This document shows positions 1 to 32,774 of a DNA stretch of 32,774 bases, piece after piece. The notes under the pieces are model-generated. The model was not told where the DNA came from. It worked only from the letters and a program-made list of their open reading frames with translations, and searched no databases. The stretch is from Oscillospiraceae bacterium. Lineage in GTDB: Bacteria > Bacillota > Clostridia > Oscillospirales > Oscillospiraceae. The stretch covers positions 1 to 32,774 of the forward strand of contig JAFWVB010000130.1 in assembly GCA_017518445.1 (NCBI GenBank), read 5' to 3'. The translations under genes were made by a program, and so were the position numbers. Every line of letters begins with the position of its first letter. Positions within the stretch are counted from its first letter, which is position 1.

Positions 1-3000
1 ATAGCCGGAGCCGTTGGGCTGATAGAAGGTCTCATAGCTCGGAGTGCATGTGCCGTGATTGCCGTCTACATTGTAGTACACAACAACTTCATACATATCC
101 GCGATGCCGTCCGGACCATTACCGTCCGAACCGCCGCCGATGAAGTCCTCGAGCTTCCAAACAGCGTAGAGTATCTTGTCGCCGGTGAAGTCGACGGTCT
201 CGCCGTCCTGGTACTGAACAGCGCCGTTCGCGGTCTCAGACCAACCCTCAAAGACATAGCCGGTCTTAGAGAAGCCGTTTCTGGTCAGAGCTGTCGGTAC
301 GCCGATCGTGATGGTCTGCGGAGCCATGCCGCCGCCTGTCGCACCGTTGCCGTTGAAGGTCACGGTGTACTGAAGCGCCTTCCATGTCGCCTTGACCGTT
401 ACGTCCTCATCGGGCATCTCGAAGCTCTTAGCGGTTTTCCACACGAGGCTCGTGGGAGAAACCGTCGTCCAGCCCGTGAACTCATAATACTGTCTGGTCG
501 GATCTGCCAGTGTGACAGTATCGCCATACTTCGCAGTCATCGGGTTGGTTGCTGCATTGGTGCCGTTATCAAGCTCATAGTTGATAGCGTGACTATTCGC
601 TTCCCAAACCGCGTAAAGCGTGATGGTAGCGTTTGCATTTGCGATGTTGTTGACGCTCGCCTTATCGCCGTATACCACACCGCCGGTCGCACTTGTCGCC
701 CAGCCCTTGAAGGTATGACCGGGCACACTGAATCCGATTGCGGTCAACGCGGTGGCTTCGCCGCGATTGATGGTCTGATCCGCCATCGTGCCGGTCGCGG
801 CAGCGTTGTTAGCGTCAAAATGTACCTTATAGGTATCGCGAGTCCACTGCGCCGTGAGCTTGACATTGCTTGCCGGCATCGTGAAGGTGGTGGCGTTAGC
901 CGCTACGGTCAGCGTGCTCGGATCTGCTGTCCAGCCTGTCAGCGTGTAGTTTGTCTTGGTCGGGGCTTTGAAGGTGACCGTTGTGCCGGCATTCGCCTTA
1001 GTCGGGTTTGCCGGTGTTACAGTGCCGCCGGCATAGTCCCAAGTGATGTTAAACTCGTTGCCCTTCCAAACCGCGTAGAGCGTGATGGTCTCGCCTGCTC
1101 TCGCAAGGTTCGTGACAGCCTGCTCATCGGTGTAGGCCCTCGTGCCTGTAGCGGTGGTTGCCCAACCGTCGAAGGTGTGACCTGTCCTGCTGTAGCTGTT
1201 CTTCGTCAGCTTGGTAGAAACGCCGATCTCGATCTTCTGATCAGCCATCGCAGTGCCTGTACCGTTGTTGGCATTGAACTTAACGGTGTAGAAATTGTCA
1301 TTCCACTTCGCGTACACGGTCGCGCCGCCCGCGGGCATCAGATCCGCGTCTGTAAGCGCCTTGGTGCAGGCAGAATCGGTGAACCAGCCGCCGAAGGTGT
1401 AATACTGCTTCGTGGGCGCCTTGTAGTTCGAAGCGGTCAGGAACGAATTCATCTTCGCACCCGTCGCTATCTGGAACGAGGACGCGCCGCCGGACGGGAT
1501 CGTGCCGCCCTGGGTATCAAGCGTAAGGGTCTGATTTGACGCCTTCCAGTTTGCGGTCAGCGTACCTGTGCCGGGGAGGGGATCGCCCATCTTGAAATCT
1601 TCAGCCGCGGTCGAACCCGTGCGGGTGAAGGTCCACTTGTCGAACTCATAACCGTTTTTGCCTTCGGTCGTGATGTTGAAGGACGAAGTGTCTGTGCCGG
1701 GCCATACATTAGGAATAGTCTGGTCGGCGGTTATCGCGGTTCCGTTGACTTTTATCGTACCCTTGCTCGTATCGCCAACCTCAACGGTAAGCGTTCCCTT
1801 GGCGATAAAGCCGACATAGATGCGGCTGTTATGCTCTCCGCCTACATTGCCCGGGTTCGGGAGCACGATATTCTTGGTCGACGCCACTGTCTGTGTCGCA
1901 GCGTCGGTCACGACCGCGTCGGAGTCGGTCATATAACCGCTGGTTGCGTCATAAGCTATCTGCTTTGTGAAGCGCACGTCGCTCGTAGCTCCGGGCAGGG
2001 TGAACCTGACGACGTAATTGTTCGCGTTGGCAAGACCGTTGAAGGCATATTTGCCGCCGCCGGCTGTCGTCTTTGTATCAAGTAGGTTCGTGCCCTGGAG
2101 AAGCTCTACCGTGACGCCGTCGCGCGTGGTATCCGTGCCGGCGGTGTACTTGCCGTCACCGTCGACGTCGTTGAACGCGATACCGGAGATAGTCGCCATC
2201 GCAAGTCTTGCGGCGACCCAGCCGGAATCTTTATATCCGTCTCCGTCGGGAGTTTGTCTGAAAATACGGACACGGAACTCGTTCATCGCGTTGTTGAGTC
2301 TCTGGTTCTGGTCGACCTGCGCATCGGTGACGTTGACCGTCAGCGGGAGCTGGAATGTCCACTCGTCTTGTATCGGGATGTTCTTCGTCGAAACGATTCC
2401 GATCATCGTGACGGTGCTGAGGTCTGCCGGAGCCGTGGTCGAACCGGCGGTCGTCGGGACGCCGTTAGCGTCGAGCGTGACCTTGCCGGTGTAATACACG
2501 AACTGGAACGGATTCGTGGTTGCGTCGCCCACCTTGAGGGTCGGCGCTCCGGCGAGCTTCATCGGCCAGTTGTACGCCTTATACTGATAGTGGTCGTACT
2601 GAGCGTCGGAAGCGGGATCCGTGAGCGACGTGAAGACTGCGTTTGAATCGAACGTGCCGCTCGGTATCGGGATGTATGTCTTCGCGGCGTAAGTGCCGGA
2701 AGCATTTTTGAAGGTGTTTCTGATCGTTACGTTGTAGTAGACGTTTGCGCCCGGCTTGAGTGCGACGACGTTGCCGTTCGTGCCGGCGTTATGGTTGCCG
2801 ACAGGCTCGGACATTGCCGCGTCCTTCGAGAGGGTCACAAAAGCGCTGACCGTCTCTGCGTTCGAAACGAAGATATTTCTGCCATTGCTGACAAACGCGT
2901 TCATTTCGGTCGTGTCGCCGTTGCCGTTTAAATCAAAAACGTCAGGATTATTATTCGAGCTTGAATATTGGGTAGCGGCAAAGTCCGGTCTGCCCAAAAA

Positions 3001-5262
3001 TGTCAATTTGCCAAGGTCAAAGTTGCCGGTGGGATAGTTATCGTCGAAACACAAATCACCGTAAAAGTAAACTCTGGTTCTGGGCATATATCTGCCTGCG
3101 CTGTCAATAGTGGTCAGGCGTGTTTTGTCCGCCCAGAGCTTGTAAACGGTGTATTGTTCACCATTATATGTGATCGGGGTAGCCAGCGGATCTGCGTGGA
3201 CGAGCGACTGCGGGATGTCCGCGGCATTAACGCCGCCGGAGCCGTTGTCGGTCGTGGTGTAGGTCTGCCCGTCGATATTGTAGGTACAGGGGCGCTCGGT
3301 CCAAAACTTCGCGGTGACGTTTTCAAGCGATACGCCGGTAGGCAGAACTACTTGAATGACCTGTTCTTCAATTACACCTCTAAGTCCGCCGCCGAAGTTA
3401 GCCGCAAAGATCACACTTCCGCTCTCCCCCTGTGCGATGGAGGCAGGACCACCGAAGGCAAGAGCACTGTATCCAGCGCGGTTCTTTTCACCACGCAAGT
3501 AGAACTTCAGGTTGGTCGTCTTGGGTGTTGTGCTGTTAACGGGACCGACAGTGACCGTAAAGGCACTCTCGGTATTTTTGGTGGGGTCGGGGTCAACCGC
3601 GGACGCCTTGAAGTTTCCGGTGATACAGCCGCCAAGATTTCCGTTGTTAGCGGATGTAACATAGTCGGCGCTGAACTTGCCGCAGTTTGCCTCTATGCTT
3701 GTGATGTATAGGTTCTCCGAAAGGAAAGAGTTTTTATCGTGCAGAGCGCCGACATTGACATACGCATGCTGGGACGGAGCGTTGTATCCGTAATGCGTCT
3801 CCGTCGCCCATGTGGAGTAGGTGTATGTCTGGTTGTTGCTGAGCGTGACCTTGAGGTCTTTGAGCTCGCTCGTCAGTGTCGTGTCAAGCGGGAAAGTTAC
3901 GCCCTTTACCTCTACCTCGGGACCGAAGTCGAATTTTACGACCTGATCCTGGTCAACGGCGCCGTTTGCCTTAAATAAGACTGAAGCCAACACGTCGACA
4001 GTACCCCTGTCGTTTGTGGGGTTATTGCTAAGATAGCTACTGCTGTTTGTTGAATTGTTCACTGTAAGGTCGTTTGTATTCGCGCCTATTGTGGTCTTTT
4101 CATGAGTATATACGAGATAATCGGACTCTGTCAAGACGGTGCCGTCATACATCGTCGCTTGGATAGACAGACCATTATCATACTGACCTTCAGTGATGCC
4201 GTCAGCGATGTCACCGAAAATAGAGTAGTCAAATGTATTAGGTTTAGTCAACTCATAAAACTTATCGACTTCTACGGTAAAAGTATGAGTTGTGGCGTCC
4301 CAAGTCCAGTATGTGTTCGGCAGTTCTTCATTCTGGGTTCCTGTTTTTTCATTGTAGAATTTCACGGACGAAACTTTCGACACATACGGCAGGGTCAGCA
4401 CCTGCTTCATTTTTTTAACAAAGCCGGATCTCAAGTTCATGCCGTAGTAGTTTTCCGGACCGGTGTTGCGTAAAATCTTTACGTTTTTCGCGCCGGCAAC
4501 GTGAGAGCCGCCGCGAAGTTCCTTCCAACTGTTCCAGTCGCTCCATACGCCTATGGGATCTGTCTCGCGTATCGTCACATCTCCGGCGGCGCTGGTTTTC
4601 ACAGGTGTATTGCCGGAGGCGCCAACCTCATAAAGCTCTACCTTCAGGAAGTCGGTTACCTTGTCGCCGTCGTATGCGATAACTTGATGCGGCCGGATAG
4701 CGAGACGATCAGTTAAGCAGGTGGACGCTGTATTACCAGACGCGATGTGGTAGTCAAGGATACGGTAGTCGTCGCTTATATCAGCGCTCGTACCGTTATC
4801 GTCATAGTAAATGTCCATGCCGTCGATGAACTGGTCAATGCCTAACTGGTCAACATTGACCCAGTTCATGCCTTGAGTCCATGTAAACCAGCGATTCGTA
4901 TTACCGGCAGCATTTTTATAGGAATACTCAGCCGGCAGCAATTCGTCGATGTTAGTGCCGTTCCAGTTGCCGTTCGCGCGCGGCGCCATCGTGAAGATGA
5001 ACGGCTGCTTCAGCGCGATATGGATTATGTAATCCTTATTTAAATCCAGACCGGACCATGAGATGTTCAAGGCCTTGGAGCCTTGGTCATTTGAGCTGGT
5101 ATTCCAGTCGCCGCCGCTCCAGCCGCTGACGCCCACGTTGAGCTGCTCGCCCGCCGCACGCGCGTTGATCTCGAATACCGGCATGATGGACAACACCATG
5201 ACGAGCACGAGAAGCAATGCCAGCGGCTTTTTGAGCCATCGGCTTGTTTGCGTGTTTTGCAT
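1..5262 (-). CDS. Giant secreted surface protein with SdrD-B-like domain and InlB/Flg_new repeats, partial
   Basis: The minus frame is open from the ATG at 5260-5262 to the left edge (1754 codons, no stop), so the C-terminus is missing. An AAGGAG site lies about 10 bases upstream. Residues 1-36 form a signal peptide (KK, a long Leu/Val core, cleavage near ARA-A). Residues 40-1000 are a long region I do not recognise, with a DUF11-like stretch near 805-900. Residues about 1020-1150 resemble an SdrD B domain (GIAFNDVDGDG start). From about 1150 there are at least six Listeria-Bacteroides (Flg_new/InlB B) repeats, starting near 1243, 1323, 1403, 1475, 1559 and 1632, with recurring FxGW and LYAVW motifs. 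A GNGPDGIADMYEVVVYY segment near 1715 looks like the lead-in to a MucBP- or SHIRT-type domain. Such proteins are usually adhesins. The wall anchor (SLH, LPXTG or other) is outside the window. Function as an adhesin is inference. Confidence 0.9.
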   Translation of the reverse strand, partial: MQNTQTSRWLKKPLALLLVLVMVLSIMPVFEINARAAGEQLNVGVSGWSGGDWNTSSNDQGSKALNISWSGLDLNKDYIIHIALKQPFIFTMAPRANGNWNGTNIDELLPAEYSYKNAAGNTNRWFTWTQGMNWVNVDQLGIDQFIDGMDIYYDDNGTSADISDDYRILDYHIASGNTASTCLTDRLAIRPHQVIAYDGDKVTDFLKVELYEVGASGNTPVKTSAAGDVTIRETDPIGVWSDWNSWKELRGGSHVAGAKNVKILRNTGPENYYGMNLRSGFVKKMKQVLTLPYVSKVSSVKFYNEKTGTQNEELPNTYWTWDATTHTFTVEVDKFYELTKPNTFDYSIFGDIADGITEGQYDNGLSIQATMYDGTVLTESDYLVYTHEKTTIGANTNDLTVNNSTNSSSYLSNNPTNDRGTVDVLASVLFKANGAVDQDQVVKFDFGPEVEVKGVTFPLDTTLTSELKDLKVTLSNNQTYTYSTWATETHYGYNAPSQHAYVNVGALHDKNSFLSENLYITSIEANCGKFSADYVTSANNGNLGGCITGNFKASAVDPDPTKNTESAFTVTVGPVNSTTPKTTNLKFYLRGEKNRAGYSALAFGGPASIAQGESGSVIFAANFGGGLRGVIEEQVIQVVLPTGVSLENVTAKFWTERPCTYNIDGQTYTTTDNGSGGVNAADIPQSLVHADPLATPITYNGEQYTVYKLWADKTRLTTIDSAGRYMPRTRVYFYGDLCFDDNYPTGNFDLGKLTFLGRPDFAATQYSSSNNNPDVFDLNGNGDTTEMNAFVSNGRNIFVSNAETVSAFVTLSKDAAMSEPVGNHNAGTNGNVVALKPGANVYYNVTIRNTFKNASGTYAAKTYIPIPSGTFDSNAVFTSLTDPASDAQYDHYQYKAYNWPMKLAGAPTLKVGDATTNPFQFVYYTGKVTLDANGVPTTAGSTTAPADLSTVTMIGIVSTKNIPIQDEWTFQLPLTVNVTDAQVDQNQRLNNAMNEFRVRIFRQTPDGDGYKDSGWVAARLAMATISGIAFNDVDGDGKYTAGTDTTRDGVTVELLQGTNLLDTKTTAGGGKYAFNGLANANNYVVRFTLPGATSDVRFTKQIAYDATSGYMTDSDAVVTDAATQTVASTKNIVLPNPGNVGGEHNSRIYVGFIAKGTLTVEVGDTSKGTIKVNGTAITADQTIPNVWPGTDTSSFNITTEGKNGYEFDKWTFTRTGSTAAEDFKMGDPLPGTGTLTANWKASNQTLTLDTQGGTIPSGGASSFQIATGAKMNSFLTASNYKAPTKQYYTFGGWFTDSACTKALTDADLMPAGGATVYAKWNDNFYTVKFNANNGTGTAMADQKIEIGVSTKLTKNSYSRTGHTFDGWATTATGTRAYTDEQAVTNLARAGETITLYAVWKGNEFNITWDYAGGTVTPANPTKANAGTTVTFKAPTKTNYTLTGWTADPSTLTVAANATTFTMPASNVKLTAQWTRDTYKVHFDANNAAATGTMADQTINRGEATALTAIGFSVPGHTFKGWATSATGGVVYGDKASVNNIANANATITLYAVWEANSHAINYELDNGTNAATNPMTAKYGDTVTLADPTRQYYEFTGWTTVSPTSLVWKTAKSFEMPDEDVTVKATWKALQYTVTFNGNGATGGGMAPQTITIGVPTALTRNGFSKTGYVFEGWSETANGAVQYQDGETVDFTGDKILYAVWKLEDFIGGGSDGNGPDGIADMYEVVVYYNVDGNHGTCTPSYETFYQPNGSGY

Positions 5263-5400
5263 ATTTTGTTTTCTCCTTTTCGTTTTTTTGTGTTTTGCGT
5301 TTTGTCTTGCGTGTGTTTGCGTGGGTTTGTTGCGTGGTTTTGTTGCGTGTGTTGTTGCGTGTGTTGCTTGGTGCGTGGTTTTGTTGCTTGGCGCGTGTTA
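5263..5400. repeat. GT-rich low-complexity stretch upstream of the giant surface gene
   Basis: The plus strand is a run of irregular TTGCGTG / TTGTTGCGTG / TTGCTTG units. In the minus-strand mRNA this becomes a CA-rich, G-poor leader directly before the AAGGAG site and ATG at 5262. The composition predicts little secondary structure near the start codon. Several frames stay open by chance through it and give Arg/Thr/Gln-rich or Cys/Val/Leu-rich nonsense, so I call no gene here. Confidence 0.75.
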
Positions 5401-5556
5401 GGTTTTTGCCGCGCCCCCCGCGCACCTTGCGCGCGTTTGTTGCATTGGCGCGTGTCAGGTTTTGCCGCCCCCCGCGCACCTTGCGCGCGTTTGTTGCATT
5501 GGCGCGTGTGTTGCTTGGCGCGTGTTAGGTTTTTGCCGCGCGCCCCCGCGCACCTT
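5391..5556. repeat. GC-rich direct repeats, about 57 bp unit, three copies
   Basis: Copies lie at 5391-5447 (57 bp), 5448-5501 (54 bp, missing three bases) and a shorter one from 5518 to about 5556, with a 16-bp partial unit (5502-5517) between. Each begins GCGCGTGT and runs through a GGTTTTTGCCGC block and a C-run to a GCGCACCTTG block. Inside the first two copies is the palindrome CGCGCACCTTGCGCG (5419-5433, 5473-5487). A third copy of that palindrome stands alone at 5618-5632. The third unit ends by joining directly to a different palindrome family at 5556. Confidence 0.85.
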
Positions 5557-5921
5557 GTACACGTTCCGTGTATTGTGGTTTTGCCTTGTACACGTTCCGT
5601 GTATCGCGGTACACACCCGCGCACCTTGCGCGGTCTTTGCCTGTTGCGTGGTTTTGTTGCGTGTTTTTGCGATTTGTCCTTTGTTCTGTTAGTTGTCTTT
5701 GTGTTGTGCCGCGAGCGCCATGTTCACATTTCGTGTACCGGCGTTCGCCCTTGTACACATTTCGTGCACCCCCGCACGCCCCGCGAATGTTCACGCTTCG
5801 TGTACCGACGTTCACATTTCGTGTACCGCCCATACACCGGCGTTTGCGTAAGCGCCCGCCCCGGCGTGTTCACCGCGCGCGCGGTGTGTACTTTGCGTGT
5901 ACATTGTACACGCTTCGTGTA
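5556..5921. repeat. Array of seven 17-bp palindromes, consensus TGTWCACRYTYCGTGTA
   Basis: Copies start at 5556, 5587, 5721, 5752, 5788, 5809 (first base varies) and 5905. The core is a 6-base arm, a 3-base loop and a 6-base arm (TACACG / CGTGTA). Some copies carry arm changes that still pair as G-U when read as minus-strand RNA, for example arms ending AAATGTG. Spacing is irregular, which argues against CRISPR. The array lies in the probable untranslated leader of the giant surface protein. I see no convincing gene in 5263-6171. Confidence 0.85.
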
Positions 5922-6171
5922 CTCGTTCCTATTTCGCTAAATCTTTTTTTGCACCACCTGCTCTCCCCATTTGACCTCTGTCACATTCCTAAATTTTTAT
6001 CTAAATAATTAGACTATATGTGAAATCCCGACGCGCGACGCGCTTGCCGCGCCCCGGAATGTATCACCTAAAATCATGATCGCTGTGTCTGCCCGCCGCG
6101 CGGATCGCCGCGCCGCGGATCGCGAATATCGCGCTATATACATTAAATAAAATATATATCCGCTTGCCCGG
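5922..6171. other. Non-coding gap with GC-rich self-complementary stretches
   Basis: No gene is seen. The left half is AT-rich and holds the candidate promoter at 5996-6024. From about 6030 to 6135 there are GCGCG/CGATCCGCGG-type self-complementary stretches just beyond the stop of the coiled-coil gene. They could fold, but none has the T-run of a classical terminator. Confidence 0.5.
5996..6024 (-). promoter_or_regulatory. Candidate promoter for the giant surface gene
   Basis: Read on the minus strand: TTCACA (6019-6024), 17-bp spacer, GATAAA (5996-6001). It is the best sigma-A-like match between the coiled-coil gene and the surface protein gene. If used, the leader would be about 725 nt. 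The -10 match is only fair. Confidence 0.35.
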
Positions 6172-6633
6172 CTAACCGGATCGCAGCTCGCATATCTCGG
6201 CGTTCATCTGCTTCATCGCAATTTTCAGCAGGTCAACGTCTGCCTCGATCTTCTCTACCCGGCTTATCGGCGCCATCGCGTCGAGCTTGTCGTTTATGGC
6301 TTGGATCCCCTCCGCCAGGAGGTTGAATTTCGGATCGAATACAGACTCCATCATGACGCGCGCGTTGTGCATTATCCGCGCCTCTGACTCGGCGATCTGC
6401 CGTGTCATGTTTTGGGAAATGCGATCCTCCGCCTCGGCGATCTGTTTTGCCGTGTTTTGTGTGATCCGCGCCTCAAACTCGTCAAACCGTTTGTCGATAG
6501 CCTCAAACCGTTTGTCAATGTCGTCGAACCGTTTGTCCCTTTCGGCGAACTTTTCATCGACGTTCTTCATTATTCGCGTCTCTGACTCGTCGAACATCTG
6601 CCGCAATACCTGCATGTCGTTTTTATCGAGCAT
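6172..6633 (-). CDS. Small coiled-coil protein of unknown function
   Basis: This is a 153-residue protein starting at ATG 6631-6633, chosen because AAAGGAG sits about 8 bases upstream; an in-frame ATG at 6699 has no such site. It is almost entirely charged alpha-helix with no signal peptide or membrane segment, so probably cytoplasmic. Residues 33-50 contain three exact heptads beginning DKRF (33, 40, 47). Residues 56-100 contain three 15-residue units beginning RITQN, RISQN and RIMHN. The C-terminal part (105-150) has a further amphipathic helix. Such DKRF coiled coils are common, poorly characterised proteins in Firmicutes. It stands alone with its own promoter, so context does not reveal the job. 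A structural or oligomerisation role is only a guess. Confidence 0.8.
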   Translation of the reverse strand: MLDKNDMQVLRQMFDESETRIMKNVDEKFAERDKRFDDIDKRFEAIDKRFDEFEARITQNTAKQIAEAEDRISQNMTRQIAESEARIMHNARVMMESVFDPKFNLLAEGIQAINDKLDAMAPISRVEKIEADVDLLKIAMKQMNAEICELRSG

Positions 6634-6727
6634 TTTCTCAACTCCTTTGCTTGACCGCCTGCTCAAAACGCGCCGATTTACATAACGCGATGCGCGCACT
6701 TACGGACATTACTCTAATTTACACTAT

Positions 6728-6757
6728 ATAATACCATAAAAATACCAGCGGTATCAA
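6728..6757 (-). promoter_or_regulatory. Promoter of the coiled-coil gene
   Basis: Minus strand: TTGATA (6752-6757), 18-bp spacer, TATTAT (6728-6733). The predicted start near 6721 leaves a leader of about 88 nt before the ATG at 6633. Confidence 0.55.
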
Positions 6758-7046
6758 GTGTTTTTTAACTTTTTTTGAAAAATTTGTGTCCGTTTTGTAT
6801 CCGCGTCCCCCACTTTCTTCTTCCTTCTTCGTCTGATGCCGCTGATTATTGCAGCGTAAAATGTGTATCCGACGGCAAAATAGCGCATTTTCTCTGATTT
6901 TGCAGTGCTTGCCAATGTTTTCTCAATGTCGTAAAAAACGACGGGCATTAGTGTAAAATCTTTTACGTTAGTAAAAATATTGCGTGAAAATATGGACATT
7001 AGTAAAAATATCCCGCCATTGGGCGGGCAGTTATGACGGAGAAGCG
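6758..7046. other. AT-rich non-coding gap with short direct repeats and a hairpin
   Basis: TTAGTAAAAATAT occurs twice, at 6968-6980 and 6999-7011 (31-bp period), with a weaker relative (CATTAGTGTAAAAT) near 6945. A minus-strand hairpin CCCGCC-CAAT-GGCGGG (7012-7027) followed by ATATTTTT may be a second, downstream terminator for pckA. One minus frame stays open but starts inside the pckA terminator and has no ribosome site or family features. I see no gene here. Confidence 0.55.
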
Positions 7047-7081
7047 AACCCCCATGCCCGCCAACGGCGGGCATGGGGGTT
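7047..7081 (-). terminator. Hairpin downstream of pckA
   Basis: A perfect 16-bp stem (7047-7062 with 7066-7081) has a 3-base loop and begins 17 bases past the pckA stop. The tail after the stem on the minus strand is only moderately T-rich; the plus-strand side has TTTT. The second hairpin at 7012-7027 could back it up. Confidence 0.7.
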
Positions 7082-7097
7082 TTATGTTTTCTCGCTT

Positions 7098-8663
7098 TTA
7101 CGGCTTAGGTCCCGCCGCTTTTACTTCGTCGCTCATGTTGGTGTACTTCTTGAAGTTTTCATTGAACGACTCGGCAAGCGTTTTTGCCATCTTCGCGTAC
7201 TCCGCCTTGTCCTCCCACGTGTTCTCGGGGATAAGAAGCTCGGACGGGACGCCCTCTATAGATGTCGGTACCGCGACGCCGAAATACGGGTCTGTCACAA
7301 ATTCGGACTTTTCGATCTCGCCTGTCAGCGCGGCGGTCACCATCGCGCGGGTATATGACAGCTTCATGCGCTTACCCGTGCCGTTCCAGCCGGTGTTTAC
7401 GAGATAGACGTGCGCGCCCGCCTTTTCGACCTTGTCCGCGAGCATCTCGGCATAGATGGACGGGTCGAGCGGCAAAAACGGCTCTCCGAAGCAGGTGGAG
7501 AACGTCGGAACGGGCTCCTTGACGCCGATCTCTGTCCCCGCGAGCTTGGAGGTGAAGCCGGACACGAAGTAGTACATCGCCTGGTTGCGGTCGAGCCTCG
7601 ATATCGGCGGCATTACGCCGTAAGCGTCGGCGGTGAGGAATATGACGGTCTTCGGGACGCTCTCGCTCATGCCGGAAAGCTCCGCATTCGGGATATACTC
7701 AACGGGGTAGCCGACGCGGCTGTTGACCGCGAGCGAATCGTCGTCGAAATCGAATTCTCGCGTCTCCGGATCCATCACGACGTTCTCGACGAGAGCGCCG
7801 AATTTGATCGCGTTGTATATCTCCGGCTCGCCCTCGGCGGAGAGGTTGATACATTTCGCGTAACAGCCGCCCTCGAAATTGAAGACGGAGTCGTCAGACC
7901 AGCCGTGCTCGTCGTCGCCGATGAGCTTTCTGTTCGGATCGGCGGAAAGCGTGGTCTTGCCTGTGCCGGAGAGTCCGAAGAACACGGCGGAGTCGCCAGC
8001 GTCGCCGATGTTCGCGGAGCAGTGCATCGGGAAAACGCCCATCTTGGGCAGGATGTAGTTCATTACGGAGAAAACGCTCTTCTTTATCTCGCCCGCGTAG
8101 CGGCTTCCGGCGATCAAAACGAGCTTTTTCTCATAGTCTATCATTATCGCCGCCTCGCTGCGCGTGCCGTCGCGCTCCGGTATGCATTTGAAGCCCGGCG
8201 CGGCGATTATCGTGTAATCCTCCTCAAAATCCTTGAGCTGATCCGCGGTCGGTCTGCGGAGGAGCTGATGGATAAACAAATTCTGCGACGCCAGCTCGTT
8301 CACGATGCGGAAACGCTTCGTGTACTTCGGATCCGCACCGGCAAAGCCGTCGAATATAAATATGTCTCTGTTCTGAAGGTATGCGATCATTTTTTCGTAG
8401 ATGGCGTCAAACTGCTCCTGCGTGCAGGGGACGTTCACGCTTCCCCACGCGATCTCATCGTGGACGCCCTTGCTGTCGACGATGAATTTGTCCTTCGCGC
8501 TGCGTCCGGTGTACTTGCCGGTCTTGACGACAAGCGCGCCGCTGTTGGAGAGCGTGCCCTCGCCGCGCTCGAGCGCCTTTTCGACGAGAGCCGCCGGAGC
8601 GAGATTGCGATAGACGTTCTTTGGATTGATAATGCCCAGTTTTTCAAGTCCGTAAGTTTCCAT
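7098..8663 (-). CDS. pckA: Phosphoenolpyruvate carboxykinase (ATP)
   Basis: The enzyme interconverts oxaloacetate + ATP and phosphoenolpyruvate + CO2 + ADP in the cytosol, linking the C4-dicarboxylate pool to gluconeogenesis; in gut anaerobes it often runs towards CO2 fixation. The 521-residue length fits the ATP-dependent family. Visible are the P-loop GLSGTGKT (230-237), the following DPNRKLIGDDEHGW metal/nucleotide block, the RYAGE segment (188-192) and MHCSANIG. I place the start at ATG 8661-8663 because a GGAGGT site lies 8 bases upstream; the ATG five codons earlier overlaps that site. It has its own promoter just past the phosphatase gene and hairpins downstream, so it is probably monocistronic. 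Direction of flux in this organism cannot be told from the sequence. Confidence 0.97.
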   Translation of the reverse strand: METYGLEKLGIINPKNVYRNLAPAALVEKALERGEGTLSNSGALVVKTGKYTGRSAKDKFIVDSKGVHDEIAWGSVNVPCTQEQFDAIYEKMIAYLQNRDIFIFDGFAGADPKYTKRFRIVNELASQNLFIHQLLRRPTADQLKDFEEDYTIIAAPGFKCIPERDGTRSEAAIMIDYEKKLVLIAGSRYAGEIKKSVFSVMNYILPKMGVFPMHCSANIGDAGDSAVFFGLSGTGKTTLSADPNRKLIGDDEHGWSDDSVFNFEGGCYAKCINLSAEGEPEIYNAIKFGALVENVVMDPETREFDFDDDSLAVNSRVGYPVEYIPNAELSGMSESVPKTVIFLTADAYGVMPPISRLDRNQAMYYFVSGFTSKLAGTEIGVKEPVPTFSTCFGEPFLPLDPSIYAEMLADKVEKAGAHVYLVNTGWNGTGKRMKLSYTRAMVTAALTGEIEKSEFVTDPYFGVAVPTSIEGVPSELLIPENTWEDKAEYAKMAKTLAESFNENFKKYTNMSDEVKAAGPKP

Positions 8664-8696
8664 GCGTTTTACCTCCATGTAAATTTTCCTGTATGC

Positions 8697-8725
8697 ATTA
8701 TATCCTCAACGCGCGGAAATATCAA
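8697..8725 (-). promoter_or_regulatory. Promoter of pckA
   Basis: Minus strand: TTGATA (8720-8725), exactly 17 bp, TATAAT (8697-8702). It lies between the stop of the phosphatase gene (8728) and pckA. The leader would be about 30 nt. Confidence 0.8.
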
Positions 8726-8727
8726 CC

Positions 8728-9195
8728 TTATATTTTTATATCCGCGCCCCGTAAACGCTCAAAAAGCGCGATACAGCCGCGCTCTATGTCGATCCACGCG
8801 CGCTCAAAATCGCCGGTGTACCACGGGTCGGACACCTCGCCGCCTGTTCCCGTATAATCCAAAAGCAGCGATATTTTGCCTTTCGGGTCGCCGGAGCATA
8901 TCCGAAGCATATTTTTTATGTTGTATCCGTCCATACCGACGAGCAGGTCGTACTCCTCGTAATCACGCGCGGTAAGCCTGCGCGCCGTCTTTCCGGCGCA
9001 GCTTATCCCGTGCTCTAAGAGCTTTCGCCGCGCAGGCGGATATACGGGGTTTCCGAGCTCCTCCGCGCTCGTCGCTGCGGAGGCAATCGTGAAATCAGCC
9101 TCCCTGCCCGCCTTTTTCACTATGTCCTTCATTATGAATTCCGCCATCGGACTTCGGCAGATGTTGCCGTGGCAGACGAATAGTATCTTTGTCAA
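8728..9195 (-). CDS. Low-molecular-weight protein tyrosine phosphatase
   Basis: This 155-residue cytosolic phosphatase has the family signature at its N-terminus: C8-x5-R14-S (VCHGNICRS). The general-acid loop DPWY is at 123-126. In Firmicutes these enzymes remove phosphate from tyrosine or arginine residues on proteins; the target here is unknown. The start is a TTG (9193-9195) with GGGAGG ten bases upstream, and no in-frame ATG fits the conserved N-terminus better. It follows a DUF3784 membrane protein by 47 bases and may be its co-transcribed partner. The stop is three bases from the pckA promoter. Confidence 0.92.
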   Translation of the reverse strand: MTKILFVCHGNICRSPMAEFIMKDIVKKAGREADFTIASAATSAEELGNPVYPPARRKLLEHGISCAGKTARRLTARDYEEYDLLVGMDGYNIKNMLRICSGDPKGKISLLLDYTGTGGEVSDPWYTGDFERAWIDIERGCIALFERLRGADIKI

Positions 9196-9242
9196 ATGCG
9201 ATCAGCCTCCCGAAAAGCCGTGTTCCGCCGCGTTTTACGGGC

Positions 9243-9563
9243 TTAATAATCAATCAAGGATCCGTTGTATTTCCTCTGGGCTTTAATTATCAGCCACATA
9301 CCGGTGACAAGTCCAACTCCATAAGCGATCCATCCCAAGCCCGTCTGAAACGCGAGATTTATTATCCCTGTAAGGCAAACCCCGACGCCCATAATAAGAA
9401 GTCCTATTCCAATAAGGCGTGTATATGCGGGCACATCGGGCTCCTGCACACTTTTTTGATGGTAGCCTGCGATAATGCCTGTCATCTGCTTTTTCCAGAT
9501 AAGCAGCCCCATCACAATAAGCGCAAGTCCCACAAGCATAATAATTATATATGCGGCTATCAT
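9243..9563 (-). CDS. DUF3784-like small membrane protein
   Basis: This 106-residue protein has three predicted membrane helices (about 3-23, 47-70, 74-94) and a conserved-looking IAGYH motif (31-35) between the first two. That arrangement matches DUF3784 proteins of Clostridia, whose function is unknown. GAGGTG lies about 9 bases before the ATG. The gap to the upstream lipase gene is only 31 bases, so co-transcription is likely. The family call rests on pattern recognition, without a profile search. Confidence 0.75.
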   Translation of the reverse strand: MIAAYIIIMLVGLALIVMGLLIWKKQMTGIIAGYHQKSVQEPDVPAYTRLIGIGLLIMGVGVCLTGIINLAFQTGLGWIAYGVGLVTGMWLIIKAQRKYNGSLIDY

Positions 9564-9594
9564 TGTAAATTCACCTCAAATATTCAGCAATGTA

Positions 9595-10524
9595 TTACAT
9601 CTTCTCGCGCAGCCATGAGAGCACGTCGTTATATACGGTTTCACGATCCGGCTCGTTCAATATCTCGTGCCGGTCGTCCTTGTAGAGCTTCAGCGAAACG
9701 TCCGTCATGCCGGCTTTCAGAAACGCCCTGTAAGCGCGCGCAACGCCCGCGCCCGCCTCTCCGACTGGGTCGAGCGCGCCGGCGATGAAAAACACGGGCA
9801 GATCCTTTCGCATATGCGCGATATTCGCGGGATCGGAGATGTACTGTATACCGCACATCATATCGCGGAAAAGCCCGACGGATACCGTGCCGCCGCACAT
9901 CGGATCCTGCGCGTAGGCGATGATATTCTCCTCGTTTCGGCTGAGCCACTCAAGCCCTGTTTTTACCGGCTTGAATTTTCTGTTATATCCGGCGAAGGCG
10001 AGCTTCTGCACCGTCCTGCTGCGCGAGCGCGGTCCGTTTTTGCGGCATTTGTGCTCCGCGAGCATTCTTCCCGCCGCGACAAGTCCCGCCCTCTGCTGAC
10101 CCGTGCCGCAGATAACGGCGGCGTCGAAATCGTCCGGGTGGGCTATTATATAGGTGCGCGCGAGAAAGCTCCCCATGCTGTGCCCGAACACGGCGCGCTT
10201 TACGTCCTGGTATTTCTCCCTCTGTATCTCCGCGAGCGTGCGAATATCCGATACGACCGTGTTCCAGCCGTCATGCTCGCAGAAAAAGCCCCTGTCGTCG
10301 CCGGATGCGACGCTTTTGCCGTGACCGAGGTGGTCGTTTGCGGCGACTGCATAACCGTTTTCCGCGAGAAAGCGCATGAAGTCCTCGTAACGACCGGAGT
10401 GCTCGACGACGCCGTGCACGATCTGCACCGTGCCCCTTATCTCGCCGTCCGGCACGCACTCGCGGACATATATCTCCGTCCTGCCGTCGTTTGACGGAAA
10501 CGTAAATTCATTGAAACAAGGCAT
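9595..10524 (-). CDS. Alpha/beta hydrolase, monoglyceride lipase / lysophospholipase type
   Basis: This 309-residue serine hydrolase belongs to the Hydrolase_4 (serine aminopeptidase S33-like) group. The nucleophile elbow is GHSMGS with Ser116. The acid and base are probably Asp252 (in AGALDPVG) and His286 (in DDRHEI). An HG motif near residue 37-38 fits the oxyanion hole, and NDHLGHGKS (64-71) is typical of monoglyceride lipases. There is no signal peptide, so it is probably cytosolic. AAAGGGG precedes the ATG by about 10 bases. It is divergent from glpK: release of glycerol by the hydrolase and phosphorylation by GlpK would make a short salvage route (inference). Exact substrate (monoacylglycerol or lysophospholipid) is not decided by sequence. 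Confidence 0.88.
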   Translation of the reverse strand: MPCFNEFTFPSNDGRTEIYVRECVPDGEIRGTVQIVHGVVEHSGRYEDFMRFLAENGYAVAANDHLGHGKSVASGDDRGFFCEHDGWNTVVSDIRTLAEIQREKYQDVKRAVFGHSMGSFLARTYIIAHPDDFDAAVICGTGQQRAGLVAAGRMLAEHKCRKNGPRSRSRTVQKLAFAGYNRKFKPVKTGLEWLSRNEENIIAYAQDPMCGGTVSVGLFRDMMCGIQYISDPANIAHMRKDLPVFFIAGALDPVGEAGAGVARAYRAFLKAGMTDVSLKLYKDDRHEILNEPDRETVYNDVLSWLREKM

Positions 10525-10552
10525 GGAAATTTTGCCCCTTTCGTTGTATAAT
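10524..10552 (+). promoter_or_regulatory. Candidate promoter of glpK
   Basis: TGGAAA (10524-10529), 17 bp, TATAAT (10547-10552). The start near 10559 gives a leader of about 55 nt. The -35 overlaps the first codon of the divergent hydrolase gene. Confidence 0.55.
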
Positions 10553-10566
10553 GTTCCTGTAACAGT

Positions 10567-10595
10567 ATTTTATTACCGACAAAAACCGCTGTCAA
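10567..10595 (-). promoter_or_regulatory. Promoter of the hydrolase unit
   Basis: Minus strand: consensus TTGACA (10590-10595), 17 bp, TAAAAT (10567-10572). Predicted start near 10560. It faces the glpK promoter, so each transcript would run across the other promoter. Confidence 0.7.
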
Positions 10596-10614
10596 CAGAA
10601 AAGAGGTAGGATTT

Positions 10615-12117
10615 ATGTCTAAATACGTAATGGCGCTCGATCAGGGCACGACAAGCTCGCGGGCTATCATATTCGACGACACGGGCGGCATAGTCGCCGC
10701 CGCTCAAAATACGTTCCGTCAGATATACCCGCGCCCGGCGTGGGTGGAGCATGATCCGTATGATATACTCGCCTCGGAATTTGCCTCCATGCGCGATGCT
10801 CTCCAAAAGAGCGGGCTGCGCGGCTCGGATATCTCCGCGATAGGCATAACAAATCAGCGCGAAACAACGCTTGTCTGGGACAGGGAAACCGGTATGCCGG
10901 TCTATAACGCCATCGTGTGGCAGTGCCGCCGTACTGCGGATATGTGCGACACTCTCAAGGCGGCGGGGCTTGAAGAAAAGGTGCGTGAAAAAACCGGACT
11001 TCTGATAGACGCTTACTTCTCCGGCACTAAAATCAAATGGATACTCGACAATGTTTCTGGCGCGAGAGAGCGCGCGGAGGCGGGACTTCTCTCCTTCGGC
11101 ACTGTCGAGAGCTGGCTTATATGGAAGCTTACCGGCGGCAGGGCGCACATATCCGATTACTCAAACGCGAGCCGCACGATGCTGTTCAACATAAACACTC
11201 TCGAATGGGACGGAGAGCTGTGCGATATGCTGTCCGTGCCGATGTCTATGCTGCCGAAGGCCGTGCCGAATTCTATGGAATACGGCGTCGTGGCGAGCGG
11301 CATAGACGGTCTCGGGCAACTCGCCGGAGTGCCCGTCTGCGGCGCGGCAGGCGATCAGCAGGCGGCTCTGCTCGGTCAGGGGTGCATATCGAAGGGAGAG
11401 GCAAAAAACACTTACGGTACAGGCTGTTTCACTCTGATGAACACCGGAGCGGACGTACCTAAAAGCTCGTCGGGGCTTTTGACCACGGTAGCCTGGCAGA
11501 TAGGCGGCAAAACAACTTACGCGCTCGAGGGGAGCGTTTTCAACGCGGGCAGCACGATACAGTGGCTCCGCGACGGTCTCGGCATAATAAGCACCGCGCG
11601 CGAGTGCGACACTCTGGCAGAGAGCGTACCGGATAACGGCGGCGTGTACCTTGTACCCGCGTTCACGGGTCTCGGCGCGCCGTATTGGGATATGTACGCG
11701 CGCGGCACTATAACCGGACTAACGCGGGGCTCAACACGCGCGCATATATGCCGCGCCGCGCTTGAGGGCATAGCGTATCAGGTAAAGGATCTGCTCGACG
11801 CGATGGAGCGCGACGGCGTCGAGCTGTCCGTGCTTAAGGTAGACGGAGGCGCGAGCGTCAGCGACGTAATGCTTCAGTTTCAGTCCGATGTGCTGCGAAA
11901 GCCGATAGACCGTCCGAGGATAGTGGAAACCACGGCGCTCGGCGCGGCGTTTCTGGCGGGACTCGCCGCCGGAGTGTGGAGTGGAACAGACGACCTCGCG
12001 CGGCTTCGTGAGTGCGAGAGGATATTCCTCCCGCAGATGGGCTCGGCGGAGGCGATAAGCTGCTGCGACGGCTGGCGCCGCGCCGTCGGGTGCGCCGCCG
12101 GATGGACAAAGCACTAA
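10615..12117 (+). CDS. glpK: Glycerol kinase
   Basis: It phosphorylates glycerol with ATP to sn-glycerol 3-phosphate in the cytosol, feeding lipid synthesis or glycolysis. The 500-residue FGGY-family protein starts YVMALDQGTTSSRA, has NQRETT and AIVWQCRRT (substrate region), GAAGDQQAALLGQ and the C-terminal KVDGGASVSD block, all typical of GlpK. AGAGGT lies 7 bases before the ATG. It is the only plus-strand gene in the left two thirds of the window. No glycerol facilitator (glpF) or glycerol-3-phosphate dehydrogenase gene is adjacent, which fits a role in recycling internally released glycerol rather than a full uptake operon (inference). Confidence 0.97.
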   Translation: MSKYVMALDQGTTSSRAIIFDDTGGIVAAAQNTFRQIYPRPAWVEHDPYDILASEFASMRDALQKSGLRGSDISAIGITNQRETTLVWDRETGMPVYNAIVWQCRRTADMCDTLKAAGLEEKVREKTGLLIDAYFSGTKIKWILDNVSGARERAEAGLLSFGTVESWLIWKLTGGRAHISDYSNASRTMLFNINTLEWDGELCDMLSVPMSMLPKAVPNSMEYGVVASGIDGLGQLAGVPVCGAAGDQQAALLGQGCISKGEAKNTYGTGCFTLMNTGADVPKSSSGLLTTVAWQIGGKTTYALEGSVFNAGSTIQWLRDGLGIISTARECDTLAESVPDNGGVYLVPAFTGLGAPYWDMYARGTITGLTRGSTRAHICRAALEGIAYQVKDLLDAMERDGVELSVLKVDGGASVSDVMLQFQSDVLRKPIDRPRIVETTALGAAFLAGLAAGVWSGTDDLARLRECERIFLPQMGSAEAISCCDGWRRAVGCAAGWTKH

Positions 12118-12128
12118 AATATGCACAT

Positions 12129-12165
12129 AAAAAAATTCCCACGTACTTGTACGTGGGAGTTTTTT
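12129..12165. terminator. Bidirectional terminator between glpK and tRNA-Thr
   Basis: A perfect inverted repeat (12137-12146 with 12149-12158) is followed by seven T on the plus strand and preceded by seven A, which give T on the minus strand. It can end glpK and the convergent tRNA transcript. Confidence 0.85.
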
Positions 12166-12241
12166 TGGAGCTAGTGGGGTGACTTGAACACCTGACCTGC
12201 TGATTACGAATCAGCTGCTCTACCGACTGAGCTACACTAGC
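12166..12241 (-). tRNA. tRNA-Thr (anticodon CGT)
   Basis: The cloverleaf is complete: acceptor GCTAGTG/CACTAGC, D arm GCTC...GAGC, anticodon stem GCTGA/TCAGC with loop TTCGTAA, T loop TTCAAGT, discriminator T and an encoded CCA. The T stem (AGGTG/CACCC) has an A-C mismatch at its outermost pair (49-65). Confidence 0.96.
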
Positions 12242-12268
12242 GAGTGCTATATTTTTATTCGCTTGGGT

Positions 12269-12297
12269 AGTATAACACAAACTTTTCCCGCCGTCAA
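12269..12297 (-). promoter_or_regulatory. Promoter of tRNA-Thr
   Basis: Minus strand: TTGACG (12292-12297), 17 bp, TATACT (12269-12274), about 28 bases upstream of the mature tRNA 5' end. Confidence 0.8.
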
Positions 12298-12713
12298 TAA
12301 CAATAATTAAAATCGCGGAATATTACAGATAGTAATATGAAATTTTTGCCCCATGCAAAAATTTCGGACATTGAACAAAAAATATCGACGTCGAATTTCC
12401 GTCTTTTATTATTTTGTTTTCCTTTTCTTGAAAAGTGTGTAAAAAAACGGCTTTTCGGGCAGTTTTCGTCAGAGGGCTTATGGAAACCCGCGGCGATTAT
12501 CAGTTTACGTAACATTATGTCATATTTTTGTTTACTGAAAGTTATCCACATTTTCCACAGAGTTTTACACAATGCTGAAAGCACTGTAAAATAGCAGATT
12601 TTTGAGTAAATACCTATTTTTACCAAACTCTGTAACGCGATTTTTACAAGTTTTTTATTTCTGATTTAATTTACATAATTTGCGTTTTATTCACCTTTTT
12701 CACGCCATGCCCG
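12298..12713. other. AT-rich intergenic region with DnaA-box-like cluster
   Basis: No gene is supported; open frames here are short and lack ribosome sites. The perfect DnaA box TTATCCACA (12542-12550) is followed at once by TTTTCCACA (12551-12559) and then TTTTACACA (12563-12571), each one mismatch from TTATNCACA. The inverted form TGTGTAAAA is at 12436-12444. The stretch is clearly more AT-rich than the flanking genes. It could be a DnaA-binding regulatory or titration site, or an origin-like element. Confidence 0.5.
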
Positions 12714-12764
12714 AAAAAAGCCCCGAATTTGCAGGACACACATCGTTTCCTGCAAGTTCGGGGC
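12714..12764 (-). terminator. Terminator of the polA-rimI-tsaD unit
   Basis: A 17-bp stem with one mismatch (12720-12736 with 12748-12764) and an 11-base loop is followed on the minus strand by TTTTTT. It starts 9 bases after the tsaD stop. Confidence 0.92.
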
Positions 12765-12772
12765 GGGCACGG

Positions 12773-13789
12773 TCATATAATGAGCCTGTCTATATCCATC
12801 GTGGCGTATGCGTTCAAGTCGCTCTCCGCGCGTATGCCGGCGAGATATTCATAATAGCCCTGACAGCCTATCATCGCCGCGTTGTCTCCGCAAAGCCGAA
12901 GCGGTGGCACGAAAAGCCGCTTTCCCTCGCGCAAAGCCGCCGCCTCAAAATCCGCCCGTATGCGCGAATTCGCTGCGACGCCGCCCGCGACGGCGATCGT
13001 ATCATAGCCGAGAGAGCGCGCCGCGTCCATCGTGCGCGGCACGAGCGTATCGCTCACCGCCGCCGCGAATGAAGCCGCGAGCCCCTGCTTATCAAGCGTT
13101 TCGCCCTTCTGCTCCGCGTTGTGGACGATGTTCACCACAGCCGTTTTCAGACCTGAAAACGACATATCGTAAGGATGCCCGTCGATTTTGGATCTCGGCA
13201 GCTTGAACGCCGTGTCGTCGCCGCCCTGCGCGAGCCTGTCCATAGGCAAGCCGCCCGGATACGGCAGTCCGAGCACGCGCGCTGCCTTATCAAAGCACTC
13301 CCCCGCCGCGTCGTCGTGCGTCGAGCCGATAACGCTCATGTCCGTGTAGCCGCGCACGTCCACGATCACCGTGTTGCCGCCGGATATGGCGAGGCAGACA
13401 AACGGCGGCTCAAGCTCCGGAAAGGCTATGTAATTTGCCGCGATATGCCCGCGCACGTGGTGTACCGGAATGAGCGGCACATTAAGGCTCATCGCCGCGC
13501 CCTTTGCGAAATTAACACCCACCAGAAGCGCGCCGATAAGCCCCGGCGCGTAGGTCACGGCGACGGCGTCGATGTCACTCCGCTCTATCCCCGCCTTTGT
13601 GAGTGCGCTATCCGCGAGGCGGCTTATGACCGTTATGTGGTTTCTCGACGCGATCTCCGGCACTACGCCGCCGTAGAGTGCGTGCATATCATCCTGTGAG
13701 AATATCTCGTCCGCGAGCACCTCCCTGCCGTTTCGCGTCACGGCGACGGCAGTTTCGTCACAGGACGATTCTATGGACAAAATGAGCAT
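12773..13789 (-). CDS. tsaD: tRNA N6-adenosine threonylcarbamoyltransferase
   Basis: It transfers the threonylcarbamoyl group from threonylcarbamoyl-AMP to A37 of tRNAs reading ANN codons (t6A), working with TsaB and TsaE in bacteria. The 338-residue length is normal. It has the ASKHA start SIESSCDETAVAV, the metal-binding histidines H111 and H115 in VHHVRGH, the KxxGLPYPGG-type loop, and the C-terminal AVAGGVAANSRIR nucleotide-binding motif. Its ATG shares one base with the rimI stop (TAATG), indicating translational coupling. tsaB is not in the window, although rimI and tsaD often accompany it. Confidence 0.97.
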   Translation of the reverse strand: MLILSIESSCDETAVAVTRNGREVLADEIFSQDDMHALYGGVVPEIASRNHITVISRLADSALTKAGIERSDIDAVAVTYAPGLIGALLVGVNFAKGAAMSLNVPLIPVHHVRGHIAANYIAFPELEPPFVCLAISGGNTVIVDVRGYTDMSVIGSTHDDAAGECFDKAARVLGLPYPGGLPMDRLAQGGDDTAFKLPRSKIDGHPYDMSFSGLKTAVVNIVHNAEQKGETLDKQGLAASFAAAVSDTLVPRTMDAARSLGYDTIAVAGGVAANSRIRADFEAAALREGKRLFVPPLRLCGDNAAMIGCQGYYEYLAGIRAESDLNAYATMDIDRLII

Positions 13790-14238
13790 TACCCGTTTCC
13801 CTCCGCTCTTATTCTTATCATTATTACCGCGTCCTCCTTCGGCGCGTCGTAATAGCCGCGGCGTATGTTCAAATCGTAAAAGCCGTATTTTTTGTAGAGC
13901 GCCCTCGCGGGTGCGTTGCTCTCGCGCACGTCGAGAAACACCGTGTCCACGCCCCTTTTCGCCGCCTCCTCAAGAAGCCGTGCCATAAGCTTATCGCCCA
14001 CGCCCTGCCGCCGGAGGTCTTCCGAAACGGCGATGTTGTATATCTCGCCCTCGTTTTTGTACGTTTTCATTATCGCAAAGCCGACGGTCACGCCGTCGTC
14101 TTCAGCCGCCAAAAATATCGAATTCTTGTCCTCCAGCTCGGACATGAAGCTCTTTTCCGACCACGGGAGCGAGAATATCTCGCGCTCTATCTCCGTTATC
14201 TCCTTTATATGCCGCACCTCGGCAAACACTATCTCCAT
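13789..14238 (-). CDS. rimI: GNAT N-acetyltransferase, RimI type
   Basis: This 149-residue GNAT protein uses acetyl-CoA to acetylate the N-terminal alanine of ribosomal protein S18 and possibly other proteins. Visible are the acetyl-CoA loop RRQGVG, the preceding beta strand IYNIAV, and the C-terminal YKKYGFYD motif. I choose the ATG at 14236-14238: GAGG lies about 9 bases upstream and it sits just after the polA TGA (14240-14242). The in-frame ATG at 14253 overlaps polA and lacks a ribosome site. It sits directly before tsaD, the usual Firmicute neighbourhood. Confidence 0.92.
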   Translation of the reverse strand: MEIVFAEVRHIKEITEIEREIFSLPWSEKSFMSELEDKNSIFLAAEDDGVTVGFAIMKTYKNEGEIYNIAVSEDLRRQGVGDKLMARLLEEAAKRGVDTVFLDVRESNAPARALYKKYGFYDLNIRRGYYDAPKEDAVIMIRIRAEGNG

Positions 14239-14239
14239 G

Positions 14240-16870
14240 TCACTTCGCCTCATACCACGATTTTCCGAAGGACGTGTCCGCGGTTATCGGCACGGAAAAG
14301 CTCGCCGCGCTCTCCATCTCCTCCTTGAGGATCGCGCTTATCAGCTCCTTTTCCTCCTCCGGACACTCGACGATGAGTTCGTCGTGTATCTGTAGCAGGA
14401 GCCGCCCCCGTACGCCCTCTGCTTTCAGGCGGCGGTGTACGTTCACCATGGCTTTTTTCATTATGTCCGCCGCCGTACCCTGTATCGGCATATTGAGCGC
14501 GACGCGCTCTCCGAACGAGCGCAGGTTGAAATTCGACGACTTTAGCTCCGGCAAATCGCGGCGACGACCGTACACGGTCGTCACAAAGCCGTCGCGCTTC
14601 GCCTTTTCGACTATGTTTTTCATGTATTCGCGCACGCCGCTGAAATTTTCAAGGTAGCTGTCGATATAGCTCTTTGCCTCCGCCACGGTAACGCCGATGT
14701 CCTGCGAGAGTGAGAACGCCGATATGCCGTAAACGATTCCGAAGTTTACCGCCTTCGCACGGGATCTTAGAAGCGGCGTGACGTCCTCGATAGGGATACC
14801 GGCTACTCGCGCCGCCGTGGAGCGGTGGATATCCTCGCCGTTTTGAAACGCCGCCTTCATGTGCTCGTCGCCGGAGATGTGCGCCAAAAGGCGCAGCTCT
14901 ATCTGGCTGTAATCGGCGTCTACAAGCACATTTCCCTCGCCCGCGACAAACATCTTTCGCAGTTCGCCGCCTAACGGAGTTCGCACCGGTATATTCTGCA
15001 AATTCGGGTCGGTCGACGAGAGTCTGCCCGTCGCCGTGACAGTCATCTGGAAATTCGTGCGTATCCTGCCGTCAGGCTCGATAAATTTCTGAAGTCCGTC
15101 CGTGTACGTCGATTTGAGCTTTGAGAGCTGTCGGTATTCGACTATATGGTCTATTATCGGGTGCTTGCTTTTGAGATTTTCAAGTACGTCGATATTCGTC
15201 GACCAGCCGGTTTTCGTCTTTTTCGGCGCGGGCAGCATGAGCTTCTCGAAAAGTATTGAGCCGAGCTGCTTTGGCGAATTTATATTGAAATTCTCGCACG
15301 CCATGCCGTATATCTCCGCTTCGAGCGTATCGAGCTGTCTGCCGAGTACCTCTCCAAAGCTCAAAAGCGCGGCGCGGTCGACGAGTATTCCCGTGTTTTC
15401 CATGTCAGCGAGCACCGCGCATAGCGGAAGCTCCGTTTCGTAATATAGTTCGTCGAGTCCGAGCTCGCTTATCTCGCCCTCAAGCTCCTCCTTGAGCATG
15501 GAGATCGCGGCGGCGTCAAGCACTACGCCCGCGGAATTTACACGCTCCATATCAAAAGTGAGCTGTCCGCCATCGTCCTCGAAATCGGGAAAGCGGAACG
15601 CGCATTTTTCCGACGCGAGCCGACGCAGATCATAGCTGCTCGCCGTCGGGTCGATGAGATACGCCGCGAGCGCGGTGTCAAACACCCACCCGCCGGACTC
15701 GATCCCGCGCGACAAAAGCGCGCGCTGAAGGTCTTTTATATTATGTCCGGCCTTTTTAATATCGGACGCGAATATGAGGCGCAGAGCCGAATCCCAGTCC
15801 GTGCCGAGCGCGTTTTCGGTGAATATAAAGCTCTCATCGTCCGATACGAGCGCGACCGCGGACAGGTCGTCATCTGCGGAAACCGCGACGAACGGGCGCG
15901 GTTTGAGCGCCTCGACCGTTTTTGCCGCATCGCTTATATCGGTTATGTTGCGGCTCTCTATCCCCGCCTCGAAAATCTCCTCGCTCTCCGGCGCGGCGGG
16001 CGCTTTAAGCCCATAGACCTCGATGAGCTTGTTGAATTCAAGCCGTCTGAAAATTTCGTAAAGCCTGTCGTTGTCAACAGACTGCGCGAGGTTTTCATCG
16101 GGCTTAAACTCTATCGGCGCGTCCGTCACTATCGTCGCGAGGTCGTAGGACATATATGCGCTATCCCGCCCCTCCTCTAACTTTTTTCTTGCGCCGGGCT
16201 TTATGTCCGGCGCGTCTATCTCCGCGTAAACGCCGTCGAGACCGCCGTGGTTGTGCAGAAGCTCCATCGCGGTCTTTTCGCCTATCCCCGGCACGCCGGG
16301 GATATTGTCGGACGAGTCGCCCATGAGCGCCTTGAGGTCTATCATGCGTATAGGCTCAAAGCCGTATTCATCGGAAAAGGTCTCCGGCGTGTAGAGCTTT
16401 GTTTCCGTCTGTCCCATGCGTGTTTTGACGTGCTTGACGCTCGTTTTGTCTGTAATCAGTTGAAAAGAGTCCTTGTCGCCCGTGACGATGATGCAGTCCC
16501 AGCCGTCCTTTTCACACCGGCGCGAGATCGTGCCGATGAGGTCGTCCGCCTCAAATCCGGACAGCTCATAGCGGCGTATATTCATCGCGTCGAGAGTTTC
16601 CTTGAGTATCGGCATTTGGGAGGCAAGCTCGTCCGGCATGCCCTTGCGCTGCGCCTTGTACTCTGCGTATTTTTCATGCCGGAAGGTCGGAGCCTTGAGG
16701 TCGAATGCAACGCACAATGCGTCCGGCGACTCCTCGCTGATGAGCTTTCGGAGGATGTTTATGAAGCCATATACCGCGTTCGTGAACACGCCGTCGCGCG
16801 TGGACAGCAGGCGCACGCCGTAAAACGCGCGGTTCACTATGCTGTTCCCATCAAGGACCATAAGTTTCAT
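14240..16870 (-). CDS. polA: DNA polymerase I
   Basis: An 876-residue repair and Okazaki-processing polymerase. Residues 1-290 form the 5'-3' exonuclease (MVLDGNSIVNRAFYG start, FEADDLIGT, the GDSSDNIPGVPGIG helix-hairpin-helix). The middle region (about 300-480) keeps the 3'-5' exonuclease fold but appears to have lost the catalytic acids: the first motif reads FVAVSADDD instead of a DxE pattern. The C-terminal polymerase has motif A (DYSQIELR), motif B (RAKAVNFGIVYG) and motif C (QIHDE). It is therefore probably non-proofreading, as in many Firmicutes. The gap upstream to cysS is 221 bases of hairpins; downstream it is coupled to rimI. Confidence 0.97.
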   Translation of the reverse strand: MKLMVLDGNSIVNRAFYGVRLLSTRDGVFTNAVYGFINILRKLISEESPDALCVAFDLKAPTFRHEKYAEYKAQRKGMPDELASQMPILKETLDAMNIRRYELSGFEADDLIGTISRRCEKDGWDCIIVTGDKDSFQLITDKTSVKHVKTRMGQTETKLYTPETFSDEYGFEPIRMIDLKALMGDSSDNIPGVPGIGEKTAMELLHNHGGLDGVYAEIDAPDIKPGARKKLEEGRDSAYMSYDLATIVTDAPIEFKPDENLAQSVDNDRLYEIFRRLEFNKLIEVYGLKAPAAPESEEIFEAGIESRNITDISDAAKTVEALKPRPFVAVSADDDLSAVALVSDDESFIFTENALGTDWDSALRLIFASDIKKAGHNIKDLQRALLSRGIESGGWVFDTALAAYLIDPTASSYDLRRLASEKCAFRFPDFEDDGGQLTFDMERVNSAGVVLDAAAISMLKEELEGEISELGLDELYYETELPLCAVLADMENTGILVDRAALLSFGEVLGRQLDTLEAEIYGMACENFNINSPKQLGSILFEKLMLPAPKKTKTGWSTNIDVLENLKSKHPIIDHIVEYRQLSKLKSTYTDGLQKFIEPDGRIRTNFQMTVTATGRLSSTDPNLQNIPVRTPLGGELRKMFVAGEGNVLVDADYSQIELRLLAHISGDEHMKAAFQNGEDIHRSTAARVAGIPIEDVTPLLRSRAKAVNFGIVYGISAFSLSQDIGVTVAEAKSYIDSYLENFSGVREYMKNIVEKAKRDGFVTTVYGRRRDLPELKSSNFNLRSFGERVALNMPIQGTAADIMKKAMVNVHRRLKAEGVRGRLLLQIHDELIVECPEEEKELISAILKEEMESAASFSVPITADTSFGKSWYEAK

Positions 16871-16938
16871 GCGTTATCCTCCCAAAAATGTCTTTCCCCG
16901 GACGCGAAGTGTCTGTGGCGGAGAGTGGCTATATTTAT

Positions 16939-17103
16939 CCGCCGAAGCGGAGGGTATCAAAAGAGAACGCTTCGTTCTCTTTTGAAACTCTCCGCGACGG
17001 TGCCAATATGGGGGTCGATTACAAGGAAATTTTCGCACAGATTTCGTTTCGTGGAAAAATTCAAAAAATACGCACGTATTTTTTAAAAGAGCTACGCTCT
17101 TTT
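16939..17103. repeat. Cluster of four inverted repeats between cysS and polA
   Basis: Four hairpins follow one another: CCGC-CGAA-GCGG (16939-16950); a perfect 13-bp stem at 16957-16969/16973-16985 (AGAGAACG...CGTTCTCT core); AAAAAATACG-CA-CGTATTTTTT (17063-17084); and AAAAGAGC-TAC-GCTCTTTT (17085-17103). The last contains the cysS stop codon in its loop region. Some may end cysS transcription, but no clear T-tail follows. The 221-base gap holds no gene that I can support. Confidence 0.8.
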
Positions 17104-18495
17104 CCACTTTACGCCCTGCGGCGTGTCCTCAAGGATTATTCCCATCGCCTTGAGCTCGTCTCGTATCCTGTCCGCCTCGCCCCAGTTTTTCTCCTGTCTC
17201 GCCCTCTGACGCGCCTCTATCATCGCGTCGATATCCGCGTCGAGATTTTCTTTGACCGCTTCGTACGGTATGCCGAGCACGTCTGAAAGCTCCGTGAATA
17301 TATCCCTGCACGCCTTGGCGAGCGCCTTTGTCGGATCATTGGCGGCGGTGAGCGCGCCGTTCGCGTCTCGCACAAGCTCGAATATCGCGGCTATCGCGTC
17401 GGCTGTGTTGAAGTCGTCGTCCATCGCCTCGTCGAATTTGTCGCGGTATTTTGATAGCCCGTCGGCAAACGATCTTTCACTGTCCGTAATATCGCCGTCC
17501 GCTCCGTTTTCAGCGAAGAAATCCATGTTTATTTTCGCGTTTCTCATGCGCTCGAGCGCATTTTGCGTCTGCTCGAGCACGTCCTTTGAGTAGTTCAGCG
17601 GACTGCGGTAATGGCTCATCAGCATAAACATGCGGATAGTGTCGTAGCCGTAAACGCCAGCCGCGTCGCGGACGGTGAAGAAGTTGCCGAGAGATTTCGA
17701 CATCTTCCGGTTGTCGATATTTATAAAACCGTTGTGCAGCCAGTAATTTACGAATTTGCAACCGTTTGCCGCCTCCGACTGGGCGATCTCGTTCTCATGG
17801 TGCGGGAACGCGAGATCCGCGCCGCCGCAGTGTATGTCGATCGTCTTTCCGAGATAGCGGTTCGACATCGCGGAGCACTCGATATGCCAGCCCGGTCTGC
17901 CGTTTCCCCACGGCGACTCCCAGTAGGGCTCGCCCGGTTTTGCAGATTTCCACAGCGCGAAATCGAGCGGGTTTTCTTTGACGTCGTTCACCTCTATGCG
18001 CGCGCCGGACTGCAGCCCCTCTATAGGCTGGTGCGACAGCTTGCCGTAATCGGCAAATTTCAGCGTGCGGTAGTAAACGTCGCCGTTTACCTCATAGGCG
18101 TATCCCTTGTCGATCAGCGTCTGCACGATGCCGATTATATTCTCTATATTCTCGGTCGCCTTCGGGTGTACCGTCGCCTCGCGCACGCCGAGACCGCGCG
18201 CGTCCGTGAAATACTCCCCTATATATTTTTCCGCCACCGCCTCGGAGGTAGTACCCTCCTCGTTCGCGCGTTTTATTATCTTATCGTCAACATCTGTAAA
18301 ATTTTGTACAAATGTCACGTCATATCCGCGGTACTCGAAATAGCGGCGCAGTACGTCGAACATGATTATCGGGCGCGCGTTGCCGACGTGTATGTAGTTA
18401 TATACCGTCGGACCGCAGCAGTACATACTCACCCTGCCCGCCTCTATCGGCGTGAATTCCTCTTTTTTCATCGTCATTGCGTTAAACAGCTTCAT
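17092..18495 (-). CDS. cysS: Cysteinyl-tRNA synthetase
   Basis: A class I synthetase that charges tRNA-Cys. The 467-residue version starts at ATG 18493-18495 (MKLFNAMTMKKEEF), the normal family N-terminus, with AAGGG about 12 bases upstream. A longer frame to 18624 overlaps pgsA and adds an Arg-rich nonsense extension. The zinc site is Cys27, Cys207 and His232/His233 region (PHHENE). The ATP motifs are HVGN (36-39) and KMSKS (264-268). It follows pgsA by 41 bases. Its last codons (AAA AGA GCG TAG) are one arm of the hairpin at 17085-17103. Confidence 0.97.
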   Translation of the reverse strand: MKLFNAMTMKKEEFTPIEAGRVSMYCCGPTVYNYIHVGNARPIIMFDVLRRYFEYRGYDVTFVQNFTDVDDKIIKRANEEGTTSEAVAEKYIGEYFTDARGLGVREATVHPKATENIENIIGIVQTLIDKGYAYEVNGDVYYRTLKFADYGKLSHQPIEGLQSGARIEVNDVKENPLDFALWKSAKPGEPYWESPWGNGRPGWHIECSAMSNRYLGKTIDIHCGGADLAFPHHENEIAQSEAANGCKFVNYWLHNGFINIDNRKMSKSLGNFFTVRDAAGVYGYDTIRMFMLMSHYRSPLNYSKDVLEQTQNALERMRNAKINMDFFAENGADGDITDSERSFADGLSKYRDKFDEAMDDDFNTADAIAAIFELVRDANGALTAANDPTKALAKACRDIFTELSDVLGIPYEAVKENLDADIDAMIEARQRARQEKNWGEADRIRDELKAMGIILEDTPQGVKWKRA

Positions 18496-18536
18496 TATCT
18501 CAAATTCCCTTTCTTTTATCGCCGCGCGCCGTGAAA

Positions 18537-19073
18537 TTACTCTTTTTTCAAAAGTATGGCGCCGTTTTTCCAAAAGTATTCTACGCCGGAAACGACGGTC
18601 GATATGACCATCACGGCGATACATATTAAATTAAGCACGCTTCCCGCCGGACAGAGTGGCGTCATCATTATACATATGCACACTATCGACGCCGCCGTCT
18701 TTATCTTGCCGGACCACGCCGCGGCTATCACATCGCCGCTTGCCGCCGCGACCATCCGCAGACCGGAAACGGCAAACTCCCTTGCGATTATGACCATGAC
18801 CGCCCACGCCGGCATCTGCCCGAACTGTATGAAAAGCAGCAGCGCGCTCGTCACCAGCAGCTTGTCCGCGAGCGGGTCCATGAATTTCCCGAAGTCGGTT
18901 ATCTGATTGCGCCGCCTCGCGATCTGTCCGTCAAGAAGATCGGTCAGGCTCGCTATTATAAACACGATGAGCGCGGGTATCTTGCTCTCAAACACGAGTA
19001 TTAGAATTATGTAAACCGGAACGAGGACTATCCGCATTATCGTCAGTTTGTTCGCTGTTGTCAATCCTGTCAC
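18537..19073 (-). CDS. pgsA: CDP-diacylglycerol-glycerol-3-phosphate 3-phosphatidyltransferase
   Basis: This membrane enzyme makes phosphatidylglycerol phosphate from CDP-diacylglycerol and glycerol 3-phosphate, the committed step to phosphatidylglycerol and cardiolipin. The CDP-alcohol transferase signature is complete: D45-xx-D48-G49-xx-A52-R53-x8-G62-xxx-D66-xxx-D70. The 178-residue length and several hydrophobic helices fit the family. The start is a GTG (19071-19073) that overlaps the rimO TGA (GTGA), with AGAAGG just upstream inside rimO, so it is translationally coupled. rimO-pgsA adjacency is common in Firmicutes. Confidence 0.95.
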   Translation of the reverse strand: MTGLTTANKLTIMRIVLVPVYIILILVFESKIPALIVFIIASLTDLLDGQIARRRNQITDFGKFMDPLADKLLVTSALLLFIQFGQMPAWAVMVIIAREFAVSGLRMVAAASGDVIAAAWSGKIKTAASIVCICIMMTPLCPAGSVLNLICIAVMVISTVVSGVEYFWKNGAILLKKE

Positions 19074-20395
19074 CTTATCCTTCTGCCGACGGGCTCCCCG
19101 TCGATCTCGTCAGTTATTATAACCGTGTAAAACCGCTCCGGCTCTATGTCTTCGCCGGCAAGCAGTATCCTGCCGTCTATATCGGGCGACTCGGCGAAGC
19201 TCCTGCCGAAAAAGAAGCCGCGCTCCGCGTCCCAGCCCTCGCACAGCACCTCGGTCTCCGTGCCGATGCGCGAGGCGTTATATTCCTCCATCACCCTGTT
19301 CTGGAGCTCCATCACGCGCTCCGCGCGCGCCGCCGCGACGTCCTCTCCGACGCGCTCCATCGCCTCCGCGGGCGTCCCCTCCTCCGGTGAGTACGGGAAT
19401 ACTCCTGCGCGCTCTATCTTCGCCTCGCGGAGAAATTCGCAAAGCTCCTCGAACTCCGCTTCTCCCTCGCCGGGAAGCCCTGTTATGAGGCTCGTTCTCA
19501 AAACGACGCCGGGTATGCGCTCTCTCAGCTTTTTGAAGAGCGCGCGTATCTCCGTTCCCGTTCCGCGTCTGTTCATGAGCTTTAATATTTTGTCGTTTAT
19601 GTGCTGTATGGGGATATCCAGATACTTGAGTATCTTGTACTCACGCGCTATAACGTCTATGAGAGCGTCATCTATCTCGTCGGGATACAGATAGTGCAGG
19701 CGTATCCACTTTAGCCCGTCTATCGCGCAGAGCTTTTCCAAAAGCTCTCCCAGAGCACGGCGTCCGTATATATCGGTTCCGTAGCGCGTTATGTCCTGTG
19801 CGATCACGATAAGCTCTCTTATGCTGGATGCGGCGAGCGCCTCCGCCTCATTTATGACGCTCTCCATCGGGCGGCTGCGGTATCTGCCTCGAAGCGACGG
19901 GATAACGCAGTAGGCGCAGCGGTTGTCGCAGCCCTCCGCGATCTTTATATACGCCCACGCGCCGCCCGTGCTGACTATCCTGCCCTCTTCTGCGTAAGGC
20001 GCGTCTATATCCCCGAAAACCGCCGTTTTTTCGGAGCCTTCAAGGCTCTTTTCGATAACGCCGACGATCTCCGTATAGCTGCCGACACCGACGATAGCGT
20101 CGATCTCCGGCAGCTCGTTCAAAAGCTGCTCCTTATACCGCTCCGAGAGGCAGCCTGCGACGATTATCCTTTTCAGCTTACCCGCCGCCTTCAGCTCTCC
20201 GAGCGAGAGTATATTCTCGATCGCCTCCATTTTAGCGCTGTCGATGAAGCCGCAGGTGTTCACGACAGCGGCGTCAGCGCCGTCAGCCTCCGGCACTATC
20301 TCGATTCCCGCGTCGTTCATAAGACAGAGCATCTGCTCGCTGTCAACAAGATTTTTCGCGCATCCGAGCGATATCAGCGCAACCTTATATGCCAT
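19070..20395 (-). CDS. rimO: Ribosomal protein S12 methylthiotransferase
   Basis: A radical-SAM enzyme that adds a methylthio group to the conserved aspartate of ribosomal protein uS12. It has 441 residues. The N-terminal MTTase domain carries three cysteines for the auxiliary 4Fe-4S cluster (C12, C48, C82). The radical-SAM triad is C156-xxx-C160-xx-C163 (GCDNRCAYC). The C-terminal TRAM domain spans about 375-441. The motifs KNLVDSE, RGRYRSRP and GLPGE fit RimO better than MiaB. AGAGGA lies 9 bases before the ATG. The gap to recX is 5 bases. Confidence 0.96.
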   Translation of the reverse strand: MAYKVALISLGCAKNLVDSEQMLCLMNDAGIEIVPEADGADAAVVNTCGFIDSAKMEAIENILSLGELKAAGKLKRIIVAGCLSERYKEQLLNELPEIDAIVGVGSYTEIVGVIEKSLEGSEKTAVFGDIDAPYAEEGRIVSTGGAWAYIKIAEGCDNRCAYCVIPSLRGRYRSRPMESVINEAEALAASSIRELIVIAQDITRYGTDIYGRRALGELLEKLCAIDGLKWIRLHYLYPDEIDDALIDVIAREYKILKYLDIPIQHINDKILKLMNRRGTGTEIRALFKKLRERIPGVVLRTSLITGLPGEGEAEFEELCEFLREAKIERAGVFPYSPEEGTPAEAMERVGEDVAAARAERVMELQNRVMEEYNASRIGTETEVLCEGWDAERGFFFGRSFAESPDIDGRILLAGEDIEPERFYTVIITDEIDGEPVGRRIR

Positions 20396-20400
20396 AATTT

Positions 20401-21036
20401 CTATTCCTCTGAATTTATTTTATATCTCTCGAGCGCGGCGCGTATTTCATCCCAAGAAAAGCCGCGCCGCAAAAGCGCTGCCGTGAGCTTTTTCACAGCC
20501 TTGGAATACGCCTCCGCTCCATCGTACGGAGACACGCATTTCAGCTTTGATTCGACAATGCGGTCTATCGCGGAGTCGTCTTCCTCTATCTCCGCCATCG
20601 CGCCGTCCCAAAGCTCTCTCGGAACGCCGCGGCGGTAAAGCTCGTCACGGACTCTGCCTTTGCCGTAGCCCTTTGCCGTGTAATGGCGGGCGATCATTTT
20701 TGAATATTCCTCATCGTCCAAAACGCCGAGCTTTTCGAGCCAGTCTGCAGTCTCCTCCGCGGCTTGTTCCTCCGCGCCCTTTTCTCCGAGCCTGTCCGTG
20801 AGCTCTTTTCTCGACATGGCGCGCATGCCAGTTATCCGCAAAGCGCGCGCGCGAAGCTCCGACCTGTCCGCGTCGCCGCGTAGAGCGGAAAGCTCTTCAT
20901 CGTCGAGATCGCGCCCGGTAAAAAGCCCGTGATCCGCGATGAGGTTTACGTTTACCTTGAGCTTGCTCCCGTCCTCAAGGTCGGCGTAATATCTGTCCTT
21001 TACCCTTTTGGACGGGGTCAGCTTTACGATCTTCAT
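20401..21036 (-). CDS. recX: RecX regulatory protein
   Basis: A 211-residue modulator that binds RecA filaments and limits their activity. The N-terminal part (about 1-60) is a beta-rich extension often seen in Firmicutes. The RecX core (about 65-200) has three-helix repeats with recognisable [28 protein letters not shown] and [14 protein letters not shown] segments. The ATG overlaps the recA TGA by four bases (ATGA), so it is coupled to recA, the textbook arrangement. Confidence 0.94.
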
Positions 21037-22133
21037 CCTTCAAAATCTTCGGCGCTGACGTCGACCGCCCTGCCCGCCGCCTTCGCGGCGATCTTCGCCT
21101 GCGGCGACATGAGCTTGTAGGAATTTTCCCTTATCTGCCGCTCGATATTGTCCGCAATTTCAGGGTTTTCCGCAAGGAAGTGCTTAACGCCGTCGCGCCC
21201 CTGGATACGGTTTTCCGCGACGGTGAACCACGCGCCGCTCTTCTCGATAAGCTCGAGCTTCACGCCGAGGTCGATTATTTCGCCGAGCTTTGAAATGCCC
21301 TCTCCGTACATTATATCGAATTCCGCCTCACGGAACGGAGGCGCGACCTTGTTTTTCACGACCTTCGCCCGCGTGCGGTTTCCTACCATCTCGCCGCCGA
21401 CCTTCAGGGTCTCGATACGGCGCACGTCGATACGAACGGACGAGAAATACTTCAGCGCGCGTCCTCCGGGCGTAGTTTCGGGGTTGCCGTAGCTGACGCC
21501 TATCTTCTCGCGGAGCTGATTTATAAAGATAACTATGCAGTTTGTCTTGGATATCGTTCCGGCGAGCTTGCGGAGCGCCTGGCTCATGAGCCTTGCCACG
21601 ACGCCGACGCTCGAGTCGCCCATCTCGCCCTCTATCTCGCTTCTCGGCACGAGCGCCGCGACGGAGTCGATAACGACAACGTCAAGCGCGCCGGAGCGCA
21701 CGAGCGTTTCGGTTATGGCGAGCGCGTCCTCGCCCGTGTCCGGCTGTGATATGAGCAGGCTGTCGATGTCCACGCCGAGCGCGCGCGCATACGCGGGTTC
21801 GAGCGCGTGCTCCGCGTCGATGAACGCGACCTCTCCGCCCGCCCTCTGCGCGGACGCGAGTATCTGCAGCGCGAGCGTCGTCTTACCGGACGACTCCGGT
21901 CCGTAGATCTCGATTATCCTGCCCTTCGGCACTCCGCCGATACCGAGCGCGATGTCGAGCGAAATGGAGCCTGTCGAAATGCTCTCCACATTTACCGGCA
22001 GATCCGCGCCGAGGCGCATGATGGCGCCCTTTCCGTAGCTCTTTTCTATCTGACTTATCGCGGTCTCCAGAGCGCATTTCTTGTCGTCCGCCCTCGTCGG
22101 GGTCTCGACCGGAGTTTTTGCTTTTACAGCCAT
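21033..22133 (-). CDS. recA: Recombinase A
   Basis: It forms ATP-dependent filaments on single-stranded DNA for homologous recombination and triggers LexA cleavage. The 366-residue protein has Walker A GPESSGKT (78-85), Walker [11 protein letters not shown], the L2 loop around [21 protein letters not shown] and an acidic C-terminus (EDFEG). The AAAGGA ribosome site lies inside the last codons of prmC, and only 4 bases separate the two genes. There is therefore no room for a recA-specific promoter, and I see no LexA box immediately upstream. Confidence 0.98.
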
Positions 22134-22137
22134 AGCT

Positions 22138-23028
22138 TTAATTCCTTTCTAAATCTTTATTATCGGAAGCCGCCGCGCGCAGAACACCTGCGGCGACGCG
22201 CGGGATACCCTGTGTGTCGCTGTATGTTTTTATATCCGAAAAACCGTTTTTCTTCATTATCGCGCAGACCGCATACGCCTGATTTATGCCGCACTCATAA
22301 AGCAGTCTTCCGCCGTCTTTGAGCAGCGGCGCCCACTTTTTCGTTATTTCGCGGTAGAAATCGAGCCCGTCCTCGCCGCCGTCAAGCGCCTCTCTCGGCT
22401 CGTTGTCGCGCACCGAGCCGTCGAGCGTTTCTATATCGCCCGTCGGTATATACGGCGGATTTGAAACTATCATATCAAACCTGCCGAGAAGCATGGGCGG
22501 CGTTCCTTTAGCGTCCGCGTCTATACACGTGACGGAGTGCGTCAGCCTGTTTTTGAGTACGTTTGCCCGCGCAACGCGCATCGCCTTGAGCGAGTTGTCC
22601 ACGAGCACTACATGGCTGTCAGGCACATTCGCGGCGATCGCGATGCCGATACACCCGCTTCCGGAGCAGAGGTCAAGTACGCGGTGAGAGTCCATCTCAC
22701 GAAGCTCCGCTATCGCGTGTTCAGCCAAAACCTCGGTGTCAACGCGCGGTATCAGCACGTCGCGGTTTACGGTCATGGGAAGCCCGTAAAACTCCCACTC
22801 TCCGGTCACATACGCTATCGGCTCGCCGCCGATGCGCCGCGCCGCCATCTCCGCCGCTTTCTTTTCATACTCGGAGTTTACGTATAACCCCATGTCGCGC
22901 AAAAGCTCTTCCTTTGTCTTTCCGGCGGCGGCGCAGAGTATGAGCCGCGCCTCGAGCGCGAACGTCTCTATCCCAGCCGATTTGAGCTTTTTGCGCACGT
23001 CGATGTATATGTCGTTGTATGTCTTCAA
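22138..23028 (-). CDS. prmC: Peptide chain release factor N5-glutamine methyltransferase
   Basis: It methylates the glutamine of the GGQ motif in release factors RF1 and RF2. The 296-residue protein has an N-terminal helical domain, the SAM-binding motif [14 protein letters not shown] (117-130), the catalytic NPPY (190-193) and the substrate-loop region PRVDTEVL. It starts with a TTG (23026-23028) preceded by GGGAG at about 7 bases; the conserved start of the family fits here. It lies 27 bases behind yqhQ. prfA, the common partner gene, is not in the window. Confidence 0.94.
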
Positions 23029-23055
23029 TATCCCACTCCCGATCTTATATGACCG

Positions 23056-24042
23056 TTACCACCTGTCCTCGCCCTCCGTCTCCGGCAGGACGAGCCTTAA
23101 AGACTCTATCGCGCACTCTATCATGCCGTCGTCCGGCTCGTTTGTCGTGAGGCGCTGTATCTTTTTGCCGGGCCATGCGACGGCGCGCGAAAACGCGTTG
23201 TCATGACCGCCGACCCAGCGGTTTATCTCATACGTTATGCCGACGATAAACGGCAAAAGCACGAGCTTTGCCGCCACGCGCACAAGCGCCGCCAATACCC
23301 TCGGCAGCGCGGCGACTCCGGGGAACAGACTAAGTACCCACGTCATCACCGATACGACGAAAATGCTTATCACCATGACTACGACGAGAAAGCTCGTGCC
23401 GCAGCGCGGGTGAAAACGGCTCTGCTCCCGAACGTTTTCAACGGTGAGCGGCAGTCCCTTTTCATAGCAGAATATCGTCTTATGCTCCGCGCCGTGGTAG
23501 GCAAAAAGCCGCTTTATATCGTCAAGCCGCGTGACGAGCCAAAGATACGCGATAACGATAACTATGCGTATCACGCCCTCGATAACGCACCTCAGTATGA
23601 GGTGGATGCCGGACGGCAAAAGCTCGAACAGAAACGACGGCAAAAGCACGAAAAGCCCGACGGCGAGCAGCAGTCCGATTACGAGCGCGACCGATATTGC
23701 CGCCTTTTCCGCCTTTTCGCTTCCGAATTTCTTTTCGAGCCACAGGTCGAGCTTTCCGGGCTCCGTCTGCTGATCCTCCGGCAAAAGCTCCGCCGAGTAC
23801 ATCAGCGCCTTCATGCCCTTTGCCATCGAATCGATGAACATTATAACACCGCGGATTACCGGCAGACCGAGTATCGGGTATTTGTCCTTTGTAAATTTAA
23901 GTTCCTCTACCTTGCTTTTTATCGTGCCGTCGTAAAGGCGGCAGACTATCGCCTGCTTTTTGGGTCCGCGCATGAGGATGCCCTCTATGAGCGCCTGCCC
24001 GCCTATCGACGTTTTGAAATCACTGTTTTTGTTTTCCGCCAT
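23056..24042 (-). CDS. YqhQ-family (DUF1385) membrane protein
   Basis: This 328-residue membrane protein starts at ATG 24040-24042, chosen because AGAGGA lies 8 bases upstream; an in-frame ATG twelve codons earlier overlaps the kinase gene. N-terminal signature GGQALIEGILMRGP; about four membrane segments (120-145, 150-172, 217-242, 250-280); conserved HGAEHK (183-188) and HPRCGT (211-216), whose His/Glu/Cys residues suggest metal binding. The family is widespread in Firmicutes next to prmC or prfA, and its biochemical role is not settled. Confidence 0.92.
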   Translation of the reverse strand: MAENKNSDFKTSIGGQALIEGILMRGPKKQAIVCRLYDGTIKSKVEELKFTKDKYPILGLPVIRGVIMFIDSMAKGMKALMYSAELLPEDQQTEPGKLDLWLEKKFGSEKAEKAAISVALVIGLLLAVGLFVLLPSFLFELLPSGIHLILRCVIEGVIRIVIVIAYLWLVTRLDDIKRLFAYHGAEHKTIFCYEKGLPLTVENVREQSRFHPRCGTSFLVVVMVISIFVVSVMTWVLSLFPGVAALPRVLAALVRVAAKLVLLPFIVGITYEINRWVGGHDNAFSRAVAWPGKKIQRLTTNEPDDGMIECAIESLRLVLPETEGEDRW

Positions 24043-24064
24043 TATATTTCCTCTTATTCCTTTA

Positions 24065-25552
24065 TTATAACGCTTCATGCGAGTTAAGCGGCAGTTTTAC
24101 GGTCGCCAGAAGACCGCCGCCCTCCGCGTTATGCAGTACAAGCTGTCCGCCGTGGTATTTTACTATCTCGTCGCACACGGCGAGCCCTATGCCGCTTCCG
24201 CGCTCCCTCGACTGACCCTTGTAGAATTTCATCTTCACTCTGTCGAGCTCGTCCTCCGGCACGCCGGGTCCGAAATCGCGTATGCTTATCGACACCCACT
24301 GGCTGTCGAGTCCCATAGAAACGATTATGCGCTTGCCGTCCCTGCCGTATTTCGCCGCGTTGTCGAGCAGGTTCAAAAAAACCTGCTTTAACCGCTCCGG
24401 ATCGCCGTCCACGAGCGGAAGCTCCTCCTCATAAGGCTCGTAAACAAGCTCTATCTCGTCCTGCTTCAGCAGCTCGCGGTATGTGAATATCGAGTCCTCG
24501 AGTTCCACGCCGACGTCTATCTTTTCGACGTTCAACGTGAACCGCCCGTCCTGCATACGAGTAAATTCCAGAAGCTCCTCGACCATCTTAGTGAGGCGGC
24601 GCGCCTCCTTCAATATTATGCTGATACCGCGCCGCGTCTCGCCGTCAAGATTTTCGCCGTAGCTCAGCGTCTCGCCCCAGCCGGTTATCGCCGTAAGCGG
24701 CGTTCGCAGCTCGTGTGAGACGGATGATATGAACTCCGTCTGCATTTTTTCGGTCTGGCTGACCTTAGACGACATCTCGTTTATCGTGTCGACCATTACG
24801 CCGATCTCGTCTTGATACGATTTCGTTATCTGTATGCCGTAGCTTCCGGCGGCGATACGGCGCGTTATCTTCGTGATCTCCCTTATCGGGTCGACGACGG
24901 AGCGTATAAAGAACATACCGACGAATATCATCAGCACCACAACGAATACGCCGGCGAGCGAAAGCAGTGCTATCGCCTTTGTTATCTCCCTGTCAACGAG
25001 CTTTAAGCTCGTCACATATCGCATAACACCGAGCACCTGCCCGTTCGCGTTTGCATACGTCACGGGCGCGCTGACGGCGAGTATATGCTCACCCGTGCCC
25101 TTGCTGTAGCCGCGCCAGTGCGACATTTCGCCCGTGCTGAGCGCGTCTGCGACGTCCTTCGTGTCCGGCGCAAGTCCCGCACGTATCGCGTAGGACGAGA
25201 CTACGACCCTGCCCGTGCTGTTTAGAAACTGCAGCTCCATGCTGTTGGCGTCCTGAAACGACTCCGTATATCCGTATGCCGTGTCGTAATATCCGGCGCT
25301 CGTCTCCGACATATATCGCGAGACAAAATCCGCCGCCGCCTTAGCACGGTATTCCATGTTAGTCAAAACCGTCGTGTTGTAATAGTTGTATATGACGATC
25401 GAGATCGTACAGACGAGCACAACGATTATAACGGCGAGCGGCAGTATGGCATTGAGCACCCACCGCAGCGTTATGCCGCGCAGCCCTTTTAATATCTTGC
25501 CCTCTTCGTCCTCCGCCATATCCGACGGATTGCCGTCAAGTATATCGTCCAT
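24065..25552 (-). CDS. Membrane sensor histidine kinase
   Basis: A 495-residue PhoR/ResE-type kinase. The ATG at 25550-25552 is preceded by GAGGTGA at 5 bases; the GTG three codons earlier overlaps that site. Layout: cytoplasmic tail, membrane helix 33-55, extracellular sensor region 56-190 (Cache-like, with a SHWRGYSKGTGEHILAVSAP stretch), helix 193-216, HAMP 217-270, HisKA with phospho-acceptor His280 (SVSHELRTPL), and HATPase_c about 375-490 (N box LLDNAAKYG, G1 RDFGPGVPE, G2 GSGIGLAV). Its partner regulator is the gene just upstream (35-base gap). The ligand is unknown; the neighbouring lipoprotein is a candidate input (inference). Confidence 0.95.
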   Translation of the reverse strand: MDDILDGNPSDMAEDEEGKILKGLRGITLRWVLNAILPLAVIIVVLVCTISIVIYNYYNTTVLTNMEYRAKAAADFVSRYMSETSAGYYDTAYGYTESFQDANSMELQFLNSTGRVVVSSYAIRAGLAPDTKDVADALSTGEMSHWRGYSKGTGEHILAVSAPVTYANANGQVLGVMRYVTSLKLVDREITKAIALLSLAGVFVVVLMIFVGMFFIRSVVDPIREITKITRRIAAGSYGIQITKSYQDEIGVMVDTINEMSSKVSQTEKMQTEFISSVSHELRTPLTAITGWGETLSYGENLDGETRRGISIILKEARRLTKMVEELLEFTRMQDGRFTLNVEKIDVGVELEDSIFTYRELLKQDEIELVYEPYEEELPLVDGDPERLKQVFLNLLDNAAKYGRDGKRIIVSMGLDSQWVSISIRDFGPGVPEDELDRVKMKFYKGQSRERGSGIGLAVCDEIVKYHGGQLVLHNAEGGGLLATVKLPLNSHEAL

Positions 25553-25587
25553 ACGTCTCACCTCGCCTTCGTTGTAGTATCAGTCTG

Positions 25588-26274
25588 TCAGAAGCCCCAT
25601 TTATATCCGTAACCCCAGACAGTCGTTATGTACGTCGGATTTGTCGGATCGTCCTCGACCTTTATTCTGAGGCGGCGTATATTCACATCCACTATCTTCA
25701 GCTCTCCGAAGTAATTTCTGCCCCACACCGCGTTGAGTATATCCTCGCGCGAGAGCGCCTTTCCGGGGTTGTCCATAAACATCTTCATTATCGAATACTC
25801 TACCTGCGTCAGCTTTATGCGCTGTCCGTCCTTTTCGAGCGTTCTGTTGCGAACATTCAGCCTGAACGGTCCGCTCGTTATCTCAGCCGCCTCCTCCGAG
25901 ACGTCTCCGCCGAGCCTGCGGTAGAGCGCGTCGATGCGCGCCGTCAGCTCGGTCGGTGAAAATGGCTTTGTAACATAGTCGTCCGCTCCCGTCATTAGCC
26001 CCGTGACCTTGTCCATCTCCTGCGTCCGCGCGGTGAGCATTATTATGCCTATCTTCGAGTCTGTCGCCCTTATCTGGCGGCAAACCTCAAAGCCGTCTAT
26101 ATCCGGCAGCATTATATCGAGCAGCGCGACCCTTATATCGGGGTTTTTGCGGAGCTGCTCAAGCGCCTCCGCGCCGGTCGCCGCCTCTATCGGCTCATAG
26201 CCGGAACGCTTTAGATTTATTACGACAAAGCTCCTTATGCTGGCTTCGTCCTCGAGAACAAGTACCTTTTTCAT
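25588..26274 (-). CDS. OmpR/PhoB-family response regulator
   Basis: A 228-residue transcription factor. The receiver domain (1-115) has the acidic pair E8/D9, the phospho-acceptor Asp53 (LLDIMLPDIDG) and Lys103 (VTKPFSP). The DNA-binding winged helix spans about 130-228 (LTQVEYSIMKMF, LNAVWG, VDVNIRRLRIKVED, and YITTVWGYGYKW at the end). AAGGAGGGG lies about 8 bases before the ATG. It is 16 bases behind the lipoprotein gene and ahead of the sensor kinase, so the three form one unit. Target genes cannot be read from this sequence. Confidence 0.97.
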   Translation of the reverse strand: MKKVLVLEDEASIRSFVVINLKRSGYEPIEAATGAEALEQLRKNPDIRVALLDIMLPDIDGFEVCRQIRATDSKIGIIMLTARTQEMDKVTGLMTGADDYVTKPFSPTELTARIDALYRRLGGDVSEEAAEITSGPFRLNVRNRTLEKDGQRIKLTQVEYSIMKMFMDNPGKALSREDILNAVWGRNYFGELKIVDVNIRRLRIKVEDDPTNPTYITTVWGYGYKWGF

Positions 26275-26290
26275 TCTGCGCCCCTCCTTT

Positions 26291-27619
26291 TTAAGTGTTC
26301 ACGTCTGAAAATATTATGTGGAAGCCGCCTGTGATCTCCTCCTCGTTGACGGATATGGGCAGCTTTTTCGCGCCGCCGAGTATCTCCTGCGCGAAAATCA
26401 CGTTATTTCTCTCCGCGAGCGCCTTTCTGCCGGACAGCATCGAGCGCTCCGTCCTGTTGTCGCCCGACAGCGCGTATATCGCGAGGAAATCTATCTCTCT
26501 TGCGTCGCCGTTCCTGTATGAGAATATCATCGTGCGCTCGCCCGATACGGAGGCGTCGCGCCGAACGGATATATTATCCGACCAGCCTTTCGGAAGCTCG
26601 AGATACCATCCGTCGGAATAATTGTGGTATGTCGTCTTTTTAAGCGTCCTGCTTCCGGCGGAGTCAAAGGCGTACCACTCTATAAGCCAGTAATTGCCGA
26701 CCTCAGGCTGACTCGGCAGCTTAACGGGATTAGGCACCTCGATCACGCCGTCCGTGTCTATGTCCGCGGACAATATACCGTATGTTCTGACGGTTCCCTG
26801 GCTCACGCCGCTCGCCGAACGCAGAGATACGTTTGAAAGCGCGCCGCGCTCATACGCCAAAATGTCCGTGACAAGGCTGCTCTCGTCTATCGCGCACTCG
26901 ATGAAAAGTCCGTTCACACCGTCGGACAGAGGACTGTATTTTATATTTGAAACCGCTCCGGCACCGGCGGACAGCCGCGCCGTGCCGACCTCTATATCGC
27001 CGTCTATAAGTGAATAAACCGTCGCCTCGCTCTGATTTTCACTCGCGCTCGGACCGACCGCAGCGACAGACGCGCCGTGCTCGCCCTTAAAGCAGCTTAT
27101 ATAAGCCGTGTAGCTGCAGCTGAAAAGCTGAACCACCTGATAGTCGACAAGCGAATAGCCCGCGAGCATGCTGACGCCGGACGCGATCTGCCAGCCCATG
27201 ATGATCTCATACATACCGTCGCCGTCCATGTCGAGATATTCTATGCTTTTTATGTCCGAGCCGGAGCCCTCTATGCCCGCCGCGCGCGTGTACGTCTCGC
27301 CGTCGTTTTCAAATATGGCGACCTTGAGCGGCATATCGTCGCCCGGCACGGCGTAGAACACGAGCGCCTCCTTCTCGCCGTCGGAGTCGATATCCTCAAA
27401 CTGCACCGCCTGCCGGTAAGAGCCCGACGTCGGCGCGGAGTACTCCGCCCCGGAGCTTAAAATCGCGTCTATCTCCCGCTGGAGCTGGACATATTCATCG
27501 CTGAGACGCGGCAGTGCGTAAAGCTCGTCCATCGATGTGTTGAAGCAGCCCGACATAAGCGGAAGCGCCATCGCCGCCGCGAGCAGGAGCGCCGCGTATC
27601 TTTTAAGCCTCATCCTCAT
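26291..27619 (-). CDS. Lipoprotein with FG-GAP/VCBS-like acidic repeats
   Basis: This 442-residue protein has a lipoprotein signal peptide with lipobox LMSGC (Cys25), so it should be lipid-anchored on the outer face of the membrane. Three DxDxDG-type loops followed by hydrophobic strands (DIDSDGEKEAL, YLDMDGDGMYEI, DIDTDGVIEV) resemble FG-GAP/VCBS beta-propeller calcium loops. I do not recognise the family further. It is the first gene of the unit with the response regulator and kinase, which suggests a role in sensing envelope or extracellular conditions (inference). Seven consecutive G separate the AAGGAGG site from the ATG on the coding strand. Confidence 0.88.
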   Translation of the reverse strand: MRMRLKRYAALLLAAAMALPLMSGCFNTSMDELYALPRLSDEYVQLQREIDAILSSGAEYSAPTSGSYRQAVQFEDIDSDGEKEALVFYAVPGDDMPLKVAIFENDGETYTRAAGIEGSGSDIKSIEYLDMDGDGMYEIIMGWQIASGVSMLAGYSLVDYQVVQLFSCSYTAYISCFKGEHGASVAAVGPSASENQSEATVYSLIDGDIEVGTARLSAGAGAVSNIKYSPLSDGVNGLFIECAIDESSLVTDILAYERGALSNVSLRSASGVSQGTVRTYGILSADIDTDGVIEVPNPVKLPSQPEVGNYWLIEWYAFDSAGSRTLKKTTYHNYSDGWYLELPKGWSDNISVRRDASVSGERTMIFSYRNGDAREIDFLAIYALSGDNRTERSMLSGRKALAERNNVIFAQEILGGAKKLPISVNEEEITGGFHIIFSDVNT

Positions 27620-27673
27620 GCGCCGCCCCCCCTCCTTCCGCTTTGCACAGTTAGGCTATTTTATAACTTATTT

Positions 27674-27682
27674 ATTATAACA
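27674..27682 (-). promoter_or_regulatory. Extended -10 promoter of the lipoprotein-regulator-kinase unit
   Basis: Minus strand TGTTATAAT (27674-27682) is a perfect extended -10 element. No good -35 is visible 17 bases upstream. The predicted leader is about 50 nt. It may drive the whole run of genes down to the 12714-12764 terminator. Confidence 0.55.
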
Positions 27683-27844
27683 CAAACGTGCGCGTTTTGG
27701 TAGTATTTTCTGAAATAAATATTACAAACCCGCCCAAACACAGCCATTCACCGCGGCTTGCGCCGTGCGCGGAGCATATTAACCGTAGGACATTCTCCAT
27801 TTTGTGCAATATATACAATTCTCGCGGCGAGCATCTAAATTTTA
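27683..27844. other. Intergenic DNA without a recognisable gene
   Basis: This spacer lies between the divergent lipoprotein unit and the SLH-protein gene. It contains no supported open frame, and no inverted repeat of note beyond a CCGCGGC stretch near 27751. Together with the flanking promoter elements, the gene-free stretch runs from 27620 to 27961. Confidence 0.5.
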
Positions 27845-27873
27845 TTGACTATTTTAGAAATATAGTTTATCTT
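27845..27873 (+). promoter_or_regulatory. Candidate promoter of the SLH fusion protein
   Basis: TTGACT (27845-27850), 17 bp, TATCTT (27868-27873). The expected start is near 27880, giving a leader of about 80 nt before the GTG at 27962. Confidence 0.5.
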
Positions 27874-27879
27874 TAAAGA

Positions 27880-27900
27880 AACATGGATTTTATTCATGTT
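27880..27900. promoter_or_regulatory. Inverted repeat at the predicted transcript start of the SLH gene
   Basis: AACATG (27880-27885) and CATGTT (27895-27900) are separated by 9 AT-rich bases. It lies immediately after the candidate -10, so it may be an operator or a 5' RNA hairpin. Confidence 0.35.
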
Positions 27901-27961
27901 AAATAACAACTTGTTTAGGACACCATATTAAGGCAACTATCAATTAAAGGGGGTAACCATT

Positions 27962-30883
27962 GTGAGGGGAGAGTTAAAAGAGACAACCGATGCGAAAGGC
28001 AATGCTGTTAAACGGCGCCCATGGGTGTTTGTTTTGACAGGGGTTGCAGCTGTTGCTATCGCTGCCGGTGTTATCATTGGCGTCGCGAACAATAATAAGC
28101 GCGCTGAGAACACGGACAGGGATATAAACACAGAAAGTCTGGAAAACGTTGAAAACACGGATCCGGATATAACCCCTGAAAATCTTTCGTACATCAATGT
28201 CGAGCGGGATGTAGTAAAGAGCTCATGGGCGGTCACAGGCATCAGCAAAGCGGACGGTTCCGGATTTGCCGAGGCAAAAGATCAGTATATCGTATTTGAC
28301 GACGCAGACGTGCGTTATTACGAGAACGGCGAGCTTGTACTGAACTGTTCCTATCGTTTTGCCGACGAGTATACCATAGAGCTTGTTAATCGTGCTGACG
28401 TCAAGGATCAAAGGTCATGGCTTTTACAGGAATTAAAGCGGGATGACGGCAGCGAGATCACGATAACCGACAGCGCCGCGGATTTGAAGTATTATATCGA
28501 GCTTGCGCCGAATTTTGAAGATCCCGAGCTGGCTAAAAGAGTGACCATGGATTATTTGGACGGCTGGTGGCAGATGACGGAGACCGGTCTCTCCGGAAGC
28601 CGTGAAGCACTGGCTGACAACTGGATGTATTTCGCAGACGGCAGGATGTATTACTACGAAAACGGCATTCAGGTCACAGACAATGCGGTAAAGCTTGATA
28701 AAAAGACGCTGGTTATGACAAACGAGCTGTTAGGCGTCACTTTGTATTGGGAAGCCAGCAAAGAAGAAAACGGAGACGTGCTTTATAGGGATTCTTCCGG
28801 AATAGAGTATTACTGCACAAGAGGAAAGGGCTACAGCAGCTTAAAGCCGGAAGGCTTCTGGGAGATGTATGCTGTCAGTGTTGTCGACGGGTCAAATTAC
28901 TCATCTCTTTCCTCCTGCTATCTTGTATTTTCGGGAGACAGCTGTAAATACTATGTCGGCGGAAAGCTCACGACCGATAACACTTTCTATTGGCTGGACG
29001 ATTGGACGATCCATATTACCACACAGGACGGAACGACGGATGAATGGGTCATTATAGACCGAGGCAGCAACCGTGCAATTATCACGGGCAAAAACCGCAT
29101 GCTGGCTTATTATGTGAAGCGCACGTCGCCGATCGACTTTGACCCGAAAATTATAGGAGATCCTGTTTCCGATGAGGAGCTGCAGGGTGCATGGAATGTG
29201 CTCTCATGGAAGCTGCTTGACGGAACCCAGTACACGGAGCCGGAGGGATGGCAGTTCGTCTTTGAAGACGGAGCGATCAAGTATTACATAAATGGCGCTC
29301 TGGTCAATACGAACTCGTATTCATTTACCGATCCTACACACATGAAGCTTAAAACCATAAGCTCATACGACGGGAAAGGCGTCGGAGACACCACCACGTG
29401 GGAGCTCAAGATCAATGACGGTATTATCACAATCAAGGATAAAAATCTGGGATTGATCTACCGGATGAGTAAAGACGATACGGATCTGGGAGAGTCTGTT
29501 GATATAACCTCCGATATGCTCCAGGGCACATGGAAGGTAGTGTCATCTGACGCGGAAGGCTTCAATTCCGATAAACATTGGGCATTTACATTTGAAGGAA
29601 ACAATGCGACATTCAAAGGTGATAATACCTATCGGTACACTTATACACTGAAAGATAATGCAATAACCGCAGATCTCACAGGATATGATTTCCAGCAGGC
29701 ATGGAAACTGGCGCTTACTGAAGAGGGGCGGTTGACGATCGCAATAGGCGGTAACTATACGTACATTTGCGAGAAGGATTCCGGGGAGGAAAAACCGGAA
29801 GAAAAAACTTCCGCAGTCACCAATGCTGAGCTTGCCGGTAAATGGACGGGAAGCATCGGCGAGACCTACACCTTCGACGGAAAGGGCGCATGCAAGGTTG
29901 ACTTCACCGCGTCTCAATACCCGACGCTCGGAACCGCGGACTACACCTACACCCTTGACGAGACGACGGGCAAGGCGGTCGCCACTTATTCCGGCGGTAC
30001 CCAGAACTGGACCTTCACGAAGTCAGATGACGGCAAGATAACCATGAAGGTAGTCGAGACAGAATACAGTACGCCTCTCACAAAGGCTGAATCGGATCCG
30101 AAGGAAACAGATGACCCGAAGGAAACGAAGGTCATCACCAATGCGGATCTGACCGGCACTTGGACGGGAAGCATCGGTGAGACTTACGCCTTCGACGGCA
30201 AGGGCGCATGCAAGGTAGATTTCACGGCGTCTCAATACCCGACGCTCGGAACCGCGGACTACACCTACACCCTTGACGAGACGACGGGCAAGGCGGTCGC
30301 CACTTATTCCGGCGGTACTCAGAACTGGACCTTCACAAAGTCCGGCGACGGCACGATAACCATGAAGGTAGTCGAGACAGAATACAGTACGGCTCTCAAA
30401 AAGGCTGATAACGATTCGACACCGCCTACGACGCCTACGACGACGGCGACGACGCGCGCTACGATAGTGACGATGCTGTACCGCCTCGCGGGCGAGCCGG
30501 CAGTGAGCGGCACATATCCGTTTACCGATGTTGAGAGCGGACAATCGTACACCAACGCCGTTATTTGGGCGGCTGAAAACGGCATAGTGACCGGTTACGG
30601 CAACAATAAATTCGGCACAAACGCCGAGGTAACGCGCGAGCAGTTAGCGGTTATCATGTACCGTTACGCGAAGTACAAGGGCTATGACGTGAGCAACGCG
30701 GCAGATCTGAGCGGCTATACGGACGCTTCCTCGATCAGCTCATGGGCGCTTGACGCTATGAAGTGGGCGTATGCCGAGGAGCTCATCACCGGGCGCACGG
30801 AGACGACTCTCGCCCCGAAGGGCAGCGCGACAAGCGCCGAAGCCGAGGAGATACTCAATCGGTTTAGCGAAAAAGTGAAGTAA
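27962..30883 (+). CDS. Membrane-anchored surface protein: seven beta-rich W repeats fused to a truncated SLH module
   Basis: A 973-residue protein starting at GTG (27962-27964) with AAAGGGGG 8 bases upstream. A basic KRR and a single helix (21-42) should anchor or export it. Next come seven related domains of about 80-100 residues, each starting with a LxGxW motif and having tyrosine-rich strands, near 85, 199, 298, 407, 520, 623 and 730. They look like lipocalin-type beta-barrels (fold inference). Domains 6 and 7 are near copies. A Thr/Pro linker (about 816-828) leads to SLH sequence: only the end of a first SLH domain (TRATIVTMLYRLAGEP), then SLH at about 853-912 and 917-973. SLH domains bind pyruvylated wall polymers. 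The lipocalin-like part is more AT-rich than the SLH part. Ligand and role are unknown. Confidence 0.88.
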   Translation: MRGELKETTDAKGNAVKRRPWVFVLTGVAAVAIAAGVIIGVANNNKRAENTDRDINTESLENVENTDPDITPENLSYINVERDVVKSSWAVTGISKADGSGFAEAKDQYIVFDDADVRYYENGELVLNCSYRFADEYTIELVNRADVKDQRSWLLQELKRDDGSEITITDSAADLKYYIELAPNFEDPELAKRVTMDYLDGWWQMTETGLSGSREALADNWMYFADGRMYYYENGIQVTDNAVKLDKKTLVMTNELLGVTLYWEASKEENGDVLYRDSSGIEYYCTRGKGYSSLKPEGFWEMYAVSVVDGSNYSSLSSCYLVFSGDSCKYYVGGKLTTDNTFYWLDDWTIHITTQDGTTDEWVIIDRGSNRAIITGKNRMLAYYVKRTSPIDFDPKIIGDPVSDEELQGAWNVLSWKLLDGTQYTEPEGWQFVFEDGAIKYYINGALVNTNSYSFTDPTHMKLKTISSYDGKGVGDTTTWELKINDGIITIKDKNLGLIYRMSKDDTDLGESVDITSDMLQGTWKVVSSDAEGFNSDKHWAFTFEGNNATFKGDNTYRYTYTLKDNAITADLTGYDFQQAWKLALTEEGRLTIAIGGNYTYICEKDSGEEKPEEKTSAVTNAELAGKWTGSIGETYTFDGKGACKVDFTASQYPTLGTADYTYTLDETTGKAVATYSGGTQNWTFTKSDDGKITMKVVETEYSTPLTKAESDPKETDDPKETKVITNADLTGTWTGSIGETYAFDGKGACKVDFTASQYPTLGTADYTYTLDETTGKAVATYSGGTQNWTFTKSGDGTITMKVVETEYSTALKKADNDSTPPTTPTTTATTRATIVTMLYRLAGEPAVSGTYPFTDVESGQSYTNAVIWAAENGIVTGYGNNKFGTNAEVTREQLAVIMYRYAKYKGYDVSNAADLSGYTDASSISSWALDAMKWAYAEELITGRTETTLAPKGSATSAEAEEILNRFSEKVK
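29843..30408 (+). repeat. Tandem in-frame duplication inside the SLH fusion gene
   Basis: Two copies of a 248-bp segment lie at 29843-30090 and 30161-30408, with a 318-bp (106-codon) period. They are nearly identical at DNA level, including synonymous positions, which indicates a recent duplication or gene conversion. Confidence 0.9.
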
Positions 30884-30900
30884 AAAGCAATACACAATGC

Positions 30901-30934
30901 AAAAAACCGAGGTCAGTCATGACCTCGGTTTTTT
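30901..30934 (+). terminator. Terminator of the SLH fusion gene
   Basis: A perfect 15-bp stem with a GTCA loop ends in six T, 18 bases after the stop. Six A on the other side let it work on the minus strand as well. Confidence 0.93.
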
Positions 30935-30992
30935 GCCGTCCGCGGATATTTCAAACGAACCGGTTTGCAAGCTTTAATGTGGTGAGCACGAG

Positions 30993-31010
30993 AGGGGACG
31001 GGAGTCCCCT
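30993..31010. repeat. Short hairpin AGGGGAC-GGGA-GTCCCCT
   Basis: A perfect 7-bp stem with a 4-base loop lies between the SLH gene terminator and tRNA-Leu. Its function is unknown. Confidence 0.55.
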
Positions 31011-31058
31011 TTCGCGTTTGTGCGCAGCGGATCATACCGCGACGAAGGCGCGGCAACG

Positions 31059-31093
31059 GAAACGGGGAAATCCTGTTCGGATTTCCCCGTTTC
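31059..31093 (-). terminator. Hairpin abutting the 3' end of tRNA-Leu
   Basis: A perfect 15-bp stem (31059-31073 with 31079-31093) has a 5-base loop and begins at the base next to the tRNA CCA. On the minus strand it is not followed by a real T-run, so it may act in termination or in 3' end processing. Confidence 0.6.
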
Positions 31094-31180
31094 TGGTGCC
31101 GGTGACCGGACTCGAACCGGTACGCTGTCGCCAGCGGCGGATTTTGAGTCCGCTACGTCTACCAATTCCATCACACCGGC
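31094..31180 (-). tRNA. tRNA-Leu (anticodon CAA)
   Basis: An 87-nt class II tRNA with acceptor GCCGGTG/CACCGGC, anticodon stem GCGGA/TCCGC with loop CTCAAAA, a long variable arm (CGCTGGCGACAGCG region), T loop TTCGAGT, discriminator A and encoded CCA. Confidence 0.96.
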
Positions 31181-31195
31181 GTTATTGACTCTGGT

Positions 31196-31224
31196 ATTAT
31201 ACAACACCCGACGGTAAATTACAA
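31196..31224 (-). promoter_or_regulatory. Promoter of tRNA-Leu
   Basis: Minus strand: TTGTAA (31219-31224), 17 bp, TATAAT (31196-31201), ending 15 bases before the mature tRNA. Confidence 0.78.
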
Positions 31225-31243
31225 GTGTTAATTGCGTATATAT

Positions 31244-31273
31244 AAAAAACGCGCCGACTACCGGCGCGTTTTT
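31244..31273 (-). terminator. Terminator of the 3D-domain gene
   Basis: A perfect 12-bp stem (31245-31256 with 31262-31273) is followed on the minus strand by a T-run, 18 bases after the stop of the gene at 31292. Confidence 0.9.
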
Positions 31274-31291
31274 ATAATACTTTAATGTATG

Positions 31292-32353
31292 TTATTTATC
31301 CGTGTCCACGACGTACACGAGCGCCTTTCTCGCGCCGTGCTGTATGCACTCGTCATAAGTGTCCATGAAAAGGTCAAGAATATTGTTCTTGACGCCCGTA
31401 TCGCCGACAAGCGCATAGCCGTAAGTCCATGTTCCGTCCGCGCCCGTGATATAGACAAGCGTGCCGAACGGCAGCACCGATGTGTCCGCCGCGACGATGC
31501 CCACACGCGCTTCCCTGCCGGTCGCGGTCAGATTTCCGGAGTGCGTGTACGCCGTGGCTATCATGTTGAGCTGGCGCTTATAAGCGTACTCGCTGCCGTT
31601 TGTCGCCTTGAGCGTCTTGTTCTCCGCGTCTACCTCAGACAGCGTTGCTATAGACTTGTCGCCCGTGGAATACAGCGGATCGACCGGATTTTCGACAACG
31701 CTCTCCGCGAGCACATCGCGCTCGCGCGCGACGCCGTCAACATATTTCACCATGCTCGTGACCTTTTTGGCGCCGTCGCGCCCCTCGATTATAAGCGCAG
31801 TCTCGTCCTCCGCCATGCTCGAGTCGTAGACATACATCGGGTGCGGGGCAACAGGCTCCGTAACCGTCTCCTCGACGTATTCAACATCAAATATTCTGAC
31901 GCCCATACCGTCGAATATCTCGGTTTCGCGGTCGCAGCTTATCTCTATCGCCGGCGTCATTTCAACGCCGAGGCTTGCAAGCAGCTCGCCCACCGTGACG
32001 CAGACCGTTCTGACCGTTCTGATCTCTCCGCCGCGCTTTACCGTAACGCTTTTCGCCCTTACGACCTCTACCTCTGCGTATCCGCCGTCGCCGTATTCCG
32101 TAACGATTATCTGATCCTTGTCGCGCATGACGATGCCCGCCTCCGCGACCGCGCTCTCCGCGCTGTCCTCTTTGCTGCTGATAACGAAGGTATCGTCTCC
32201 GTCGCTTATCCTATAAGTAGTTTCAGCATTCACGGAAAAGGAGCAAAACATTACGGAAGCCGCCAACATGCAGGCGTAAACGCCCATTCTCTTGAAGCGT
32301 CTTGCAAGCGCCTCGCCGAAAACGGCGAGCATCGCTCTCTTATCTGTTTTCAT
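31292..32353 (-). CDS. YabE-like secreted protein with DUF348, G5-like and 3D domains
   Basis: A 353-residue exported protein. The ATG at 32351-32353 has GGAGGA about 5 bases upstream, better than an ATG eight codons earlier. Residues 23-43 form a signal peptide or membrane anchor ending VNA. Two DUF348-like repeats lie at about 45-90 and 100-150, a degenerate G5 domain at about 155-228, and a C-terminal 3D domain at 264-350 with the three aspartates D318 (GDTG), D327 (ILDLFM) and D331. 3D-domain proteins resemble resuscitation-promoting factors and MltA-type transglycosylases, so it probably cleaves or binds peptidoglycan. In B. subtilis the relative YabE sits near rnmV and ksgA; neither is adjacent here, although upstream sequence is cut by the window edge. 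Confidence 0.92.
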   Translation of the reverse strand: MKTDKRAMLAVFGEALARRFKRMGVYACMLAASVMFCSFSVNAETTYRISDGDDTFVISSKEDSAESAVAEAGIVMRDKDQIIVTEYGDGGYAEVEVVRAKSVTVKRGGEIRTVRTVCVTVGELLASLGVEMTPAIEISCDRETEIFDGMGVRIFDVEYVEETVTEPVAPHPMYVYDSSMAEDETALIIEGRDGAKKVTSMVKYVDGVARERDVLAESVVENPVDPLYSTGDKSIATLSEVDAENKTLKATNGSEYAYKRQLNMIATAYTHSGNLTATGREARVGIVAADTSVLPFGTLVYITGADGTWTYGYALVGDTGVKNNILDLFMDTYDECIQHGARKALVYVVDTDK

Positions 32354-32410
32354 ACTTTCCTCCAAATAACGAAACAAATAGTTACAAAATATTACAATTA
32401 AGCAAGCGCC

Positions 32411-32439
32411 ATTATATAGACTCTCTCCACTTTTGTCAA
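32411..32439 (-). promoter_or_regulatory. Consensus sigma-A promoter of the 3D-domain gene
   Basis: Minus strand: TTGACA (32434-32439), exactly 17 bp, TATAAT (32411-32416). Both hexamers are perfect, so strong constitutive expression is expected. The leader is about 50 nt. Confidence 0.88.
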
Positions 32440-32774
32440 GTTTTTATTTAAAAAATCGTTAAATAGCCCCACTTTTTCAATTATGTAAACTCATTGTGTT
32501 AAAATATATGCTGTTTGTATCAATAATATCCGTCGTTTTAACGAAAAAAATTTTATGCTCCGTGAGGGCTGCCTTTATTTAGATTTATTATTATTTTTGC
32601 TCCGCAGGGTAACTTTTCTGCCTTGCGGCAGAAGGGGACGCAAACTCTTTTTCTGCTTGTCCAGAAAAAGAGTAGGAAAAAGAGGACAAATAAGGGGAAG
32701 GGATTTCGATTTCCCTTCCCCTTATTGATCCCCAACCTTGAAACGACGGAAGAGAACTCTTTGTTCTCTTCCGA
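32440..32774. repeat. Gene-free right end with four consecutive hairpins
   Basis: The AT-rich first part (32440-32600) shows nothing recognisable. Then come TTCTGCC-TTGC-GGCAGAA (32616-32633), a perfect 12-bp stem at 32644-32655/32662-32673, a perfect 15-bp stem at 32689-32703/32712-32726, and an 11-bp stem at 32747-32757/32763-32773. The last shares the AGAGAAC/GTTCTCT core with the hairpin at 16957-16985. A 60-codon minus frame here is mostly hairpin sequence and is not called a gene. Confidence 0.75.

Follow-up and report, generated by a model that had tools for sequence, protein, structure and literature searches.

The locus

The window, by which we mean the whole stretch of DNA analysed (32,774 nucleotides), is an entire contig (G000:C95) of an Oscillospiraceae assembly that comprises 1.3 Mb in 158 contigs and is 82% complete. 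Within it, an intergenic gap separates tsaD, the gene called gcp in B. subtilis, from a tRNA-Thr gene (Table 1). The tsaD product scores 405.7 bits against NCBIfam TIGR03723 (T6A_TsaD_YgjD, cut-off 296.1) and 326.6 bits against TIGR00329 (gcp_kae1, cut-off 207.8), the latter being the family that gcp and TsaD have in common. Its closest relatives in named records come mostly from Oscillospiraceae metagenome genomes, and include Sporobacter termitidis and Flavonifractor. The preliminary description stated that gene strand does not flip here; this holds for most genes on both sides, which lie on the minus strand together with tRNA-Thr and tsaD, but not for glpK to the left, which is on the plus strand.

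Our box scan recovered the DnaA-box cluster as earlier described, with one perfect box, two one-mismatch boxes and an inverted box, and the gap is AT-rich as had been said. The core is three boxes on the plus strand, TTATCCACA-TTTTCCACA-gag-TTTTACACA (12542-12571), whose starts are separated by steps of 9 and 12 bp. From the start of box 1 to that of box 3 the distance is 21 bp, about two helical turns. Many relatives carry an inverted box between the triple and tsaD, unlike the window. Its place is therefore not kept among relatives, and we rejected it as a component of the element.

A terminator search placed a terminator-like site inside the hairpin 3′ of tsaD, which is probably a terminator, setting the cluster apart from the tsaD transcript. 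At the other end of the gap a promoter-like TTGACG-17-TATACT of tRNA-Thr lies at 12297-12269. The open reading frame list has two short frames within the gap, of 110 aa (minus strand) and 85 aa (plus strand), which are taken for chance. Three further candidates were rejected. A structured RNA was sought across 11500-13500, where the tRNA alone reached an Rfam gathering score; a phage origin was dismissed since the best 20 of 83 phage matches cover just the tRNA part of the query; and a sigma-70 promoter within the motif would have, judged by eye, an unsuitable spacing.

Table 1. Features of the tsaD to tRNA-Thr region (positions in the window)
Feature	Position	Strand	Evidence
DnaA box 1, TTATCCACA, perfect	12542..12550	+	Box scan; relatives keep place and spacing
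DnaA box 2, TTTTCCACA, one mismatch, abuts box 1	12551..12559	+	Box scan; conserved
DnaA box 3, TTTTACACA, one mismatch, 3 bp past box 2	12563..12571	+	Box scan
Inverted DnaA box, TTTTACACA, one mismatch	12436..12444	-	Box scan
TTTACGTAA, match to TTNACRTAA, start 38 bp ahead of box 1	12504..12512	+	Sequence, relatives
TTTACTGAAAG, abuts box 1, related to the TTTACAnAnAG block of relatives	12531..12541	+	Sequence, relatives
Gap bearing the element, tsaD to tRNA-Thr, 531 bp, 64% AT	12242..12772	.	
tsaD (gcp in B. subtilis), neighbour linked to the cluster	12773..13789	-	NCBIfam
Hairpin and T-tail 3′ of tsaD	12700..12772	-	Fold -43.5 kcal/mol, z -6.3
tRNA-Thr (CGT), next gene	12166..12241	-	tRNA call

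Clustering in shuffled sequence

The window has 22 boxes with at most one mismatch where 14.8 are expected, a number reached in 4 of 100 shuffles. It is the clustering, not the number of one-mismatch boxes, that is unusual. Using the pattern TTWTNCACA, the gap contains 4 boxes against a mean of 0.13 over 3000 dinucleotide shuffles of the gap, none of which had four boxes anywhere in it. Two boxes fell inside a 40-bp span of starts in 3 of these 3000 shuffles, and three boxes in such a span (49 bp in total) in none. Over the whole window there are 6 matches (mean 1.05 in 200 shuffles, none with two boxes within 40 bp). Across the assembly, at its 82% completeness, a TTWTNCACA pair 0-3 bp apart occurs solely here, as two overlapping matches; the reversed-pattern control for a close tandem pair gave 0.

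Conservation downstream of tsaD

Our cluster test requires at least two TTWTNCACA boxes starting within 40 bp of each other, 0-600 bp 3′ of tsaD. The same test was applied to a control zone 500-1100 bp 3′ of tsaD, and loci with fewer than 450 bp after tsaD were dropped (3 of 80 related loci and 1 of 50 class loci). Among related loci, all from one tsaD scan (L032-L111), the cluster is present in 32 of 77 and absent by this test from 45; the control zone was positive in 0 of 73, and 0 of 1540 shuffles were positive. The conservation check proposed at the outset thus came out in favour of the cluster. Another set of relatives (L003-L031), in which 9 of 28 loci are positive, has genomes in common with the first, and L202-L211 (3 of 10 positive) are relatives again; both were kept out of the counts.

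Class families were represented by one genome each, own family and order included, taking the first genome listed for each of 50 families among the matches listed. Here 9 of 49 families have the cluster and 40 fail the test (control zone 1 of 48; shuffles 0 of 980). For the other classes of the phylum, 40 loci, one genome per family, were hand-picked from a longer family list before any box search there, and are not strictly a random sample; 18 have the cluster and 22 fail the test (control zone 0 of 39; shuffles 0 of 2000). The 3′ regions of a control gene, recA, had no cluster in 20 of 20 other-class genomes, 18 of which are positive at tsaD. Clusters in 18/40 and 9/49 families suggest a control site that predates the split of these classes. 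By eye, a tandem pair lies at most 600 bp from tsaD in at least eight genomes (G074, G095, G101, G153, G204, G247, G249 and G268). The type strain of Sporobacter termitidis (L063) has a degenerate version only, which fails the test.

Boxes are mostly oriented against tsaD: 87 versus 18 in related loci, 41 versus 5 in the class set and 74 versus 7 in the other classes. Place, spacing and order in related loci are mostly as in the window, and same-strand spacings of 9 bp (17 pairs), 12 bp (13) and 21 bp (26) dominate. The class set has 9 bp three times, 12 bp four times, 21 bp four times, and 42 and 51 bp three times each. Among other-class loci the prominent spacings are 9 bp (13) and 21 bp (5), and 12 bp is rare (1). 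There, a TTATNAACA word stands 3 bp ahead of the first box in 7 of 15 modules (L259, L264, L270, L271, L272, L273 and L276), making a 12-then-9 triple where the window order is 9-then-12. The column statistics cover 33 anchored modules, with loci lacking a module excluded.

Some relatives carry tandem modules elsewhere in the genome. In L112-L131, triple DnaA-box modules of the same spacing were seen at varied other places in relatives, and in three of these loci (L114, L119 and L128) a TTATGTNAA word, the reverse of the tsaD-3′ motif, stands 3-4 bp after box 3.

Proposed role

In B. subtilis, the region listed as 'downstream of gcp; downstream of ydiF' is region 4 in the Table 1 of in vitro DnaA binding in the available part of PMC4447404. 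It has 10 sites and an apparent Kd of 0.15 µM for ATP-DnaA and 0.33 µM for ADP-DnaA, and is one of eight high-affinity DnaA regions in that organism. A B. subtilis strain from which six extra-origin clusters are missing starts replication early (PMC5295017, available part, citing Okumura et al. 2012), although the size of the effect of such clusters is debated. E. coli DnaA in vivo prefers box pairs 2-3 bp apart (PMC11317965, available part). Because of the pair preference, the binding at gcp/ydiF and the behaviour of the cluster-deletion strain, we read the element as a DnaA-box cluster outside the origin that corresponds in Oscillospiraceae to the B. subtilis gcp/ydiF site, is retained 3′ of tsaD in a fair share of the phylum, and is predicted to bind DnaA and to restrain initiation. 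We give this reading a probability of about 0.7. The site probably serves as a conserved docking place for DnaA with a part in timing chromosome copying, and not as a second origin. The preliminary description had offered a DnaA titration or regulatory site as one possibility, and this part gains support from the conservation 3′ of tsaD and from the B. subtilis cluster in the corresponding position.

The mechanism that we infer has DnaA binding, cooperativity and an effect on initiation timing. Three boxes facing the same way, at steps of 9 and 12 bp, would allow a small DnaA complex to assemble cooperatively in the gap between the tsaD terminator and the next promoter. The cluster would hold DnaA, and twice as much after the locus has been replicated, lowering free DnaA; the lowered level would help to restrain new initiation.

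Like the B. subtilis site, the cluster lies 3′ of tsaD (gcp), is intergenic, has several DnaA boxes clustered together and is away from dnaA and outside oriC. The likeness is to a published description, and there are differences. The B. subtilis cluster counts 10 predicted sites over 300 bp and its neighbour is convergent, whereas here there is a three-box core with one inverted box, followed by tRNA-Thr and accompanied by an Oscillospiraceae-type TTNACRTAA. The B. subtilis gcp/ydiF cluster is presumably one of the six clusters of Okumura et al. 2012. The E. coli double DnaA boxes share the 3-bp gap seen between boxes 2 and 3, but here a further box abuts at a spacing of 0 bp (PMC11317965, available part).

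The B. subtilis gcp site is already known, as one of several DnaA-binding sites there. A literature search, over a collection with few subscription papers, found no report of DnaA-box cluster conservation at tsaD. The tsaD-3′ cluster is a defined element for deletion or assay, and bears on whether retaining DnaA at particular chromosomal positions has any importance for initiation in bacteria other than E. coli. Its repeated 9/12/21-bp geometry and extra motif lead to testable predictions on DnaA assembly away from the origin.

Neighbouring genes

While tsaD is the constant partner because loci were chosen by tsaD, the gene after the cluster varies. tRNA-Thr follows in the window and within 0.5-0.9 kb in L015, L016, L018, L027 and L202; other tRNAs that follow are tRNA-Val (L051), tRNA-Ala (L070) and tRNA-Gln (L105), and many relatives have radC-uvrB. 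In other families the next gene encodes a CBS-domain protein (L158, L165), Lgt (L258 and others), a radical-SAM protein (L264 and others) or MurC (L289). Thus no single promoter accounts for the cluster. Names for TsaD, GlpK, DnaA, DnaN, RadC, UvrB, CBS, Rex, Lgt and radical SAM were checked by domain search, with one example per protein gene for the neighbours (L036 for radC and uvrB, L158, L258, L264, L289); the MurC fragment scored below its cut-off, and the remaining neighbour names were given by eye. The rex locus (L191), whose boxes are 42 bp from each other, does not pass the cluster test and was not counted as positive.

Bound DnaA could instead regulate the neighbour, tRNA-Thr here and radC-uvrB in relatives, and so couple repair or translation genes to the replication state. 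Room for this is left by an association in related loci: of 30 positives with at least 2 kb of sequence, 26 have radC/uvrB downstream, compared with 9 of 38 negatives, counts that are uncorrected for kinship; the association may reflect kinship or function, the latter being DnaA control of repair genes. E. coli uvrB is under DnaA control, according to the available part of PMC6015884. Yet the cluster is present without radC/uvrB in the window and in L045, L051, L060 and L105, and the next genes differ among other-class positives. In 59 of the 60 loci L152-L211 no radC/uvrB match occurs in the downstream sequence of up to 1.3 kb (L188 was too short). The uvrB gene of our own assembly is on contig C57, where there are merely two TTWTNCACA boxes, 4.2 kb apart. 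The promoter-like site of tRNA-Thr is 139 bp from the nearest box, with which it neither overlaps nor abuts, and the next gene changes from locus to locus. In B. subtilis the two genes that flank the cluster both have their ends there (PMC4447404, available part). A radC/uvrB promoter was accordingly rejected as a general explanation, as clusters persist where those genes are missing, and we consider control of the neighbour unlikely.

The TTNACRTAA motif

Ahead of box 1, two further blocks are conserved in Oscillospiraceae modules: TTNACRTAA, at a distance of about 38 bp, and TTTACAnAnAG, directly next to the box. Of 34 modules, 26 have the former 20-46 bp ahead of box 1, as do 6 of the 11 in another set that overlaps with these. 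The same 34 modules have it further upstream (-160 to -46) in 3 cases and on the other strand (-160 to -20) in 5. Away from tsaD, it was found within 75 bp of 7 of 16 modules (a stricter module, found in 16 of 20 loci) against 16 of 245 background windows of at least 50% AT; two of the seven, L120 and L122, have it at the limit of that distance. Ahead of modules it was found in 0 of 6 of the class-wide set and 0 of 15 from other classes, and none of 24 dnaA loci had it within 75 bp of a box. These three counts led us to reject it as a general partner of DnaA boxes. It could be the site of another, accessory protein, or a degenerate DnaA site.

One alternative is a locus controlling the nucleotide state of DnaA, of the type of E. 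coli datA and DARS, in which the three-box core and an accessory site would catalyse ATP hydrolysis or nucleotide exchange on DnaA. Like datA, DARS1 and DARS2, which act on DnaA, the element is a non-coding multi-box locus away from oriC; its compact three-box core with recurring spacing fits such a type, as does a second motif in Oscillospiraceae. But the place is not shared with any of the three and no homology was seen. datA has been described for E. coli, where it has a site for an accessory protein (IHF), and the available part of PMC5295017 reports no B. subtilis counterpart. TTNACRTAA does not, moreover, stand ahead of the class-wide and other-class modules, and we hold a locus of this type to be quite improbable.

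A broader reading joins a DnaA control locus 3′ of tsaD, dating from an early ancestor within the phylum, to an Oscillospiraceae composite in which a TTNACRTAA-binding protein would aid DnaA assembly. We regard it as doubtful. If true, the composite tsaD-3′ element would be a functional analogue, in Oscillospiraceae, of datA/DARS with an accessory-protein site.

Replication origin and chance as alternatives

That the cluster might be part of a replication origin, whether main, secondary or relic, was another possibility raised by the preliminary description, which itself leaned against the main origin. A box cluster in AT-rich DNA is what such an idea has in its favour, and in this the gap resembles the bipartite clostridial oriC (PMC7561715, available part). 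That oriC, in contrast, flanks dnaA and has an unwinding element and a DnaA-trio, neither of which was recognised here. Past box 3 conservation extends to a short T run only, with no trio-like repeat seen by eye. As stated earlier, dnaA and dnaN are outside the window; they follow one another on contig C138, where the dnaA locus has two TTWTNCACA boxes.

Because our assembly is too broken, being in 158 contigs, GC skew was evaluated in a relative, G031, which has a three-box element 3′ of tsaD (L015). Over 380 kb of one of its contigs, skew is below zero in 36 of 38 bins of 10 kb, with no switch at the element, 234 kb along; on the dnaA contig of G031 the skew changes from negative to positive at dnaA. 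The GC-skew check that had been suggested therefore speaks against an origin at the element, at least in this relative. None of 24 dnaA loci of the family has the close tandem box arrangement, and spacings of 9, 12, 21 and 42 bp were not found among them. With dnaA elsewhere, skew steady at the G031 element and no family dnaA locus sharing the arrangement, the main origin was rejected, and the idea of an origin part of any kind was abandoned as very improbable.

Against the initiation-restraining cluster that we prefer stand the many loci that fail the cluster test and a variable distance to dnaA. This distance is approximately 0.29 Mb in G393, 0.35 Mb in G389, 0.4 Mb in G249 and 0.91 Mb in G084, all single-contig genomes (two sizes are rounded), and in G101 the cluster is about half a chromosome from dnaA. 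A fixed distance from the origin is thus not seen, which is poor for a timing sink.

A chance grouping of A+T-rich words is next to inconceivable: one-mismatch boxes are common in the window, but no gap shuffle reproduced the triple, and its spacing and place recur over families and classes.

Other observations

The DNA-contact motif of the DnaA protein of our own assembly (L001) is RDHATV, as against DHT or DHS in 23 others; no reading was obtained for L227, L243, L246 and L249, and the match in L151 was false. We take the differing residue to be a DNA contact, as in E. coli. The DHA in this protein might alter the affinity for, or recognition of, boxes.

Elsewhere in the window, 5001-6000 has a very strong AT skew (-0.48), and its overlapping frames, which occur on either strand, consist of repeating peptide units; it looks like a low-complexity repeat stretch. 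Two large repeat-bearing frames, at 1-5262 and 27962-30883, resemble surface proteins by eye; one is cut by the contig end, and the other has a C-terminal part like S-layer homology domains.

Follow-up and report, generated by a model that had tools for sequence, protein, structure and literature searches.

SLH trimers are a common bacterial wall anchor, and the roles of their three grooves are not settled. We used the groove rule for SLH trimers of Blackler 2018 (PMC6081394). In the complexes of P. alvei SpaA and B. anthracis Sap (PDB 6CWI, 6BT4, 3PYW) groove G2, formed by the Arg of SLH1, the Gly of SLH2 and the Trp of SLH3, is occupied, and SpaA binds in two grooves (PMC6081394). The protein described here belongs to the same SLH family, has the TRAE motif and aligns with SpaA and Sap at the G2 residues. 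However, while these proteins carry three complete SLH motifs, its SLH1 has only one third of the length and its G1 residues are gone. A second related system is OmpM of diderm Firmicutes, in which SLH likewise ties a membrane protein to the wall (PMC10628300). OmpM contributes one SLH per chain to a three-chain trimer and is an outer-membrane barrel, whereas the protein described here has its shortened trimer in one chain and its membrane segment at the N-terminus. A search of the open-access literature revealed no paper on incomplete, truncated or partial SLH trimers.

The window, that is the whole stretch of DNA analysed here (32,774 nucleotides), contains an intact fusion gene at positions 27962-30883 of the plus strand. 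It encodes 973 amino acids from a GTG start that directly follows a G-rich, ribosome-binding-like aaaggggg. Position and architecture agreed with the sequence-only reading. The protein starts with a hydrophobic stretch, followed by seven lipocalin-like barrels, a Thr/Pro linker, an SLH1 of which only the core-helix third is present, and complete SLH2 and SLH3. The hydrophobic segment (residues 20-42; 28019-28087, plus strand) holds the Kyte-Doolittle maximum of 2.54 (19-residue window), while the rest of the protein does not exceed 0.78. Inspection by eye revealed no clear signal-peptidase site in this protein and none in its closest homologue, L116. Judged by hydropathy and inspection rather than by a dedicated predictor, residues 20-42 are a probable uncleaved membrane anchor. 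Just 3' of the stop codon lies a perfect 17-bp inverted repeat (30899-30936, plus strand), which scored in a scan as terminator-like for the minus strand, whereas the T run of the plus strand falls inside the stem.

The following neighbours were noted, all on the minus strand. A histidine kinase and a response regulator are encoded beside a lipoprotein-like FG-GAP protein at 24065-27619, divergent from the fusion gene. A tRNA-Leu(caa) and a DUF348-G5-3D wall protein follow directly 3' of it (31094-32377). At 1-5262 a surface protein of at least 1754 amino acids with six Listeria-Bacteroides repeats and InlB-type repeats is cut by the contig start. A search for direct repeats flanking an insertion beside the tRNA-Leu found none.

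Between membrane segment and linker, the protein is built from seven repeats in tandem, each some 90-110 residues long and all on the plus strand. R1 (28199-28537), R2 (28538-28837), R3 (28838-29167), R4 (29168-29497) and R5 (29498-29797) are lipocalin-like, and R6 (29813-30109) and R7 (30131-30412) are DUF5640-like. R7 is a tandem duplicate of R6, with a 318-bp unit that recurs at 91% DNA and 87% amino-acid identity. DUF5640 (PF18692) matched the whole protein in three stretches with 36.6 bits against a curated cut-off of 28.5, but R6 and R7 taken singly reached only 21-23 bits. Single repeats gave weak matches to Lipocalin_4 (PF13648), META and the GH43 C-terminal lipocalin-like domain. The R1-R4 subfamily received no Pfam assignment above cut-off, and when PDB sequences were searched with a profile of the repeats, no significant match was returned. 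R4 was the one repeat modelled, and AlphaFold2 predicted for it an eight-stranded up-and-down barrel of the lipocalin-like (calycin) type (pLDDT 93.7). The best structural matches of this model were the Bacteroides lipocalin-like proteins 4gzv (Z 13.0 over 99 residues, 3.5 A), 4iab, 4i95 and 4qrl (Z 12-13), followed by potempin E (8ehc, Z 11.9); retinol-binding protein and nitrophorins scored lower (Z 9-10). Potempins are protease inhibitors, and the barrels might therefore accept protein as well as small-molecule ligands. The sequence-only reading had supposed a new family of ligand-binding repeats and had proposed structure prediction of single repeats as a check. With R6 and R7 matching DUF5640 and the R4 model returning a known fold, the idea of a new family finds no support: by profile match and model, the repeats are DUF5640/lipocalin-like domains of an already known kind, and no new fold is predicted. 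What sets the protein apart from DUF5640 and Lipocalin_4 proteins is the combination of seven tandem barrels with an SLH tail, besides R1-R4, which Pfam does not recognize above cut-off. Within the same order, some DUF5640 proteins are short and either lipoprotein-like or membrane-anchored (e.g., L058, L066), which agrees with a membrane-anchored ancestor. No paper on DUF5640 was found in the open-access literature.

Behind the barrels, a Thr/Pro linker with an ACG-rich tract (30413-30451, plus strand) ends in GCGACGACG. Directly after it, TRATIVTMLYRLAG aligns with the SLH1 TRAE core helix of Sap (PDB 6BT4) and of two SLH proteins encoded in the same genome, C122 and C128. This SLH1 remnant (30452-30517, plus strand) consists of the TRAE-type motif TRAT with Arg832, the core helix and a spacer. 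The first helix and the connecting loop (F.DV..W...GLMNG..F.PN), present in C122 and C128, are absent, and the tail is thus not a complete three-motif trimer as in SpaA or Sap. SLH2 (30518-30649, plus strand) and SLH3 (30716-30844, plus strand) were recognized by PF00395 with 50.6 and 35.6 bits (cut-off 20.8); the SLH1 remnant was not detected with this profile. Nevertheless, about 146 tail residues align to C122 at 76% identity, so that the match of the remnant is not due to chance. The alignment with C122, C128 and Sap bears out the earlier observation that the linker runs straight into the last third of an SLH domain, with two further SLH domains behind it. SLH2 keeps Gly878 (SLH-Gly29) and Arg892 (SLH-Arg43) and has Ser862 at SLH-Trp13, where its relatives have Trp or Tyr. 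SLH3 keeps Trp928 (SLH-Trp13), while Ser958 replaces the TRAE arginine (SLH-Arg43). Compared with C122, the changes at SLH2-Trp13 and SLH3-Arg43 are single-nucleotide differences (TGG to TCG and CGC to AGC).

A search for other genes with this SLH tail, as the sequence-only reading had suggested, led to C122 (L021/L039) and C128. C122 shares SLH2, SLH3 and the SLH1 core helix at 76-77% amino-acid identity and 80% DNA identity over 443 bp, including ACG codons at the position of the joint; the identity to C128 is 59%. In a 50-row tree C122 and the window tail form a pair with support 99/92. In contrast to the fusion protein, C122 has a full SLH1, as does C128, a signal-peptide-like N-terminus, no lipocalin repeats, and both the SLH2 Trp and the SLH3 Arg. 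The DNA homology ends inside ...GCG ACG ACG..., which encodes Ala-Thr-Thr of SLH1 in C122 and C128 and the linker end in the window, where GCGACGACG is common to both. On the 3' side, homology to C128 extends beyond the tail into a hairpin similar to that behind the fusion gene. The word common to both sides of the joint measures 8-9 nt and is compatible with end joining at microhomology. We also noted an orphan 45-aa frame (L118; G000:C46, 4144-4272) that resembles the SLH3 tail with 60% identity and is possibly debris of another SLH gene; as only this orphan piece is present, it was rejected as a second fused SLH3.

A joint within simple-sequence DNA, in a MAG that consists of 158 contigs, calls for caution, as a metagenome assembler might have joined two genes. 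We consider this very improbable. The shared word is shorter than usual assembler overlaps, the reading frame is kept, and the joint lies within a 32.8-kb contig that also carries recA, polA and cysS. In addition, the substitution in SLH3 fits that of other natural short trimers (see below). A different course of events would be the fusion of a whole SLH trimer, from which a later in-frame deletion between ACG tracts removed SLH1 except for its last third. The flanking ACG runs would promote such a deletion, and the short SLH1 domains of other proteins may themselves be deletions. However, no SLH1 remnant was found 5' of the joint, and a single event accounts for linker, joint and truncation together. 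A two-step history therefore appears unlikely, although by no means negligible. That a fusion captured part of a resident SLH module, as proposed in the sequence-only reading, is well supported by the donor-like paralogue C122, by an SLH-less homologue and by a break in composition.

This homologue, L116, was the single close match when the genome collection was searched with the membrane segment and the repeats. It derives from the water buffalo rumen MAG RGIG8396 (G446; JAGAFN010000072.1) and is 75-77% identical to the window protein over most of residues 4-816, with the membrane segment and R1-R5 at about 77-79% and in the same order, followed by further DUF5640-like repeats. The recovered pieces have no SLH tail. 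The L116 contig stops inside the repeats. A second G446 contig carries repeats of the same kind and ends in TTYSTELTK and a stop codon, without SLH, where the window protein enters its linker; since the homologue is split over contigs C70 and C57, this end without SLH might be part of a different gene. Neither SLH (PF00395) nor the PF04230 pyruvyltransferase was found in G446, a MAG of unstated completeness. In the same searches G001 and G013 likewise gave no SLH and no PF04230 matches, and G004 and G008 gave no SLH-tail matches yet some PF04230 matches. In the window genome a PF04230 match is located at a contig end.

The G446 bacterium is only distantly related to the window organism: PolA is 47% and RecA 61% identical, which is roughly the between-family level in the order. 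Envelope proteins that share about 77% identity against this background suggest horizontal transfer. Apart from the window genome itself, the repeat part had no match among the 400 sampled genomes of the family, plasmids and phages. The composition points in the same direction. GC3 is 0.55 for the membrane segment and R1-R5, 0.70 for R6-R7, 0.72 for the SLH tail and 0.68-0.78 for the neighbouring genes, in line with the contrast between AT-richer repeats and a GC-rich SLH end noticed earlier. In G446 the same part has a GC3 of 0.44, near that of its neighbours proB and proA (0.45-0.48). The neighbours of L116 and of the window gene differ, and synteny as a sign of vertical descent was rejected. 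From these sequence comparisons, the front part was probably acquired horizontally, and the transfer would have run into the window lineage.

We then compared 171 SLH trimers in steps, with 63 rows followed by 69 further loci and 39 more. In the first set the TRAE arginine of SLH3 is absent only from the window protein and L090, the sole two with a short SLH1. In the second set a coarse text filter flagged six trimers without a normal SLH1, of which L152, L186 and L187 proved to be short on reading; exactly these three are without the SLH3 arginine. The third set was fetched after the prediction had been fixed. Here, three trimers are short (L224, L228 and L231), and the arginine is gone from two of the three but from none of the 36 full-length ones (p 0.004). 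Taken together, SLH3-Arg43 is lost in 7/8 short trimers and in 0/163 full-length trimers (Fisher p 1e-11, with rows treated as independent though they are related). The exception is L224 (G021:C23), which retains the arginine behind a short SLH1. The coupled loss of the SLH3 arginine in short trimers is, as far as these aligned sequences go, the new part of the finding. Judged by eye, other short-SLH1 proteins (L119, L259-L264) contain alpha/beta-hydrolase, 5'-nucleotidase-like, phosphatase-like, GH3-like and peptidase-like parts, and four of them have the short module directly behind a signal peptide.

The seven other sampled proteins with a short SLH1 raise the question of whether the window gene is an ordinary SLH protein that inherited an old and widespread subtype, with no capture at this locus. 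The 50-row tree implies seven changes of the short state, of which starred branches force at least four, and the placement of all short rows in one clade is rejected (AU p 0.02). Moreover, the window tail has the full-length tail of C122 as its sister. Inheritance of one old subtype is consequently quite improbable. The 171-row tree has few firm branches and offers only two independent pairs on starred branches, which are mostly concordant, with a sign test that is not significant. The sequence-only reading had named homologues with the same short first SLH across many species as an observation that would speak against it. The outcome is divided: homologues of this protein do not show the short form, but seven unrelated proteins do, which makes the trimmed SLH1 more noteworthy rather than less.

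To place the groove residues we used the register to Sap 6BT4. The G2 set of the window protein is complete (Arg832, Gly878, Trp928), and the G2 residues are kept in all eight short trimers. In contrast, all three G1 residues of the window protein are lost, including the SLH3 arginine. The SLH2 Trp13, also a G1 residue, is lost in 6/8 short but only 7/163 full-length trimers. Where short rows show letters at the Gly29 and Trp13 positions of SLH1, these are spill-over of the alignment, because this region is absent. The SLH3 arginine normally threads under the SLH1 loop that is missing here; removal of the loop leaves the arginine without its place in G1 and G2 untouched. A rule of pure ligand-site decay is weakened by two observations. 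Full-length trimers without the SLH1 Gly29 keep the SLH3 arginine in 3/3 cases, and SLH2-Arg43, which lines G3, is kept in 8/8 short trimers although its SLH1 Trp partner is gone. Both favor a structural interlock over decay of the ligand site. We infer from the residue pattern that the short trimers are one-groove SLH anchors.

Alternatively, the tail might be a decaying passenger. The fusion would then have destroyed SLH1 and with it folding and binding, the Trp and Arg losses would be relaxed drift, and the protein would only be a membrane-anchored barrel array. Two groove residues are indeed lost, two-thirds of SLH1 are gone, and the window tail has slightly more unique amino-acid changes than C122 (17 vs 9). 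An AlphaFold2 model of the tail, with three sequences in the alignment, gave no confident fold (pLDDT 43). However, the losses in the window are confined to G1, and the short form recurs on separate branches. On the window branch of the tail 27/44 changes are nonsynonymous, below the neutral expectation of 75% (5% quantile 66%) and similar to the C122 branch (19/30). The SLH tail is under purifying selection, and we regard a passenger in decay as unlikely. A recurrent and selected minimal SLH anchor might then be at hand, in which SLH1 consists of the core helix alone, the polymer is held via G2 only, the interlock predicts that SLH3-Arg43 is freed, and wall binding is gained from a gene fragment. 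We put this general reading forward tentatively and just short of calling it probable.

For the locus itself, the following course is proposed. A membrane anchor with tandem barrels would have arrived by horizontal transfer from a lower-GC lineage, kin to the rumen bacterium that apparently lacks SLH; this step is strongly suggested. It would have been joined illegitimately at an ACG microhomology, between the linker and the Ala-Thr-Thr codons of a C122-like SLH1, with only the core helix included; the position of the joint can be read directly, and the mechanism is the presumed part. The product is a shortened trimer with the G2 residues and without any of the three G1 residues, the meaning of which for the grooves is drawn from the SpaA and Sap structures. 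A trimer that retains only G2 leads us to propose a single-groove hold on the wall polymer. The C-terminus would sit on pyruvylated secondary wall polymer via this one groove while the N-terminus stays in the membrane, and the seven barrels would span the inner wall, probably for small or peptide ligands. That the gene encodes a chimeric envelope protein of a gut-type bacterium, combining a transferred front, a captured SLH tail and a one-groove wall hold, is as a whole chain rather probable in our view, though well short of assured.

The gene would thus show legibly how a protein from outside acquired a surface tag of its host via a short shared codon repeat. The missing loop of one groove, together with the matching loss of an arginine on separate branches and the complete conservation of the G2 residues, amounts to a natural evolutionary experiment. 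For SLH trimers in general, the short form suggests that G2 is the essential site and may offer a small candidate anchor.
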